From contig MWCA01000021.1 in assembly GCA_002069785.1 (NCBI GenBank), forward strand, positions 1 through 64,000: DNA of 64,000 nucleotides. Direction: 5' to 3'. Made by a program: the position numbers and the translations under genes. Numbering within the stretch: the stretch's first letter is position 1; each line of letters starts with the position of its first letter. The stretch comes from Lentisphaerae bacterium ADurb.Bin242. GTDB lineage: Bacteria > Verrucomicrobiota > Lentisphaeria > Victivallales > UBA1829. Shown here piece after piece: positions 1-64,000 of this stretch. The notes below the pieces were generated by a model. That model saw only the letters and a list, made by a program, of their open reading frames with translations, had not been told where the DNA came from and searched no databases.

Positions 1-110
<110 letters not shown>

Positions 111-215
111 TTAGAGTACCATTTCCCTGCGGATTTGTCAAGTTTTTTCGCTAAAAAAAATCGAATGAGACGGTTTCGGAACCCGGCGGAAGGCTTTTCG
201 CCCCGTGCGAAGGAT

Positions 216-249
216 GAAAAAAAGACCGCCTCCCGGCGGAAGCGGTCTT
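216..249 (-). terminator. Rho-independent terminator of fba
   Basis: On the minus strand an 8-bp stem AAGACCGC/GCGGTCTT (242-249 with 222-229) closes a 12-base loop and runs straight into a seven-to-eight-base U tract (216-223). It lies 24 bases after the fba stop codon. Confidence 0.9.
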
Positions 250-272
250 CGTCCGTTCGCAAAAAGCGGAAA

Positions 273-1256
273 TCAGTCGAAAGCGTGGCCGGCGGAGCCG
301 AGCACATTGATGACTTTGTGCTTGTAGAGTTCCTTGAGGGCGTCGCGGGCCGGTCCGAGATATTTCCGCGGATCGAATTCGGCGGGTTTTTCCGTGAAGA
401 CCTTGCGGACGGCGGCGGTCATGGCGAGACGGCCGTCGGAGTCGATGTTGATCTTGCAGACGGCGGACTTCGCGGCTTCGCGGAGCTGATCCTCACCGAT
501 GCCGATGGCGTCTTTGAGCTTGCCGCCGTTCTCGTTGATGATCTTGACCAGGTCCTGCGGAACGGAGGAGGCGCCGTGAAGAACGATCGGGAATCCGGGG
601 ATTTTCTTTTCGATCTCGTGGAGGATGTCCAGCCGGATCTTCGGGGTGGTGCCGGGCTTGAATTTGAAGGCGCCGTGAGAGGTGCCGATGGAGATGGCCA
701 GGGAATCCACATTGGTTCCGGCGAGGAAGGTTTCGACTTCTTCCGGACGGGTGTAGGTGTGCGCTTCGGCGGAGACTTCGTCTTCGATACCGGCCAGAAC
801 GCCGAGCTCGCCCTCGACGGTCACGTCAAAGGGATGGGCGTATTCGACCACTCGCTTGGTTTCGGCGATGTTGTCCTCGAAGGACTTGGAGGAACCGTCG
901 ATCATCACGGAGGAGAAGCCGTATTCGATACAGCTTTTACAGGTCTCGAAGGTATCGCCGTGGTCGAGATGAAGGGCGATCGGAATGACCTTTCCGCCGC
1001 CGATCTCACGGGCGTATTCGACCGCGCCCTGGGCGAGATACCGCAGGAGGGTCTGGTTGGCATACTGACGGGCGCCCTTGGAAACCTGAAGAATCACGGG
1101 GGACTCGGTTTCGGCGCACGCCTGTATAATGGCCTGAAGCTGTTCCATGTTGTTGAAGTTGAAAGCCGGGACGGCGTAGTGGCCCGCCATGGCTTTTTTG
1201 AACATCTCGCGAGTGTTCACGAGACCGAGGTCTTTGTAGCAAACCGCCATTTTCAT
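273..1256 (-). CDS. fba: Class II fructose-1,6-bisphosphate aldolase
   Basis: A 327-residue cytoplasmic enzyme that interconverts fructose-1,6-bisphosphate with dihydroxyacetone phosphate and glyceraldehyde-3-phosphate in glycolysis and gluconeogenesis. Class II metal and catalytic motifs are all visible: HLDHG near residue 96, EGELG near 148, GTSHG near 191 and VLHGASS near 225. Length is normal for the short class II group. The ATG at 1254-1256 follows AAAGGATC; a second ATG two codons on (MAVCYKD) is a possible alternative start. A terminator follows at 216-249. The motifs alone do not exclude a tagatose- or ketose-bisphosphate aldolase, but the full set fits FBA best. Confidence 0.93.
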   Translation of the reverse strand: MKMAVCYKDLGLVNTREMFKKAMAGHYAVPAFNFNNMEQLQAIIQACAETESPVILQVSKGARQYANQTLLRYLAQGAVEYAREIGGGKVIPIALHLDHGDTFETCKSCIEYGFSSVMIDGSSKSFEDNIAETKRVVEYAHPFDVTVEGELGVLAGIEDEVSAEAHTYTRPEEVETFLAGTNVDSLAISIGTSHGAFKFKPGTTPKIRLDILHEIEKKIPGFPIVLHGASSVPQDLVKIINENGGKLKDAIGIGEDQLREAAKSAVCKINIDSDGRLAMTAAVRKVFTEKPAEFDPRKYLGPARDALKELYKHKVINVLGSAGHAFD

Positions 1257-1414
1257 GATCCTTTCACTTGGATGGGTTCTGATTGAAGGTCTTCAAACGG
1301 GTAATATGCACCCGAAGCGTTGAAAAATCAAATTGCAAAATATTTTTTGTTCAATATTTCGATTGCGGATCATGAGCTGTGCACGGGGCGGGGAACCGCA
1401 TGGAAACCCGTGAT

Positions 1415-1460
1415 GAAAAAAAGCATGGACGGGAAAACGAGCAGTCTTCTCCGTCCATGC
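1415..1460 (-). terminator. Rho-independent terminator of the EF-G-like gene
   Basis: A perfect 10-bp stem GCATGGACGG/CCGTCCATGC (1451-1460 with 1423-1432) is followed on the minus strand by an eight-base U run (1415-1422). It lies 24 bases after the stop of the EF-G-like gene. Confidence 0.93.
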
Positions 1461-1483
1461 CGGTGTCTGTTTTCCGGAAAGGG

Positions 1484-3511
1484 TTACAGGTCTTCCTCTT
1501 CCTTGTTCTGCGCCTGGAATTTGGCGATGATTTCATTCGCCACCATCGGGGTGACGACTTCATACCGTGCGAATTCCATTTCGAAAGAGCCGCGTCCCTG
1601 GGTGATGGAACGAAGCTCCGTGGCGAACTTGAGCATTTCCGCATGGGGGACTTCGGCGGTGATGACCTGGAGCCCCTCATCCATTTCCATGCCGAGGATG
1701 CGTCCGCGCTTATGGTTGAGACAGCCGGAAATGTCGCCGGTAAAGGTGTCGGGGAACATGATCCGGGCCGTGATAATGGGTTCCATCAGAACGGGCTTGG
1801 CCTTCGCCATGGCGTCGCGGAAAGCCATGCGCGCAGCAATCTTGAACGCCATTTCGGAGGAGTCGACGTCGTGGAACTTGCCGTCGTAGACGGTGATCTT
1901 CATTTTTTCCACGAGGCATCCGGCGAGCGGTCCGCGCTCCATGGCCTCGAGCACGCCCTTTTCCACCGCCGGGATGAAGTTCTTGGGAATGGAGCCGCCG
2001 ACCACCGCGTTGACGAACTCGTATCCGGCCTCATTCGGATCGACTTTCAAATAGACTTCGGCGAACTGGCCGTGTCCGCCGGACTGCTTTTTGTGGCGGT
2101 AATGGCCTTCGCCGTGGCTGGTGACGGTTTCGCGGTAGGGGATCTTCGGCGTGCTGAGGTTGACCTCGACTTTGGCCAGGTCTTTCAGGCGCTTGACGGC
2201 GTTGTTGATGTGCTGGTCGCCCATGCCCTTGAGAAGGGTCTGGTGCGTTTCCTTGTCGCGTTCGACCCGGAGAGTGGGATCGTTCTCGCACAGTTTGTGA
2301 AGGCCCGTCATGATCTTGTCTTCTTCCCCGCTTTTCACGGCGGAGATCGCATACGCCATGACCGCGTTCGGGAAGTCCATCGGATTCATTGCCTTGCAAT
2401 TCGCGGAAGTGGCGATCGTGTCTCCCGTTTTGGTTGTCTTTAGCTTTGCCACCGCGCAGATGCAGCCCGGGACGGCCTCGTCGATCGGAATCTGGTTTTT
2501 CCCGTTGAGGATCATCAGCTGGCCGATGCGTTCCCTGCTTCCGCTGGTCAGGTTGATCACATCGCTGTTGGACTTGAAACTGCCGGTGAGGACCCGGAAA
2601 AAGGCCATCTGTCCGATGAAGGGGTCCGTGATGCTCTTGAACACGAAGGCGGCGGCATCGCCGTCGACGGACGGCTTGATTTCCGTTCCGTCCGCGGAAT
2701 AGCGAATCCGTTCGAGCGGGGTCTGGCACAGATTGAATATGCCGTTCATGAGCTCTTCCACGCCGGCGTCCTTGGCGACGCTTCCGGCGAAGACCGGGAC
2801 CAGCGAACCGGCTTTGATGGCGTCGTGAAGGCCGCGTGCGATTTCTTCTTCCGTGAGCGTTTCGCCTTCCAGATAGCGCTCCATGAGTTTTTCATCGGAC
2901 TCCACGGCGGTGTCCATCAGCTGCGTATGGTATTTCTCCACCATTTCCTTGTATTCGGCGGGAGGATTTTTTTCCGTGAGAATATTGATGACGCCGGAAA
3001 GGGAATTTTCCTTGCCGACAGGGATCGTCAGAGGGATGCAGACTGTCTTGCCGTAGGCTTCCTGAAGCTGTTCGAGGACTTGGAAGAAGTCGGCCATTTC
3101 GCGGTCGAGGCGGTTGACGAAGAAGAAGCGCGGGATTTTGAAATCGTTGGCGAATTTCCATGCGCGGGTGGTTCCGAATTCGATCCCCTGCACGCCGTCG
3201 AGAACGATCAGGGCGGCGTCGCTGGCGCGGAATGCGGAGATGACTTCGCCGACGAATTCGCCGTATCCGGGGGTGTCGGTGAAAAAGAACTGCTGGTCGC
3301 GCCAGGCGCATGTAAGGTAGGCGGCATAGATGCTGGACCGTTTTTCCTGTTCGTCCGGAGTGTAGTCCGATACGCTGGTTTTGCTGTCGACGCTCCCCAG
3401 TCGATCCACGGCCTTGGCTTTGAACAGCATCAGATCGCACAGCGAGGTTTTACCTGTCCCGCTGTGGCCGGCTGCAACGAAATTTCTGATCCTGGGGGCT
3501 TCAAATTTCAT
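1484..3511 (-). CDS. Elongation factor G-like translational GTPase
   Basis: A 675-residue translational GTPase paralogue. G1 is GHSGTGKT (residues 15-22), unlike the AHIDAGKT of canonical EF-G; G3 is DTPGYGEF (from 79) and G4 is NRLD (from 133). The remainder has the EF-G order of domains II-V, including a GSIPKNFIPAVEKG segment typical of domain IV. The GHSGTGKT variant is typical of the EF-G-like family of unknown cellular role rather than of the essential FusA, so no symbol is given. The ATG at 3509-3511 has AAAAGGAG eight bases upstream, a strong promoter lies at 3570-3597 and a terminator at 1415-1460, so it is transcribed alone. Confidence 0.88.
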   Translation of the reverse strand: MKFEAPRIRNFVAAGHSGTGKTSLCDLMLFKAKAVDRLGSVDSKTSVSDYTPDEQEKRSSIYAAYLTCAWRDQQFFFTDTPGYGEFVGEVISAFRASDAALIVLDGVQGIEFGTTRAWKFANDFKIPRFFFVNRLDREMADFFQVLEQLQEAYGKTVCIPLTIPVGKENSLSGVINILTEKNPPAEYKEMVEKYHTQLMDTAVESDEKLMERYLEGETLTEEEIARGLHDAIKAGSLVPVFAGSVAKDAGVEELMNGIFNLCQTPLERIRYSADGTEIKPSVDGDAAAFVFKSITDPFIGQMAFFRVLTGSFKSNSDVINLTSGSRERIGQLMILNGKNQIPIDEAVPGCICAVAKLKTTKTGDTIATSANCKAMNPMDFPNAVMAYAISAVKSGEEDKIMTGLHKLCENDPTLRVERDKETHQTLLKGMGDQHINNAVKRLKDLAKVEVNLSTPKIPYRETVTSHGEGHYRHKKQSGGHGQFAEVYLKVDPNEAGYEFVNAVVGGSIPKNFIPAVEKGVLEAMERGPLAGCLVEKMKITVYDGKFHDVDSSEMAFKIAARMAFRDAMAKAKPVLMEPIITARIMFPDTFTGDISGCLNHKRGRILGMEMDEGLQVITAEVPHAEMLKFATELRSITQGRGSFEMEFARYEVVTPMVANEIIAKFQAQNKEEEDL

Positions 3512-3569
3512 AATCGACGTCTCCTTTTTTCACAAAGTTGAAACAAAAATGCTCTTTCCAATTCCGTTA

Positions 3570-3597
3570 CTTATACTGTCTTTTCAGAAGATTTCAA
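3570..3597 (-). promoter_or_regulatory. Sigma-70 type promoter for the EF-G-like gene
   Basis: On the minus strand TTGAAA (3592-3597) and TATAAG (3570-3575) are separated by 16 bases, each matching five of six consensus positions. The gene starts about 58 bases downstream. Confidence 0.7.
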
Positions 3598-3650
3598 CCT
3601 TTTTTCGGAACCCGGTTCCACCCTCATTTTTATAAATTTTCAAGGAGGAC

Positions 3651-3679
3651 TTGAAAAAAAGCCGGAAAGGATGTATATT
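3651..3679 (+). promoter_or_regulatory. Orphan plus-strand sigma-70 promoter
   Basis: TTGAAA (3651-3656), a 17-base spacer and TATATT (3674-3679) form a near-consensus promoter facing right. The next gene on that side is convergent, so the promoter has no protein-coding gene to serve. Confidence 0.55.
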
Positions 3680-3685
3680 ATTCGT

Positions 3686-3793
3686 TTATGTTTATTTCGT
3701 TCCTCCCGATTTGAGCGTAACAAGCCAAAAAATAAAACCCGAAATGCGTTTTTGACGGTCGGCTTTCGCCGGACCCCGAAGCAATTTTTTTTT
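3686..3793 (+). ncRNA. Candidate small RNA in the intergenic region
   Basis: A transcript from the promoter at 3651-3679 would run about 108 bases to a hairpin at 3757-3775 (GGTCGGC/GCCGGACC with one bulged G, TTTC loop) and a ten-base T run at 3784-3793. There is no convincing reading frame. It contains CCTCCC (about 3701-3706), complementary to Shine-Dalgarno sequences. I do not recognise a known RNA family. This is inferred from promoter plus terminator only. Confidence 0.35.
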
Positions 3794-3794
3794 C

Positions 3795-3836
3795 AAAAAA
3801 AACCGCCTGTCCGCTCCATCTTCCCGGATGAGGCGG
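3795..3836 (-). terminator. Likely terminator of the ABC transporter operon
   Basis: On the minus strand CCGCCTCATC pairs with GATG and AGGCGG (3827-3836, 3817-3820, 3803-3808) with an eight-base bulge, followed by eight U residues (3795-3802). It lies 30 bases after the permease stop and abuts the plus-strand T run, giving back-to-back terminators. Confidence 0.6.
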
Positions 3837-3866
3837 AGCTTTTCCCGGAAAACAACGCGCTTTTTT

Positions 3867-5531
3867 TCAAATCCGGAAAATCGCCCCGATTTTGCGCCCG
3901 AGAAGAATTCCCGCCGCCGCCAGGGTCGCGGCCATGAAAAGCATCGTCCAGACGCCGAACGCGCACGCCGTGACCGGTCCGGAGCCCAGAATCTGCGAGA
4001 GCTCGAAAATCGCCCGGGTGATCGGGAAGAAAACCGCCTTCTGCGCCAGGATCAGGGAGTCGGACACCTCCAGCATGGAGAAGCTGAAGGCAAACAGGCC
4101 GCCCACCACCAGATTGGCCGTGATCAGCGGCAGGGTGACGCGCCGGAGGGTCAGGAACGGGCCCGCCCCCAGATTCCGCGCCGCGTTTTCCAGTTCGGCC
4201 GGGGTCTGTTCCAGTCCCGAGGAGACCGACCGGACCACGTACGGCAGGCGCCGGATTGCATAGGCCGCGGCCAGAAGCAGCAACGGATTTTCCACCGGGT
4301 TGAACAGTTCGCGCGCCCAGTGGTATTTGACGCTCATTCCCAGAAAACCGAACGCGATCACGATTCCCGGCACCGCCAGCGGCGCCATCGCCAGAAGGTC
4401 GAGCAGGGAGGAGCCGCGGAAGCGCCATCGGACCGCGGCCAGCGAGATCAGAAGTCCGGCCAGCAGGGCGAAGAGCATCGCCAGCGACGAATATTTGAGG
4501 CTGTTGACGATGCTGGGCAGCACGATCTTGTGGGACAGCGCGTTTTCGAAATGCATCAGGGTGAAGTGTTCCGGCAGAACCGTGCCGTACCAGTTTCGTG
4601 AAAACGCCGTCAGGACCAGGGCGATGTGCGGCAGGACCGCCAGAAACGTCACCAGTAGGAACGCGCCCGGGGCAAGAAACGCCATGATCCCGCGCGCCCG
4701 GACGGCTCCGCCCGCGCCGCTCCCTTTGCCCGTCGACGTCGCGGCGTCCGAGGCCAGCGCCAGGCGCGACACCAGGTACATGCCGAGCGCCAGGAACAGC
4801 ATCACGATCACCAGCGTATAGGGCAGGGGATTGGTCTCCAGTTCCGTGATCCCGTTGAAAATCTGGACCGCCGTCGTCCGGGTGTAGCCGAACATCAGCG
4901 GCGTGCCGAGCTCGGTGAAACTCCAGATCAGCACAATGCTTCCCCCGGCGAGGATTCCCGGCTTGAGGAGCGGCAGGGTGATGCGGCGCAGACGATACCA
5001 TCTGGAAGCGCCGAGATTCCCCGCCGCTTCGTTCATTGCCGGATCGATGTTCCCCAGCGCGGTCACCAGATTCAGGTAGAGAATGGGATACAGGTGCAGC
5101 GCCATGATGAAGCAGACCGACCAGAAGCGGCCGGTCCCGCCCAGGAAGTCCACGCGGGAAAGTCCCAGGTCGGCGAGGATCGTGTTGATCACGCCGTAGT
5201 GTCCGAGAATCTGCTGGAAGCCGAGCGCGCCCACGAACGGCGGCAGGATCATCGGGAGCATTATCGCCAGACTGCACAGGGATTTCCCCGCGAACTCGTA
5301 ACGGTCGAAAATCATCGCCAGCGGCAGGGAAATCAGGAAAACCAGGACCGTCGTGACGACCGAGATGCAGAAGGAGTTCCACAGCCCGTGGAGATACAGT
5401 TTGTTCTCGAAAACCTCCCGGACGAGGCTCCAGCGGAGACCCTCTTCGATCACGGTGAAGACCGGCAGGATCAGAAAAAGAAGAAAAAAGGTCAGAAGGA
5501 ACAGAAAGCAGAGGATTTTCGCGAATTTCAT
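3867..5531 (-). CDS. ABC transporter permease, fused double-domain (iron/spermidine-putrescine type)
   Basis: A 554-residue inner-membrane protein with about twelve hydrophobic segments in two halves. Each half carries a binding-protein-dependent permease loop: EAAGNLGASRWYRLRRITLP in the first, ENAARNLGAGPFLTLRRVTLP (shown shortened, it is the EAA-type loop) in the second. Fused halves are typical of FbpB/SfuB-type iron(III) and thiamine or phosphonate transporters. The ATG is seven bases after the solute-binding protein stop, with AAGGAAAG inside the preceding codons as ribosome binding site. It is the last gene of the operon that starts with marC. Substrate cannot be read from sequence; iron(III) is the family default. 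Confidence 0.85.
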   Translation of the reverse strand: MKFAKILCFLFLLTFFLLFLILPVFTVIEEGLRWSLVREVFENKLYLHGLWNSFCISVVTTVLVFLISLPLAMIFDRYEFAGKSLCSLAIMLPMILPPFVGALGFQQILGHYGVINTILADLGLSRVDFLGGTGRFWSVCFIMALHLYPILYLNLVTALGNIDPAMNEAAGNLGASRWYRLRRITLPLLKPGILAGGSIVLIWSFTELGTPLMFGYTRTTAVQIFNGITELETNPLPYTLVIVMLFLALGMYLVSRLALASDAATSTGKGSGAGGAVRARGIMAFLAPGAFLLVTFLAVLPHIALVLTAFSRNWYGTVLPEHFTLMHFENALSHKIVLPSIVNSLKYSSLAMLFALLAGLLISLAAVRWRFRGSSLLDLLAMAPLAVPGIVIAFGFLGMSVKYHWARELFNPVENPLLLLAAAYAIRRLPYVVRSVSSGLEQTPAELENAARNLGAGPFLTLRRVTLPLITANLVVGGLFAFSFSMLEVSDSLILAQKAVFFPITRAIFELSQILGSGPVTACAFGVWTMLFMAATLAAAGILLGRKIGAIFRI

Positions 5532-5537
5532 GATGTG

Positions 5538-7196
5538 TCACTTTCCTTGTCCGGCGAGTTCGGCCGCCTTCCGGTAGTTTTCACGGGCGGAATCGCTCCA
5601 GCGGCGGCAGAGGGCGGCGACCTCGACCGCGGTGCGTTCCCGGGAGATGCGGAGTCCGGCGGCGGCCTCGGCGGCGTCGCGGTATTCAAACGGAAGACGG
5701 CAGAAGGCGCGGTAGGCTTCCGGGACTTTTTCCGGACCGCCCGCCCGAAGGATTTCGCGCCATGCGGCGCGGAGTTCGTCCTGAACGTCCAGCGCGATAC
5801 ACCGGATCAGCACGCGGATCAGCGAGAAGTAGCGTCCGGTCCATTCGGGGTGGTAGACGAAAGAGAGTCCCTCCTTGTAGGGATTGTAGTCCGGGTCCGA
5901 GCGCAAATGCCGGTATTGTTCCTGATAGAGTTCCATCCGCACGGGAGAACGGCGGAGGGCGTATTTGACAGGGCCTCCGGGCGTGTTGAGCTTGAAGTTG
6001 AGGAGCTTCTGCCCTTCAAGTCCGATCATGAAGTCGAGAAATGCATGGGCGGTCTTGAGGCGGGGCGCGCCCCGCAGAAGCTGGATGGGGTCGGCGGAAA
6101 CGGCGGTTCCGCCTTCCGGGGGAACGTAGAAGATGACCGGTTTGCCGCCGGTCTGGCAGGCGTTCCATTCCTGTTCGGTGAGGCCGTAGAAGTCGATCGC
6201 CATTCCGACCGCGGCGGCGCCGGAGGCGACGTCACGCGTGACTTTCCCGGCGCTGTCGGTGATCGTGCGCGTGTTGGCCATGATCCGTTTGATCAGATTG
6301 AGCCCGTTCGCCCACCCCTTGTCAAGCTGTTCCGGAGTCGGCTTCCGGACGCCCGGCGGGATCGCTTCGTGCATCTCCTGCTGAAGAATGATCTCGTAGC
6401 ATTTGTTGGCCGACCCCGATTTCGTGGGATCGGCGGCGACGACCGTATTGAAGAATTCCGGTTTTCCGAGGTCGCGCCAGCGTTTCGGCGGTTCGACGGC
6501 ATTATTCCCGGAGTGTGGAAGAATGGAGTATTTCATGAGTTCACGGAGGCGGTCCGCATTGTAGCAGATTCCGAAGCTGGCGAGACAGACCCCGTAATAC
6601 TTGCCGTCTTTTTCATAGATCTGGTCGCCTCCGAAACTCTGCGGGATGGAGTCCGGGCGGAAGAATTCGGGATGGCGCTTCCGGAGTCCGCCGTCGACCG
6701 CATAGCCGCACCGGGCCTGACGGTCCTGGTCGTAGGTGCCGCCCCCGGCGAAGAGGTCGATCCCGATTCCGACATCCGATTCCAGGAATTTCTTTCGTGC
6801 CCGCTTTGCCTCGTCGTTGGCTTTTTTGTCCGAGAGAATCGACGGATTGGCGAAGGCCGAGGCGATATTGGGGTTCCAGGGCGGATTCGACGGGTCCGAT
6901 TCCCAGAAATGGCGGAATTCCGCCTCGAAACGGTCGGCGATGTAGCGGACGATGTCCGAGGTTCCGCCGGGAGAACGCCAGTCGATCGTCACATTGCGGT
7001 TGTAGTGCTTTTTGTAGTATTCGCGGAAGCCGCGTTCCAGCTCGAACTTCATCGGTTCCGAGTGGGCCGTGATGATGACCACCGTGTCCGTGCCGGCGAA
7101 GAATTCGGACAGGGAGGCGTCGTTTCTGCGGAAGAGGAACGGCAGGAGCAACACCAATAGCAGAAGGGAAACCGCCCCGAAAATACGTGTTTTCAT
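5538..7196 (-). CDS. ABC transporter extracellular solute-binding protein
   Basis: 552 residues from the ATG at 7194-7196. An upstream in-frame start at 7280 would add 28 residues without hydrophobic character, so the start just before MKTRIFGAVSLLLLV is preferred. The N-terminus is a membrane anchor or uncleaved signal (residues 5-21) with no lipobox cysteine. The body reads like the large iron/polyamine-type binding proteins, with GAAAVGMAIDFYG and YVPPEGGTAVSADPIQLL segments lining the ligand cleft. It is longer than the usual 330-350 residues because of an extra C-terminal helical region of about 150 residues. It lies between the small membrane protein and the permease. Confidence 0.8.
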   Translation of the reverse strand: MKTRIFGAVSLLLLVLLLPFLFRRNDASLSEFFAGTDTVVIITAHSEPMKFELERGFREYYKKHYNRNVTIDWRSPGGTSDIVRYIADRFEAEFRHFWESDPSNPPWNPNIASAFANPSILSDKKANDEAKRARKKFLESDVGIGIDLFAGGGTYDQDRQARCGYAVDGGLRKRHPEFFRPDSIPQSFGGDQIYEKDGKYYGVCLASFGICYNADRLRELMKYSILPHSGNNAVEPPKRWRDLGKPEFFNTVVAADPTKSGSANKCYEIILQQEMHEAIPPGVRKPTPEQLDKGWANGLNLIKRIMANTRTITDSAGKVTRDVASGAAAVGMAIDFYGLTEQEWNACQTGGKPVIFYVPPEGGTAVSADPIQLLRGAPRLKTAHAFLDFMIGLEGQKLLNFKLNTPGGPVKYALRRSPVRMELYQEQYRHLRSDPDYNPYKEGLSFVYHPEWTGRYFSLIRVLIRCIALDVQDELRAAWREILRAGGPEKVPEAYRAFCRLPFEYRDAAEAAAGLRISRERTAVEVAALCRRWSDSARENYRKAAELAGQGK

Positions 7197-7233
7197 AAAA
7201 GAAGACGCCTCACCATCTCGGAATTCTTTATTT

Positions 7234-7563
7234 TCACCGGAATGCCATAATGCACGATAGGAAGAAAAAGAGCGCTGCATACTGGCAGATTGCCGCGACC
7301 ACCGCCAGGATCACCGCATGAGGCCAGATCTGATCGACGGTCGACCATTTATATAAAAGAAAAAGGGTAAGGCCGATACTCAGGAGTCCCGTCAGAAAGC
7401 CGCCGAGGGGCAGCAGAGAGACCAGCGAAGAGAGAAGCGCGATAATGAATCCGGCTTTCCACTGAAGCTGTTCTTTTGTGATTTTTGCGGCGACCCAGAG
7501 CGCGGTTCCGCCGATGAGTCCTTGGATCGGAAGGGAAATGAGTGTGTAGAGGAACGGATTCAT
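7234..7563 (-). CDS. Small integral membrane protein of unknown function
   Basis: 109 residues, almost entirely hydrophobic, with about three or four membrane segments (near residues 5-25, 38-70 and 82-107). I do not recognise the family. It sits inside the transporter operon, 27 bases after the ATPase stop and 37 bases before the binding protein, so it is co-transcribed and may assist the transporter, but nothing in the sequence proves this. Confidence 0.7.
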   Translation of the reverse strand: MNPFLYTLISLPIQGLIGGTALWVAAKITKEQLQWKAGFIIALLSSLVSLLPLGGFLTGLLSIGLTLFLLYKWSTVDQIWPHAVILAVVAAICQYAALFFFLSCIMAFR

Positions 7564-7590
7564 ACTACGGTCTCCTTTGTTTTCAGTATA

Positions 7591-8655
7591 TCAGTCTTTC
7601 AGCAGGGAAATGTCGTTCGGGGAAACGGTCAGCGTGCTGTGCATGCCCGGAACAAGCTCCTCGAATGTTCCGGCCGTGACATCCAGCAGGGAGCCGTCCG
7701 CCGCCTTGAAACGGAGTTCCGAGCGTTCGCCCAGAAAGGTTCCGTTCACGTATTCGGTCTCGATCCGGTTCTCCGCCCGGACGGAATCCCCGCGCAGAAT
7801 CGAAAGGGCCTCCGGACGGATCAGCGCCGTGCATTCGCCTTCCGTGCGTTTTCCGGGGACCGCGCACAGATTTCCGAGGGGGGATTCCATGCGGAGGCGT
7901 CCGTCCGCGACCCCCTTGAGCCGGACCCGGAGGAAGTTGACGCCTCCGAGGAAAGCGGCGGCGAAACGGTTGACGGGGCAGCGGTAGAGCTCGACCGGGG
8001 AGCCGGTCTGCTGGATGATTCCCTTGTCGAGAAGCGCGATGCGGTCGCCCATGCTGAGGGCTTCGCGGCGGTCGTGCGTCACATAAATGGCGGTCAGGGA
8101 GCGTTCGCGGCAGATGCGGGTGATTTCCAGGCGCATTTCGTCGCGGAGCTTCGCGTCGAGGTTGGAAAGGGGTTCGTCGAGGAGCAGGACCCGCGGCGAG
8201 ACCGCCACCGCGCGGGCCAGCGCCACCCGCTGCTGCTGTCCGCCGGACAGCGACGGGACACGGCGTTCGGCAAAATCGGACATCCGTACCAGAGAAAGGG
8301 CGTCCGCCGCCTTCTCCCGGATGACTTTCTCCGGCTGACGCGCGGCCCGGAGGCCGAAGGCGACGTTTTCAAAAACGGAGAGGTGCGGCCAGAGCGCGTA
8401 GTTCTGGAAGACCATCGCCGCCTGCCGTTTTTCCGGAGGCAGTCCGGTGATGTCGATGTCGTCGAAGAGGATTTTCCCTTCGTTGGGTTCCAGCAGTCCG
8501 GCGATGATCCGCAGCAGGGTGGATTTTCCGCATCCGGAGGGTCCCAGCAGGAAAAAGAGTTCGCCCGCCGCGATATGCAACTCGAGGGGAAGCAGGACCG
8601 GCGTTCCTTTTTTATAGGATTTCGAGATGCCGGAGATCGTTACGGAGGCAGCCAT
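7591..8655 (-). CDS. ABC transporter ATP-binding protein (FbpC/PotA type)
   Basis: A 354-residue cytoplasmic ATPase that energises the permease of the same operon. Walker A is GPSGCGKST (residues 38-46), the Q-loop follows near 84, the signature is LSGGQQQR (136-143), and Walker B LLLDEPLSNLDAKLR runs from 157. The C-terminal third is a TOBE-type regulatory domain, typical of the iron, polyamine and maltose subgroup. The ATG at 8653-8655 has AAAGGG nine bases upstream and follows marC after 21 bases. Confidence 0.92.
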   Translation of the reverse strand: MAASVTISGISKSYKKGTPVLLPLELHIAAGELFFLLGPSGCGKSTLLRIIAGLLEPNEGKILFDDIDITGLPPEKRQAAMVFQNYALWPHLSVFENVAFGLRAARQPEKVIREKAADALSLVRMSDFAERRVPSLSGGQQQRVALARAVAVSPRVLLLDEPLSNLDAKLRDEMRLEITRICRERSLTAIYVTHDRREALSMGDRIALLDKGIIQQTGSPVELYRCPVNRFAAAFLGGVNFLRVRLKGVADGRLRMESPLGNLCAVPGKRTEGECTALIRPEALSILRGDSVRAENRIETEYVNGTFLGERSELRFKAADGSLLDVTAGTFEELVPGMHSTLTVSPNDISLLKD

Positions 8656-8676
8656 ATGTCAAACCCTTTCTCTTGG

Positions 8677-9288
8677 TCATGGAAGGAGAAAATTCCGGAT
8701 GCCGGTGAAGATCATCTGCGCCGCCATGGCGGCCAGGATCAGGCCGGTGATCTTGCTGAGGATCATGAGGACGTTGCGCCCGAGTTTCTGTTCGACCCAG
8801 GTGGCGGCCAGGAGCAGCGAGGTGAGGAAGACCAGCGCGGCCGCCATGGCTCCCAGGGAGACCAGCTGCGCATGAAAACCGGCGGATTCGGCGCCGATCA
8901 CCAGCATGGCCCCGATCGTTCCCGGGCCGACGGTTACGGGGATGGCCAGCGGCACCACCGCGATGTGCGAGACCCGCGAAGACGGTTCCATGGCCGGATT
9001 TTTTTTGTCGGAAACATTGCTGTTGACCAGTCCGACGGCGGACAGAAAGAGGAGGGAGCCTCCGCCGATCCGGAACGCGTCCAGCGTGATGTCGAACGCC
9101 TCGAAAATGAACCGGCCGAAAAACAGCAGAATCGCACATGCGGAAAAAGCCGCGATCCCCACCTGAATCGCCAGGGAACGTTTCTGCCGGACTTCCCAGC
9201 CCTGGGTCATGGAGAGAAACATGGAGAGTACGAAAAACGGCGTCAGCAAAAACAGAAACTTCAGAAAATGATTGATAAAAAGACTCAT
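8677..9288 (-). CDS. MarC family integral membrane protein
   Basis: 203 residues with six hydrophobic segments and the MarC hallmark PLAIPVTVGPGTIG near residue 110. The family is widespread and its transport role is unsettled; early links to antibiotic resistance were not confirmed. The start is the ATG at 9286-9288, which has AAGGTG six bases upstream; the in-frame GTG three codons earlier overlaps that site. It is the promoter-proximal gene of the ABC transporter operon, an uncommon partner. Confidence 0.88.
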   Translation of the reverse strand: MSLFINHFLKFLFLLTPFFVLSMFLSMTQGWEVRQKRSLAIQVGIAAFSACAILLFFGRFIFEAFDITLDAFRIGGGSLLFLSAVGLVNSNVSDKKNPAMEPSSRVSHIAVVPLAIPVTVGPGTIGAMLVIGAESAGFHAQLVSLGAMAAALVFLTSLLLAATWVEQKLGRNVLMILSKITGLILAAMAAQMIFTGIRNFLLP

Positions 9289-9343
9289 CCCGCACACCTT
9301 GCACTTTTATTACAGATTCATAAAAACTCTCTGACAGGCGCAT

Positions 9344-9372
9344 AGTATACAGCCGATTCGCCCGGAAGTAAA
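9344..9372 (-). promoter_or_regulatory. Promoter of the marC-ABC transporter operon
   Basis: On the minus strand TTTACT (9367-9372), a 17-base spacer and TATACT (9344-9349). The -10 element matches five of six positions. The marC start is about 55 bases downstream. Confidence 0.6.
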
Positions 9373-9485
9373 GAGCGGAATCAGTGTTTTTTCGGCAAAG
9401 CGCCTCCCTTCGGGGAAGAGAACGCATCCGCCGGAAATTATTTTTCAATTTCGATTTGCATTTTTCAATTTTTGCGGTAAATTAC

Positions 9486-9525
9486 GACATTGTCCGTTAT
9501 TCGAACCGGAATAACGGACAATGTC
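9486..9525. repeat. Perfect 17-bp inverted repeat in the marC/CAT intergenic region
   Basis: GACATTGTCCGTTATTC (9486-9502) and its exact reverse complement (9509-9525) are separated by GAACCG. A second hairpin, GTCATC-GGTT-GATGAC (9523-9538), overlaps its right arm. There is no T run, so it is not an ordinary terminator. The remaining intergenic stretch 9289-9652 holds only the two divergent promoters and AT-rich DNA with two TTTTTCAATTT copies (about 9440-9470). Confidence 0.9.
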
Positions 9526-9590
9526 ATCGGTTGATGACAGCCGTCGAGGCGGCCTGTTCCTGATTTTTGGCTGAAGCCTCACGGAGGAAC

Positions 9591-9619
9591 TTGCAATCTC
9601 CGGAATGACGGTTTATAGT
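9591..9619 (+). promoter_or_regulatory. Promoter of the CAT-like/radical SAM pair
   Basis: TTGCAA (9591-9596), a 17-base spacer and TATAGT (9614-9619). The expected transcript start lies about 26 bases before the ATG at 9653. Confidence 0.55.
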
Positions 9620-9652
9620 AGGGACGGAACCGATACGGAAAAAGAGGGACGC

Positions 9653-10300
9653 ATGAATTCATACCGACTGATCGATCTGGAGAACTGGCCGAGAAGGAAG
9701 CTGTTCGAATATTACCGGAAATTCGATTCGCCGGCCTTCAATGTGTCGGTGTCTCTCGATGCCGGAAACCTGTATGCTCTGTCCAAAAAACGGGATGAAT
9801 CCTTTTTTCTGACCGCATTTTATGCGATTCTCCGCGCGGCCAATGAAGTTCCCCAGCTCCGTCAGCGCGTGATCGGCGGACAGGTCATCGAGTTCGACCG
9901 CATCGCCGGAATGACTCCGATCCTGACGGCGCAGGAGATGTTCCATCAGATCTGGTGTGAATACGAACCCGATTTCATCTCGTTCAAGGCGGCGTCCGCG
10001 CCCAAGGTGGAAGCCGCGAAAAACGATGATCCTTCCCCGATGGAAGGACATGGAGAGGACTTCATCTGCGCCAGCTGCATTCCGTGGCTTCATTTTACCT
10101 CCGTCACGCAGGCGGATTGCACTTTCGACCAGACCATTCCGATTCTCGCGTGGGGACGGATGGACGCGAACCGTCAGGTGCCCGTCAGCTGCCGCTTCAA
10201 CCACTGTCTGGTGGACGGCCTCCACATCGGGCGGTTCTTCCAGAAGATCGAAAATAGTTTCTCCGAGCCGGAGTCCCTTTTCCGCGAGGTGGTTATTTGA
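9653..10300 (+). CDS. Chloramphenicol acetyltransferase-like protein (CatA fold)
   Basis: 215 residues from the ATG preceded by AGAGGGA. It resembles type A chloramphenicol acetyltransferases along its length: an N-terminal LENWPRRKLFEYYRKFDSPAFNVS-like stretch (CAT: W.R...F..F....), central strand-rich core, and the catalytic motif FNHCLVDGLHIGRFF with H184 as the general base and D188 structural. CAT normally has a second His before the catalytic one; here it is Asn. It acetylates a hydroxyl from acetyl-CoA in the known family, but resistance cannot be assumed for chromosomal relatives. Its stop overlaps the TTG start of the radical SAM gene, so the two are translationally coupled and may act together. 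Confidence 0.8.
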   Translation: MNSYRLIDLENWPRRKLFEYYRKFDSPAFNVSVSLDAGNLYALSKKRDESFFLTAFYAILRAANEVPQLRQRVIGGQVIEFDRIAGMTPILTAQEMFHQIWCEYEPDFISFKAASAPKVEAAKNDDPSPMEGHGEDFICASCIPWLHFTSVTQADCTFDQTIPILAWGRMDANRQVPVSCRFNHCLVDGLHIGRFFQKIENSFSEPESLFREVVI

Positions 10301-11160
10301 AGTATGTCGAACCGTTGTTCCGTCCTCCGGCCGAGGCGGACAGCCTGATTTTTCAGGTTGCATACGGCTGTCCCCACAACCGCTGCAAGTTCTGCGGCAT
10401 GTACAAGACCGTGAAATACCGTCTGCGTCCGGAAGACGAAGTGCTGGACGAAATCGCCGGAGCGGGGAAGCGCTATCCCGAAACCGCCCGCGTCTTTCTC
10501 GCGGACGGCGATGTGATGGCTTTGCCGTTTGAACGGCTGAAAACGTATCTGGACGCTCTCCACGCGGCATTTCCGAAGCTGGCGAGAATCAATGTCTACG
10601 CCAACGGAAGCTCCATTCTCGGCAAGACCTCCGACCAGCTCCGGGAACTGCGGCAGAGGAAGCTCAACACCCTGTACGTCGGACTGGAAAGCGGGAGCCG
10701 GAACGTGCTGGAGCTTTTCGGAAAAAGCGAGTCGCCGGAGGGCATGACCGAGGCGGTGGCCGCCGCCCAGAAACTGGGGTTCAAATGTTCCGTGATGATC
10801 CTCGTCGGTCTCGGCGGAAAAAAACTGCGCGGGGAGCACATCTCCGAAACGGCCGCCATCCTCAACCGGATGCAGCCGAAACTGCTGTCGGCCCTGCATT
10901 TCATTCCGATCCCCGGACTTTCTCTGCCGGACGGTTATGTCCCCGTGACCGAATACGAGGCTGTCGATGAATTGAAGGGAATCCTCGAAAAACTGGAACT
11001 GGAGCACACCGTCTTCCGCGCCAACCACACCTCCAATCCGATTCCGCTGTCCGGGCGTTTTCCGCACGACAAGGCCGCGCTGGTCCGGACGCTGGCGGAT
11101 CAGCTTGCCTCCGGCACGCTCGACGCCCGCGGTCCCGGAGCGCTGCCGCTTTTTCTCTGA
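10297..11160 (+). CDS. Radical SAM protein
   Basis: 287 residues starting at a TTG that overlaps the preceding stop (TTGA), with GCGAGGTGG just upstream. Residues 25-33 read CPHNRCKFC, so the [4Fe-4S] cysteines are spaced CX4CX2C rather than the usual CX3CX2C, followed by GMYK. A glycine-rich AdoMet strand (VFLADGD near 66) and GLESGSRNVLELF near 129 fit an Elp3/MiaB-like radical SAM fold. Substrate unknown. No B12 or SPASM extension is evident; the remaining C-terminal 60 residues include a conserved-looking PIPGLSLPDG stretch. Confidence 0.82.
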   Translation: MKYVEPLFRPPAEADSLIFQVAYGCPHNRCKFCGMYKTVKYRLRPEDEVLDEIAGAGKRYPETARVFLADGDVMALPFERLKTYLDALHAAFPKLARINVYANGSSILGKTSDQLRELRQRKLNTLYVGLESGSRNVLELFGKSESPEGMTEAVAAAQKLGFKCSVMILVGLGGKKLRGEHISETAAILNRMQPKLLSALHFIPIPGLSLPDGYVPVTEYEAVDELKGILEKLELEHTVFRANHTSNPIPLSGRFPHDKAALVRTLADQLASGTLDARGPGALPLFL

Positions 11161-11210
11161 GCGGGCGGGTCACTTGCTGAAAATTGCATGAAATTCTCCG
11201 TTGGCCTCCC

Positions 11211-11239
11211 TTGCATTTCAGGAACGGGGACATTACATT
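11211..11239 (+). promoter_or_regulatory. Possible promoter of the glycosidase-like gene
   Basis: TTGCAT (11211-11216), a 17-base spacer and TACATT (11234-11239). Both elements are moderate matches. Confidence 0.4.
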
Positions 11240-11258
11240 AATTCATTTCCGGTTTCAG

Positions 11259-11273
11259 TTCATTCAGAATGAA
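11259..11273. promoter_or_regulatory. 15-bp palindrome, candidate operator
   Basis: TTCATTC-A-GAATGAA is a perfect odd palindrome lying just after the expected transcript start and 20 bases before the ATG, ahead of the AAGGAG site. Position fits a repressor operator. Confidence 0.5.
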
Positions 11274-11293
11274 TCAATGCAAGGAGTCCATTC

Positions 11294-13246
11294 ATGGCGA
11301 AGTTCAAGTATGCGCTGTTCTACGATTTTCACACGCTCACCACCATTCCGGACGTGGGGGAACGGTTCGATGTGGAAAAGTTTACCGACAACGTCAAGGC
11401 CTGCGGGGTCGATTTCCTGACCTGGCATGCCCGGTGCAACCAAGGGAACGCCTATTACAATACCAAGCTCGGAAGCCGTCATCCTTCGCTGAAATTCGAT
11501 CTGTTCGGCGAGATTGCGAAGTCCTGCCGCCGCAAGGGAATCCGCCTGAGCGCCTATATGAACGGGTCCCTCAGCGACGAGGAGGCGCTTCACCACCGGG
11601 ACTGGATGATGATTTTTTCAGACGGGCGCACGCTCCGGGAACCCCGCCTGACCCCTTATGTGCGTACGCTCTGCTACAATTCCCCCTACCGCGAACACCT
11701 GCGGGACATGGCTCTGGAGCTGATCGAAAAATATCCGGTCGACGGCCTTTTTTTCGACTGTCTCCAGAAATTTCCGTGCGTCTGTGAGCACTGTGCGCCG
11801 GAAATGAAGAAAATGGGCTTCGATCCGTCGAAGGAAGAAGACGCGCTGGAATTTTCTCATTTCTCGGTCAACCGGCTCTGCCGTTTTCTGCATGATGCTC
11901 TGAAGGCGGTCAAACCGGATGTCCTCCTGTTCTTCAACGGCCCCTCCTTCGAGGAAATGGGCGACATGCACAGCCATCTGGAGTGCGAATGCCTGCCCAC
12001 CGCCGGCTGGGGATATGAATATCTGCCGGTGATGGCGCACTACATGCGCACGGTCGCCGGACCCGACCGCAGCGTGCTGAACATGACCGGCCGTTTTTAC
12101 GACTGGGGCGATTTCGGCGGCCTCCGCAAGGAGGAAGGCATCGAATACGATCTTTTCTACGGCCTCGCCAACGGAATGCGTCCCGATGTGGGCGGACATT
12201 TTCACCCGCGCGGCGACATGGACCAGCCGGTGTTCGACCGGATCCGTTCCCTCTATTCCAACCTTCACCAGTATGATTCCTGGTGCGACGACGCGGTGAA
12301 CCGTCCGGAAATCGCAATCGTGTTCCCGAAGTCCATTACGGCGATCCGCACCGATCATGCGCTCCAGGCGGCCACCCGCATGCTGACGGAACTCAAGCTC
12401 CAGTTCAATATCGTCACCGAATGCTCCGACTGGAGTTCCTACCGTCTCCTCATCCTGCCCGACAATGTGCGTCTTTCCCAAGAGACGGCCGCCCGGCTGA
12501 AAAAACATCTGGCCAAAGGCGGCGCCGTGATCGCAAGCGCGTATTCCGGGCTCGATCCGGAAGACAAACAGTTCGTGCTGAAAGGCTGGCCCGTCGAATA
12601 CAAAGGGCCGACTTCCCACGATCCGCTTTATTTCCAGCCGGAAGGACCGGCCGCCGCGAACCTGCCGGATATGCCGCTTTCCATTTATGCCGGAGGGACC
12701 GAGGTCAAGGCTGCCCGCGGGGCCAAGGTCGAAATGTATTGCGTCAAGCCGTATGTGAATTGGGCGTGGGATGGTCTGCGCTCGAACTACTATACTCCGC
12801 CCCAGGAAAAGACAACGGAACCGTTCCTGGCCGTCAAGGGAAAGATCGCATACGTCAGCGGCGAGATTTTCAGCAGTTACTACAAGCTGGCCCCCTATCA
12901 GATGCGTGTCCTGCTCGGAAATCTGATCGGGCGTTTCCTGCCCGATCCGAAGTTCAAATCCGCCACGCTTCCCAGTTTCGCCCGCGCCTTTGTGCAGGAA
13001 AACAAAAACAGGGAGCTGGTCCATGTGCTGGCGTATGCGCCGGAACGCCGTGGCGCTGCCGTGGCGCTCGAGGACCGCGCGACCCTCGTGAACACGGAAC
13101 TTTCCCTGCGCACGGACGGAAGAAAGGTCAAGAAGGTGTATCTGGCCCCGGCGCGCGAGAAACTTCCCTTTGCGGTGAAGGACGGCTACTGCACGGTGAC
13201 GGTCCCCCTGATTCAGGGATACGCGCTTGCCGTGTTCGAGTATTGA
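11294..13246 (+). CDS. Putative cytoplasmic glycoside hydrolase (TIM barrel plus trimerisation-like domain)
   Basis: 650 residues, no signal peptide, AAGGAG ribosome site. The first ~330 residues read as a TIM barrel of the hypothetical glycosyl hydrolase 6/GH29-like type: GVDFLTWHARCNQGN near 36, PVDGLFFDCLQKFPCVCEHC near 147 with a likely catalytic Asp and a CxCxxC cysteine group. Residues ~345-470 resemble the beta-galactosidase trimerisation (class I glutamine amidotransferase-like) domain, with LLILPDNVRLS and KGGAVIASAYSG. A beta-sandwich ends the protein. Substrate unknown. It stands alone on the plus strand and converges on locus A. Confidence 0.7.
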   Translation: MAKFKYALFYDFHTLTTIPDVGERFDVEKFTDNVKACGVDFLTWHARCNQGNAYYNTKLGSRHPSLKFDLFGEIAKSCRRKGIRLSAYMNGSLSDEEALHHRDWMMIFSDGRTLREPRLTPYVRTLCYNSPYREHLRDMALELIEKYPVDGLFFDCLQKFPCVCEHCAPEMKKMGFDPSKEEDALEFSHFSVNRLCRFLHDALKAVKPDVLLFFNGPSFEEMGDMHSHLECECLPTAGWGYEYLPVMAHYMRTVAGPDRSVLNMTGRFYDWGDFGGLRKEEGIEYDLFYGLANGMRPDVGGHFHPRGDMDQPVFDRIRSLYSNLHQYDSWCDDAVNRPEIAIVFPKSITAIRTDHALQAATRMLTELKLQFNIVTECSDWSSYRLLILPDNVRLSQETAARLKKHLAKGGAVIASAYSGLDPEDKQFVLKGWPVEYKGPTSHDPLYFQPEGPAAANLPDMPLSIYAGGTEVKAARGAKVEMYCVKPYVNWAWDGLRSNYYTPPQEKTTEPFLAVKGKIAYVSGEIFSSYYKLAPYQMRVLLGNLIGRFLPDPKFKSATLPSFARAFVQENKNRELVHVLAYAPERRGAAVALEDRATLVNTELSLRTDGRKVKKVYLAPAREKLPFAVKDGYCTVTVPLIQGYALAVFEY

Positions 13247-13282
13247 GCCGGAACGAAACCTGCCGGATAGCTGTTTGTCAAA

Positions 13283-14479
13283 CTAAATGCACGACTTTTT
13301 CAAGGTAACGTGCGTTTCGTCTGACAAACGTGCGTTACCTTTGTCGGCCAACCCGAAGACATCGCGTACGGCTTCCAGCTTGGAGAAACCGAACTGTTCG
13401 TCCGGTTCAAGATATGTTCCTTCCGTCCATTCGTTCCAGCAGGAAAGATTCATGATCTTTCCCGTTGCCCGGCCGGATTCAAAGAGATCGCGGTTGAGTT
13501 CCAGGGCTTTTCTGTAATTTTCCGGTGTGTCGTTCACCACAATCCCGCTGAACGGGTAGCCGATGTCCTCATACATGTCCGACTGGACCGTGCGCGGCGA
13601 GCTGTCCCATCCCGGCTGGACATAAGGATTGAAAGGCAGATCCAGTTCCCTGGTAAACATTTCATTGCTGCCGAAGCATGTCTTTATCTGCCATTCGACG
13701 TAGTCCGCGGATGGGAATCCTTGCTTGAAAGGACATCCTCCGTAACATGAAACCATGTCCAGCCCCAGCTTGCGGCAGAATTCATTGACTTTGCCGATTC
13801 CGAGATCCCAATACGGCGGCATCCCGGCCGTATTGCCGCAAAGCGTGAGTTTGCCGAGCCCCGCCTTCTCCACATCATTGCGGAAACCTTCGACAAGTTT
13901 CCCGGCCGCATCCATTCCGCCGACTTCAATCATGAACGCTTCCGGACGGTAAATTTCGAAATAGACGCCGTCGTCTATCCGCAGATAATCATCCTGCGTC
14001 ATATACCGGCGAATACAGCGGCGTGTGCCCTCGCGGAACGTTTCCGCGTTCAACGCACCCGTCCACGGAATATGGTCAGCCGGTTTCTTCCATGGGCAAG
14101 GGTGCGAAAGCACGGGATCGTGGTTCGCCCACATTATCGCGAACTTGACGTTCCCGCGATTGGAACGCGGAAGAAAACCTTCCTTCAGACATCGTTCGCG
14201 GTATGGACCGCTCTGGAAATAATACCAGTCGAAAATGAACGCGTCGATGCCGTATTTCGCCGCGGTATCGGTTTTCAGTTCCATGACGTCGGGGCGCGAC
14301 TCATCAGCATATCCCCATTCCTTGACCGGAATCTTGGGCTGGACATGTCCGGGGAACCTGGGACGGGCGCACTTCACGACTTCCCATTCTGTCCAGTCCT
14401 TCCCGTGAAGCGACTCGTTGCGCTTATCGACGTGCCAGTTCGGAAAATAATATGCGGATACGACAGGACGGTTTTTCAT
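13283..14479 (-). CDS. WbsX/GH99-like glycan-processing protein
   Basis: 398 residues without signal peptide. The opening VVSAYYFPNWH and WTEWEVVKCARPRFPGHVQP, then GIDAFIFDWYYFQSGPY, match the WbsX family of GH99-like TIM barrels linked to polysaccharide biosynthesis or alpha-mannan cleavage. CWNEWTEGTYLEPDEQFG near the end is the typical closing motif. It is the last gene of locus A; AAGGAAG precedes the ATG. The last ~20 residues (from about LADKGNARL) look unlike the family and coincide with a hairpin at 13302-13341, so the C-terminal tail may be a late addition. Confidence 0.8.
   Translation of the reverse strand: MKNRPVVSAYYFPNWHVDKRNESLHGKDWTEWEVVKCARPRFPGHVQPKIPVKEWGYADESRPDVMELKTDTAAKYGIDAFIFDWYYFQSGPYRERCLKEGFLPRSNRGNVKFAIMWANHDPVLSHPCPWKKPADHIPWTGALNAETFREGTRRCIRRYMTQDDYLRIDDGVYFEIYRPEAFMIEVGGMDAAGKLVEGFRNDVEKAGLGKLTLCGNTAGMPPYWDLGIGKVNEFCRKLGLDMVSCYGGCPFKQGFPSADYVEWQIKTCFGSNEMFTRELDLPFNPYVQPGWDSSPRTVQSDMYEDIGYPFSGIVVNDTPENYRKALELNRDLFESGRATGKIMNLSCWNEWTEGTYLEPDEQFGFSKLEAVRDVFGLADKGNARLSDETHVTLKKSCI
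13302..13341. repeat. Hairpin inside the 3' end of the WbsX-like gene
   Basis: AAGGTAACG (13302-13310) pairs with CGTTACCTT (13333-13341); inside a TG/TG internal loop, CGTTT (13313-13317) pairs with AAACG (13326-13330), leaving an eight-base loop. A further small palindrome GTTTG-T-CAAAC (13273-13283) sits at the stop codon. No T run follows on either strand. Confidence 0.75.
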
Positions 14480-14503
14480 TTTTACAGTCTTCCTTTCCGT
14501 ATT

Positions 14504-17116
14504 TCAATCTTTCGCGAATTCAAGCGAAACACGTCCGCTTCTCGTTCCACGTATCACCACCGTCTCACGTTTCGGATCATAGTCTCCTCCGACGCAACGC
14601 AGCGCCTTCGCACCCTCCGGATGCGGAAGACGTATTCGCACCTCGCCAACCTCACGCTCGACATCAAAGCGGCATTCTATTTTTCCGCCGGTTGCGGCGG
14701 CTTCCGCGTCCACCCGTCCAAACGCACTCTTCATCCCCGCTATCCTCAACGGCCCGGCCCCGGCTTTGAGCCAGCGCCTTGGAATCCCCTTGAAAAGCTC
14801 CAGCGCCGAACCATTCTCCATATACATCATCCAACGCATCTGAAGCAGCATCCACCCCTCCTCGTGCGTCTTGTGCGGACTGTGCGAACTTCCCGAAAAA
14901 TATTCCCCGACTGCATACGTCTCGTGATCCTGCATTCCGGCCATCTGATGATAGAACATCCGCAAAAACGCCTTCGTCTCGCCACGCCGGAGATGCGCGA
15001 AGTCGTGACGAAGATAATACGGTTGAACATGTCCGGCGTTTTCACGGGTGTGCGGATGCCCGTTCGTCTTCAAAATCAGGCTCATGTCCTCGGAATCGCA
15101 GTCCATTACCCCGAAGATACCGCAGTAGACCGGCGGATTGCACAATACCCGATATAGGATTGAGCCGTGGCTCGACCACTCCCCGCCGTCCGCATGATAA
15201 GCCGGATCGCCGGTGTATTCCGTCCAGGGCGGCATATGGGGCGCCCACGAACCGTCGCCGATCGGCATCAGGGGAGACCTCGCCCGTGCCCTCCTCAATG
15301 CAGCGATGATATCTTCACGCCACGCCTCACATTCGGAAACAAGCTTTTGCGCATATTCCGGATTCCACTCCGCCAGACATTCGCTCATCGACTTCACGCC
15401 CGCCCATGACCCGGCGTTCAAATAAAACGAGTGGAAGAAGTCATCCGGGTCGTCTACCTTTCCCTTTTGAAGACCGTAACAGCCATTCATGCGGCATTCG
15501 TCCGTTTTGTTCTCATCGCGCCATGCCAGCAGGAAATCACATGACTTCATAAGGCAAGGCGCAACGCGATGGAGCCACGCCATATCATGCGTATACCGGA
15601 AATGCTCGCCGCAAGTCCAAAGGAACGGCCCCGTCTCGTTCTGATAGTTCGCATAGACATTCACGAAACCGTCCTCCCGCTGACGGTTCAAGAAAAAGTC
15701 AAGGCAACGTTCCGCAACATCGTGCCAGCCGCAACTGTCATAGAACTGTATCGCCGGTGCACTTTCCGAACCTATCGGACCATACGGAAATCCGACGGCA
15801 GCCGCAAGTTCCCCGCCTTTTTCAAGTCCGCCGGTACATAGGTCCAGATGCAGAAGTCCCGCCCCGAAACGTTCCGTAAGCATCTTCTCCGGATATTCGA
15901 TCCGGCCTGCCGAATAGAGCTTGGATTTCCAGAATCTCCCGGCTGCATTATAATGCGCCTCGTAGTCAAAAGCCGCGAGTTTCCCGATCCGCCGGTTTGA
16001 AAGCGGACTGTTCGGAACAATCAGGTCCATCACAACTTTTTCACCCGGCATGACAAGCACACTCAATTCTTTGGTGCGCATCGGCTTGCCATCGATCAGC
16101 GTCATACAGGCGGCACGTCCGCCGAAGTTGCGGAAAAACGCTGTGCCGTTCTCGAAAGTGTGCGGAAAATCGACTGTCCGGAGCACATCATGCGCCCAGT
16201 TTTTAAATGCGGGAAGCCCTGCCGAGAAAAATGCGTAGGCCGGTGCATTGCCGGTATTCACGGCTTCAATACGCATGATCAGTATAACTTCGTCGACAGC
16301 GTTGTCGATGGAGGCTTTCAGCCTCGCCTTCCGGTCCCCGGGTATCTTGCAGGCGCCCCACGCGCAGAAGGCGTAGTAGGTCTCGCAGTCGGTCCCCTTC
16401 AGATTTTCCGCTGAAACCGGACCGCTCTCCATCGAAGCGAAACCCGTCAGGCGGTATTGGATCGAAAGTTCATCCTGAACACTGTGGAGGATAGGCAGAC
16501 TGCCGTCTTCAAGCCATCGGGCGATCGATGGACGGCAATGCGCGCCCGGACCAATGCTGAAACGGATGATGATCTGGTCAAGCGTTTCAGAAGAGGGGCT
16601 GTGGCCATGGGAATGGGCCATCGGACGGATGTTCCCCCACGAGCGCAGATCGCGATTCAGGGGAGCATCCGTCTCGGAACGGTCAAAATCAATCCAGAAT
16701 CCACGAACATCGCGTCCCAATCCAAGCCATGTCGGGGAGACATTGCGGCGGTCATGAAGCGAGGCGTTTTCATAGGATTCTTCCGGTTCGGCATCGAAAC
16801 GGTCTCTCTCGGAAAGGAGGTGCCTGGCCCGGATATCCCGTTCGACATCGGCATAGGAGCGCGGATCGTTTTCCGGCAGGACAGCGAAGGAGCGTTCCGG
16901 AAACCAGACCGGATGCGCCGCATTGACATCCCGCAGATGGAAGGTGACATCTCCGACGGAAACCATCGCGGGATACGGTCCCGGAGCAGTGTTTTCGCCG
17001 GAAACATCGATTGTCAACCGTGTTGCGTTCTCGAACAGCACGGGGCTTTCAAGTTTTGCGTTGCGTACGGAGACGCTGCCGGAACACGGCTTTCCGAAAA
17101 CGGCTGAAACTTTCAT
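14504..17116 (-). CDS. Putative six-hairpin glycosidase-like protein
   Basis: 870 residues, no signal peptide. The N-terminal ~400 residues are beta-rich; from about 430 an (alpha/alpha)6-like region begins, with QFYDSCGWHDVAERCLDFF, FLWTCGEHFRYTHDMAWL (a candidate acidic pair) and GDGSWAPHMPPWTEYTGD. Aromatic and acidic clusters of this kind occur in GH95/GH127/GH116-type glycosidases, but I cannot assign a family. It lies 28 bases after the CBM protein and 24 before the WbsX-like gene, so it belongs to operon A. The nearest purine-rich ribosome site is about 17 bases upstream, so the exact start is less certain. Confidence 0.65.
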   Translation of the reverse strand: MKVSAVFGKPCSGSVSVRNAKLESPVLFENATRLTIDVSGENTAPGPYPAMVSVGDVTFHLRDVNAAHPVWFPERSFAVLPENDPRSYADVERDIRARHLLSERDRFDAEPEESYENASLHDRRNVSPTWLGLGRDVRGFWIDFDRSETDAPLNRDLRSWGNIRPMAHSHGHSPSSETLDQIIIRFSIGPGAHCRPSIARWLEDGSLPILHSVQDELSIQYRLTGFASMESGPVSAENLKGTDCETYYAFCAWGACKIPGDRKARLKASIDNAVDEVILIMRIEAVNTGNAPAYAFFSAGLPAFKNWAHDVLRTVDFPHTFENGTAFFRNFGGRAACMTLIDGKPMRTKELSVLVMPGEKVVMDLIVPNSPLSNRRIGKLAAFDYEAHYNAAGRFWKSKLYSAGRIEYPEKMLTERFGAGLLHLDLCTGGLEKGGELAAAVGFPYGPIGSESAPAIQFYDSCGWHDVAERCLDFFLNRQREDGFVNVYANYQNETGPFLWTCGEHFRYTHDMAWLHRVAPCLMKSCDFLLAWRDENKTDECRMNGCYGLQKGKVDDPDDFFHSFYLNAGSWAGVKSMSECLAEWNPEYAQKLVSECEAWREDIIAALRRARARSPLMPIGDGSWAPHMPPWTEYTGDPAYHADGGEWSSHGSILYRVLCNPPVYCGIFGVMDCDSEDMSLILKTNGHPHTRENAGHVQPYYLRHDFAHLRRGETKAFLRMFYHQMAGMQDHETYAVGEYFSGSSHSPHKTHEEGWMLLQMRWMMYMENGSALELFKGIPRRWLKAGAGPLRIAGMKSAFGRVDAEAAATGGKIECRFDVEREVGEVRIRLPHPEGAKALRCVGGDYDPKRETVVIRGTRSGRVSLEFAKD

Positions 17117-17144
17117 GCTGCTGCAAAACTTTCCCTTTTTGACT

Positions 17145-18035
17145 TTACTCGTATTGGAACTTCAAATCGGCTATGGCGAAATCGGGCTTTCCGTCATGTG
17201 CCGCGAAAAACATCAGGAAAAATTCGTCCCTGGCGCCAAGCGGACCGGACGGCGTTGTATCCTCTAGAACGATTTTTTTCCATTCGGTTCTGAGCGGAAT
17301 TGTCTTCACGATGCTTTGCTTTCCGGCCCGGAACATACATTTCGCCGTGCCGTCACTCCCGCCGCGAACCCATATTTCAAGTTTGAATTTGCGGTTCGAC
17401 ACAAAAGGAAGTGAAACAGTCGTAATAAATCCGTTGCCCTGTTGCATGGGAAGAAGCCGGGTTTTCAGGATTTTTCCGTCGAAGGGGCTGTCCGGCTCGT
17501 CGACGAACAGGACCGGTTCGTATTTTGCGCCCCAAAGGATCCGCCAGTTCGAAGGCGCCATCGGGGGCTCCGGATAGAGATTGCCTTTGAGGTCATCCGT
17601 CGAAAGCTTTTCGAGCTTTATATCCTTGACGAAAACGGCTCCGCCCTTAAGTTCGAACTGGAAGCGGCGTATCTCTGACAAATTCCGCTCAAAATAGAGC
17701 GTGCAAGGCGAATAATCCCCTCCCTGAACCGTCACGTGACGAAAGCCCGCATTCTCTTCGCCGTCCTTTGAAAGCGTGAAAAGCATTATGCCGTCTTTTT
17801 CGGCCTTGAGATTGCACACAAGGCGATAGATCGTCCCGACCGGCGCATCCGGAAACGAAAACGCCAGGAAGGCTTTTTCCCCCAACGCAATTTCGTCTTT
17901 AATCTCCTTGAAATTCTTGCCGGCGTATTTCTCACGTTGCGGAGTGCTTCCGTAAAGAAACGTTATTTCCTCCGGTTCGGCTGCGGAAATCACCAATGCT
18001 GTCGACAAAGCCGCGAACATGAACAGTCTCTTCAT
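17145..18035 (-). CDS. Secreted carbohydrate-binding-like protein
   Basis: 296 residues beginning MKRLFMFAALSTALVISAA, a clear signal peptide. Starting at the ATG at 18033-18035 gives an ATGA overlap with the preceding gene; an upstream in-frame start would bury the signal peptide. The mature part is all beta: two jelly-roll-like segments (roughly 25-150 and 165-296), the second with KFKLEIWVRGG and DFAIADLKFQYE, typical of CBM4/9-type modules. No catalytic domain is visible. Translationally coupled to the large CBM-GH protein, it probably binds the same glycan. Confidence 0.65.
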   Translation of the reverse strand: MKRLFMFAALSTALVISAAEPEEITFLYGSTPQREKYAGKNFKEIKDEIALGEKAFLAFSFPDAPVGTIYRLVCNLKAEKDGIMLFTLSKDGEENAGFRHVTVQGGDYSPCTLYFERNLSEIRRFQFELKGGAVFVKDIKLEKLSTDDLKGNLYPEPPMAPSNWRILWGAKYEPVLFVDEPDSPFDGKILKTRLLPMQQGNGFITTVSLPFVSNRKFKLEIWVRGGSDGTAKCMFRAGKQSIVKTIPLRTEWKKIVLEDTTPSGPLGARDEFFLMFFAAHDGKPDFAIADLKFQYE

Positions 18036-21000
18036 TTTGAAGCTCCTTTGATTTTGACAAGTTGGAATCCCGAGCGATCCCTGAAATTCTGCGTTCCGCT
18101 CCAAACCGTCAATCTGCCGTTTTCAGTAAACTGGGTTGTAAAGGCGAAGTCCTTCTCAGGCGTCGGCATCGAAAGCGTCGCGACATATCCTCCGCCGGAC
18201 TTCTTCACTTCGGCGGTCATCTTTTTGAAGATGGCGGGCGGACCGGCCGTTGGCGCGACAAGCTGCACCCTGCCGTCCGTATCGGTCCGGAACGCGACCT
18301 GGAAACAGTTCGGAGTGTAGCGGTTGAGCTGCATTCCGTTCAAGGCCTCCTCCGGTGCGAGGTCGAAAAACAATTCCACACTGCTGCCCGTCCACGGCTG
18401 TTCCGGATTTGACGGAGCCGTAAAAGAGGCTTTTTTCATGTCGAATACGAACAGCAGCCTGTCTTCTTCCCTCCGGACGGACATCGTCCCATCGGGGGAG
18501 AGGTTGACACTGAACGGGATCGCATGAATATTCGCACGGGGGATCCGGAAAGGATATTTGTAAACCTCCTTTGACCCGGTCAGGCAGACAGTGCCCTCGA
18601 TGTCGCCCATGAGTACTTTCCCGGTGTATTCGGCGGGAATATCGAGGTAAAATGCACCGAAAGGCGGGATGTTCCCGAACGTCCTGCCCTTCGTCCGAAG
18701 GTAGTCGGAAGATATTTTTGCAAAGCCGGCAATCTTCGAGGAAGTCTTGTTGACCAGATACACCCGGACATATCCGTGAAGCATTTTCATTCCATGGACA
18801 GAGATTTCCTCGTAATTCGAGTAATTGGCAGCGCGATGTATTGTCCCGGGATCGGCCTTTGCGCCCATCCATTCGAGAAACACGGGCGGACGCAGGAGCT
18901 TCATCTTCAGTTTCCCGGAGTATTCGCCGTTCTTGTTCCCGAACATGTCGTATGCAGTGACTTTCACCCCATTCGGGAGCGTCATGTCCATCTCGGCCTT
19001 GCCGTCGATGCTCCAGATCACGGAGAAATATTTGCCCATGTTGCGGAATACGTAGCAAAGCACATTGCCTGCCATGAATACAGGCTTGCAGTCTGTCGCT
19101 CCGCAAAGGAAATATGCGGCGGCGTTGTAGGCGGCGAAACGGTCGGTCGGCTTCCAGCCGCCGCTGTAGATGCCCACCGCCGAGACAAGCATGTGCGGAG
19201 GGTGAAAAAGCTGTTCGATGAACAGCGGCAGGGAAGCTCTTACGCCCTCGCCGGCATCGATGCAGAAGCGGCGTGTCACGGCGTCGGCGGGATATTGGTT
19301 CCGCGTGATTATGGTCCCTTCCTGAAGCGGGCGCAGATAATACACCTCCGTATTCCAGAGTGTTTTTTTCGCGCCGGCGCCGCCCGTAACCTCGTGAATC
19401 GTACGTATCTCGCTCATCGCGCTGATTGCGGCATCATCTGTGGCGGAACCGTACGGATGGAAGCCGTAGCCGTCCGTATATTTTCCCATTCCGATCTTCA
19501 GGGCCTCTTCAAAGAACCATCCTGTCTTCGAGCCTTGATCCTGCGTCGGAGTCAATGTCACGACAGGAGTATCCCGGGCATATTTCTTGATCGACTCATA
19601 AAACGGTTTCGCATACTCCATCAGGATCGCCGGCGTCATATATCCGTTGGCCTCGCCGAAAAGTTGATACATGGCAATATCGCTGCCGTAGCGCTCCGCG
19701 ATTTTACCGGCATATTCCCCGACAACATCCCCCGGGGGACGGACAATCCAGCTCCCTTTCCAATCGCCATACGGCGCACCGAGCGGCTTACCATACCGAT
19801 CGAGTTTCCTCAGCCAGTCCGGAACGACTTTTTTTCCGGTGTTTTTCCCTGCGTCATGTCCCATCAGCGACTGCGCCGGAAGAAAAAATATCAATTTAAG
19901 ATTGTTTTTACGCGCATTCTCCATCACGAAGTCGGAGACCCGCCAGTCAAAGTTTCCGCGTCCGGCGTGATTCTGGATTGCAAATGAGAAAAAAGCCGGA
20001 AACCATGGATACAATAACGTGGATCCCGTCATACGCAGGATTCTCCCGAAGTCTCCGGGCGCATTGCCGAAGGTGTCCCGAAAAACCATCTCAAGGGAGT
20101 CGCCGTCGTGCCATTTGGCCCATGTAACGGATTCGCCGGCAGCCCCGTGGATTCCGACCTGGTAGCCGTCGTCGTATTTCCGGTCGTTTTTGTGGATTCG
20201 GACAGTCCAGGCCTCGGCCGCGCCATTGGGAGCCGGGTCTTTGGTCCGCACCGTAAAGCCGCCGTAAGGCACCTTGTCGAACACGACCTTCGCCGATGCC
20301 CCTTTCCCGGCGGTTAACCTGAATGCGATCTTTTTATGTGCAATGACTTTTCCTGTAAACTTGTCCAAAAGCTCCACTTCGACGTCTTTGTTGCCGTCCG
20401 TTGCGGAAACAGCGCCGGCTTCCGCCTCAAGCATATTTTTTTCAATCAGAAACGCCGGAGCCTCGACGGCGGTCTCGACCGTGTGCATCGGGGTATAGCC
20501 GGTCAGGTCGCCTTCTTCAAGTTTTATGTTGTCGAGCCAGATTTTGCATTTCTTGTCCGGCGCCTTCGCAAAAATGAAAAACGTATTCAACACCGCCGGT
20601 TCGCTCCCGCGTTTCCCCGGTTCGTAGGTGAACGAAAAACTTCGACGCGTCCACTCCGGAGTCGCCTTGAGATTCCCGCTGCCCGCATTGTACCACTTGT
20701 AGTTGGCGGAAGAGAACACCTGAAAAGAGCAGCTTCCCGCATCCTCGCCGCGAATCCACGCCGAGAAAGTGTATTTCCTGCCGGGCTTCAAGTTGAACTC
20801 ATGCGTGACGAAATTCCACCCGGCGTCCTTCTCCACGCCATTGATCAGAATGCACCGGTTCCCCGCAAACGCATCCAATGAGACGACAGGAGTCGGTCCG
20901 GGATAGTTTATCGGTTTCCCGGGTTCATACGTGATATGCCGTTCTCCGCTGTAACCGGACATTCCCAGCTCGAACCCCGAGTTGAAAAGCATATTCTCTC

Positions 21001-21064
21001 CGGCCTCGAGCGCAATAGTGCCGGATGCCGCCGCGAATGCGAAAATTCTTTTCCAGTATTTCAT
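18032..21064 (-). CDS. Secreted multidomain glycoside hydrolase with CBM modules (clan GH-A like)
   Basis: 1010 residues from the ATG at 21062-21064, preceded by AAGGAGGG. A signal peptide (MKYWKRIFAFAAASGTIALEAG) leads into a CBM4/9-like module (about 20-180) beginning NMLFNSGFELG. A TIM barrel (about 290-650) carries AMYQLFGEANG, the probable acid/base Glu, and LWNTEVYYLRP, the probable nucleophile Glu, the arrangement seen in GH39/GH5-like clan GH-A enzymes. The C-terminal ~200 residues include a CBM9-like domain (DRLLFVFDMKKASF, VELFFDL). It is likely exported to attack an external polysaccharide; the specificity is unknown. It sits 20 bases after the pseudopilin. Confidence 0.75.
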   Translation of the reverse strand: MKYWKRIFAFAAASGTIALEAGENMLFNSGFELGMSGYSGERHITYEPGKPINYPGPTPVVSLDAFAGNRCILINGVEKDAGWNFVTHEFNLKPGRKYTFSAWIRGEDAGSCSFQVFSSANYKWYNAGSGNLKATPEWTRRSFSFTYEPGKRGSEPAVLNTFFIFAKAPDKKCKIWLDNIKLEEGDLTGYTPMHTVETAVEAPAFLIEKNMLEAEAGAVSATDGNKDVEVELLDKFTGKVIAHKKIAFRLTAGKGASAKVVFDKVPYGGFTVRTKDPAPNGAAEAWTVRIHKNDRKYDDGYQVGIHGAAGESVTWAKWHDGDSLEMVFRDTFGNAPGDFGRILRMTGSTLLYPWFPAFFSFAIQNHAGRGNFDWRVSDFVMENARKNNLKLIFFLPAQSLMGHDAGKNTGKKVVPDWLRKLDRYGKPLGAPYGDWKGSWIVRPPGDVVGEYAGKIAERYGSDIAMYQLFGEANGYMTPAILMEYAKPFYESIKKYARDTPVVTLTPTQDQGSKTGWFFEEALKIGMGKYTDGYGFHPYGSATDDAAISAMSEIRTIHEVTGGAGAKKTLWNTEVYYLRPLQEGTIITRNQYPADAVTRRFCIDAGEGVRASLPLFIEQLFHPPHMLVSAVGIYSGGWKPTDRFAAYNAAAYFLCGATDCKPVFMAGNVLCYVFRNMGKYFSVIWSIDGKAEMDMTLPNGVKVTAYDMFGNKNGEYSGKLKMKLLRPPVFLEWMGAKADPGTIHRAANYSNYEEISVHGMKMLHGYVRVYLVNKTSSKIAGFAKISSDYLRTKGRTFGNIPPFGAFYLDIPAEYTGKVLMGDIEGTVCLTGSKEVYKYPFRIPRANIHAIPFSVNLSPDGTMSVRREEDRLLFVFDMKKASFTAPSNPEQPWTGSSVELFFDLAPEEALNGMQLNRYTPNCFQVAFRTDTDGRVQLVAPTAGPPAIFKKMTAEVKKSGGGYVATLSMPTPEKDFAFTTQFTENGRLTVWSGTQNFRDRSGFQLVKIKGASK

Positions 21065-21084
21065 CAAAGCCCTCCTTGTTCTCC

Positions 21085-21891
21085 TTACGGAATATATGCT
21101 CCCGTCCAGTAGAGCCCCTCCCTGTTTGCCGAAAGGTTGAATGTCCGGCAGGAATTCCATGGGTTGGTGAGAATCTGTATCCGCTCGGAAGGGGCGATGT
21201 GCCCATCCATATACAGAATGTTCGAGAATCCGTTATGCCTTCCGGCAGGAGTCCCGAAATACTGGCTGTCCGAGAAGTTGTGCATGAATCTGAAATAACC
21301 TTGCTGCCGGTCAAGCTTGTTGCCGGAACCATACCATGTGTCCGCAAGATAGACCTTGAGGGACGGACTCTTCTGACTCGACACCCTGAAATATCCCGTA
21401 TACAAATCAGTCATGTTTTGTTGAGGATTCATTCCATTGAAAACACCATACGGAACAGTCGAGGCTGACGTTTGCGAATAATCGCCGGGCATCGAGGGAC
21501 AGATGAAAAGTTTGTAGTTCACATAAAAACCTTTTCCTCCGGTCCCCGCCGCCGCAGCGAGAGAAGAAAAACCGTGTTTTCCGGGCCAAAGGAGATGGTC
21601 GGCAAAATAATAGTCCCATGTTATTTTCGAGCACATCGCCGGATTGTAGCCGTCGTAGTCGGAAGAGTAGTTGACAATCCCTATCCCGATCTGCCTGAGG
21701 TTGTTCATACAGCTCAGGGACTTTGATTTTTCGCGTGCATGGTTCAGGGCAGGCAGAAGCATCCCCGCCAGAATCGCGATGATCGCAATGACGACGAGGA
21801 GTTCGATTAATGTAAAATTCGTCATTTCCACCACTCTCCGCCCCCTGCCCATTCTCGTGGAAACCCACTGTTTTACCGTCTTCTTCATCAT
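21085..21891 (-). CDS. Type II secretion-like pseudopilin (H-X9-DG type), locus A
   Basis: 268 residues. After a basic leader comes F26[17 protein letters not shown], the class III prepilin-like segment with Glu at +5, and [26 protein letters not shown]. The residue before the cleaved Phe is Asn instead of Gly. H-X9-DG near the end ([14 protein letters not shown]) is complete. An inner start at MTNF would give a three-residue leader; the longer start at ATGATG after GGAGAG is preferred for its ribosome site. Such proteins are inner-membrane or surface filament-like components. It lies between the isomerase-like gene and the CBM-GH gene. Confidence 0.88.
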
Positions 21892-21939
21892 GATCCAAGC
21901 TCTCCTTTCCCCCATTTTTTTATCCGGCTTTTCAGCCCC

Positions 21940-23400
21940 TCAGCGTTCCGTGACGATCAGATTCTCTATTCCGAAACTGTCCGCAACTTTCTTCAATGTT
22001 CCGGCAAAATGTCCGATTCCCAGCGCAAAGTGGTGCGTCGGTCCCGCCATGCACCAACGCCGCAGGAAGGTTTTTACGTCCGGTGAAAACTTTCCGTGGG
22101 TGTTGGTATTGCCGGTTGGCGGAATCGGCCCGGGGACCGATTCGCCCTCGGCAATCACAAATTTGAACTTCCCGTCAGCCTTCACGCCGATGCTCAGCAT
22201 CGTTATCGGACCCGTGTTGATGTTGAATTCCACGCTCGCACCGGACCCGGGTTTGCCGTGATATTTCGCAAGGGAGCGCAGAACCGGTTTACGGTCCGCA
22301 ATGTTGATATGATGCGGTCCATCGTGTCCGACGAGCACCGTTCCGTTCGTGAAGTCCACCGGATGGAATTCGGCAAAACTGCCTCCCGCCTCAAGGCGGT
22401 CCATGATCATCATGGCGATGCAGGTCTTGATGTCAAACTCGCCGCACATAGGAAATCCGGCGCCGGTCAGGAGCGAGTTGCCGACGATGAAGTTCGTGAC
22501 GAGTTTCCGCATCTCGGATCCCGGAGCAGCCTCGTAATAGTAAGCGAATCCATCCAGCGACTTTTCCGCGATGAAACGCTCAAGCGCGACCGCTACACGT
22601 GCCGCAGTCGCGAGGTCGGACTCGGAAAGGTGCGAAGTGATCGGATCGGAGACCGGATCAGGCATATCGAAAAACGTGAATATCCGTTCAGACATCGCGA
22701 CGACTTCCGGAGAATCGGCGGAGAGCGCGGCATAATGTTTCATGATGTCGTCGGGCTCGCACTGGACGACATGCGCACCGAAGGCTGCCGTCACGGCGGC
22801 CGGATCCGTTTGCATGTCAAGCATCGCCTCGAGGACATGCCCCATGTGGCCAAGGCGCGCACGGCTGAGATCGTGGCGCACATGCGCGATACGGCACCAT
22901 TCGGCTATCGCGGCGTCAGCTTCGGAGTCGCCTTCGAGCATTCCGATTATCACATCCGCGACGGGGTGTCCCATGCGTTCGGCGACTCCGGTAAATTCGG
23001 GTATCGCACAGATATCGTCGTTGCACAGCTGCATGAAGGTCGTGGCATGCGCACAGTCGAGAGCCGGGAGTTCCTGAAGCGCGACAAGCACCACGGGGCA
23101 ATCCATTGCACGGACAATCATTCCAAACGTGGAACTTGCTGCGTATGTCACCATGTCGACGAACAGCACGTCCGGAGCCGAGGTTTTTATGCGCCTGAGC
23201 GCCCCGGCGGCTGCAATCGCGTTATCCACCATTCCGATGTTCGTAACATTGACGGAATTGGCAGAGAGTTTGTCGACGAATATTCCTGTTTTCGTCTTCA
23301 TCTTATCAAGGAGACCCGAGAACTGTTTCCAGTATGTATCCAGTCCAACTGAAACGACAGTGACATTCGCGGTCAGCTTTTTGTGCCTTTTGACCTTCAT
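21940..23400 (-). CDS. L-fucose/L-arabinose isomerase-like protein
   Basis: 486 residues, cytoplasmic. The layout fits the FucI/AraA superfamily: an N-terminal Rossmann-like half (ANVTVVSVGLDTYW, VLFVDMVTYAASS) and a C-terminal half with MCGEFDIKTCIAMMIMDRL, FAEFHPVDFTNGTVLVGHDG and GPTHHFALGIGH, whose Glu, Asp and His residues would bind the catalytic metal. It should interconvert an aldose and ketose, but the exact sugar cannot be read. ATG at 23398-23400 follows AAGGAAAG; a start seven codons upstream lacks a site. It is the second gene of locus A, 145 bases after the AraC gene. Confidence 0.78.
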   Translation of the reverse strand: MKVKRHKKLTANVTVVSVGLDTYWKQFSGLLDKMKTKTGIFVDKLSANSVNVTNIGMVDNAIAAAGALRRIKTSAPDVLFVDMVTYAASSTFGMIVRAMDCPVVLVALQELPALDCAHATTFMQLCNDDICAIPEFTGVAERMGHPVADVIIGMLEGDSEADAAIAEWCRIAHVRHDLSRARLGHMGHVLEAMLDMQTDPAAVTAAFGAHVVQCEPDDIMKHYAALSADSPEVVAMSERIFTFFDMPDPVSDPITSHLSESDLATAARVAVALERFIAEKSLDGFAYYYEAAPGSEMRKLVTNFIVGNSLLTGAGFPMCGEFDIKTCIAMMIMDRLEAGGSFAEFHPVDFTNGTVLVGHDGPHHINIADRKPVLRSLAKYHGKPGSGASVEFNINTGPITMLSIGVKADGKFKFVIAEGESVPGPIPPTGNTNTHGKFSPDVKTFLRRWCMAGPTHHFALGIGHFAGTLKKVADSFGIENLIVTER

Positions 23401-23544
23401 TGTCTTTGCTCTTTCCTTCATTTTGGCGCGTCGATGACAAATCGCTGAAATATGCGTAATTTCCTTTGCCGCTGAATAATATAAGCGGACACCAGGCGTT
23501 TTTCATTGGATGGAATTGTAAAATCGAAAAAGAGCCGAAAAATA

Positions 23545-24414
23545 TTAATTCAGTCCAGTCATTGCTGCATTTTTGCGATAGACTTCCGGAGTCTTCCCGA
23601 AGTGTTTTTTGAAGGCACGGTAGAAGTATGACGGATCGTTGAATCCGCATTCAAACAGGATGTCCGATATCGAAGAATCCGTTGCAGAAAGCCTCTTTGC
23701 GGCAGTTTCGAGTCTGGAAGTGACACGCGCCTGCGAGATCGTCATGCCGCGAGTCTTGCGATAAATGCCGCAGAGGTGGTTCGGAGTAATCCCGAATATT
23801 TCAGCCAGGCGTGTAGTTGAAGTGTCGCTGCGGGAGTCAGTTTCCATAATGTGGTCTATGTATCCGAGCATTTCCGCCACGCCGTTGCTTTTAAATGCGC
23901 GTTTGGTCTCCCGCAGCATTCTTATGAGCAAGGTCGCCAGTCTGAAACGCAGAAACTCTTTCGAGTTCAAACCCGGCGAATCGTATTCGGCGGCAAGATC
24001 AAGTATGGCGCGTCTGATCGCGGGAGTGCTTTTCTGAACATAAACGGCATTACTGGCGTCCTGATGGAATTCAGGCGAAAAAATAGAGAAAAAGCCGTAG
24101 TCATCCTTGAGCGATGTTAATTCCCTCTCGATGAATCCGAGCCCGAAAAGGATGTTGTAAACCTCCATTTCCCTGACTTCCATGTCAAACGTCGTGATTG
24201 AATCCGGGTGCACGAGAAAAACCGAACCTTCCCCTACGGGATACGCGTGGTCGTTGATAAGCACTCGGCCGCGGCCGCGGATGATATATGTGATTTTCCA
24301 GAACTCCCGTTTGAAACGCGTGGAAGTATTAAATTCGTCGGCAGAATTGACGGTGTGGCGCACGGCGAATTCGAGATCGCTCCGGAAGAAGTTTCTGGCC
24401 CTGTATATTTTCAT
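23545..24414 (-). CDS. AraC family transcriptional regulator, locus A
   Basis: 289 residues. The N-terminal ~140 residues form a cupin-like effector domain (WKITYIIRGRGRVLINDHAYPV, GSVFLVHPDSITTF). Two helix-turn-helix motifs follow: TTRLAEIFGITPNHLCGIYRKTRG and ISDILFECGFNDPSYFYRAFKK, then HFGKTPEVYRK, the AraC signature. It is the first gene of locus A and reads in the same direction as the isomerase and hydrolase genes, so it probably controls them and itself in response to the liberated sugar. Confidence 0.92.
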   Translation of the reverse strand: MKIYRARNFFRSDLEFAVRHTVNSADEFNTSTRFKREFWKITYIIRGRGRVLINDHAYPVGEGSVFLVHPDSITTFDMEVREMEVYNILFGLGFIERELTSLKDDYGFFSIFSPEFHQDASNAVYVQKSTPAIRRAILDLAAEYDSPGLNSKEFLRFRLATLLIRMLRETKRAFKSNGVAEMLGYIDHIMETDSRSDTSTTRLAEIFGITPNHLCGIYRKTRGMTISQARVTSRLETAAKRLSATDSSISDILFECGFNDPSYFYRAFKKHFGKTPEVYRKNAAMTGLN

Positions 24415-24474
24415 TTTACAGTTTTCCTGTTTTTTTCAAGTGAATTTTCCGATCGGGCAAAATTCCTTCCCGCA

Positions 24475-25368
24475 TTATCGTCTGTTCTGTGCCATATTCA
24501 ATCCTCTTTGGGATGAGGCGCGGTATTCCCGCGGAGAACATCCGAAAAAAGCCTTGAACTGACGGTTGAAGTTTGCGAGATTTCCGAATCCGTGCTCCCA
24601 GGCCAGGGCGGAAACCGGCTCCCGGCTGTTGAGCAGACGCGCCGCAACCGATTTCAGCCGGAATTCCAGGATATATTCGACCGGCAGGACTTTCATGGAA
24701 CGGATGAACTGTCGCCGGAATGTCGAAATACTGCAATGACAGAGTTTTGCCAGTTCTTCGATCCTGACCGGACGCCTGTAATGCCGCGCAATATATCTCA
24801 ACGCCGGATAAATCATATCGACTCCTTCGCAGGAAGCCGTTTCATCCGCGGGCGCCGCGCATCGGCGGTGAAGCAGAACCAGCAGAGTCCAGACAATCCC
24901 GCGCACACTGTCGCGGAACCCCTTTTTCCGATGCTCGAGTTCATCGATCAGCAGAGTCACGAGCCGGTTCAGTTCCGGAGCGTCGGACTGATGAACGAGA
25001 TTCTGAAAGCGATCGCCTGAAAACCGGGAAAGATCGAGCAGACTTTCATCTTCCGGAAGTCCGCCGGCCAGAAGTCTCACGGGATCGAGATTGATGAAGT
25101 CCCACTTCGAGTTCGACGGAGTATCGTGCTGGAGCAGATGGAATTCCCGGTTGTTGATAAAACAGACGTCCCCCGGCGAACAGGTGAATATTTTGTTCCC
25201 GATGAGGAATATGCCGCTGCCGGTCGTGCACAGCCCGATCTCGAAACAGTTGTGGATGTGCGCGTCGTGCGGAGGCTGTTTGTATCCCGGAAACGTGACC
25301 GGAAACGTCGGGTCCAGCGAAATCGGATCGTAGAAACCGATGTTTTTTATTTTTGACGTTTTAAGCAT
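24475..25368 (-). CDS. AraC family transcriptional regulator, locus B
   Basis: 297 residues from the ATG at 25366-25368. A longer frame continues upstream through the divergent dehydrogenase gene but is its antisense shadow; an ATG at 25408-25410 would sit almost at the predicted transcript start. The N-terminal half is a cupin sensor (HDAHIHNCFEIGLCTTGSG, SPGDVCFINNREFHLL); the C-terminal half has VRIEELAKLCHCSISTFRRQF and PVSALAWEHGFGNLANFNRQF, ending FFGCSPREYR. It is divergent from the dehydrogenase/oxidoreductase pair, which it probably regulates. Confidence 0.88.
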   Translation of the reverse strand: MLKTSKIKNIGFYDPISLDPTFPVTFPGYKQPPHDAHIHNCFEIGLCTTGSGIFLIGNKIFTCSPGDVCFINNREFHLLQHDTPSNSKWDFINLDPVRLLAGGLPEDESLLDLSRFSGDRFQNLVHQSDAPELNRLVTLLIDELEHRKKGFRDSVRGIVWTLLVLLHRRCAAPADETASCEGVDMIYPALRYIARHYRRPVRIEELAKLCHCSISTFRRQFIRSMKVLPVEYILEFRLKSVAARLLNSREPVSALAWEHGFGNLANFNRQFKAFFGCSPREYRASSQRGLNMAQNRR

Positions 25369-25414
25369 TGTTTTTGGTGTTTTATACAAAGAAAGAATCT
25401 TAATTTTCATGTAA

Positions 25415-25442
25415 AATATAAGACAGCCACTTGAAAAAGCAA
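25415..25442 (-). promoter_or_regulatory. Promoter of the locus B AraC gene
   Basis: On the minus strand TTGCTT (25437-25442), a 16-base spacer and TATATT (25415-25420). The expected transcript start falls at about 25408, which argues for the downstream ATG at 25368. Confidence 0.45.
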
Positions 25443-25452
25443 AGGAGATTTT

Positions 25453-26508
25453 ATGGAAAACATGAAAAAAAATGCCATTCTGTATTTTCCGAAAGTACGT
25501 GAAGCAGCGTTCAAAAAGACCGAAATCCCAATGCCGGAAGCGGGTGAACTCCTGATCAAAACCAGCCGCACTCTCATCAGCACCGGAACGGAAATGACCG
25601 CTTACTGCGGGGAATTTGAACCGGGGACAACCTGGGAGAAACATTTCTCCTGTCCGTATTATCCGGGGTATAACAATATCGGGACCGTGATCGGGCTGGG
25701 GGAAGGCGTCGAAAATGAATGGCTCGGACAACGCGTGGCCACGAATTGCGTCCATGCGGCGTATGTCATCAAATCCCTTCACAATTCCGGGACCCAGGCA
25801 AAGGGCAAAAGCGAATGTCACCCGGTCCCCGATCCGGTCAGCGATGATGACGCCGTTTTCTTTACGATTCCGCAGATTGTGATGAACGGAATCCGCACCT
25901 CGAAAATCCAGTGGGGGGAATGCGCTGTCGTGTACGGGCTGGGACTTCTCGGCCAGTTTGCCGTCCGTTTCCTGCTGGAAGCCGGAGCCTACCCGGTGAT
26001 CGGAGTGGATCCCTCGGAGCATCGTCTCGAACTTCTCCCGGACAGTCCTCTCGTGGTTCGGGTCAACCCGATGAAGGAGAATGTGGAAGAAATTCTGCTG
26101 CTGGCAAATTCCGGACGCAAAGCGGATGTCGTGATCGAACTGACCGGCAATGCATCCCTGCTTCAGAAAGAGGCGTCGCTGCTGCGGGAAAAAGGACGGC
26201 TGGTCATCCTGAGCAGTCCGAAACATGCGGTGGAGTTCGACTTCCAGGATTTCTGCGCATGGCCGAGCATTTCGATCATCGGCGCTCATAATTTTTCGCA
26301 TCCGGATTATCCGCAGGCGGATAATCCATGGACAGCCAGACGGCATGTGGATATGTTCTTCGACCTAGTGCGTCTCGGTGTGCTGGATATGAAAGGGCTC
26401 GTCAGCCGGAAACTGAACTGGAAAGACGCGCCGGATGCCTACAAAATGCTGGATCGAAACCGGGGCGCTGAAATGGGAATCATCCTCGATTGGAGCGATG
26501 CAGAATGA
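25453..26508 (+). CDS. Medium-chain zinc-type dehydrogenase
   Basis: 351 residues with AAAGGAG seven bases upstream. It has the alcohol dehydrogenase GroES-like N-terminal half (LISTGTEMTAYCGEF, YYPGYNNIGTVIGLGEGV) and a Rossmann half with VYGLGLLGQFAVRFLL (nucleotide-binding GxGxxG) and VIGVDPSEHR. Classical catalytic and structural zinc ligands (GHE and four-cysteine loop) are not obvious, as in the reductase subgroup often paired with Gfo/Idh/MocA enzymes in sugar and cyclitol metabolism. It overlaps the next gene by ATGA, so the two act in one pathway. Confidence 0.82.
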   Translation: MENMKKNAILYFPKVREAAFKKTEIPMPEAGELLIKTSRTLISTGTEMTAYCGEFEPGTTWEKHFSCPYYPGYNNIGTVIGLGEGVENEWLGQRVATNCVHAAYVIKSLHNSGTQAKGKSECHPVPDPVSDDDAVFFTIPQIVMNGIRTSKIQWGECAVVYGLGLLGQFAVRFLLEAGAYPVIGVDPSEHRLELLPDSPLVVRVNPMKENVEEILLLANSGRKADVVIELTGNASLLQKEASLLREKGRLVILSSPKHAVEFDFQDFCAWPSISIIGAHNFSHPDYPQADNPWTARRHVDMFFDLVRLGVLDMKGLVSRKLNWKDAPDAYKMLDRNRGAEMGIILDWSDAE

Positions 26509-27491
26509 AAAAAATCATCCTGGCCGGATTCGGATTCATGGGGCAGACTCATGCCGGAAACATCCTTTCCATACCGGGCCTTGAGCTTGCCGCCGTGGTG
26601 GACCGTGTTCCAAAGGAACAGCTCCGTCCCGCCAAAGGCAACATCAATACGCGCCGGATCGACTGGGAACGGATTCATGACATTCCTTTTTATCCGGCAT
26701 TGGATAAAGCCATGAACTCCTGTGAAGCGGATGCGGTTGTGATTGCCGCACCGACCGGGATGCATTACCCCTGTATTCTTGCCGCCCTTGCCCACAATAA
26801 ACACGTCTTTGTGGAGAAACCGCTCTGTTTCCGCCGGGAGGAAGCGGAAGAAATCCGCAAAAATCTTGCCGGAACCGGCCTGGTGTTTCAGGTCGGGCAT
26901 TGTGTGCGTTTTCAACGGGAATATCGCTATCTCGCCTCCCTGATCACGGAAAGAACCTGCGGACGTCTCCTTTTTTTACAACTGTACCGTTATTCGGGCA
27001 CTCCCGCGTGGGGCGACTGGAAAAATTCCGGAACCGCGGAAGAATCCGGCGGAACCCTTTTCGACCTCAATATCCATGATATCGATTATGCACTGTCCGT
27101 CCTGGGCGAACCGCACACTTTCCGGGTCAACCCGACCGTCCGGAATCGTTTCGGAAACGGTGTTCTGGATGCCACATGGGAATACCGCGACGGGCTGATT
27201 GTGCGCATCGAAGGAGGCTTTTTCCCGCCGTCGACATTGCCGTTTCGTGCCGGATACACGGCGGTCTTCGAAAAACTCTCCTTGGAGTTCCGTTCGCTGA
27301 ATGGTCTGGTCGTAGCCCGGCATGGACTTGAAAACAGCGATTTTCTCGACTTTTCGGATGAAAACGATCCATATCTGGAAGAAATCCGTGCATTCGCCGA
27401 TTCTCTTGAGAATGGAACAAAAGTCCGGTGCGGATTGGACGAAGCCTCTCTGGCAGTGGAATACTGTCACCGCCTCAGTGCTGCGCAGTAA
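26505..27491 (+). CDS. Gfo/Idh/MocA family oxidoreductase
   Basis: 328 residues; the ATG overlaps the preceding stop. N-terminal Rossmann motif GFGFMGQTHAGN (residues 7-18), then DAVVIAAPTGMHYPCILAAL and VEKPLCF, whose Lys is the usual catalytic/nicotinamide-contacting residue. The C-terminal half contains GGTLFDLNIHDIDYALSVLG, the family signature (GG...D...H..D). These NAD(P)-dependent enzymes oxidise or reduce sugars, inositols or their derivatives; the substrate is not evident. It converges on the PHP gene of locus C. Confidence 0.92.
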   Translation: MKKIILAGFGFMGQTHAGNILSIPGLELAAVVDRVPKEQLRPAKGNINTRRIDWERIHDIPFYPALDKAMNSCEADAVVIAAPTGMHYPCILAALAHNKHVFVEKPLCFRREEAEEIRKNLAGTGLVFQVGHCVRFQREYRYLASLITERTCGRLLFLQLYRYSGTPAWGDWKNSGTAEESGGTLFDLNIHDIDYALSVLGEPHTFRVNPTVRNRFGNGVLDATWEYRDGLIVRIEGGFFPPSTLPFRAGYTAVFEKLSLEFRSLNGLVVARHGLENSDFLDFSDENDPYLEEIRAFADSLENGTKVRCGLDEASLAVEYCHRLSAAQ

Positions 27492-27609
27492 CTCACTTGT
27501 CATGTGTCGAAATGGTTTTCTCGCAGGCCCGGATTTCATTTGTTACCGCCGCCGCAATTTTTTCTCCGGGAGCCTCCCATAGGTATGTCCATGCTTTGTT
27601 TTCCGGAAT

Positions 27610-28836
27610 TCAATGCGTATAGACTTGCGTCCAGGCACATTCATATCCGGGGAAATAGTCCCATCCCATCCGGGTTTTCCGGTCGGATTCGACTACCGCG
27701 CGAAGGTAGAGATCGGAGTCTTCCAGTTTACAGGAGGCGGAGATGCCCTCGCATTCCATGACAGTCCATCCGATTTCGGGAGAAAAGAAGGCGATTTCCC
27801 GTGGCGGATGCCCGTCTCCTTCGGGAATGTTCTTCATTTCTACACGGGAATCGAATCCCCGCCGGGTCGCGATGAAACGGATTTTATAGCGGACGCCTTT
27901 CCCGGGCTTGACCTTGACGCTCAGGCAATGGTCCCGGAAGGTGATCTCCTCCAGAAGGACGCCGAGCGTCGGATAGTAGTCCCCGCGGTTCAGTGCGCCG
28001 ATGATGGAACCGGCGGTGAGTTCGGGAGTGTTCACCATTACGAACGCGGCCCCGACTCCGGCGATCGAATCGATGCCCGGTTCCTCGTAGATATGGGAAT
28101 CGTCCGAGGCGGCGGCGCAGATGCGTCCATACCCTTTTTCCAGGCGGAAGGCGTTGACGATATCGAAGAATTGATCCGGCGTATAAGCTCCGGGCAGGGG
28201 AAAGTGTGCGCTTCCGCCGTTGCAGATTTCAAAATGCTTCACATCATGGTTTTCGACCAGCGCCAGCGGATGAACATTGTAGAAACGCCAGAGAGGATGA
28301 TTGACCATGAAGAAACAGGGGGCCGACTGTTTCCGCCCCGCTTCGTCGACCTGTTTTTTATTCAGCCGGATGGTCTCGAATTCATCCTTCCCCTGAAGAT
28401 ACGGAAACGTCTGCCGGAGGTTCAGGTAGTTCATGTGCAGTTCCCGGGTCCTTCCGGTCGTGTCGACGGGGCTGGTGAACTCTCCTCCCGGCAGAATGAG
28501 AAAACGGTTCTTTTCCTCCATCCGCGCCTTGACTTCATCGAACCGCTGAATCCGCACACAGGTGCGGAAGGCGATTTTCTTTTCTTCCATCGTTCCGGCG
28601 AACTCCCGCCGGTAAAGATCATACATCCGGCGGGAAAAGTTTCCCGGCCAGGCTCCCTCTTCAGGGAGGACCGGAAGCCAGAGTTCTTCCTTGCCGGGAA
28701 AGTAATTGTGCTCCGTCCAGGCGACACAGTCGAAGCCGCGTTTCCGGAACGCCTGAAGCATCTGCTCGGGAGTTCCTTTGCCGTCGGACCAGTACGTATG
28801 CGTGTGAAGGGCGACTTTTTTCCAGGAGGTGTTCAT
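27610..28836 (-). CDS. PHP-domain phosphoesterase-like protein
   Basis: 408 residues from the ATG at 28834-28836; the frame is open further upstream but that part is antisense to the phosphoesterase gene. The PHP metal motifs are present: HTHTYWSDG (residues 11-19), AWTEHNYF near 41 and AAASDDSHIYE near 252. It lacks a signal peptide. PHP proteins hydrolyse phosphate esters using three metals; in this setting a sugar phosphate or cyclic phosphate is possible. It is the last gene of locus C, eight bases after the EEP gene. Confidence 0.82.
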   Translation of the reverse strand: MNTSWKKVALHTHTYWSDGKGTPEQMLQAFRKRGFDCVAWTEHNYFPGKEELWLPVLPEEGAWPGNFSRRMYDLYRREFAGTMEEKKIAFRTCVRIQRFDEVKARMEEKNRFLILPGGEFTSPVDTTGRTRELHMNYLNLRQTFPYLQGKDEFETIRLNKKQVDEAGRKQSAPCFFMVNHPLWRFYNVHPLALVENHDVKHFEICNGGSAHFPLPGAYTPDQFFDIVNAFRLEKGYGRICAAASDDSHIYEEPGIDSIAGVGAAFVMVNTPELTAGSIIGALNRGDYYPTLGVLLEEITFRDHCLSVKVKPGKGVRYKIRFIATRRGFDSRVEMKNIPEGDGHPPREIAFFSPEIGWTVMECEGISASCKLEDSDLYLRAVVESDRKTRMGWDYFPGYECAWTQVYTH

Positions 28837-28844
28837 GGGATTCC

Positions 28845-29579
28845 TTATTTCGGTTCGAAGACGGCCGTGACCGGATTGTGGTCGGACACCAGGCGGTCCG
28901 GATGAATCGTAAATTTCCGCAGGGCGAAAGCGTTTTTCGGATAGGAGGCGATGAAGTCGATCTGTTTCGGGCGGTTTCCGGAAATGACCGCGGTGGGGGT
29001 GTCCGGCTCGGCGTCGTTGGCCACATCCCATTCGTCATGAAGGAACCGGAGGGCCGGTGTCCCCGTGAACGTGTTCAGGTCCCCGGTCAGAAAGGCGGGG
29101 AACCAACGGTTGTTCCGGACATTTTCCGTGATCAGCCGGATGGAGTCGAGCCGTCCCCGGTCGTCGTTTTCATATTCGCCGGTCCATGAAAAATGGGTCA
29201 CGATGCAGTAGAACGGGATGGGCGCGGACACTTTGACCACGAAAAAGATTCTTTCTTCGATGCCGTCCGGAGTCGGAAGATAGATTTTCGCCACTTCTTT
29301 CATCGGATGTTTCGAAGCGACCGCAAGGCCGTATTCGCCTTTTCCATCGCAGATATCGATGGCTTTTCCGAAAAGAACGTTCCAGTGAAGATAGTTCCGG
29401 AACTCTTTCACGGTGTCCACCTCCGGCGAACGGTGGTGGCGGATGGTGACTTCCTCCAGACCGGCGACATCCGGGTTTTCCGCCCGGATCAAGTCGGCGG
29501 TCCGCTTCCAGTCCGGGCGGTCGTCGCTTCCGATCGTGAAGTGAATGTTATAAGTCATGACTTTGATGCGGGGACTCAT
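28845..29579 (-). CDS. Endonuclease/exonuclease/phosphatase (EEP) family protein
   Basis: 244 residues, cytoplasmic. Motifs in order: VMTYNIHF (from about residue 7, metal-binding Asn), GLEEV (Glu), THFSW, LTGDLNTF (catalytic Asp and Asn) and LVSDHNPVTAVF (Asp-His pair). That set defines the EEP metal-dependent phosphodiesterase/phosphatase fold. Nucleic acid, phospholipid or sugar phosphate substrates are all possible. ATG at 29577-29579 is chosen since AAAGGA lies about 11 bases upstream. It is flanked by a GH-like gene (16 bases) and the PHP gene. Confidence 0.88.
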   Translation of the reverse strand: MSPRIKVMTYNIHFTIGSDDRPDWKRTADLIRAENPDVAGLEEVTIRHHRSPEVDTVKEFRNYLHWNVLFGKAIDICDGKGEYGLAVASKHPMKEVAKIYLPTPDGIEERIFFVVKVSAPIPFYCIVTHFSWTGEYENDDRGRLDSIRLITENVRNNRWFPAFLTGDLNTFTGTPALRFLHDEWDVANDAEPDTPTAVISGNRPKQIDFIASYPKNAFALRKFTIHPDRLVSDHNPVTAVFEPK

Positions 29580-29595
29580 GGGGATCATCCTTTCT

Positions 29596-31347
29596 TCAAC
29601 TTTGTAATTTACACGCGAATGAATTTATTTCTTCCAGTTTTTCGATTTTTTTCCGGATTTGGCAGGGGGTGAACAGTCTTTCGTGCGCTTCGATGTGGTA
29701 TCCCACGCGGGAATCCTGTTCCGCCACCGGCAAAAGTTTTTTCAAGTTGTCCAATTCGGAGAGGGCGACTTCCCGCCAGGGCTCCAGATCCGTTTCCCTC
29801 CAGCGGGACTTCAGCTGATACGAACGTACGAAATTCAGGGCGCTCCGGAAAAGACATCCGCAGGCGAGGGCGTCGGAAAGTTCTTCTTTCGCGTGGACGG
29901 AAGCGGATGAAGCAAGTCCTTCCCGGAGAAGTTCCGAAGCATTGTCCCAGAGCCCGGTCAATTTTTCCAGAGCCCGGATGACTTCGGCGGGCGAATAAAA
30001 GGCGAACGCCTTGGAAATATCGTCGCCGCGGACGGGCTCCGGCAGCCAGGAACGTCCGGCGGCCAGTTTCGAAACCGGGCCCGGCTCGAAAGGCAGCGCC
30101 GGCGAAAAGTTCGTGGGGCCGAAATAAAGCCATGCGTTGTTGAACGGATAGAACTTCATGGCGTCCGCGAACCGTTGCCAGGCTTTGGCCACCCGGTTTG
30201 CCCGACAGCCCGGAAAATAGACGGACGCGAAATCTTCGGTCCGTTTCTCCGGATTTTTCAGGAAATAATGGAACGCTTCGATATTGGCGCTCGGCATGTT
30301 TCCGAAGTTCCAGCACCCCATGAATCCCTCCAGGTCCAGCGACAGGAGACGGATGGCCTTCTCCCGGATGCTTCCGATCAGCGGCAGATTCGGCACGGTG
30401 GCCAGTTCATGGGTGGTTCCGAGCTGAAGTTTGGCGATCATTTTCATTCCCCGGGCGCGGACCGCGGAATAGACCGCCTGAAATTGTTCGGACGGTCCCG
30501 CGTAACTCAGCGAATATTCGTTGACAATGATCTCTTTTCCCATAAAACGGCTTTTTCCGCCGCGTTCAAAGTCCGCCAGCAGAAGGATGTCACCGGGCAG
30601 GGAACGGATCATTCCAAGGCAGGGCGACTCTTCAAACAGGGTCCATGACCAGTTCCAGACAATCACGTCGGCTTCGGGCGAAATTCCGTGAATTCCTTCC
30701 GACACCACCCGGATCATTTCGGACACCGTTTCCGCCGGAGTGCGTTTGCTGCACCGGGGACAGTCCACCGGAACGGTTTTCCACCGGGCTCCGTCCGGGA
30801 CGACCCTTCCTCCGCGGCCATGGCAATGGGAGACATATTCGGCGGCGGTAATCAGGATTACTCCGGCCATTCCGGGAATTTTCCGGGCCAGTTCCCGGGC
30901 GGCTTCGCCGAGATAATCGCGGACTTTCGGGACCGAAACGCACATCGGCAGCATGATGACCGGTTCGCCTTTTTCATCCTCGAACATATCCGGCATTCCG
31001 GCGCATTCGGGATGATTTTTCCACAGCGGATGCTCCCGCGGCAGCCCGCGCGGAATCTGCATGTAAAGATAGACTCCGATTCCGTGTCCGGCCGCGCGTT
31101 TGATCAGCCTGTCTACCCCGGATTGCAGTTCTTCGGCGGAATCCCCCAGGTCGGAGAAGACGCTTGTTTTCACCAGATGGTTGATTTGAGCGTGAATCCA
31201 GATCGCGTTGAAGCCGGAAGACCGGATGCGCGCCAGTTCTCCATCCGTATAGGTTTCGACGGCTGTGCGGCACTCATCCCGATCCGGCTTGAACTCCCTT
31301 GTGAACTCCCCGAACGCGCTTTTCCAGGAGCGCCAGATTTTGATCAT
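29596..31347 (-). CDS. Putative cytoplasmic glycoside hydrolase (TIM barrel)
   Basis: 583 residues, starting at the ATG that overlaps the preceding stop (ATGA). No signal peptide. The first ~370 residues fit a TIM barrel: SGFNAIWIHAQINHLVKTS, HGIGVYLYMQIPRGLPREHP, MAGVILITAAEYVSHCHGRG, DVIVWNWSWTLFEESP and MGCWNFGN. A CPRC pair near residue 203 recalls the cysteine knuckle of GH20/DUF4838-type barrels. The C-terminal ~200 residues are helical. Family and substrate are not assignable by eye. Confidence 0.65.
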   Translation of the reverse strand: MIKIWRSWKSAFGEFTREFKPDRDECRTAVETYTDGELARIRSSGFNAIWIHAQINHLVKTSVFSDLGDSAEELQSGVDRLIKRAAGHGIGVYLYMQIPRGLPREHPLWKNHPECAGMPDMFEDEKGEPVIMLPMCVSVPKVRDYLGEAARELARKIPGMAGVILITAAEYVSHCHGRGGRVVPDGARWKTVPVDCPRCSKRTPAETVSEMIRVVSEGIHGISPEADVIVWNWSWTLFEESPCLGMIRSLPGDILLLADFERGGKSRFMGKEIIVNEYSLSYAGPSEQFQAVYSAVRARGMKMIAKLQLGTTHELATVPNLPLIGSIREKAIRLLSLDLEGFMGCWNFGNMPSANIEAFHYFLKNPEKRTEDFASVYFPGCRANRVAKAWQRFADAMKFYPFNNAWLYFGPTNFSPALPFEPGPVSKLAAGRSWLPEPVRGDDISKAFAFYSPAEVIRALEKLTGLWDNASELLREGLASSASVHAKEELSDALACGCLFRSALNFVRSYQLKSRWRETDLEPWREVALSELDNLKKLLPVAEQDSRVGYHIEAHERLFTPCQIRKKIEKLEEINSFACKLQS

Positions 31348-34310
31348 TGGGCCTCCCTGCCGTAGACTTCCATTTCCGAAAGAAGACGGCATCGAGCCAG
31401 CGGGTCGGTTCCATCGACGGTCAATCGGACCCGCTGGCATTTCGTTTTCGGGAAAATGAGCGTGACAACGGCCTTGGAATTGTCCTTGAACTTTGCCGCT
31501 TCCCGGTAGACGCCGCCGTCGAATACTTCAATGGTTCCGGCCGAGAGGGCGGGACGTGTTTCCCGGGTGACGCAATACAGCACGACCTTGTCGATTTCCG
31601 CCGGAGCCGGGAACGTGACTTCCACCCGCGGCTTGGAATCATCCGGTGCGGGCGCCCAGCTCATATAGGGGACGCGCGGCGATTCTTCGCAGATTCCATC
31701 CTGAAGAAAATATCCGTATTCGATGTCCCGGAAGGTGACCGGCGCCGCCGAAGAGACTTTCATGACCGGGATTCCTTTCGGCAGGATTCCTTTTTTGTAA
31801 CGCTTGATTTCCAGCAGGGGCAGTTCGCCCGCCGCCGCCAGGTTTCCGGGCTTGAAACGCGCTTTCCGGGCCGATTCGATCTCCTTCCGGACCGATTCGA
31901 GGGAATAGGAGACGGCTTTGGCGGAATCCGTCAGATAGATATGGGCCGCCAGCGGCGTAAAGGTGTCCGTGAACCGGGTTCCGTTCAGGGTCACCGAACG
32001 GTTCCCGCCTCCGACATACAGCTTTTCCCCGGCCGGCTGCTTCAGCGTAAATTCCGCCCGAAGAGTCCGGTTTTCCGTGTTGACTGCGATGAGGCACAGT
32101 TCATTTCCGAATTGTTTCACCCCGGTGATGAATCCGGACGATTCAGGCGAGGTTTTGACCGTTGCGCCGTCTTTGAGGGTGGGGGCGAGCAGCAGGTCTT
32201 TGAGCTCGTCCGTTTCGGCGGCAAGATAAGGCGTTCCGACGCGCAAGTCCGTGGAAAGCTGTCCGAAGGAATAATAATTGTAGAGCAGGACTCCCTTGAT
32301 ATTGGCGGCGAATCCCAGCAGAATTTGATTTCGGAGCTCGTCGAACGTGGGAGCGCGTCCGATCTTGTTGTCCGTGCTCCAGTCCCAGTCGAATGCCTGC
32401 GGAACGAGCCACGTGGGGCGCAGCGCGGATGCGGCGGACGCAAAATCGTAGGGGGCGCGCCGGGGGGCGGAGGTGGAGCCGTCCGTAAAAAACACCGGGT
32501 AACAGTCCGGCATCAGAATATCGCATCCTTCGTAATACCGCCGGATTCCGGAGATTCCGCAGTTGAGCAGAATGGCGGGATGGTACGGATCGATTTCCGC
32601 TAGATAATCGCGCAGCTGGACATACCATTGCGGATTGTGATTGCGTCCTTCCGGCTCGTCGGCAAGGTAGTAGCCAAGGAACCCCGGATGGTCTTTCACG
32701 GCTTCCACGAATTTCCGGAGGATGTTTTTCTGTTTGTCGTTCAGGGAGCCTTGCAGAAGCTTGTCCGTGAAGTCCTGCGGAGTGGAGGAATTGACCAGCA
32801 GTTCCTGATACGGATAAAAAACCATTCGGCGTCCCGCCCGGTAGTTTCGATCCAGCATCTTCCGGATCGAATCCGCACTCCGGTGGTGAATTCCATAACT
32901 GTGCGTTGAATTCAGTCCGCGATAAGCTTTTTCCGCAAGGGTGTCGCTGAACCATCCGAACGGCAGGAATTTTTTGCCGTCGACATAAACCACTCCCTCT
33001 TTGTCCAGCCACACTTCCCCGTTCATCCGGGGCAGTTTCCGGAGGATTTTCGAAACACCTCCGGCGGTCAGAACATAGCGGCCGTCCTTGACATTCTCGA
33101 ATGGAAACGAGACCGTGTTTTCCGCGAGGGCCCGGTCGATCCGGATTTCTTTTCCGTATCCTTCCCCGGTCAGGGAGACGATCAGCGGTTTTCCGATTCC
33201 CTCTTCCAGCGAAATGAGCGCGTCGACGCGGCGGAGCGGCATCGTTGCAAAGACGCAGTCGCGGTAGGCCGGAGAGGTCAGCGTGATTTTGACCGGCTGG
33301 TATTCCAGCTTTACTTCCCGTGAGACCGTTTTGAGCAGTTCTCCTCCGCTTGCATACAGTTCCGTCTTCAAAAGATGTTTGCCGGAGGCTCCGGTCGGAA
33401 TGGAAAGCGTCACGGGGGACAGCCGGTCGGCCTGGGCTTTGATCCGCTGCGAGTTTTCGGCAAGGACGGTTTGATTCTCATCCAGCAGCCGGACACGGAA
33501 ATCCACGAACCGGAATTGTCCGGTCCTGTTCAGAAGGTTGGCGGAGACGACATACGCAATGCCGTCCGCGCTTTTTTTCATGCTTCCTTCCAGGTTCTCC
33601 ATCTGCCATTGATACAGCGACGGACGGAAGGATTGAAAGTCGGCCCGGATGAACTGCCGGGGCAGGGTATGGGAAGGTTTGCCGACCGGAGAAAACGAGC
33701 TCATATCCGGTTTTTTCTCCCCGGCAAAGCGGGTTCGTCCGACATTGAAGCGCCATGCCGTTCCGTCGGCCGGAATTTCATCGAACGCACCGAACGGAAG
33801 GATGGCTTCGACCGTCCATTTGTCTTTGTTTTTCCGCGTGGCAATTTGGATATGGCTGTCCCAGGCGGGGTCGAAAATATAACGGTCGGAGTTGGTGTTG
33901 TCATCGGTTCCCTTGAGGTCGGCATAGTCGCCGCCGGGATCGATCATGATCTTATAGAACGTCAACCCTTTTCCGGAGGGGTCGAAATTGAGTTCGATTC
34001 CGTCGTGCCGGAAAAGCATGTTGGAATCGCGCGGGTACCGGGGAGTTTCCACAAGCTTCGCCATGTCGGGTTCGTCGGCTTCGACTCCGATGTAAATGAA
34101 CTTGCCGTCATGAAAGATTTTGAAACGGGTCTGGACTTCGCATTTCTCCTTTTTCCCGAGCACGAAGAACCCGGTATGGAACGGAACGTCCGCCGCGAGG
34201 ATTCCGGCCGGTTCCCTTTGTCCCTTGTGGAAAGGAACGGCAACGTCCGCCGCCGCCAGAGCCAGACTCAAAACAATCCATTCAAACGCAATGATTCCGA
34301 TGGAGCGCAT
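31344..34310 (-). CDS. Secreted multidomain glycoside hydrolase (CBM9-like, GH-A barrel, discoidin-like)
   Basis: 988 residues with a signal peptide (MRSIGIIAFEWIVLSLALAAA). Residues ~25-230 are CBM9-like (DGKFIYIGVEADEPDM, GIELNFDPSGKG). After beta domains, a barrel starts near 440 with VVYVDGKKFLPFGWFSDT; LGYYLADEPEGRNHNPQWY carries the probable acid/base Glu and GVLLYNYYSFG ends the barrel. The last ~130 residues are an F5/8 (discoidin)-like beta-sandwich (DKVVLYCVTRETRPAL). Exported enzyme for a complex glycan; specificity unknown. It lies seven bases after the small secreted protein. Confidence 0.75.
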   Translation of the reverse strand: MRSIGIIAFEWIVLSLALAAADVAVPFHKGQREPAGILAADVPFHTGFFVLGKKEKCEVQTRFKIFHDGKFIYIGVEADEPDMAKLVETPRYPRDSNMLFRHDGIELNFDPSGKGLTFYKIMIDPGGDYADLKGTDDNTNSDRYIFDPAWDSHIQIATRKNKDKWTVEAILPFGAFDEIPADGTAWRFNVGRTRFAGEKKPDMSSFSPVGKPSHTLPRQFIRADFQSFRPSLYQWQMENLEGSMKKSADGIAYVVSANLLNRTGQFRFVDFRVRLLDENQTVLAENSQRIKAQADRLSPVTLSIPTGASGKHLLKTELYASGGELLKTVSREVKLEYQPVKITLTSPAYRDCVFATMPLRRVDALISLEEGIGKPLIVSLTGEGYGKEIRIDRALAENTVSFPFENVKDGRYVLTAGGVSKILRKLPRMNGEVWLDKEGVVYVDGKKFLPFGWFSDTLAEKAYRGLNSTHSYGIHHRSADSIRKMLDRNYRAGRRMVFYPYQELLVNSSTPQDFTDKLLQGSLNDKQKNILRKFVEAVKDHPGFLGYYLADEPEGRNHNPQWYVQLRDYLAEIDPYHPAILLNCGISGIRRYYEGCDILMPDCYPVFFTDGSTSAPRRAPYDFASAASALRPTWLVPQAFDWDWSTDNKIGRAPTFDELRNQILLGFAANIKGVLLYNYYSFGQLSTDLRVGTPYLAAETDELKDLLLAPTLKDGATVKTSPESSGFITGVKQFGNELCLIAVNTENRTLRAEFTLKQPAGEKLYVGGGNRSVTLNGTRFTDTFTPLAAHIYLTDSAKAVSYSLESVRKEIESARKARFKPGNLAAAGELPLLEIKRYKKGILPKGIPVMKVSSAAPVTFRDIEYGYFLQDGICEESPRVPYMSWAPAPDDSKPRVEVTFPAPAEIDKVVLYCVTRETRPALSAGTIEVFDGGVYREAAKFKDNSKAVVTLIFPKTKCQRVRLTVDGTDPLARCRLLSEMEVYGREAQ

Positions 34311-34317
34311 AGTGTCC

Positions 34318-34773
34318 TCATTCTTTGGTGATGCTGAAATTGACGTCCGTGGAACGGTACAGGTCTTTCTTGTCCGCTCCGCGGAAGATTCCCTGAAGAC
34401 AGATGCTGTAGTCGCCTTCAGGCCAGCCTTTTGTGTCGAGATTCAGGGTAAACGAACCGGAAGAAATCCCCTGGCCGAACCATTTCCAGGGCTGAATGGC
34501 GGCGCTGGTGTATTCTTTCTCCTTGCTTTTCGTGATTTCCAGTCCGGGCCGTCCGAAAAAGGCTGCCGGCACATTCGACTGATAGCAGAAAAGCCGGCAG
34601 GCCCTCAGGGAAAATCCTTCGGCCGACTCCAGCTTTACAGTGATTTTCACCGGAGTGCCGGCCTTGAATTGCGCCGGAACCGCTTCGGCTTTGAATTCCT
34701 TGAAAGGGAGAGACGGTCCCGCCGGAAGGGCGGCGGCGCAAAGGATCAGAAACAGGGACATGATTTTTTTCAT
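34318..34773 (-). CDS. Small secreted protein of unknown function
   Basis: 151 residues from the ATG at 34771-34773 with AAGGAG eight bases upstream. The start MKKIMSLFLILCAAALPAGP is a signal peptide; the mature ~130 residues are one beta-sandwich-like domain (PVKITVKLESAEGFSLRACR, GSFTLNLDTKGWPEGDYSI). I do not recognise a family; the layout suggests an immunoglobulin-like or accessory binding domain. The frame upstream of this start is only the antisense side-frame of the pseudopilin gene. Located between pseudopilin and the large hydrolase of locus C. Confidence 0.7.
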   Translation of the reverse strand: MKKIMSLFLILCAAALPAGPSLPFKEFKAEAVPAQFKAGTPVKITVKLESAEGFSLRACRLFCYQSNVPAAFFGRPGLEITKSKEKEYTSAAIQPWKWFGQGISSGSFTLNLDTKGWPEGDYSICLQGIFRGADKKDLYRSTDVNFSITKE

Positions 34774-34805
34774 GGCTGAACTCCTTATTATATCGGGATG
34801 ATGGG

Positions 34806-35555
34806 TTATGGATAAGCGCCCGTCCGGACTTGCTTCTGATACCAGGTCCAGATGTTTGTGTGCGCTTCTCCCATGCTTCTCGAGGGGGAAGTCGGGGAGA
34901 CGTGGCCGTCGACAAATGTGAAATGGATGCGGTTGAAGTGCCGCGCGCTCGGCAGCCCGCCGGAGCTGAGCGACCAGGCATTGTCGTCGATCAGATAGGT
35001 TTCCGACGGAGTAAAAGAGACGCTGCCGATGCCGTTGCTGTCTCCGATCAGGATCAGCTTCGAGGGAATGGTATAGGCTCCGGCGGCGGATTGGAAGAAG
35101 GAAACGGTTTGCAGTCCTGTTCTGCCCCGGGTGTACGGACGGTTTGCCTGGATGTTGAAGCCGTTTGTACCTGCCTGATCGCGCCTTCTCATCCCGTAGG
35201 TATGATACCGTGCGGTCGGTTCCGGCATAATCGGACAATGAAACACTCGGGATTTCTGGGGATTGGCGCTGTCGCCGGGGATGAAGTTGTATTTGCACAG
35301 GGTTTGAGACCAGTAGAGATTCGTGTAGGTTCCCGAGGCGCTGTAATCGTAACAGATCGGGGCGAATCCGAAATAATCGCCGGCATAGGTCTGGACGGAC
35401 AGGCCGATTTGTTTCAGGTTGGAAACGCATTGAATGGCTTTGGCTTTTTCCCGGGCCTGATTCAAGGCGGGAAGCAGCATGGCGGCCAGAATCGCGATGA
35501 TGGAAATAACGATCAGAAGCTCGATCAATGTGAATTTCTTCTTCGGCTGTTTCAT
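34806..35555 (-). CDS. Type II secretion-like pseudopilin (H-X9-DG type), locus C
   Basis: 249 residues; GGAGG precedes the ATG. A short basic leader MKQPKKK is followed by F8[17 protein letters not shown] and [17 protein letters not shown]. Lys stands at -1 where prepilin peptidases normally need Gly. The globular part is beta-rich, with two cysteine pairs possible, and ends with [14 protein letters not shown], an exact H-X9-DG. It is the first gene of locus C, transcribed from the promoter at 35632-35659 that diverges from the GntR-type regulator. Confidence 0.9.
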
Positions 35556-35575
35556 TTTTTTGTCCTCCAGGTTTT

Positions 35576-35590
35576 AACGAATGATTCATT
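35576..35590. promoter_or_regulatory. Candidate operator, copy 1
   Basis: AACGAATGATTCATT is centred on the odd palindrome GAAT-G-ATTC and lies in the leader of the pseudopilin transcript. The 13-mer AACGAATGATTCA recurs inverted at 35689-35701. Likely binding site of the GntR-type regulator. Confidence 0.6.
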
Positions 35591-35631
35591 AATATTCAAT
35601 AGATCATATAAAAAATTGCTATATAGAGTTT

Positions 35632-35659
35632 AATATAGAGAGAATAACAGGCTTGTCAA
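35632..35659 (-). promoter_or_regulatory. Promoter of locus C (pseudopilin operon)
   Basis: On the minus strand a consensus TTGACA (35654-35659), 16-base spacer and TATATT (35632-35637). Confidence 0.75.
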
Positions 35660-35687
35660 GGAATTTTTAAAAAATTTTCAATTTTAA

Positions 35688-35716
35688 TTGAATCATTCGT
35701 TTTGATGTGTTATAGT
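35688..35716 (+). promoter_or_regulatory. Promoter of the GntR-type regulator, overlapping operator copy 2
   Basis: TTGAAT (35688-35693), 17-base spacer and TATAGT (35711-35716). The inverted operator copy AATTGAATCATTCGTT (35686-35701) covers the -35 element, so the regulator probably represses itself. Confidence 0.65.
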
Positions 35717-35730
35717 AAAGAGTACCGGAA

Positions 35731-35737
35731 AAGGAGG
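35731..35737 (+). promoter_or_regulatory. Strong Shine-Dalgarno site that sets a non-ATG start
   Basis: AAGGAGG is followed after seven bases by ATC (35745) and after ten by ATA (35748). No ATG, GTG or TTG occurs in frame before codon 35841, which is 103 bases away and inside the DNA-binding domain. Confidence 0.75.
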
Positions 35738-35747
35738 CCGGCAAATC

Positions 35748-36725
35748 ATAACAACGAAACTGGAATGGATTGCGGAAGATTTAAAAAGACGGATCGGCGG
35801 CGGGGAGTTTCCGGTCGGAACCCGTCTGCCCTCGGAATTCATGCTGGCGGACGAGTACGCGGTAAACAAAACCACCGTGAACAAGGCGGTCGGACTTCTG
35901 GAACACGAGGGACTGGTGGCCCGGTATGCCTCGCGCGCCGGGACGGTCATTCTCGGAAAGGAATCGTTTCCCAAAGGACTGCTGCTTTACCTGACCTCTG
36001 CGGCACATGATTTCCATGCGGCGCTGCTGCACGGTGTCCAGTTTGCCGCGTTCCGGCGCGATTATCTGGTCTGCTTCCTTTCTCCCGCGGAGGAGGAAAT
36101 CAGCGGCATTCTGATGCGGCTGGGGCCTTCCGTGAAAGGCATCCTGATTACCGGATACAATCTTCACGAAACGTCCCGTCCGGTGCTGTATGCGGACCGT
36201 ATTCCCGCGCCCGGACAGAAGATCCACACGGTCAACAGCGACAGTTTCCGGGGCGGAGAGATGATCGGGAAATTTCTGGCGGAACGGGGCCATTCCAACG
36301 TGGTTTTCTTCGGGACCTTCGGCTCTTCTCTCCGCGCCCCCGGCGTGTTCCACGGCCTGGGCGTCCATGCTTTCCGGGACCGTCTTTTCATCGGACGGTT
36401 CGACGAATTCAATTGTATTTCGCGTCTGAAACAGGCCCGGGAACGTTTTCCCGGTTTTACGGCGATCGCCTGCGAACGGGATGATGACGCTTTGCTGGTC
36501 CATCATTGTGCGGAGCGTGCCGGACTTGACCGGACGAAAATCCTGCTGACCGGTTTCGGCAACGTCAAATCCGTGCAGTCCCATCTTCCGCTGACGACGA
36601 TCGACCAGCATCCGTTCGAGATGGGAGAACGGGCTGCGGAACGTCTGATTTCCATGATCGAAAACCCTCCGTCCTCCGAACGCTGGATCAACGATGTCAT
36701 GGATGTGGAGCTTCTCGTGAAGTGA
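35748..36725 (+). CDS. GntR-LacI hybrid transcriptional regulator (AraR type), likely AUA/AUC start
   Basis: 325 residues if ATA (35748) is read as the start, 326 from ATC (35745). The N-terminus then reads MTTKLEWIAEDLKRRIGGG, followed by PVGTRLPSEFMLADEYAVNK and TTVNKAVGLLEHEGLVARYA, a complete GntR winged helix. Starting at the first ATG (35841) would remove half of that domain. From residue ~80 a LacI-type periplasmic-binding-like effector domain follows, with IKGILITGYN, GGEMIGKFLAERGHSNVVFF and LLTGFGNVKS. It is divergent from locus C and likely represses it until a sugar binds. Its own promoter overlaps an operator copy. Confidence 0.85.
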   Translation: MTTKLEWIAEDLKRRIGGGEFPVGTRLPSEFMLADEYAVNKTTVNKAVGLLEHEGLVARYASRAGTVILGKESFPKGLLLYLTSAAHDFHAALLHGVQFAAFRRDYLVCFLSPAEEEISGILMRLGPSVKGILITGYNLHETSRPVLYADRIPAPGQKIHTVNSDSFRGGEMIGKFLAERGHSNVVFFGTFGSSLRAPGVFHGLGVHAFRDRLFIGRFDEFNCISRLKQARERFPGFTAIACERDDDALLVHHCAERAGLDRTKILLTGFGNVKSVQSHLPLTTIDQHPFEMGERAAERLISMIENPPSSERWINDVMDVELLVK

Positions 36726-36727
36726 CC

Positions 36728-36889
36728 GTGCAGAAGTCAAGATACCGCCTGGCGCTTGTCCCGTCGGTTGTTGAGCCCTTGAAGTATTCCCGGGTAGTGT
36801 CCGGAGTTTTTCGCACATTTGATATTCCCGAATGGATGGTTCAAATCAAGAAGACATTGCCCGCGGCGATGCAAGAGATACCCAAATGA
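36728..36889 (+). pseudogene. Truncated regulator fragment (XylR/LacI-like N-terminus)
   Basis: A GTG-initiated frame of 53 residues begins two bases after the GntR-type stop: RYRLALVPSVVEPLKYSRV, then VSGVFRTFDIPEWMVQIKK, and stops at PAAMQEIPK. It resembles the start of the sugar-binding half of XylR-type AraC regulators (basic start, LALV strand, Y.R.V..GV..). Nothing downstream continues it. Either a decayed regulator or a chance frame; GC content drops sharply right after it. The rest of 36890-37049 is AT-rich and holds the ArsR promoter and repeats. Confidence 0.4.
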
Positions 36890-36972
36890 TAATGAGCATC
36901 GGAAGTGATTGAAATCAATTGGGAAAAACATTTTGACGGTCAATTTTTTTCTCAAAATTAAAATATTTAGAT

Positions 36973-37030
36973 ATTTTTCTAAATGATGCTTGCAAATCAA
37001 AGAAACCCAGGGTATTTTTTTTAGAAAAAT
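36973..37030. promoter_or_regulatory. Inverted repeats in the arsR-type promoter, candidate operator
   Basis: ATTTTTCTAAA (36973-36983) and its exact inverse TTTAGAAAAAT (37020-37030) bracket the promoter; the left arm is also part of ATTTAGA-TATTTT-TCTAAAT. TTGAC-G-GTCAA lies about 20 bases further upstream. The right arm covers the expected transcript start, so autorepression by the ArsR-type protein is likely. Confidence 0.5.
36990..37018 (+). promoter_or_regulatory. Promoter of the arsR-sdpI pair
   Basis: TTGCAA (36990-36995), 17-base spacer and TATTTT (37013-37018). Confidence 0.45.
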
Positions 37031-37049
37031 CAATATTTGATGAGTTGCC

Positions 37050-37319
37050 ATGAGCTTGCATGAAGTCTATAAAGCACTTGCCGATCCCACACGGCGTGAG
37101 ATATTGTCGATGCTGCAGAAGCATTCAATGCCGGCAGGAAAGATCAGTGCGGCATTTCAGTTGACCGGAGCTACCGTTTCACATCATTTGTCGATATTGA
37201 AACAGGCCGGTCTGGTCAGTGAAGAACGCAGGGGAAAGCAGATCATTTATCAGCTTGACACTTCCGTTCTTGACGAAGTATTGCGTTGGATCATCAACTT
37301 GAAAGGAGATGCGGAATGA
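37050..37319 (+). CDS. ArsR family regulator (SdpR-like autorepressor)
   Basis: 89 residues, a single winged helix: VYKALADPTRREILSMLQ, then GKISAAFQLTGATVSHHLSIL recognition helix and QIIYQLDTSVLDE wing. No metal-binding cysteines are present, as in SdpR of Bacillus subtilis. The stop overlaps the start of an SdpI-family gene (ATGA), the same regulator-immunity arrangement as sdpRI. It likely represses its own operon through the inverted repeats at 36973-37030. Confidence 0.88.
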   Translation: MSLHEVYKALADPTRREILSMLQKHSMPAGKISAAFQLTGATVSHHLSILKQAGLVSEERRGKQIIYQLDTSVLDEVLRWIINLKGDAE

Positions 37320-37945
37320 AAAATGTGATTACTCCGACAATCTGGTATATGGGCAGCGGTCTTTGGTTTTTTCCAATGACTGCCGCTGTCATTTTTCATT
37401 TTCAAGGACGCAACCCCTGGGATGGACTGTATCTGGCGGGATTGCCGTTGGTTATGACTCTGATACTTGCGGCTTGCGCCTTGTTCCCGAATTGGTGGTT
37501 CCGCAAGGAAGAAGATTATCCTCTGATCCGTAAACTTTTTATCATGCTCATGATTTTTCTGTATTACATCTGTATTGCCGTCCTCCTGTTGCAGCTTTCC
37601 CAAGGGCGATGGGGGTATCTGTATCAGAAAATGGTAGGCGTTGGAATCGGATTATTCTTCATTTTTATTGGCAATGTAATGCCGAAATTACGCCGTAACC
37701 GACTGGTCGGAATCCGTTTTTCATGGACTATGACCGACGACGAAGTATGGCGCAAAGTCCATTATTGGGGCGGTATCGAAGCAATGATTGCTGGAATTTC
37801 AGTGATTGTCGCCAGCCTGATTTTTCCCATCGGACAGATAAAAGTAATGTTTGTTATTTTGCCGATTCTGCTCTTATGGGGTGTCGTTTCAACAATTCAC
37901 TCCTATTTCATTGCGAAGCATATGAAATCGACAGATGATTATTGA
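37316..37945 (+). CDS. SdpI family membrane protein (immunity/signal-transduction type)
   Basis: 209 residues with about six membrane segments. The family hallmark is GNVMPKLRRNRLVGIRFSWT followed by MTDDEVWRKVHYWGG (residues ~121-155). In B. subtilis SdpI protects against the SdpC toxin and sequesters SdpR; elsewhere the family is widespread without toxin genes. No sdpABC-like genes are in the window. The pair lies in a stretch more AT-rich than its neighbours, suggesting transfer. Confidence 0.87.
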   Translation: MKNVITPTIWYMGSGLWFFPMTAAVIFHFQGRNPWDGLYLAGLPLVMTLILAACALFPNWWFRKEEDYPLIRKLFIMLMIFLYYICIAVLLLQLSQGRWGYLYQKMVGVGIGLFFIFIGNVMPKLRRNRLVGIRFSWTMTDDEVWRKVHYWGGIEAMIAGISVIVASLIFPIGQIKVMFVILPILLLWGVVSTIHSYFIAKHMKSTDDY

Positions 37946-38143
37946 TCTCCGCATAAGTGCTCTCAGCAATCTTCTTACGGGTGGATTGTTGTTTTGCTTG
38001 ACGGAAAATACATGGTTTAAAATTCTGAGAAGAAGAAACGGTTCGGAATTGCGGCGCCATCCCATTTCCGGTCAAGCTTGCCCGGAACCGGATAATAACC
38101 GGCGGAATCCCGGAAAGAAAATCTTTTTCAAAAATTCCTGAAC

Positions 38144-40504
38144 TTATTCGATTATCGTTTTCCAATGGAGAAATGCCCGTTCCGGTTCAAGCCCGTTCAT
38201 GAATTTGAGCGTATAGGGATTGGCTCCGTCGCAGGCAAGGTCGACCTCGACAAATGAATAAAATGGAGCTCCTTTATGTTCCGTATAGATTGCAAGTTCA
38301 TGGGTGCCTTTGCCGAGAAGCTTTCCCAGGTCAAGCCGTTTCGAACGGTCGCCGATGAAAAGGCGTTTGCCGTTCTCCGTCAGGATGTCGGCAACCGGTT
38401 TGAATGAACCGTCCGGAACAAATTCGACCAGCTTCATTGTATTGTCATACAGGTCGCAGAGCATCGAGTCCTCATATCCTGTTCCCCAGTTCCGGACCGC
38501 ATGAACTGTCAGAATGACTCTTTGGGCAGGAGGAGGCTCTTCCCGCAGTTTTTTCTGCCGGGAGATTTCCTCCAGCCACTTTTTCCCGGTTCCGCAAGGA
38601 ATATGATACGGTTTTTCATAGTTTTTGAAATCGGCCTTTCCGGATACGAAGTAGAACCCGGCAACCCCGCAGCCCTCGAGGGAGACGGTCAGCTTTTTTG
38701 CCGTATAGGAAAGAGGCTTCCCCGGGGTGGCTTCATCCGGTGCGAGAAGCCAGACTTTTTTGCCTCCGGGAACAAAACCCGTGTGTTCCCAATTCAGCGT
38801 AAAAGAGTAAGAACGCTTCTCTTTTGCAAAATTGGATACGACCAGCAAGGCGCGTTTCTTGTCACGGGAAACCATGAGATAATGTCCGCATTCGGCGTCA
38901 TATTTAAAAATGTCACGGGAATTGGAATCCGTGAAGATATTGATGTCCGTTTCGCCTCGGAAAAGGCTCCATATCTTCCAGAGCGGACGAAAGCAAATGT
39001 CGTTGATTCCCGGTTCGGACGGGTGCGCCAGCGAAGAGGTTTTGCACTGTATGCCGAGCGGATTGTGCGGATATTGTCCTGTCGCGGCAAGGAAAGGAAC
39101 CATCCGCCTGGAAGAATATTCCGGGAACGCGGCCGTCCACATGGTTCCTGATCCATTGACGGACTGGCTGAAATATTCGTGCTCAAGACGTCCCCGGATG
39201 AGCATTCCGCGTTCGCCTTCGCCGGAAACATATCCTGTCGCAAGGTTGAGTCCGAGCCCGGAGAAGTTTGTGCCCGTATGAATAAAAAAAAGTCCGTTTT
39301 TTCCAATGCGTTCGCGGAGGAAACGAATATTCATGTAGTGTTTGCGGAAACATATCCGTCCGTTGCACCATGTTTCGGAAGGCGCTGCGGCGAGGTGGAA
39401 CGGCCCGCCGAAATCCATGTAAATCCCGTCGAAATTTTTTCTTGACAGACGTTCGAACCACGCACAATTATGTTCGATTACCTCCGGTTCATTGCCGCGA
39501 ACATACAGAGCGGCACGAATATGGCGGCGGTGTATCTGCCTGATGAAATCATGAAAACGGCCGACTTCGAAAGGAGCGTTTCCATTCTGCGGGTCGAGAC
39601 GCCAGTTTTCATGCAGAATAATGGCGTCACATCCGGAATTTGCCATGGCTTTGACCGTTTCCGGAGTTGGATAATGATCGTAATTATCAAAATAATGATA
39701 CAGCGTCATCGGCGGCAGATGCCGGGTAAGCGGCGGCGTATGGATGCACCAGCCGAAGACATTGCGCCACTGAAGCGCAAGCGGGGCCTTTTTAACCGGT
39801 TTCGTCTGAAAGTTCCAGCGGATTTCGGGAGAACCGTCTTTCCAGAGGACGGAAGAAGAATTATCTTCGCGTCTGCCGGAGAGCGTATTGCCGCCTTCGA
39901 CAAAAAATTCCGCATAGATGCCGGGGCCTCCCGTCCGGAAGCCGTTGAAGGCAATGAGCGGCAGGAGTTCATGCTCGAATCTGCAATCCTTTCCGCGCGG
40001 CAGAAACCGTTTCGGGGAAGGATCGGAGATGGTTTTTCCATCGACAAGTGTTTTGCGATGATTCAATGCCCATTTCACTTCATCGTAATCCTCAAGGCGG
40101 ACGCTGTATCTCATCTGGAAGTCGCTGACGCATTGTTCCATATCCGGGGATGCCATGAAGTAAGCGGTGCTGAACGCGGACCCGTCATCGAAAAACTCAT
40201 GCCGGATACTGGCAGTCATGCCGGGAAAAACATGATCTTTACCATCCTGCCATTCCACGCCGTTGAACTCAATGCAATGCGCGCCGGCCTCGTCATAAAC
40301 GGCCGGGTCCGAAACAACACGCGGAGAAAGAGTCCTGCCGTCCTCCAGTCTCAGGCTCCAGACGGCTTTCCTGTTGTCGATCAAAACCGTTTCCTTTCCG
40401 CCGAATTCATGAACAATCACTTTCGCAGGAAGCAGGCCGCATTCCCGGCTGAAAGAGATTGTAAGATTCCCGAAAGTGAACGCCGTGCTTTTCTTATCTT
40501 TCAT
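38144..40504 (-). CDS. Putative glycoside hydrolase, TIM barrel, locus D
   Basis: 786 residues, no signal peptide. Beta-sandwich N-terminus (to ~250), then a barrel: MTLYHYFDNYDHYPTPETV, SGCDAIILHENWRLDP, IRAALYVRGNEPEVI, NFDGIYMDFGG (candidate catalytic Asp) and GLFFIHTGTNFSG. The C-terminal ~250 residues are beta-rich. The FDGIYMD and HxG pattern recalls the DUF6259/GH36-like group but I cannot settle the family. Last gene of locus D, 81 bases after the DUF4838 gene. AGGGA lies eight bases before the ATG. Confidence 0.65.
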   Translation of the reverse strand: MKDKKSTAFTFGNLTISFSRECGLLPAKVIVHEFGGKETVLIDNRKAVWSLRLEDGRTLSPRVVSDPAVYDEAGAHCIEFNGVEWQDGKDHVFPGMTASIRHEFFDDGSAFSTAYFMASPDMEQCVSDFQMRYSVRLEDYDEVKWALNHRKTLVDGKTISDPSPKRFLPRGKDCRFEHELLPLIAFNGFRTGGPGIYAEFFVEGGNTLSGRREDNSSSVLWKDGSPEIRWNFQTKPVKKAPLALQWRNVFGWCIHTPPLTRHLPPMTLYHYFDNYDHYPTPETVKAMANSGCDAIILHENWRLDPQNGNAPFEVGRFHDFIRQIHRRHIRAALYVRGNEPEVIEHNCAWFERLSRKNFDGIYMDFGGPFHLAAAPSETWCNGRICFRKHYMNIRFLRERIGKNGLFFIHTGTNFSGLGLNLATGYVSGEGERGMLIRGRLEHEYFSQSVNGSGTMWTAAFPEYSSRRMVPFLAATGQYPHNPLGIQCKTSSLAHPSEPGINDICFRPLWKIWSLFRGETDINIFTDSNSRDIFKYDAECGHYLMVSRDKKRALLVVSNFAKEKRSYSFTLNWEHTGFVPGGKKVWLLAPDEATPGKPLSYTAKKLTVSLEGCGVAGFYFVSGKADFKNYEKPYHIPCGTGKKWLEEISRQKKLREEPPPAQRVILTVHAVRNWGTGYEDSMLCDLYDNTMKLVEFVPDGSFKPVADILTENGKRLFIGDRSKRLDLGKLLGKGTHELAIYTEHKGAPFYSFVEVDLACDGANPYTLKFMNGLEPERAFLHWKTIIE

Positions 40505-40585
40505 TGAATTTTTCCCTGGGTATGGATTGAACCATATTGTTTTTTCCTGCGGAATACTTCTTTCACGAAATGGTCGAGGTATTTT

Positions 40586-43507
40586 TCAGTGTTTGCTGGA
40601 ATCCGGCATTTCCTCGGAATCGGCCATGGACAGGTGAACATCGTCGATGTCGAGTTCTCCCTTGATTCGAATGGAAAGCGCAAGCTGGACTTGCTCATCG
40701 CAGCGGACAATTCCCGTGACGGGAAACCACTGATTGGAATCGATTTTTATGGCGATGTCGCCGTAATATTTTGTTTTCGGACCCCGCAAACGGACAAGGA
40801 GTTCGGCTTTGCCGCGTGCCATCATACGGAAGGCATAGATTCCGGTGTTCTTATCCTTTTCCGGTATCCTGATGAACTGGTCTATGAAAGAATATTTTCC
40901 GCCGCTTGAAACGTGCAAGTACACTTTGCCCGAGGCCGGGGTGTCTGTTTTGACAGTCAGGGTGCCGGGATTGGCATTGCTGAATATCCAGTTCGCGACC
41001 GATTTATCATCCATGAAAATCCATGTATTCCTCTTGTTTTTCTCTTTCGGCTGTTCCGGAGCGCAGACAACCTCGAAATCGGGATTTTTGAGAAGCGGCT
41101 CCTGCGTTCCCATCATGACCTGGCGGAAAAGTGTATTTCCATGGAAAATACCGTTGCACCAGGAACTGAACTCCAATTTGCCGTTTTCAAGAAGAGCGGC
41201 GCGGGCGATGTTGATATTCCAGAAGTCGCCGGTGAGTATTTTCGGAGTAAAGTTCTTGACGGGAATCCGGATTTCAGCACACCAGAGGTCCGGGTAGTCC
41301 CTGACAGCAATTTCGGGTTTGGCGTCGGTCTCCTTCCGTGCGGCGGCAGTGGTTCCGGTCGTCTGGTATTTCATGCCTTTCGCATTGACGGCAAGCTGGT
41401 AGTCTTCTCCCTTCATTGCGGGACAAGTTAGAAATATCTCGAAATGGCTGTCCGAAAAAATCTTCTTTGGATCGCCGGAAGTTTCAAGGACCATCTTGCC
41501 GTTTTTCGCCTTTTTTCCTTCAAGGAAGAAATAGAGGTTCTCTTCATCGAAACAGACTCGGGCAATGCTCCCAAGCCGGGCGGCATGCGTTCCGGAAGAA
41601 TCGCATGCTGCGAAATTGTACACTTGTTTTGCATTCTTCCAGTCGGCCTCCCGGTCAAGACCGTCGATCACAATCTTCTCTTTGCGTTTCTGCGCTGCGA
41701 TCCGGTTGTCTTTGTCCTTGAGATAATTCCGGTATTGTGTTTTCCAATTCTTTTCAAAATAACCTTTTTCCCGCTGAATCCGGCTCAGGATCAGAGGACT
41801 TTCCGCCGCCTTTTCAGCGGAAGCAAGCAGGGATTCGAGATGATCGACCAGCCCCGGACGATCCATACAGCTCCCAAGCAGGATAGGCGGGGAGCCGTAA
41901 TACATATGTTCTCTGGAGAGCTCGACGGCTTCACGAAGCGTCCGGCGATAGATTTTCATGTGTTTCCAGGCGGACCCGTAGAATTTCGAATTGATTTCTT
42001 CCGCAACCTTTTCGTAGTCGGCATCGATGTTCCAGGAAAAATATCCGGTCAGCCAGTGAAGCTGCCACAAAGCGGGCCACATGTTTTTTCCGAGATATTT
42101 TCTGCGTTCGATGTAAGTTTTGCCGTCCGGTGCGCGTGTCACCAGCCCGAAGCCTTCCATATGGATCGAATGATAATATTTCAGGTCCCTGACCCAGGCT
42201 TCCTCCATGGGCAGGTAGGAATTGCCCGGCAGATTTGTATGATATTCGAAAGTCGTCGAGCGCACTCCCGCGGCATGCCAGGAATCGAACATTTTCCGGT
42301 ATTTTGCCGAATTCGGGAAACAGGCGGGATCATTGAGCGAATGGATATAGCAGCGCTGGTGCGGACAGACAATCACGGCAACCCGCGGGTCCGGTTTGAT
42401 GTTTTCCGGAACCAGCCGGTAATTCTGATAAACCATCGCATGAAGTTTTAGATTCGGATAGTCTTTCGAAAGCAGGTTTTGCGCCATGAAGTTGACAAAG
42501 TGCCACCAGCGGTTTGAATAGAGTCCATTCTCCTCTGCCGGAGGTTTGCCGTCAAGCGCTTTGCATGGAGCACATTCGCACCAGTTCATGTGATCGTCAT
42601 TACAGAGGATGCGAATGTATTCTTTCCCTTCGTATCTGGAAATGATTTCCTTTGTGCTTTTCAGAATTCTTGCAGGAACCTCCGGATTGCTTGTGCATGG
42701 CTGGCAAAAAATTCTGGAAGAATGTGCCGGGTTGCCGCCCATGATGCGCTGCCCTTTGTAAAGGCCGAAATATTCCGGGTGTTCGGCAAAGAGTTTTTCA
42801 GCCGCGGCCGAACGCTGTTCACTCTTCGGATAATTGCCGGCCAGAAGATCTGTCATCTCGTGTCCGCCCCCGATATAAACGGGAGCCCATTTCGCATATT
42901 TGCCGTCAAGCTGATCGATATAAAGCTGGATGCCGTTGCGGACGATCCAGTCATAGGTATCGGGAGTATACCCGCTTCCGCCGTTCAGAATGAACCTTCG
43001 CTGGGCAAACGCGGGATTGAAAAGCCGGACTCCATCCGCAATTTTGAAATCCGCATTTTGCGGAATATATTCATTTTCTTCTCCCGGCATAAACCAGATG
43101 ACTCCCGCATCTTTCAGGAGCCGATAGGCGCCATAGAGCAGTCCGCGTTGGGAATTACTGATGATCTTGATTCCGGAAACATCGGAGGCGATCACAAAAC
43201 CGTCATCAATGATTTCTGAGGCTTTCTCTTGTATATTCGGAGGAAGCGATTTTGCCGCAGGGGAATTGAAAAGAACAAACTCGACCGTTGTTTTTTCACC
43301 TTGATTTGTCCCGACCGGAAGTGCGGCGCCGGTGATTTTGCCGACATAGGCGGACAACTCCGCGGCAGCATGTTTCTCGACCGCCCCCGCATCGGCGGAA
43401 AGCAGAATGGACGCCTTCGCTTTTCCTCCGGATACGAGTTCCGCGGCGGAAAGAGCCGCACTGAAACTGAACGCCATGATCCCGGTCATGAAACAGTTTA
43501 ACTTCAT
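40586..43507 (-). CDS. Secreted DUF4838-type glycoside hydrolase with C-terminal CBMs
   Basis: 973 residues from the ATG at 43505-43507 (GAGGAG upstream). Signal peptide MKLNCFMTGIMAFSFSAALSAA; then an alpha-glucuronidase/GH20-like N-domain (EKHAAAELSAYVGKITGAALP). The DUF4838 barrel (about 190-560) has ILCNDDHMNWCECAPCKALD and HAMVYQNYRL. Residues ~640-800 are CBM9-like (IVIDGLDREADWKNAKQVYN, DSHFEIFLTC) and the last ~150 form a CBM4/9-like sandwich. Paralogous to the next gene upstream. Probably attacks uronic acid- or hexosamine-containing glycans by analogy, not proof. Confidence 0.8.
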   Translation of the reverse strand: MKLNCFMTGIMAFSFSAALSAAELVSGGKAKASILLSADAGAVEKHAAAELSAYVGKITGAALPVGTNQGEKTTVEFVLFNSPAAKSLPPNIQEKASEIIDDGFVIASDVSGIKIISNSQRGLLYGAYRLLKDAGVIWFMPGEENEYIPQNADFKIADGVRLFNPAFAQRRFILNGGSGYTPDTYDWIVRNGIQLYIDQLDGKYAKWAPVYIGGGHEMTDLLAGNYPKSEQRSAAAEKLFAEHPEYFGLYKGQRIMGGNPAHSSRIFCQPCTSNPEVPARILKSTKEIISRYEGKEYIRILCNDDHMNWCECAPCKALDGKPPAEENGLYSNRWWHFVNFMAQNLLSKDYPNLKLHAMVYQNYRLVPENIKPDPRVAVIVCPHQRCYIHSLNDPACFPNSAKYRKMFDSWHAAGVRSTTFEYHTNLPGNSYLPMEEAWVRDLKYYHSIHMEGFGLVTRAPDGKTYIERRKYLGKNMWPALWQLHWLTGYFSWNIDADYEKVAEEINSKFYGSAWKHMKIYRRTLREAVELSREHMYYGSPPILLGSCMDRPGLVDHLESLLASAEKAAESPLILSRIQREKGYFEKNWKTQYRNYLKDKDNRIAAQKRKEKIVIDGLDREADWKNAKQVYNFAACDSSGTHAARLGSIARVCFDEENLYFFLEGKKAKNGKMVLETSGDPKKIFSDSHFEIFLTCPAMKGEDYQLAVNAKGMKYQTTGTTAAARKETDAKPEIAVRDYPDLWCAEIRIPVKNFTPKILTGDFWNINIARAALLENGKLEFSSWCNGIFHGNTLFRQVMMGTQEPLLKNPDFEVVCAPEQPKEKNKRNTWIFMDDKSVANWIFSNANPGTLTVKTDTPASGKVYLHVSSGGKYSFIDQFIRIPEKDKNTGIYAFRMMARGKAELLVRLRGPKTKYYGDIAIKIDSNQWFPVTGIVRCDEQVQLALSIRIKGELDIDDVHLSMADSEEMPDSSKH

Positions 43508-43551
43508 TTTATCTCCTCTTTTGAAATTCATGTCATCCCTGCCAAATTTCA

Positions 43552-45894
43552 TCAATCGTTCAAATTATTCTGCGGCGGCCTTCCGGGGCCATTGGAAATA
43601 TCGGCTTCGGAAAATTCAAAATTTTTATACTTCAAGCTGTTGTTATAGCCTCCTGAATCCAGTCCGGAACGTTGAAGCCGGTATTTCTCCGCTCCCTCGG
43701 GAGTTAAAATACGGGTTCGGAAAAGGCCGAGTTTTGCCTCCTCACCGGGACAGATCTCACGAATTGCCGACCTTGGAACGGCGAATTCGAGAGTCCAGCA
43801 TTTTCTTTTCGTGTCAATACGTCCTTTTGCGCTGATCCGGCTGTCGATATATTGTATTTTCCGCCCGGGATAATGGCGGATATGAAAGGAATCCCCGGCC
43901 GGATTGAATGCAAAATGAATATATTCTTCGCTTTTGGCCGGGTCGCGCGAAGCGATCATGACCTCAAAATGATCGTCCGCCCAGATATTCGGACTGCCAT
44001 CCTTTTTTTTCGAACCGCATTGGATATACTGCGGTTCATCTTCCTCCGCCGTCACAAAAAAATACATGAAATCTTTATCGAAGGTCAGTTTCACGGAGGA
44101 ATTCTGAAACTTCGAATAGGCTGTCGTATTTGGGAAAAGCTTCAAAGTATAGGCGTCTTTCCAGCACACTTCCCTGTCGAGTCCGTCCATCTCGATTTTT
44201 TCGTGGATTCTCGTCGGACGGATGATCTTCGAACGCCCGAGTTCGGGATCGAACCCCTTCATGATGCGGTTATGTTCTGCCATGACATCCCTGATCTTTT
44301 CCGCCTCGGCGAAAACCCGTTCGAAATCCTTTTTGAGCGGAGCAAGCCAGGAATCATCGGAAACTTTTTTCGAGGCGGCTTCCAGCAGTTTTCGCGGATG
44401 AAGCAAGTTCTCATATTGCAGGGCGCCCTCCAGCGGATTCATCCAGTGTTCATATCCGTAATACAGGTTTTCCATGACCCGGTAATATTCCGTCATTTCG
44501 GCTTCGGCTCCCGGATACGCCAGCGAGCAGAAACGGCGAATTCCGGCTTCCGCATCCATATCCGCATTGAACATCACGCGAGCCTGCATGTAGTTGAGCA
44601 GGGCGCATTGGGCATAAACTACCCGGGAACCGTCACACCAGCGGGTTCCTTCCGCCCGGCCCTGCATCTGTTTGAAGTGCCGGGCCGTTTCCCTCGGATA
44701 AACACAGGGGTAATCCTTCCAGAGAGGAATCCGGGCGTAATACCGGATAAGTGTTTTCACACCGGCGGCTTTCCACTCCTCGAACAGCGGATAGAAATGT
44801 TCATACGCGCGTGCCGCCGGGAACCCGGTCTTGATTTCGATCGCCAGGTTCTTTTCCATGGGTTTCATCCCTTCCGGGACATGCATGTAAAAACCGTATT
44901 TTTCCTGTGTCATGAAATTCATTTCCGGATACTTCTCATGAACTGCGTGCGCAAGACGGTTCATATAGCCATAATACCAATTATCAACGCTTCCCGATTT
45001 ACGACATTCCGGGCATTCGCAAAGACGTACCGGAGTATCGCTGAAAAAACGGATTGTCTTGCAGTTTTTACGTGCGGCAATCATTCCGAGTATGTCATGG
45101 AGCATCGTGTTGAAGACTTCGGGTTTGCTTAAACAGGGCATGTGAAACGGATAATCGGCATTGTAATATCTTCCGTCATAGATGGCGAACATCTCTTTTT
45201 CGCGGTCCTTGAACCGTTTGTTCCAGGAATTCCTGACCGTATAATAAAAGTCGGGCCATGCCCAGCAGGGAACCGAACAGAGCATTTTTTTATAGAAACG
45301 GATCATCTCGGATTCATGGAAGGAACGTGAAGAAGGCGAAAGATAACGGACACGGTAGGAAGGAACCGGAGAATCATATTTTTCCAATCGCAAAAGATTG
45401 TTTTTGCCGAGTTTTTCTCCTTTCGGACCCGGAGCGAAAAATTCTGCCCCCGCATATTTCTGAAGAAAATAATAGACGCCAAGGAGAGTTCCTGTCCGTC
45501 CGCGCATTTGCCAGGGGAGGGCATCGGCATCATCGTAGCCGCAAATCACGATACGGCAGGAGTCATTCAAAATCGCAAATTCTCCTTTGAGGGGCACTGT
45601 TTTTTCGGGGACAGCCGTTACAATGAACTGAATCTTTTCCGGAATCTTCCCATTGAGGCTGATTTCGGCGTCGTAAAGTTTTTCAAGATAGGATTTCAAC
45701 TCGGCGGCGGCAGCTTGCACGACTTCACCGACTCCATCGGGAATCAGGACCTCATAATTGAGGCGGGAAGCAATCCTTTTCAGCGAAGCGCTTTCATCCG
45801 GACGGCCGGAGAAAATGTTGACAGGATTTGCCTCCGCTTGAAATAAAAATCCCAGCAGCAGGCTTGTGTGAAAAATACGAATGAAGCTCTTCAT
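43552..45894 (-). CDS. Secreted DUF4838-type protein with CBM9-like C-terminus
   Basis: 780 residues; signal peptide MKSFIRIFHTSLLLGFLFQAEA. N-domain VVQAAAAELKSYLEKLYDAE, DUF4838 barrel with IRFFSDTPVRLCECPECRKSG and LAIEIKTGFPA, then a CBM9-like end (KIEMDGLDREVCWKDAY, DHFEVMIASRD). The shared GLDRE..WKDA-type and C-x-C-x2-C motifs show it is a tandem paralogue of the next gene, lacking only the terminal CBM. No clear ribosome site precedes the ATG. It follows the locus D pseudopilin after 17 bases. Confidence 0.8.
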   Translation of the reverse strand: MKSFIRIFHTSLLLGFLFQAEANPVNIFSGRPDESASLKRIASRLNYEVLIPDGVGEVVQAAAAELKSYLEKLYDAEISLNGKIPEKIQFIVTAVPEKTVPLKGEFAILNDSCRIVICGYDDADALPWQMRGRTGTLLGVYYFLQKYAGAEFFAPGPKGEKLGKNNLLRLEKYDSPVPSYRVRYLSPSSRSFHESEMIRFYKKMLCSVPCWAWPDFYYTVRNSWNKRFKDREKEMFAIYDGRYYNADYPFHMPCLSKPEVFNTMLHDILGMIAARKNCKTIRFFSDTPVRLCECPECRKSGSVDNWYYGYMNRLAHAVHEKYPEMNFMTQEKYGFYMHVPEGMKPMEKNLAIEIKTGFPAARAYEHFYPLFEEWKAAGVKTLIRYYARIPLWKDYPCVYPRETARHFKQMQGRAEGTRWCDGSRVVYAQCALLNYMQARVMFNADMDAEAGIRRFCSLAYPGAEAEMTEYYRVMENLYYGYEHWMNPLEGALQYENLLHPRKLLEAASKKVSDDSWLAPLKKDFERVFAEAEKIRDVMAEHNRIMKGFDPELGRSKIIRPTRIHEKIEMDGLDREVCWKDAYTLKLFPNTTAYSKFQNSSVKLTFDKDFMYFFVTAEEDEPQYIQCGSKKKDGSPNIWADDHFEVMIASRDPAKSEEYIHFAFNPAGDSFHIRHYPGRKIQYIDSRISAKGRIDTKRKCWTLEFAVPRSAIREICPGEEAKLGLFRTRILTPEGAEKYRLQRSGLDSGGYNNSLKYKNFEFSEADISNGPGRPPQNNLND

Positions 45895-45911
45895 GTTCAG
45901 GAATCTTATTT

Positions 45912-46649
45912 TTATTCAAAACAGAGCAGAACCGATCCGGTCGTGCCAAAATAATTTCCGGGGCTGCCTGAGGCGGGATATCCGGTAGTGAAACTGTTGT
46001 TGCTCCCTTTCCAGCAATCATTGTGACGAACCGTTTTGGCAGACATGTCAAGAAAAAACATCGGTGTGCCGCCGGTATGGATCTGGTTGTAGTCGGTGGA
46101 CGCATAATTCTTGGCACATTTCACCCAGTAGACGCGGTTCGGAAGTTTGACGGTGCCGGCTTTGAAATATCCTCTGTTTTTGTCAATGACCCATTGATAT
46201 CCGGCGCTGATTCTTACGCCCGGATCGTTGCACAATCCGGTATTGATTGCATAAAACGCCTGGTCCACAGGTGTATTGTATTTCAGAGCCGCTGCCGCAC
46301 AGTTCAGCTTCTTTTTGCGGTCTGCGTGGTTTTTCCAGGCAACGACAGCCGAGCATGTTTTTTCATCCTCCTGATACAATTTCGGCCAGGTTTCGATATC
46401 CGTGCCGTCCTTGGAACCGCCTGAACGCGAAAATTTGAAGTAGCCAAGCCCCCAGTCATTATATGTCTCGAGATACATGGATTTGAAAAGCGAAAGCTGA
46501 TGAAGGTTATTGAGGCAGCTTATCGTATGGGCCATTGCCCTTGCCTTGCTTAACGCAGGCAGCAGCAGCCCGGCCAAAATGGCAATGATGGAAATCACTA
46601 TGAGCAATTCTATCAAAGTAAACCGCACAGTATTTTTGTTTTTTTTCAT
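45912..46649 (-). CDS. Type II secretion-like pseudopilin (variant H-X9-D), locus D
   Basis: 245 residues. Leader MKKNKNTVR precedes F10[17 protein letters not shown]; Arg is at -1. The helix continues [17 protein letters not shown]. Near the C-terminus [12 protein letters not shown] keeps H-X9-D but has Met in place of the Gly. First gene of locus D, divergent from the AraC regulator across 118 bases. Confidence 0.88.
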
Positions 46650-46722
46650 CTGAGCAAACCCTTTCTTTGGATATGTTGATAATTTTTCCGGATGTGATAT
46701 ATTATTTCCCGAAAATGAAAAA

Positions 46723-46740
46723 ACAATCCTGTTTGATTGT
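46723..46740. promoter_or_regulatory. Inverted repeat in the locus D divergent promoter
   Basis: ACAATC (46723-46728) and GATTGT (46735-46740) flank CTGTTT, in an AT-rich region midway between the two divergent genes. Possible AraC-type operator. Confidence 0.35.
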
Positions 46741-46767
46741 AAAAAAAAGACAAATTAATGTATCTAT

Positions 46768-47907
46768 ATGAAACAACCTCCCAGTAATCCATATACGAGA
46801 GAAATCACCGACAGCGGCAATGTCCATGATGAATTCTGGATTGACAACGGATACTTCACGGCGCTTCTCCATGAACACGCGATCCAGCTTCACCATTTCG
46901 GGATTTTCAGGAACATGGGGCCCTTTCAATTCGAAGCATCCTCAAGGGGAGACGATCTCACCATCCATTTTATCGCGGAAGGCTCCATGATCCTGAAGGG
47001 AGAAAATACGTACACCCTCGGCAAAGGGGATGTCGCCGTCACCACGCTGGAAGATCATTACCGCTTCCTTGACAACAACGGAAAACAAGCGGTCCGCTGG
47101 TATTTCTGTATTTATCCGACTCTCGGCGCTTCGCTTTTCCGCAGCAGCGGGATTCTTGCCGACAGAACGGTTTTTCATCCGTCCGCTCCGCAGAAACTGG
47201 CTGTCCTTCTCCGGTCTCTTCATTCCATGCTTCTGAATCAATCCGTTGAGGTCATGACGCAGATTTCTGCCGTGCTCTATCATTTTCTGGTAGAATTGAA
47301 TAAACAATACAAACATGTCGACAATATTTCCTCCTGGGAAGTAATGGTCTCTTTTCTGAGGCGTCCGCCATTCAATTATACGGTGGCGGACCTTGCAAAA
47401 AAATATGGAGTCTCCGTTCGTACTTTCGACAGGCGGTTCAAATCGAAATTCGGAAAATCCCCCAGGGAATATCTTGCCGAACGCAGACTTTCACATGCAT
47501 CCTATCTGCTGATCCAGGGCTCCTGCGCGATTTCCGAAGTCGCTTCAATCTGCGGATACACCGACACCTCGCATTTTGTTCATGATTTCAAGCAAAGAGT
47601 TGGAGTACCACCGAATAAATACCGCAAAATGAAAATGCGGCTGACATCCGTTTTCCGGCATAAAATCATTTTTGATATGTCTGGTTCGATTTCAGAAGAA
47701 AAAAGTGGTTCAAAACATCTTTCGGAACGACGAAAGCAAATTCTCTATCTCATCCATCAGAACAGCCACATAACACAAAGAAAACTTGCAAATTCTCTCG
47801 GGATCAATGTTTCTGCCGTCGAAGCCCATCTGCTGTTTCTGAAACGGGAAAAACTGATTGCCCGTATAGGACCGCCCCATGGCGGGCATTGGGAAGTCAT
47901 TTCATAG
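46768..47907 (+). CDS. AraC family regulator with an added C-terminal winged helix, locus D
   Basis: 379 residues. Residues ~1-190: cupin-type sensor (DLTIHFIAEGSMILKGENTY). Residues ~200-295: AraC domain with YTVADLAKKYGVSVRTFDRRF and AISEVASICGYTDTSHFVHDF, ending VGVPPNKYRK. Unusually, residues ~315-379 add a second DNA-binding-like unit, SERRKQILYLIHQNSHITQ, KLANSLGINVSAVEAHLLFL and a GGHWEVI end, resembling winged helices at the C-terminus of RecG-like/AlbA-type ATP-binding proteins. No ribosome site is evident before the ATG. Confidence 0.88.
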   Translation: MKQPPSNPYTREITDSGNVHDEFWIDNGYFTALLHEHAIQLHHFGIFRNMGPFQFEASSRGDDLTIHFIAEGSMILKGENTYTLGKGDVAVTTLEDHYRFLDNNGKQAVRWYFCIYPTLGASLFRSSGILADRTVFHPSAPQKLAVLLRSLHSMLLNQSVEVMTQISAVLYHFLVELNKQYKHVDNISSWEVMVSFLRRPPFNYTVADLAKKYGVSVRTFDRRFKSKFGKSPREYLAERRLSHASYLLIQGSCAISEVASICGYTDTSHFVHDFKQRVGVPPNKYRKMKMRLTSVFRHKIIFDMSGSISEEKSGSKHLSERRKQILYLIHQNSHITQRKLANSLGINVSAVEAHLLFLKREKLIARIGPPHGGHWEVIS

Positions 47908-47960
47908 TCCGCTTTCTCACAGCGCTCCGCCCGGCTTCCAGATTCCGGACGAGGCCTGTT

Positions 47961-50093
47961 TCAGCGGTTGCAATTTCCCGTCAGAATTCGTGCAGTTTCC
48001 ATTTCCCGTCGGGTTGCCTCCAACTGGCGTAATTTCCATTCCAGATGCCATTCATCGCAGACATATTCCATGGAAGGTTCCCAGCCGAGTCGTGAATCGC
48101 GGAGGACATAGGGAATCGTGTCGAGAACATTCTCTTTTTCATTTTCCAGCAAGGCATCCAGCTCATCCAGCAGGACAAGACGCTGAACAGGATTTCGCTC
48201 CATCATGAATTCCATATTTTTCAGATACCATTCTTTTATATTGAGTACGGTTTTCGCCGTATTTGCCATATATTTTCCGATTCCGTAGAGGCGCTCGCCG
48301 TTTTCGTGTTTTCTGCCGGGCGGCATTTCTGGCAAAGAAGAAGCCAGAAGAGTCAATCCCTGTTCCATGAGTTCATGCATGAGATGCATTTCCCGAATTT
48401 CAATCGGATACCGGTCCATCGCCGGCGACTGGTTTTCGTTTTCAAACGGCCGGTAGAAGGTCCGGATAATGGCATTTCCCATGTATGCGTGTTTCCCGCA
48501 TGGGAACGGCAGCGATTTTTCCGTCAGCGTCCGTGTAACATTGAAGTGAAAAATAAACGGATAGGCCGGCCCGACCCGAAGCGGCCCGTACTGATCCTCG
48601 TTGGACGTGACGATGTGGGAAACGGCTTCGCTCCACTTCTCCCATACGGATACAACCGCCGGTGCCGCTTCCCGCCCATAATCTCTTCGCGCCAGCCGGA
48701 AAAGAAATTCCCCGGTGCAATCTTCCGTTCCGGTGAAAAAGACCTGTTTTGCCAGATCGACGGCCGGAGATTCGGGCCACCATCCGAAATGATGGCATTC
48801 GTAAAAACTGTCGACGCCCCGTTCCAGGACATACGGCTTAAGATTCTGCATCCGCTTCAACCATAGCTGGGGGACGGGAATATACGGGATGGCTCCGAAA
48901 TCCCAGGTCAGCCCCGCCGTATTGGCGGTGCAGCGGATTCGCAGTCCGTTCGCATGCGCCAGTGCCGTTTCGCTTTTGAAATATTCGCCGGGTTCGGTCG
49001 CGGAAATGGAATAATCCATGACCGGAAGTTTCACTCCGTCGATTTCCCGGGTGCGGAGCATGTCGAAGGCAACATTGACCGTCAGGTTTTTCGGGATGTT
49101 TTCCAGAAAATATCTTCGGAGTTCTTCGGAAGCATAGCACCAGTTGTAGGTGCTGAAAATGATTTCGGCATCGGGCTTGACCCGGCGGATTGTATCGGAA
49201 ATCCGCTTCAGAAGAGCCGGATAATCGGAACAGGGATACCAGCCCGGACTGGGACGGATATCCGGAATGCCGTCGGACGCACTGTCGGAAAAACGTTTTC
49301 CGGTTGTACTCGGGTCCTTGCTTGGAAACTCAAGGGATTCCCCCACAAAACTGATCGCACGGGCGCCCGGACAGGCACGGAAAATATCCCCATACACTCT
49401 GTCGAAGACTTCTTCCGCGTCCGGATCGTCGGGATGCTTGAAGCAGCGGGTATAGTTGTACAGAACGGTGTCCAGCCCGAAAGAAGACGCCCGTTCGATA
49501 ATATCGTTGACATTGCAATATTCACCGCGGGCGTTGGTGTCGATTCCCCGGATGAAAAGATCGATCGCCGTGAATCCCGCGTGAAGAATGGCATTCAGCT
49601 GCCAGTCGGGAAAGTCGTCGATCCCCGAACCGGAGTGCACCTGGCGCATTCGCAGAAGCGGCTCCCGGCGGACAGTCCCGATGGCGAGATACGGACCCTC
49701 CCGAAGGTTCATCCGATCTTCCAGATGAACACTGCCATACAGCACGGCCCGGTCATCGTCCCCGTCCAGACGTATGACATCCGGACTGACCGACAAGGTA
49801 AAGGCGCCTTGTTTCAACGCTTTGCCCGTATTCAGCAGAAGGATTTTCCGGAGAGGCGGAACCGTTCCGGGAATCTTTTCGATCCGCAGGGAGAGATTCA
49901 TGCTTGTGAAAAAATAATCCTGAAGGTCTTTCGCGGCCCGGAGGATCATCGGAGACGCATCCCTGTCAACCGCAATGCTCCAGGAGGCGTCAAGCATGAT
50001 TTCTCCGTCGTGCGGGGAAGAAAAATCACATCTCCGGCCGGGTTTGTGAATCTCGCGGAAACGCTTCAAAAAATCATAGTTTTTTTCGTTCAT
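47961..50093 (-). CDS. Putative glycoside hydrolase, GH20/GH67-like, locus E
   Basis: 710 residues from the ATG at 50091-50093; longer in-frame extension overlaps the rhamnosidase gene antisense-shifted and is rejected. No signal peptide. An N-terminal GH20b/67N-like domain (ILRAAKDLQDYFFTSMNLSL) precedes a barrel with NAILHAGFTAIDLFIRGID, AISFVGESLEFPS (candidate acid), DAEIIFSTYNWCYASEEL and GVDSFYECHHFGWWPE. The C-terminal ~200 residues are helical. Alpha-glucuronidase-like activity is possible but unproven. It ends locus E and converges on the AraC gene of locus D. Confidence 0.68.
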   Translation of the reverse strand: MNEKNYDFLKRFREIHKPGRRCDFSSPHDGEIMLDASWSIAVDRDASPMILRAAKDLQDYFFTSMNLSLRIEKIPGTVPPLRKILLLNTGKALKQGAFTLSVSPDVIRLDGDDDRAVLYGSVHLEDRMNLREGPYLAIGTVRREPLLRMRQVHSGSGIDDFPDWQLNAILHAGFTAIDLFIRGIDTNARGEYCNVNDIIERASSFGLDTVLYNYTRCFKHPDDPDAEEVFDRVYGDIFRACPGARAISFVGESLEFPSKDPSTTGKRFSDSASDGIPDIRPSPGWYPCSDYPALLKRISDTIRRVKPDAEIIFSTYNWCYASEELRRYFLENIPKNLTVNVAFDMLRTREIDGVKLPVMDYSISATEPGEYFKSETALAHANGLRIRCTANTAGLTWDFGAIPYIPVPQLWLKRMQNLKPYVLERGVDSFYECHHFGWWPESPAVDLAKQVFFTGTEDCTGEFLFRLARRDYGREAAPAVVSVWEKWSEAVSHIVTSNEDQYGPLRVGPAYPFIFHFNVTRTLTEKSLPFPCGKHAYMGNAIIRTFYRPFENENQSPAMDRYPIEIREMHLMHELMEQGLTLLASSLPEMPPGRKHENGERLYGIGKYMANTAKTVLNIKEWYLKNMEFMMERNPVQRLVLLDELDALLENEKENVLDTIPYVLRDSRLGWEPSMEYVCDEWHLEWKLRQLEATRREMETARILTGNCNR

Positions 50094-50169
50094 TATTTTC
50101 AATTTCTGTTTTTCACGAAACCGTTGGGTACATAATGCATCCGTCTTGTATTTCGGTATGGCCCTGGAA

Positions 50170-52830
50170 TCATCGGCGGTCATCAAAAACGAAGCGGTAA
50201 CGTCCGGACCCCAGTTCGAGGGCCGTTCCGTCGGGGGCAGGGGAACCCGGCAGTCCGCTCCCATCTTCCGACCGCACATCTTCCGGCGTGATTCCGGGAA
50301 AGCGCAGTTCGGCCGTGGTGTTGGCGGGAATCGAAACTTCCAGGCGGATTTTCCCGTCATCGGATTTCCATCGTGTGGAAATCATTCCCATGGGAGAGTC
50401 GTAGGAACATTCCGCAGAACGCAGGGAGCCGCAGGGCGTTGGAGAAAGAAGGATTCGTTTGAAGCCGGGATGCGCCGGATCGGGACGGATTCCGCCGATC
50501 GTGTCATAGAAGAAATCGGCAATGGAGCCGTATGCATAATGGTTGAAGGAATTCATCGGTTCGGGGAGGATTCCGGTCTCCCGGCTGTAGCTGTTCCAGC
50601 GTTCCCAGATGGTGGTAGCGCCCTGAAGCACCGGGTAGAGCCACGAGGGGAACGTTGTCTGTTCGATCAGGCGTCCGGCAAGATCGCCGCGTCCGAAACG
50701 CGTCAGCACGTGCGCCAGATAAGGCGTTCCGAGGAAACCCGTGCTCAAATGAGTGTCGCGCGCTTCGAGGGAGGAAACCAGGTCCGCAAAGACGTTCGGG
50801 CGGAATTCTTCCGGCAGGAGATCGAAGTGCAGCGCAAGAAGGGCGGCCGTCTGACTTTTTTCGGTCAGGTGCCCGTTTTCCGTCATGAAACGGTTGCGGA
50901 AAGCATTCCGGATTTCCTGTGCGAGAATATCCAATTCCTCGGCATCGGAATGGCGGCCGATCTCGCGGGCCAGAATGGCGGCAAGGGACGTGCCATAAGC
51001 GAAAAATGCGGTCGAAATCAGTTCCTCGGAAGTCGGATCGTTGTGGTTGAGCCAGTCTCTCCATACAACCGATTTCCGGATCAGGCCTTCACTGTTCGCC
51101 TCCTGATAACGGATCCATTGCAGGATGTTGTCAAAATAACGCTCGACAATCCGGCGGTCACGGTATTTCAGGAACAGTTGATACGGACAGAGGATAGCCG
51201 CGTCCGCCGAGCCGGAATGCCCTTTGTAGTAGTCGGTCCCGAAGAAATAGGCGTCCAGATGGTTGACGGCGAAAAAAGGAGCATACGGAGGATATTCTCC
51301 ATAGCCGGTTCTTCCGTAGTTGACATCGGCCAGATATTTTGTGAAAAAACCGTCGATGTCGAAATTGTAGCCGGCAGTTTTGATGAAAATCTGAGCGTCC
51401 CCGAGCCAGCCGAGCCGTTCATCCCGCTGCGGACAATCCGTCGGGATGTCCAGGTAATTGCATCGGTTGCTCCAGAGCTGGTTGGCATACAACTGATTGA
51501 TCCACTCATCGGAACAGTGAAAGTTGCCCGTCCGCTTCAAATCCGTGTGAATGACGTATGCCTCCATGGAACCGGGATCGAAATCCTCCGGCAGATCGGC
51601 AATCTGGAGGTAGCGGAACCCATAGAAAGTGAAAAGCGGTTCATACTCCATTTCCCGGCCGTTGCCGGTCAGGGTGGTCGTGGCGAGCGCGGAGCGGAGG
51701 TTTTTCAGATATACGGTGCCGTCCGGAGAAAGCATTTCTCCATGCTTGATGACGATTGCGGCGCCCTCGGGGATTCGGATTTTCAGATGCTCGCGTCCGA
51801 CCAGATTCTGGCCGAAATCGATCACTGTCAGACGGGCGGGCGGCGGCACATAGGGCTCGGGCGTCCAGAACTTCACGTCCACATCATGCCACTCGCGGAC
51901 CTTCAGAACTTCCGTCCGGCGGACCGGAGGCGCGGTGATTCCCTCGATCCGGATCCGGCGATTTTTCAGGAGACAGCGGCTCCAGCCCGTTGCCGGATAT
52001 CCGGGCGCATCCCATGCGCCGAGCTCGAAATGGGCGTCATACAATTCGCCGTCGTAAATGTCGGACATCCGAATCGGACCGCCGATCGAGCATTCCCAGG
52101 AATCATCTGTAGCGACAATTTCTTTTTTCCCGTTCTCATATTCGAGGTGCATCTCGGCAAGAAAAACCGGCTTGTCCCCGTAGCTGGGTTTGCCGGAATT
52201 GCGCCGACGGCTGATCGAGCCGCAGTACCAGCCTTCGCCGAGTTTCACGCCGATGACGTTTCTCCCGGACCGGAGAAGGTCCGTGATGTCATACGTCTGG
52301 TGCTGGACATGGAAAAAATAATCGGTCCAGCCGGGAGCAAAACAATCCGGGGAAACCGCTTTCCCGTTGAGCGTGGCCTCATAAACTCCCAGCGCGGTAC
52401 TGTACAAACGTGCTTTGCGGACCGTCCCGGAGAGGGAAAACTCCTTCCGGAGATAATTGACGGGCTGTTTGACTTCTCCGTTGTGGATTCCGGCAATCCA
52501 GCAGGCAGTCCAGCGGCGGTGAAGCATCCCTGTTTCAAAATGGGCACGGGAACTCCACGGACTCCATTTGTCCGACGCCCGGATGCGAACCCGCCACGAA
52601 TAGGAAGTCAGCGCCTTCAAGCGCGGACACCCTTCCACATTCACGGATTCTCCCGACTCAATCCGGCCCGAACGCCACACAGAATGAATGTCGTCATCAA
52701 GTTCGATTTCATACGCCTCCTGAAGAAAACAATTTTCATCGCTTTCGATTTTCCAGGAGAAACGCGGGTTTTCCTCCGCAATGCCGAGCGGTTCGGTCAG
52801 ACCTTCCGTCTGAAGCGCATGAATTTTCAT
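50170..52830 (-). CDS. Alpha-L-rhamnosidase, GH78
   Basis: 886 residues, no signal peptide. The GH78 order is complete: N-terminal TEPLGIAEENPRFSWKIES, beta-sandwich with VIGVKLGEGWYCGSI, then the (alpha/alpha)6 barrel with IPTDCPQRDERLGWLGDAQIF (shown in part; carries the conserved Asp and Glu catalytic residues), WRDWLNHNDPTSEELISTAF and YGSIADFFYDTIGGI, and a C-terminal beta domain. It removes terminal alpha-L-rhamnose from oligosaccharides, here probably in the cytoplasm. ATGA overlap with the creatininase-family gene couples the two. Confidence 0.93.
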   Translation of the reverse strand: MKIHALQTEGLTEPLGIAEENPRFSWKIESDENCFLQEAYEIELDDDIHSVWRSGRIESGESVNVEGCPRLKALTSYSWRVRIRASDKWSPWSSRAHFETGMLHRRWTACWIAGIHNGEVKQPVNYLRKEFSLSGTVRKARLYSTALGVYEATLNGKAVSPDCFAPGWTDYFFHVQHQTYDITDLLRSGRNVIGVKLGEGWYCGSISRRRNSGKPSYGDKPVFLAEMHLEYENGKKEIVATDDSWECSIGGPIRMSDIYDGELYDAHFELGAWDAPGYPATGWSRCLLKNRRIRIEGITAPPVRRTEVLKVREWHDVDVKFWTPEPYVPPPARLTVIDFGQNLVGREHLKIRIPEGAAIVIKHGEMLSPDGTVYLKNLRSALATTTLTGNGREMEYEPLFTFYGFRYLQIADLPEDFDPGSMEAYVIHTDLKRTGNFHCSDEWINQLYANQLWSNRCNYLDIPTDCPQRDERLGWLGDAQIFIKTAGYNFDIDGFFTKYLADVNYGRTGYGEYPPYAPFFAVNHLDAYFFGTDYYKGHSGSADAAILCPYQLFLKYRDRRIVERYFDNILQWIRYQEANSEGLIRKSVVWRDWLNHNDPTSEELISTAFFAYGTSLAAILAREIGRHSDAEELDILAQEIRNAFRNRFMTENGHLTEKSQTAALLALHFDLLPEEFRPNVFADLVSSLEARDTHLSTGFLGTPYLAHVLTRFGRGDLAGRLIEQTTFPSWLYPVLQGATTIWERWNSYSRETGILPEPMNSFNHYAYGSIADFFYDTIGGIRPDPAHPGFKRILLSPTPCGSLRSAECSYDSPMGMISTRWKSDDGKIRLEVSIPANTTAELRFPGITPEDVRSEDGSGLPGSPAPDGTALELGSGRYRFVFDDRR

Positions 52831-53582
52831 ATGATGTCAGCTCCTTCCAAAAGAATCCGGCGCATGTCGGAGATTGTAGCGGCGATGGCGGCTTCTCCGA
52901 ATTCACACGTGGCTTCGCGGGCGCTCCGGGCAAACCAGAGGCTATCGTCGATTTTACTCATGTCGACTTGTTCCGGATGCATTGCCAGCATTTCGGAAGT
53001 TTCCAGAACGCCGGCATGATCCCCTTTGAACTTCTTTTTCGTCTCTTCCGTCGTCCGGACGGGAAAAACCCGAATCCAATGAAACGGATTATTTTTTCCG
53101 GAATAGTAGCTGCTGTTTTTCTCCTTGCCCCACCAGCCTTCTCCGTTTTCTTGTTCGAGCCGTTCAAAAATGACCTTGATCGCGGCGGAACGGAACGCAA
53201 GGTCTGTCGGCATGCCCTGATAGAAACGTTCCGTCTGGTGTGCGATGAAACAGAAAATGTTGCGGAACCCGACCCGGAGCAGACTTCGGAAAATATCTTC
53301 CGCCACCGGGACAAGATGTTCCTGCTTCACGTCGATCGTGCCGTTTCCTTCCGGTCCGGCGACCGCGAACGTGGCCGATCCGTAGCAGAAAGGCGGCAGG
53401 AGTATGATTCGATCCGGCGCTTCCGCTTCGATCCGTTCCAGCATGCCGTTGACGACATGGGAATCGACGCCGACCGGAAGGTGTTCGGCATGGTATTCCA
53501 CCACGCCCAGCGGCAGCACGGCCGGCAGATTTCGCTGGATCGCATCCCGAATCTGTTCCGGGCGCATGTTGAGGTAATGCAT
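52827..53582 (-). CDS. Creatininase-family amidohydrolase
   Basis: 251 residues. The metal site reads GVVEYHAEHLPVGVDS (Glu, His and Asp ligands), followed by a strand where the usual NGHGGN is FIAHQTE, and GDHAGVLETSEMLAMHPEQV with the last ligand Glu. The family hydrolyses cyclic amides (creatinine, mycofactocin precursor, FAPy) or acts on unknown substrates. The altered NGHGGN motif points to a divergent subgroup. It is coupled to the GH78 gene and may remove an N-acyl or lactam group from the same glycan, which is speculation. Confidence 0.85.
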   Translation of the reverse strand: MHYLNMRPEQIRDAIQRNLPAVLPLGVVEYHAEHLPVGVDSHVVNGMLERIEAEAPDRIILLPPFCYGSATFAVAGPEGNGTIDVKQEHLVPVAEDIFRSLLRVGFRNIFCFIAHQTERFYQGMPTDLAFRSAAIKVIFERLEQENGEGWWGKEKNSSYYSGKNNPFHWIRVFPVRTTEETKKKFKGDHAGVLETSEMLAMHPEQVDMSKIDDSLWFARSAREATCEFGEAAIAATISDMRRILLEGADII

Positions 53583-53612
53583 TTTCTTTTTTATTCCTTT
53601 GGGTCAAATTCT

Positions 53613-53629
53613 TCGCCCTTTGAGGGCGA
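53613..53629. repeat. Short perfect hairpin before the creatininase-family gene
   Basis: TCGCCCT-TTG-AGGGCGA, seven-base stem and three-base loop, lies 31 bases upstream of the creatininase-family start within locus E. No T run on the minus strand; it could be a processing or attenuation point. The other bases of 53583-53728 show nothing clear. Confidence 0.5.
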
Positions 53630-53728
53630 CTTTATGTTCTTTGCCTTTTCTATTTTTGTCGGGCAATAATAAAGCAGGTGGACAAGCACCCGTTTTCAAG
53701 TCCTTTCAGAACCTGCCGCGCAAATACC

Positions 53729-54442
53729 CTAATCGTAAATAGTCCGCACGTTGTCCCAGAAGAGACGATCCTTGAATCCGTACCAGGTTCCCGAAAGCTT
53801 GAAGGGGATCGGAATGTGTCTCCCCACATGTCCATCCATGAAAGAGACGTTGCCTGCCATGTCTTTTCCATGTCGGGTCGGTGAGGCGCTGGAGTTGTAA
53901 ATTCCATCCGTGGCATAGACTTTGGCATCCATGATGCTGGCCAGTCCGGAAGGAGAGATCAGTTTGCTTTTGTGCAGCGTGGGATAAGTTGAACTGTTCG
54001 GATCGGTTCGCGGGTGGGCTCCCCGGTAATTGACGGCGTAGTCATAGGTCTGGGAGTAAGAAATATACGGGGTCGTATAGACCTTTCCGTTGTCGCCAAT
54101 GCTTTCCCGGGTTTCCGCGGGACATTTGATCCCTTTCGGCATCATCCGGGTGGCGGGATCGTTGAACCCGATGTTGTCCCAGAGGCCGCTGCGGATCAGA
54201 AGCCTCATCCACATGGTGCTCGCGCCGCCTTCGATCAGAAGTCCGGGCATGAATGTATCGTTGTGGTCCGTTTCGTAAAAACCGACCACCATTTGCAGCT
54301 GTTTCAGGGTATTGGTGCAGGAGATGAACTTTGCTGTTTCGCGCGCCTTGTTCAAAGCGGGAAGCAGCAGCGAGGCGAGAATTGCAATGATCGAAATGAC
54401 AATGAGGAGTTCGATCAATGTGAAAATTTTCCGGTTGTTCAT
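53729..54442 (-). CDS. Type II secretion-like pseudopilin, second copy of locus E
   Basis: 237 residues from the ATG at 54440-54442, after AAAGGA. MNNRKI then F7[17 protein letters not shown] and [15 protein letters not shown]; Ile stands at -1. The C-terminal motif is [17 protein letters not shown], with eleven rather than nine residues between His and DG. The frame is open further upstream but only antisense-shifted over the LamG-GH gene. It sits 88 bases after that gene and 146 before the creatininase-family gene. Confidence 0.88.
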
Positions 54443-54530
54443 GATTGGGTCCTTTCTATTGAATGATTGACTTTTCTCCGTGGACGGCGTATGCCGCCCG
54501 GACGTATTCCATATTGAATTGGAAAGTGAT

Positions 54531-57500
54531 TCATTGCTGTTTTGCCGCCCGGAATCCTTTATACCGGCATTCCCCTCCATAAAACTGAAACACAAGTTCC
54601 TGCTTCCCGGAGAGTTCCTTTTCCAGAGGAACCCGGACCGTCCTGAAATCGAACCATGTTCCGGCCGCGCCCAGGGAAGTCCGTCCGGTCGAATGCATGG
54701 AACCGGCTGCCGAATTGCGGAGAAAAATTTCCACTTCGCATCCGGGACGGTCCGCCGCGATTTCCAGTTCCAGCGCGCGAATTCCCGGACCGCAGTCCAC
54801 CGAATGGTAATCGATCCGGGAACCGGGCCCGAGCAGCAGAATGCCCTCCGGAATGCCGCCTCCGCTTTTCGGACTTTTGAAGTAACAGCGGAAATATTCC
54901 GAAATCCGGGCGACGGTCTGCCATTTTCCGGAGACCAGTTCGACGGGGAGGGGGTTCTTGCGTTTTTCACTCTGGATGAAGAGCGTTTTTCCCATGTCGA
55001 AGGAGGCGATTTTTTTCAAGGCTTCCGCGATTCGTTCCGCTTCCGCCGAAGCCGCGCCGGTCAGCCATATTTCCGACGCATAAGGAGCCAGTTTCACCAG
55101 GGGGATTGGCTTATCCGGCCCGACTGTTTCCGGAGAGGAATTGCCCTCGCGGCAGATTCGGAGGGTTGTCTTCTTCTCCAACACAGGTTCTACTTCAATA
55201 GCGGTTGGAAGCGTATTGACAAACAGTGTCATGGTCTTTCCGTCGGAGAGCCGCCAGGAACTGCTTAGCACGGCGGGCGTTTTCACGAGCAGTTGAGGCG
55301 TTTTCGTGTTTCCCCAGAACGACGCCAGTTCCGGCACGGGTTTCCGGAAGGAAAGAGGCGCCCGCATGTCGCCCGTGTTGAAATATTCCAGCAGCGCCTT
55401 CCGGAGGAATGCCAGTTTTTTAAAGTAGAGGCGCAAGTGGGTTGCGGCCTCCAGGTCTTCGAGCGTGATCCAGCCGAGCTGTTCACCAAAGACCAGTTGT
55501 TCAGCGACTTTGGCGAAGCTGGAATTCCAGTCGCCCGGATACTGATGGTTGAAGAGGCGTCCCGTAAATTGAACCCGGCCGGCATAGACGGACTGGAAGA
55601 GCGGCACATGTCCGGGCTCGATCCAGCGCCAGCAAGTGTAGCCGTCAACGGTTTTCAAATAGGGGTCCGACGCATCTTCTCCCGTGTGCGCCAGTTCCGG
55701 ATATTGTTTCTTCAGATCGGAATGGATTTTTTCATACATCGGCCAATAACCGCCGGAGAGCCACACGGAAGGATCGTTCGCAAGATGTCCATGCGCCGGA
55801 TCGAAACAGAGCTCCGGGCGTCCGCATGGGAGCTGGTCATGATACACACCGTCGAACCCGAACCCGGCCACCGACTTCACCACGTCATAGCAGAACTTCT
55901 GCCATCCCCGCGCACCAGGACACATGGTGGCGCAGTCGACGCCGTAATTTTCCGTAACCGGCTGTCCTTTTTCATTTTTCACGGCGTAGGCTTTGCCCTC
56001 GGACGAGTATTTCCAGTCCTGTTTGAGGTCTTCGCTGTCGGTGACCGCCCAGAGCCGCGGATCGGTATACGGATGAACCCGAAGTCCCGCTTTGCGAAGA
56101 CTCCGGAGAAGTTCCGCGGCTCTCGGCGTGATCTTGTTGAAATGAGGCCAGTTGCGGTTCGGGGTCCAGCGGACCAGATGAACTCCGAACGGCATTTCAA
56201 AATAATCGCGCAGATAAAGCAATGTCTGTTCATTTTGCCTCGGGTAGACGCCTGCCAGAATCCAGATTGCATTGTCGCGCATCCATGGCGGGGTGGATTT
56301 CCGGGGCCGTTCCGGAATCCACCATTCGGCTTTTTCCGCAAGGAAGCGCTTGTAAATCTGTCCGGCGTCGTACCAGTTCCCGCGGAACAGTTCGAGCACG
56401 GCGTTTCCGCTCTGGCGGTAATGATTGCCGCCCGTCGCGCCGCATGGAAACGGAACCGCGGTCTGCCACGACATGAAAAGCTGGTTTCGCCGTCCACTGA
56501 CCGAAGTCTGCCGCGCCCATGCCTTCGGGTCCTCCATGGCGGCATAGATTCCGGTTCCCGCCTCATTGTAATAGGCGCGGAGCTGCATGGAGTTTTCCGC
56601 CGTCGGGAAGTCCCGCTCATAGCTGAAGGTTTCGGTCGGATTTTCGGAGAGCTGCCCGGACATGGTGGGATAGAGAAGAGTGTCTTTGCCGGGAAGCCGT
56701 GCAAGCCGCCAGTCCGGGAAGACCACCGTCTTCAACAGCCGTTCCGGATCGGAATTGAGAACCTCGAATCCGCATTCGAGGCGGTTGCCGGAGAAAATCA
56801 CCGGAACGTTCACCGCAAGGGCCGGAGCTTCCCAGCGGAGGGTAAACTGAACGGCATTCCCCTGTTTTCGCGGTTCCGAGACCGTATAGGTCACCGGTTC
56901 CGAGAAGTCTTCCAGGCGGCTGGGATTTCCATTCAAAATCCAATCGATTTTCCAGGTCGCCGCGCGGGGGCCGAACACGGAATGCGAGGAACGCCGGTCG
57001 AACCATCCGAGAATGGGGAAACATCCTTTTCCCTTGCCGACGACGAGCAGAAGAACGGTGTCTCCGGAAGGGATCAGGCGAAACCGTTTCTGCGTCCGGT
57101 TCCACTCCCCGATGAATTCCTTTTCGGACACTCCCTGTTTTTTCAAAAGTACAGCCATTTTCGGCAGCAGAATGGAAATCTCTTCCGGATCGGCCCCGGT
57201 CGCTGCCGCGTCGGCGATTCCGGAAACGGAGAATAAGGCCAGAGGAGTGATTGCGTCTTTTTTCAGCGTTTCCAGCCGGACGGCAAGTTCGGCGGAGACT
57301 TCCGCAAATCCCGGACTCAACATTTTGATCCGTTTATCGGAACGGGCGGCCTGTTCGATCTCCGCCGGAAGGAGTGCTCTCCGGTGGAACGAAGCTTCCG
57401 CGATGTCTCCTTGGAAATGGTACCGGTGACTGGTGTTTCCGAGCGTCAGAAGACTGGTTTCATCCGGGTTCGGCTGGACGCACTGGAAGAATTTTCCGAG

Positions 57501-57998
57501 GATTCGTTCCCCGTTGACATAGATTTCCAACTGGAATCCGACGGCCCCCTGTTCCTTGTTTTCGATCCGGCGCGCGACTGCCGCAAGGTGAACCCATTGC
57601 CCGTCCGGCGGCGGTTCCCCGCCCATCAGGGCGATCTGCCAGCGTTTGTCCTGACAGAGACTGAAATTGTACCGTCCTCCGGTGATTCCAAAAAGGAAAG
57701 ACCCGCCTTTATTGGCAAGGAACTGAAATCGTTTCGGGTCCTGCTCTTTGTTGCGGAACCGGCAGACCATCATCAGTGTCCCTCCCGTTTCCGAAAAATT
57801 GAATTTGCCGCTCTCCGGAACTTCCAGCCTCGCGCCGGGCGCGTCGAGTTTCAGGAGACCGTCGGAGACGACGGCGCCCTCCTTGAGCCGGGTTTCCGGC
57901 ACATTGTCCTTGTCGAAGAAATAGTGGAACGCACTATCGTCCGCAATGATCTGGAATACCGCCATGGCAAATAACAAGGCCGTAAAACAAAGCTTCAT
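54531..57998 (-). CDS. Secreted LamG-glycoside hydrolase (DUF6259-like)
   Basis: 1155 residues. Signal peptide [19 protein letters not shown]; LamG-like jelly roll at ~25-220 ([42 protein letters not shown]). A large barrel domain (~590-950) has [31 protein letters not shown] (likely catalytic Asp), [14 protein letters not shown] (likely acid) and [14 protein letters not shown], the DUF6259 pattern. A beta-sandwich near the end ([20 protein letters not shown]) resembles a CBM. Exported enzyme of locus E, second gene of the operon, 21 bases after the first pseudopilin. Confidence 0.78.
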
Positions 57999-58019
57999 CG
58001 GAAATTTTTTCCTTCCAGC

Positions 58020-58700
58020 TTAGTTATACCAGTTGGCATGTTTGTAGTTCGCGGATTTTTTGACGGGCACGGCGGAAAGAAATTCACAATGCCCGTCCTC
58101 GAAAATCACATTCCCGGTTCCGATCCCGTGGCGGTTGCTCAAGCCGTCTCCATCGTTGATTACCGCAAAGCGGGTTCCTTCAAGAAGACGGATCAGTTCC
58201 GACGGCTTTTTGAGTTCCGCTCGTTTCAGCGTGACTTGATCGTCGGCCGTGATTTTGATATGGGTAAAATAATTGACCGCGTAGTCGTATGAATTCGAGA
58301 AGTTCATGGAAGGATGATCCAGCAGGATTTTTCCCTCCCGGCGTTCCCGGGTTTCCGCAGGACATTCGAATTGTTTCGGCTGGGTCCGTTGTGCATTATG
58401 GAAGCCGGCATCATCAAAGAGTTTGCTTCCAACCAGCTGGGCTCCCCAGAGACGCCCCTTGTTGTTGCCGGAGATCAGTCTTCCGCCGGTGGAGTTTTCG
58501 TAGGTCGTCATGCGTTTTTCGATTCCGCGCATGATATCGGCGCATGCCGTGATCTTTGCATCGGGGGCCGCTGCAGAGATCGTTCCCGCCGTAACTGCGG
58601 CAAGACAGAGGATTCCGGCTGAAACTACCACGAGTTCCAGCAGAGTGAATGCCGGAAAGCGGTGAAAGCGGGTTTCCGGTTTGGCGGATGTTTTTCTCAT
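58020..58700 (-). CDS. Divergent type II secretion-like pseudopilin, first gene of locus E
   Basis: 226 residues from the ATG at 58698-58700 (AAGGGA upstream). The leader MRKTSAKPETRFHRFPA precedes F18-TLLELVVVSAGILCLAAVT: Glu +5 kept, Ala at -1, but the helix is unusual (SAGILCL instead of IAIIAIL). PKQFECPAETRERREG is shared with the second copy of the operon, and RHGIGTGNVIFEDGHCEF gives H-X10-DG. Transcribed from the promoter at 58757-58784, divergent from the AraC gene at 58834. Confidence 0.82.
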   Translation of the reverse strand: MRKTSAKPETRFHRFPAFTLLELVVVSAGILCLAAVTAGTISAAAPDAKITACADIMRGIEKRMTTYENSTGGRLISGNNKGRLWGAQLVGSKLFDDAGFHNAQRTQPKQFECPAETRERREGKILLDHPSMNFSNSYDYAVNYFTHIKITADDQVTLKRAELKKPSELIRLLEGTRFAVINDGDGLSNRHGIGTGNVIFEDGHCEFLSAVPVKKSANYKHANWYN

Positions 58701-58756
58701 GATACGTCCCTTTTCTTCTGATAACGATTCCTGAAAAACGGCGGTTTCTGAAAAAG

Positions 58757-58784
58757 AATATAAATCCCTGCTTGTATTTTTCAA
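58757..58784 (-). promoter_or_regulatory. Promoter of locus E
   Basis: On the minus strand TTGAAA (58779-58784), 16-base spacer, TATATT (58757-58762), each matching five of six positions. Confidence 0.65.
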
Positions 58785-58833
58785 CATATCAATATAGGGT
58801 ATATCGGACAACAAATAGGAAAATCAGGACATA

Positions 58834-59766
58834 ATGACAAAGTTTCTTTCCAGCACGAACCAGAATTCCGTTCCTGTGGACCCGGACAGCCTGTCGAGCC
58901 ACATCATCAGCCGTTCCATGCCGTTCCGGATAGGTTCTTTTCTTCTTCAACTCAAGCGGTTTCATACGCGATTCCGCATTTCAGACAGCCTCATGGAACA
59001 CGAGCATCCTTTCTTCGAGCTGGTGTTTACCGACCGGGGCTACATCCGCTACACGGTGGACGGCAGAACCGTCAACCCCGATTATGACCGGCGGCGGATC
59101 TTTCTGGCCCCGCCGGGACTTGCCCATCGCCGGATCGTGCTGACTTCCGACAGCTGTCTGACGTTACTTCAGTTCAGCCTTGTGCCTGAGAACGAAGAAG
59201 GTACTGTTTCCCTGGAGCGTTTGAAAAGGGAAATCATGGAAAAATCCTGTTCGCTGCCCATGACTTCGTATTTGAAATCTCTTGCGGACAGCTGGTATGA
59301 AATGACCGAACAGCGACCGCCGCTTTGGACGGAACGGACGGAAAACCGGTTGAAGGAATTCCTCCTTGCGATTTTCGCGGAAAACTTTGCCGGACTATTC
59401 AGCCGGAATTCTTTGAAAAAGCGTCTTTACATCCATGGCGTCCGGCAGGAACAGATCGTTCAGGCCATTGAAGCCGCGCTTGACACGAATTTGGATATGG
59501 CGGGATATTCCAGCCTGATCGGGCTTTCAGGGCGTCACATTTCCCGTTTGCTCAAACAGAGCACCGGGATGTCGATGAACCGCTATGTCCGATCCCGCCG
59601 CATCCGGCTTGCGCGGGAAATGCTTGAAACGCAGAATATGAGCGTAAAGGATGTCGCCGCCGCGCTTGGATTTCAAGATGTCAGTTATTTCTGCAAAGTA
59701 TTCCGGGAATCGATTGGAATTACCCCGGGCAAGCTGGCATCCTTCTCTAAAAAACGGGATCCATAA
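58834..59766 (+). CDS. AraC family transcriptional regulator, locus E
   Basis: 310 residues with AGGA five bases before the ATG. Cupin sensor in the first ~150 residues (MEHEHPFFELVFTDRGYIRY, IFLAPPGLAHRRIVL). C-terminal AraC domain: LDMAGYSSLIGLSGRHISRLL and MSVKDVAAALGFQDVSYFCKV, ending SIGITPGKLASF. It faces the pseudopilin-led operon of locus E across 133 bases and probably activates it on sensing a released sugar. The stretch 59767-59929 beyond it holds no gene that I can support. Confidence 0.92.
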   Translation: MTKFLSSTNQNSVPVDPDSLSSHIISRSMPFRIGSFLLQLKRFHTRFRISDSLMEHEHPFFELVFTDRGYIRYTVDGRTVNPDYDRRRIFLAPPGLAHRRIVLTSDSCLTLLQFSLVPENEEGTVSLERLKREIMEKSCSLPMTSYLKSLADSWYEMTEQRPPLWTERTENRLKEFLLAIFAENFAGLFSRNSLKKRLYIHGVRQEQIVQAIEAALDTNLDMAGYSSLIGLSGRHISRLLKQSTGMSMNRYVRSRRIRLAREMLETQNMSVKDVAAALGFQDVSYFCKVFRESIGITPGKLASFSKKRDP

Positions 59767-59929
59767 TTTTTACAGAAAATAGGACTGTTGCATGCCGGAA
59801 ACGTGTATGTGTTCCGCCATTTTTGCTTCTCCACCGAATGGACACGCCGTTCGGTTTTTCCGTTGAACAGCCGGATTCGGTTTCCATTGTAAAAATCAAA
59901 GCGCACCGGATATTTGTCCAGGCAGAATA

Positions 59930-62900
59930 TTATGGAGTCATGACAGTTTTTTTCTCCTGTTTTCGCCTGAGCTCGAATTCCTTGTAGAGACTGTAGAGCA
60001 CCGGCGTAATGAAGAGTGTTATCAGCTCAAAGGTCACTCCGCTGAAAATGGGCAATGCCATGGGAATCATGACGTCGGCCCCTTTCCCGTTCGAGGTCAG
60101 GACCGGAAGCAGCGCAAGGACTGTCGTGGCCGTCGTCATCAGACAGGGGCGAATCCGCTTCATGCCGCCTTCCACGATCATGTCCCGGATCTCCTGGATG
60201 CTGCCCGGTTTTCTTTTGGCAAACATCTGTTCCAGGTAGGTTATGATCACGACGGCGTCGTCGGTGGCGAGCCCGAAAAGGGCAAGAAATCCAACCCATA
60301 CGGCGACACTGAGATTGTATTCCCTGAAATGAAAAACTTCCCGCAGGTTGTGCCCGAAAACCGAAAAGTCCAGGAACCAGCCCTGCGCCGCGAGCCACAA
60401 CCCGATGAAACCGCCGGCCCATACCACTGCGATCTGTATGAATACCAGCATCGTCACTGTCGTATTCCGGAACTGGAAATACAGGATCAGAAAAATCAAC
60501 AGGAGGCTGAGCGGAAGAATAATGACGAAACGCTCCTGGAAACGCACCTGATTCTCATAGGTTCCCGAGAACTTCATGTGGGCGCCGGGAGGAATCCGGA
60601 GTTCGCCGCTTTTCTGTTTCGCCTCCAGGTGTCTGGCAACGGCCTCGACCACATTCACCTCGGCGTATTCCGGGAGTTTGTCAAAGAGAACGTAAGAGAC
60701 AAGGAAAGTGTCCTCGCTCTTGATTTCCAGCGGCCCGGCGACATACTGGATGGAAGCCAGCTGGGAAAGAGGGATCTGGACTCCGTCCGGCGACGGCACC
60801 AGGATTTTCATGAGTTCTTCGGGAGAATCCCGGAGTTCGCGGGCATAGCGTATCCTCACCGGATAGCGCTCCCGTCCCTCGACGGTCGTTGTGGCGCGTA
60901 TTCCGCCGATGGCGACTTCGATCGTGTTCTGAACGTCGGCGACATTCAATTTGTAGCGGGCTGTTTTCTTACGGTCTATCGTGATTTCCAGATAAGGTTT
61001 TCCGATGACGCGGTCCGGCTGAACCGTTTCCGGACTGACTCCGGGAACCTCCTTCAGGATTTCGGAGACTTTCCGGCCCAGAGACTCAATTTCGGCAAGC
61101 GATTTTCCGTAAATCTTCACGCCCATGGGCGCTCTCATTCCGGATTGCAGCATGACGATCCGCGCGGCGATCGGCTGGAGTTTCGGCGCGGAAGTGCTTC
61201 CGGGCACGCCGGCCGCCTTTGTGATCTCATTCCAGATATCATCGGTCGTTTTGATATGATCCCGCCACAGCCGTTTTCGCTTTCCGTCTTTGGGGTCCGG
61301 GACATCATACTCGGGTTTATATACGATGAAGGTTTCGATCATCGACAGAGGGGCCGGATCGAGAGCCGTTTCGGCGCGCCCGACCTTTCCGATCACCGAT
61401 TCGATTTCCGGAATCGCGCGGATCGCCTCATTCTGCTTCCGTACAATATCCAGGGTTTCGGAAACGCCCGCGTGAGGCATGGTTGTCGGCATGAACAGAA
61501 ACGACCCTTCGTCGAGAGGCGGCATGAACTCGCGTCCCAGTCCCGGAAACGCATGATGAAGTCCGGACCATACAGCCGTTTTACGGATGGACGCTTCCGG
61601 AATTCCGATCCTGGAAAGCGAGGAGGGAATCCAGGAGAAACAGGCGTCGAAACCGAGCCAGATCGTTCCCCCCAGAAGCGTCATCAGGACCGGGGCCATC
61701 AGGAAACGGAACTTGTATTTCAGGAAACAACGCAGCAGACCGGGATACCAGTGGATGAAAAACATCCGGATCAATGTCCAGGTTGTGCATACGGCATACA
61801 CGAAGATCAGATTTTTGGCAAGGTTGGTGCCGAGTCCGAGAGGCATCCAGTGCATTGTCAGGAGGGTCAGGACGAAAAAGCCGGCAATCCAGCAGATCGC
61901 GTCGGAGAACCGCTGGCGGGCTGAGTCGGGAAAGGCAAAGGAAACCAGCATCACGGCTCCGCACAGGATCAGCAGGAACCCCGGCAGGAAATGCCAAATG
62001 ACCGTGACGGCGGCGCCTGTCGCAATGAGCAGGAGATAGGAGGCGGCTTTCAGCTTCCGGTCGATGTTCCATTCCCTGAAAAGAATATAGGCGAAAGCCG
62101 GAAGAACCGTCAGCGCCACGAAAATGGCCGCGAACAACGCAAAGGTTTTCGTATATGCCAGCGGCTGAAAAAGCTTTCCTTCGGCGCCCGTCAGGGCAAA
62201 CACCGGAAGGAACGAGACGATGGTTGTGGCGACCGCCGTCATGACGGCCCCTCCGACCTCTGAAGAAGCCCGGTAGATGACATCCGCCGTTTTCTCCGAG
62301 GGGTTCGCCGTTTTGAAATGGCGTACGATGTTTTCAGACAGGATGACCCCCATGTCGTCCATGGCGCCGATGGCGATCGCGATGCCTCCGAGGCTCATCA
62401 GGTTCGAATCGATCTTGAAAAAAGCCATCATCAGGAAGGTCCCGAGCACCGCGAGCGGAACCGTGAAGCAGATCATCAGATTGGAACGGAAGTGGGACAG
62501 AAGAATGAAGATCACAAAGCAGGTGATGAGGATCTCTTCGACCAGGGCATCCTTGAGCGTGCCGAGCGTTTCATGAATCAGGCCGGTCCGGTCATAGAAC
62601 GGAACGATCCGCATTTGGGACACTTCGCCTCCGGGAAGGATTTTCTGCGGCAGCCCCGACTGGATTTCCTTCAATTTTTCTTTGATCCGCCGGATGACAA
62701 GCATCGGGTTCTCTCCATAGCGGACCGCCACGACGCCTCCGACCGACTCTCCGCCCTCTTTTTCGAGAAGTCCTCTCCGCAGCGCGGGCCCGAGATGCAC
62801 CTTGGCAACGTTCCGCACGTAGATGGGGACGTTGTCCGTCGTTTTGATGAGGATGTCTTCTATGTCCGAGACCGACTTGATGAAGCCTTTTCCGCGGATG

Positions 62901-63640
62901 ACGTATTCCACTCCGTTGTGCTCGATCGTTTCCGCTCCGACGTCGATGTTTCCTTTTTTCACGGCTTCAAACAGATCGCTCAGCAATACCCCGTGCGCGC
63001 GCATCGCTGCCGGATCGACGTCGATCTGGTATTCCTTGACGTATCCCCCGATTGCCGCGACTTCGCTGACTCCTTCCACGGACTGAAGAGCGTAGCGGAC
63101 ATACCAGTCCTGGACGGAACGGAGCTCCTGGAGGTCAAACCCTTCCCCTTCGAGGGTGTACCAGAACACTTGGCCCAGGGCGGTCGCATCGGGTCCCAGC
63201 GCGGGAATCACCCCTTCCGGAAGCCGCTGCTGCGCGATGTTCAGCCGTTCGAGAACACGCGAGCGGGACCAGTAGAAATCGACATTGTCCTTGAAAATGA
63301 CATACACCGTCGAAAAGCCGAACATGGAATAGCTCCGGACGTTTTTCACGCCCGGTATTCCCTGCAGCGCGACCGTCAGCGGATAGGTGACCTGATCTTC
63401 GACGTCCTGGGGCGAACGTCCCGGCCATTCCGAGAAAACGATCTGCTGGTTGTCTCCGATGTCGGGCATGGCGTCCACCGGGATCGGGTCGGTGGGCATC
63501 CATTTGATTCCAAGGTCGAACGGCATGTAATAGATGCCCCCGAAAACGATGGAAAGGACGACAAGAAAAACGATCAGTTTATTTGTCAGGAAGAATTTCA
63601 GATATCGATTCAGAAGAGTGGGAGGCGGCTCGACATTCAT
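59930..63640 (-). CDS. cusA: CusA-type heavy-metal RND efflux permease (enlarged)
   Basis: 1236 residues, inner membrane, exporting Cu(I)/Ag(I)-type cations through the periplasm with CusB. Start MNVEPPPTLLNRYLKFFLTN; the TM4 motif SLGGIAIAIGAMDDMGVILSEN (part) carries the proton-relay Asp near 429, with DDM in place of the usual VDA. Methionines matching CusA metal sites occur in PAPLSMIETF and IVMLQSGMRAPMG. FMPPLDEGSFLFMPTTMPHAG is the second porter signature. About 115 residues with four extra hydrophobic segments are inserted near 525-640, making it larger than the ~1040-residue norm. GAAGGA precedes the ATG; cusB ends 45 bases upstream. Confidence 0.9.
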   Translation of the reverse strand: MNVEPPPTLLNRYLKFFLTNKLIVFLVVLSIVFGGIYYMPFDLGIKWMPTDPIPVDAMPDIGDNQQIVFSEWPGRSPQDVEDQVTYPLTVALQGIPGVKNVRSYSMFGFSTVYVIFKDNVDFYWSRSRVLERLNIAQQRLPEGVIPALGPDATALGQVFWYTLEGEGFDLQELRSVQDWYVRYALQSVEGVSEVAAIGGYVKEYQIDVDPAAMRAHGVLLSDLFEAVKKGNIDVGAETIEHNGVEYVIRGKGFIKSVSDIEDILIKTTDNVPIYVRNVAKVHLGPALRRGLLEKEGGESVGGVVAVRYGENPMLVIRRIKEKLKEIQSGLPQKILPGGEVSQMRIVPFYDRTGLIHETLGTLKDALVEEILITCFVIFILLSHFRSNLMICFTVPLAVLGTFLMMAFFKIDSNLMSLGGIAIAIGAMDDMGVILSENIVRHFKTANPSEKTADVIYRASSEVGGAVMTAVATTIVSFLPVFALTGAEGKLFQPLAYTKTFALFAAIFVALTVLPAFAYILFREWNIDRKLKAASYLLLIATGAAVTVIWHFLPGFLLILCGAVMLVSFAFPDSARQRFSDAICWIAGFFVLTLLTMHWMPLGLGTNLAKNLIFVYAVCTTWTLIRMFFIHWYPGLLRCFLKYKFRFLMAPVLMTLLGGTIWLGFDACFSWIPSSLSRIGIPEASIRKTAVWSGLHHAFPGLGREFMPPLDEGSFLFMPTTMPHAGVSETLDIVRKQNEAIRAIPEIESVIGKVGRAETALDPAPLSMIETFIVYKPEYDVPDPKDGKRKRLWRDHIKTTDDIWNEITKAAGVPGSTSAPKLQPIAARIVMLQSGMRAPMGVKIYGKSLAEIESLGRKVSEILKEVPGVSPETVQPDRVIGKPYLEITIDRKKTARYKLNVADVQNTIEVAIGGIRATTTVEGRERYPVRIRYARELRDSPEELMKILVPSPDGVQIPLSQLASIQYVAGPLEIKSEDTFLVSYVLFDKLPEYAEVNVVEAVARHLEAKQKSGELRIPPGAHMKFSGTYENQVRFQERFVIILPLSLLLIFLILYFQFRNTTVTMLVFIQIAVVWAGGFIGLWLAAQGWFLDFSVFGHNLREVFHFREYNLSVAVWVGFLALFGLATDDAVVIITYLEQMFAKRKPGSIQEIRDMIVEGGMKRIRPCLMTTATTVLALLPVLTSNGKGADVMIPMALPIFSGVTFELITLFITPVLYSLYKEFELRRKQEKKTVMTP

Positions 63641-63685
63641 GGTGCTTTATCCTTCGGGGGCTGCGGGTTCATGGAATTCCTGTTT

Positions 63686-64000
63686 TCAGTGTATGTGCGG
63701 TTGTTTTCCGGCCGCGATGGTTTCCTGGAGTTCGCCGCATTCGGGCATGACCGGGCCGAAATACGGATTCTCGGTCTTGGTGCCGGCCTGAAGCCAGATC
63801 GATCCCCGGTCGTCAAACGCCATCGGGCAGGAAAACCGGTAGACCGTTCGTTTCACATTCCCGCGGTTTCCGGAGAGCTCCTCGTTGAGCCGGAGGGAAA
63901 TCAGCCCGAAGTTCTCGCGGGCGGACTTCAGGTCTTTCGCATGGGAGAGCTTTGTCGAATAACGCCGGTCCAGAGCGGAAGCGTTTTTCAGCGCATCCTT
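63686..64000 (-). CDS. cusB: CusB-type membrane fusion protein, C-terminal part (cut by window edge)
   Basis: The last 104 codons are visible. They encode a small C-terminal metal-binding domain: YRFSCPMAFDDRGSIWLQ, then NPYFGPVMPECGELQETI, the CPM...WLQ...NPYFG..M..CGE pattern found at the end of CusB-like adaptor proteins (DUF3347-like). It ends in a histidine-rich QPHIH tail. As the periplasmic adaptor it would carry Cu/Ag ions to CusA, encoded 45 bases downstream. The start lies beyond the right edge. Confidence 0.85.
   Translation of the reverse strand, partial: KDALKNASALDRRYSTKLSHAKDLKSARENFGLISLRLNEELSGNRGNVKRTVYRFSCPMAFDDRGSIWLQAGTKTENPYFGPVMPECGELQETIAAGKQPHIH

Follow-up and report, generated by a model that had tools for sequence, protein, structure and literature searches.

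An AraC-type regulator with a predicted C-terminal winged helix in Lentisphaerae bacterium ADurb.Bin242 and its relatives

In regulators of the AraC/XylS type, the AraC domain is typically, though not strictly, C-terminal. Lrp/AsnC, MarR, and ArsR proteins are winged-helix regulators that stand alone and have different sensor or dimer parts. Published counts are 106 different companion domains for AraC/XylS (PMC5882156) and more than 60 different partner domains for HTH_24 (PMC7017128), and fic-HTH domain fusions have also been published (PMC2686095). Because both families are known with many partner domains, a protein that joins AraC to HTH_24 is a variant and not a new kind of regulator. No description of an AraC-winged-helix fusion was found in the portions of the matching publications that our literature search covered.

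The DNA analysed, here termed the window, is a stretch of 64,000 nucleotides from Lentisphaerae bacterium ADurb.Bin242 (GCA_002069785.1; contig MWCA01000021.1, positions 1 to 64,000, forward strand). A sequence-only reading had pointed to one of its genes as encoding an AraC regulator with a cupin sensor and an extra winged-helix domain. The parts of this gene are:

46768..47907, + strand: cupin-AraC-winged-helix regulator (open frame and Pfam)
46858..47088, + strand: probable cupin-like sensor core, residues 31-107 (sub-threshold Cupin_6 match; profile of six related N-termini)
47374..47631, + strand: AraC double helix-turn-helix, about residues 203-288 (Pfam HTH_18 and HTH_AraC; solved AraC-family domains)
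47632..47718, + strand: linker of about 30 residues joining the AraC domain to the winged helix, about residues 289-317 (between the two Pfam domains)
47719..47904, + strand: C-terminal winged helix, residues 318-379 (HTH_24 and fold model)
47863..47901, + strand: wing with the R-x-G-P-x-x-GG-x-W signature, residues 366-378 (row alignment)

The gene runs from ATG to stop as a single uninterrupted open frame of 379 amino acids. Its AraC domain is recognized by Pfam HTH_18 at residues 209-287 (E 3.3e-24, 85.4 bits against a cut-off of 33.6) and by HTH_AraC (E 2.7e-17), the latter in two stretches that correspond to the two helix-turn-helix motifs. In a phmmer search of the PDB with the whole protein, all 20 matches at E 0.01 fall on this domain. 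The domain ends near residue 288 of 379 and is followed by the winged helix, so that it is not C-terminal. The proposal of a complete AraC double helix-turn-helix with a second DNA-binding-type unit behind it is thus borne out by HTH_18 and then HTH_24, both above their cut-offs. SLFN_AlbA_2, HATPase_c_4, and Fic/DOC are absent from the 24 Pfam families listed for the protein up to E 1. The window contains three more frames of the AraC type (23545-24414, 24475-26346, and 58834-59766), and the 5.97-Mb genome as a whole (G000) has 138 AraC-type matches, apparently a very large repertoire of such regulators.

For the N-terminal part, the evidence is weaker than for the other domains. Cupin_6 matches below the Pfam cut-off, with E 0.0011 for the whole protein and 0.00032 for the N-terminal part alone. 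Six N-terminal rows, four from fused and two from unfused proteins, were combined into a profile. Its matches include solved cupins (best E 6.2e-6) and BgaR, a sensor of the AraC family (E 0.0026), and five of the six rows match AraC_binding at E<=0.01 (best 5.6e-7). The proposed cupin sensor therefore stands in part: the six-row profile indicates that the N-terminal part is probably cupin-like, and the window protein taken by itself stays below the Cupin_6 cut-off.

The C-terminal tail is recognized by HTH_24 (PF13412) at residues 318-364 with E 1.7e-9 (37.5 bits against a cut-off of 21.9), and HTH_11 and HTH_5 also exceed their cut-offs in the whole protein. When the last 95 residues are scanned alone, HTH_24 is found at E 8.4e-9, and HTH_11 and HTH_5 fall just under their cut-offs. 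An AlphaFold model of the tail was built from an alignment of the window and eight other rows, seven of them viral-contig relatives and one a Bacteroidales protein. It predicts helices at residues 320-331, 337-344, and 348-360 and a two-stranded wing at 364-367/374-377 (protein numbering), with a mean pLDDT of 81.8 and ten-residue blocks of 93-96 in the helices and 87-93 in the wing. The R, G, P, GG, and W of the wing signature are invariant in all nine aligned rows. Among solved structures, a Foldseek search places this model closest to winged helices mostly of the MarR/ArsR type (ZitR, MepR, and CadC), including DNA complexes of ZitR and MepR; the best E is 1.2e-3, and no match lies at or under 0.001. 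By sequence, the Lrp/AsnC-type protein PH1519 is a distant PDB match (E 1.4e-5). A full-length model, from a thin alignment of five rows, has a mean pLDDT of 56.4 and does not form the wing; its blocks reach 77-92 in the AraC domain and 83-90 in the tail helices, and the linker (residues 290-315) and most of the N-terminal part are below 50. With HTH_24 above its cut-off and a helix-helix-helix-strand-strand model, a winged-helix fold is predicted for the tail, as had been proposed, and the contrary outcome of no such fold did not come about.

The same architecture recurs in related genomes. When the relatives were searched with the stretch from the AraC domain through the tail, its domain order was found again in five frames from four genomes: G002:C8 and G001:C255 in the same genus, G016:C26 and G016:C187 in the same family, and G129:C70 in the same order. 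Pfam confirms AraC and HTH_24 in G002, both G016 frames, and G129. The G001 tail misses HTH_24 at E 0.001 and is recognized by its alignment to G016:C187, with which it is 59% identical in the tail and 81% in the AraC domain. An assembly or frameshift artefact joining two genes, which the sequence-only reading had named as a possible undoing of the fusion, might be entertained given that the genome assembly is fragmented (303 contigs, completeness 91.48, contamination 5.08). Such a reading is extremely improbable and can be considered already refuted, because the domain order recurs in related genomes (six frames in five genomes, four of them other than that of the window); the window gene is also a single open frame.

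The fusion is rare, as had been suspected. A profile search of the order (137 genomes, E 1e-12, scoring up to 31 candidates in each) yielded at least 24 rows: six fused, one half-AraC, two tail-less AraC (L108 and L116), and 15 others or fragments. Full fused frames in the order thus number at least six, in five of the 137 genomes. The half-AraC row (L111, G129:C107) is a 125-amino-acid frame with the second AraC helix-turn-helix only and a winged helix, and the rest of the AraC domain was not seen upstream of it in the three frames examined. Among the rows examined from 387 genomes of the phylum, with at most 11 candidates scored per genome and with G002, G129, and row G279:C219 set apart, no further AraC carrier was found. 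A genome-contig search with the whole window protein found a single relative, a Bacteroidales SLFN_AlbA_2 protein. The window tail alone confirmed no relative in a viral-contig scan, and scanning with eight aligned winged helices yielded 10 loci. None of 154 phage records has a place covering 80% of the query; among 2567 plasmid records, the sole one that does is from Embleya (24.5% identity), and it was rejected as a fusion since its AraC-type frame stops before the tail region.

The history of the fusion was followed on two trees. On an AraC-domain tree of 56 rows, the six fused rows need three changes, a number as low as which was reached in none of 500 label shuffles. G001, G002, and both G016 rows form one group (91/80), which the window row joins weakly (23/17) alongside four unfused rows, and G129 is placed elsewhere. 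A single fused clade is not rejected, with AU p 0.431 for the five rows without G129 and 0.296 for all six. The winged-helix tree comprises 52 rows and 61 columns, three short or odd frames (L070, L073, and L088) having been left out of 55; the wing-less G001 tail never entered it, as the profile did not reach it. Here, the tails of the window, G002, and both G016 frames lie in a seven-row group (82/87) with three non-AraC rows, the two G129 tails lie apart, and one AraC clade has AU p 0.072 on these 61 columns only. Judged from both trees, the fusion probably arose once or twice.

The regulator gene lies beside a divergent set of genes, the features of which are:

46650..46767, no strand assigned: divergent intergenic region of 118 bp (consensus scan)
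46676-46703/46705, + strand: sigma-70-like promoter match (consensus scan, weak evidence)
45912..46649, - strand: pseudopilin-like protein with the N-terminal motif of prepilins, divergent neighbour (TIGR02532 IV_pilin_GFxxxE, 20.4 bits, cut-off 16.3)
43552..45894, - strand: DUF4838 protein behind the pseudopilin gene (Pfam DUF4838, E 1e-12)
40586..43555, - strand: second DUF4838 protein, with a GH67 N-terminal domain (DUF4838 E 3.6e-32, Glyco_hydro_67N E 2.3e-6)

Pfam N_methyl falls just below its cut-off in the pseudopilin-like neighbour. On the other side of the regulator gene lie genes for a protein that matches GH20b below threshold and for an alpha-L-rhamnosidase. Five pseudopilin-type N-terminal motifs occur on the - strand of the 64 kb (46622, 54424, 21816, 35534, and 58649), all as pattern matches and the last less typical. 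Promoter-like matches number four in 1.4 kb against a shuffle mean of 1.7 (sd 1.5). A 32-bp imperfect palindrome over the promoter-like site was considered as an operator and rejected, as 123 of 500 random sequences with the same dinucleotides do equally well; no operator was found in the divergent region by this comparison. The suggestion from the sequence-only reading that the tail could bridge two sites or recruit another factor stays speculative and draws nothing from this palindrome. The half-site pattern of the palindrome has eight places in the genome against one for the reversed control, from which no inference is drawn.

Much of this setting is repeated around the other fused genes. 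A divergent pseudopilin gene adjoins the fused gene in the window, G001, G016:C187, and G129 and is one gene away in G002. The G129 locus repeats the divergent arrangement of AraC, pseudopilin, and DUF4838 with one extra frame between the last two, so that DUF4838 stands on the pseudopilin side there and in the window; in G001, a CBM_4_9 protein lies behind the pseudopilin. Around G016:C26, no pseudopilin motif occurs in 13 kb, and a GH20 gene is found downstream. The pseudopilin context does not explain the tail, because 15 of 47 unfused AraC loci also have the motif nearby (within the fetched flank, in any orientation). With the setting this common among unfused loci, its presence near five of the six fused genes is no strong contrast.

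Taken together, we consider the odds slightly better than even that the protein acts as a local activator responding to a ligand, with its tail providing a third contact to DNA. The cupin-like part would sense a small molecule, probably a sugar, and the regulator would control the divergent pseudopilin and DUF4838 genes and possibly the alpha-L-rhamnosidase region downstream. Established knowledge of AraC and cupin proteins and the gene context suggest such sugar-responsive activation of the adjacent genes. The AraC double helix-turn-helix would be the main operator contact, facing RNA polymerase, and the winged helix on its flexible linker of about 30 residues would add a DNA contact beside the AraC site. 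This extra contact may raise affinity or fix the seating of the dimer at the promoter. Going by its modelled fold, the tail most likely contributes a DNA contact in this way, since the structures closest to it are winged helices that bind DNA and the wing is kept in four of the six fused proteins. The absence of the wing from the other two tails and the negative outcome of the operator search count against this.

The two remaining frames bear on what else the tail may do. The wing with its R-x-G...G-x-W residues is kept in the window, G002, G016:C26, and G129, and the fused frames of G001:C255 (L056) and G016:C187 (L055) stop just before it, retaining the helical part. A frame break concealing the wing in this pair was rejected, as the motif was not found after the stop in the other two reading frames. 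With two of six frames ending ahead of it, the wing is not a requirement for every fused protein. Comparison of this one pair gives dN/dS of 0.40 for the tail (49 codons), 0.90 for the linker (29 codons with a small synonymous count), 0.25 for the N-terminal part, and 0.11 for the AraC domain, which suggests that the wing-less tail evolves under some constraint.

Winged helices can bind proteins, and a helical part that persists and stays somewhat constrained where the wing is missing would suit a protein-protein module that dimerizes the regulator or docks a partner without contacting DNA. We regard this as rather unlikely: the wing is conserved in the majority of the fused frames, and no partner with the same winged helix is evident, the window copy being the only match in its own genome (E<=1; profile E<=1e-9). 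Still less probable is that the tail is a nearly neutral remnant of a fusion between an AraC gene and the end part of a winged-helix gene, the added residues being tolerated. The rarity of the architecture, the loss of the wing in two frames, and the occurrence of unfused AraC genes in similar settings are in keeping with a remnant. Against it, the three other winged tails are 30-45% identical to that of the window, with helix core and wing signature intact, despite AraC domains that differ widely among the fused proteins, and the tail dN/dS is below that of the linker. Were the tail of the favoured local activator to bind DNA, the protein would be an AraC regulator that reads DNA through three units drawn from two helix-turn-helix families, and a natural example of operator extension through domain addition. 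The contribution of the tail should be measurable, since tailed, tail-less, and wing-less-tail relatives occur in one bacterial family.

The winged helix has other carriers. A census of the class with a winged-helix profile (197 genomes, E<=1e-9) gave 88 matches in 57 genomes; 86 loci cover all of them, and 88 frames were classified, as L072 has two matches within a single frame and a weaker frame comes in from L087. L072 (G047:C43) is a contig-edge frame with two tandem winged-helix copies. An AlbA/HATPase part shares the frame in 47 of the 88, and four more frames lie just downstream of one (51 together). Fic is the companion in eight and full AraC in four (window, G002, G016:C26, and G129:C70), and in the other 25, including the G129 half-AraC, the winged helix stands alone or the frame is cut off at a contig end; the two wing-less AraC frames are outside this census. 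Frames were labelled AlbA/HATPase or Fic by means of small profiles built in-house; Pfam confirmed SLFN_AlbA_2 and HATPase_c_4 in L066, L067, L117, and L133, and it confirmed Fic in L069 and L125. From this census, the tail had been correctly likened to the winged helices on RecG-like/AlbA ATP-binding proteins, and AraC ranks third, as a minor carrier. One winged-helix module is therefore common to AraC, Fic, and AlbA/RecG-like proteins, and that of the window protein may have been acquired from, or co-derived with, the C-terminal winged helix of the SLFN_AlbA_2/HATPase_c_4 and Fic proteins. A further reading, which we hold to be improbable, takes the winged helix for an addressing module that can pass between proteins and by which AlbA-type, Fic, and AraC carriers recognize the same type of DNA site or the same partner. 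If so, the AraC members would couple sugar-responsive promoters to an AlbA-type/Fic network.

A separate observation concerns the sequence before the winged helix. An in-frame array with a 12-bp period (24 or more positions at 85% identity) immediately precedes it in 41 of the 82 frames with enough upstream sequence (40 loci), a count that includes close relatives such as L202 and L203. In the same 82 frames, control periods of 9, 10, 13, 14, 15, and 18 bp give none, 11 gives one, and 21 gives six. The repeat encodes a tetrapeptide that varies by protein (TVEK, TTQK, SSGK, NLPV, QLGN, and others), and its carriers are mostly SLFN_AlbA_2/HATPase_c_4 and Fic proteins (L150, L098, L163, L209, and 36 other loci); it is absent from all four full AraC carriers. 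One possibility is that it serves as a variable-length linker, and it is possibly more striking than the AraC fusion.

Compared with known systems, the window protein has in common with AraC/XylS regulators that carry an AraC_binding cupin sensor the double helix-turn-helix and, probably, a cupin-like N-terminal part. It differs in what follows the AraC match, about 91 residues against at most 28 in 50 unfused AraC rows. The Lrp/AsnC, MarR, and ArsR winged helices resemble its tail, as a distant sequence match (PH1519) or as the nearest folds. Fic proteins with a C-terminal winged helix carry the same module as the tail, and the Fic domain is absent from the window protein. By sequence, the closest winged helices are those of SLFN_AlbA_2/HATPase_c_4 ('RecG C-terminal-like') proteins, with identity reaching 48% across 61 columns (L133) and a common wing of the form R-I/V-G-P-x-K/H-GG-H-W-E. 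Unlike those proteins, the window protein has neither the SLFN_AlbA_2 and HATPase_c_4 domains nor the 12-bp repeat before its winged helix.
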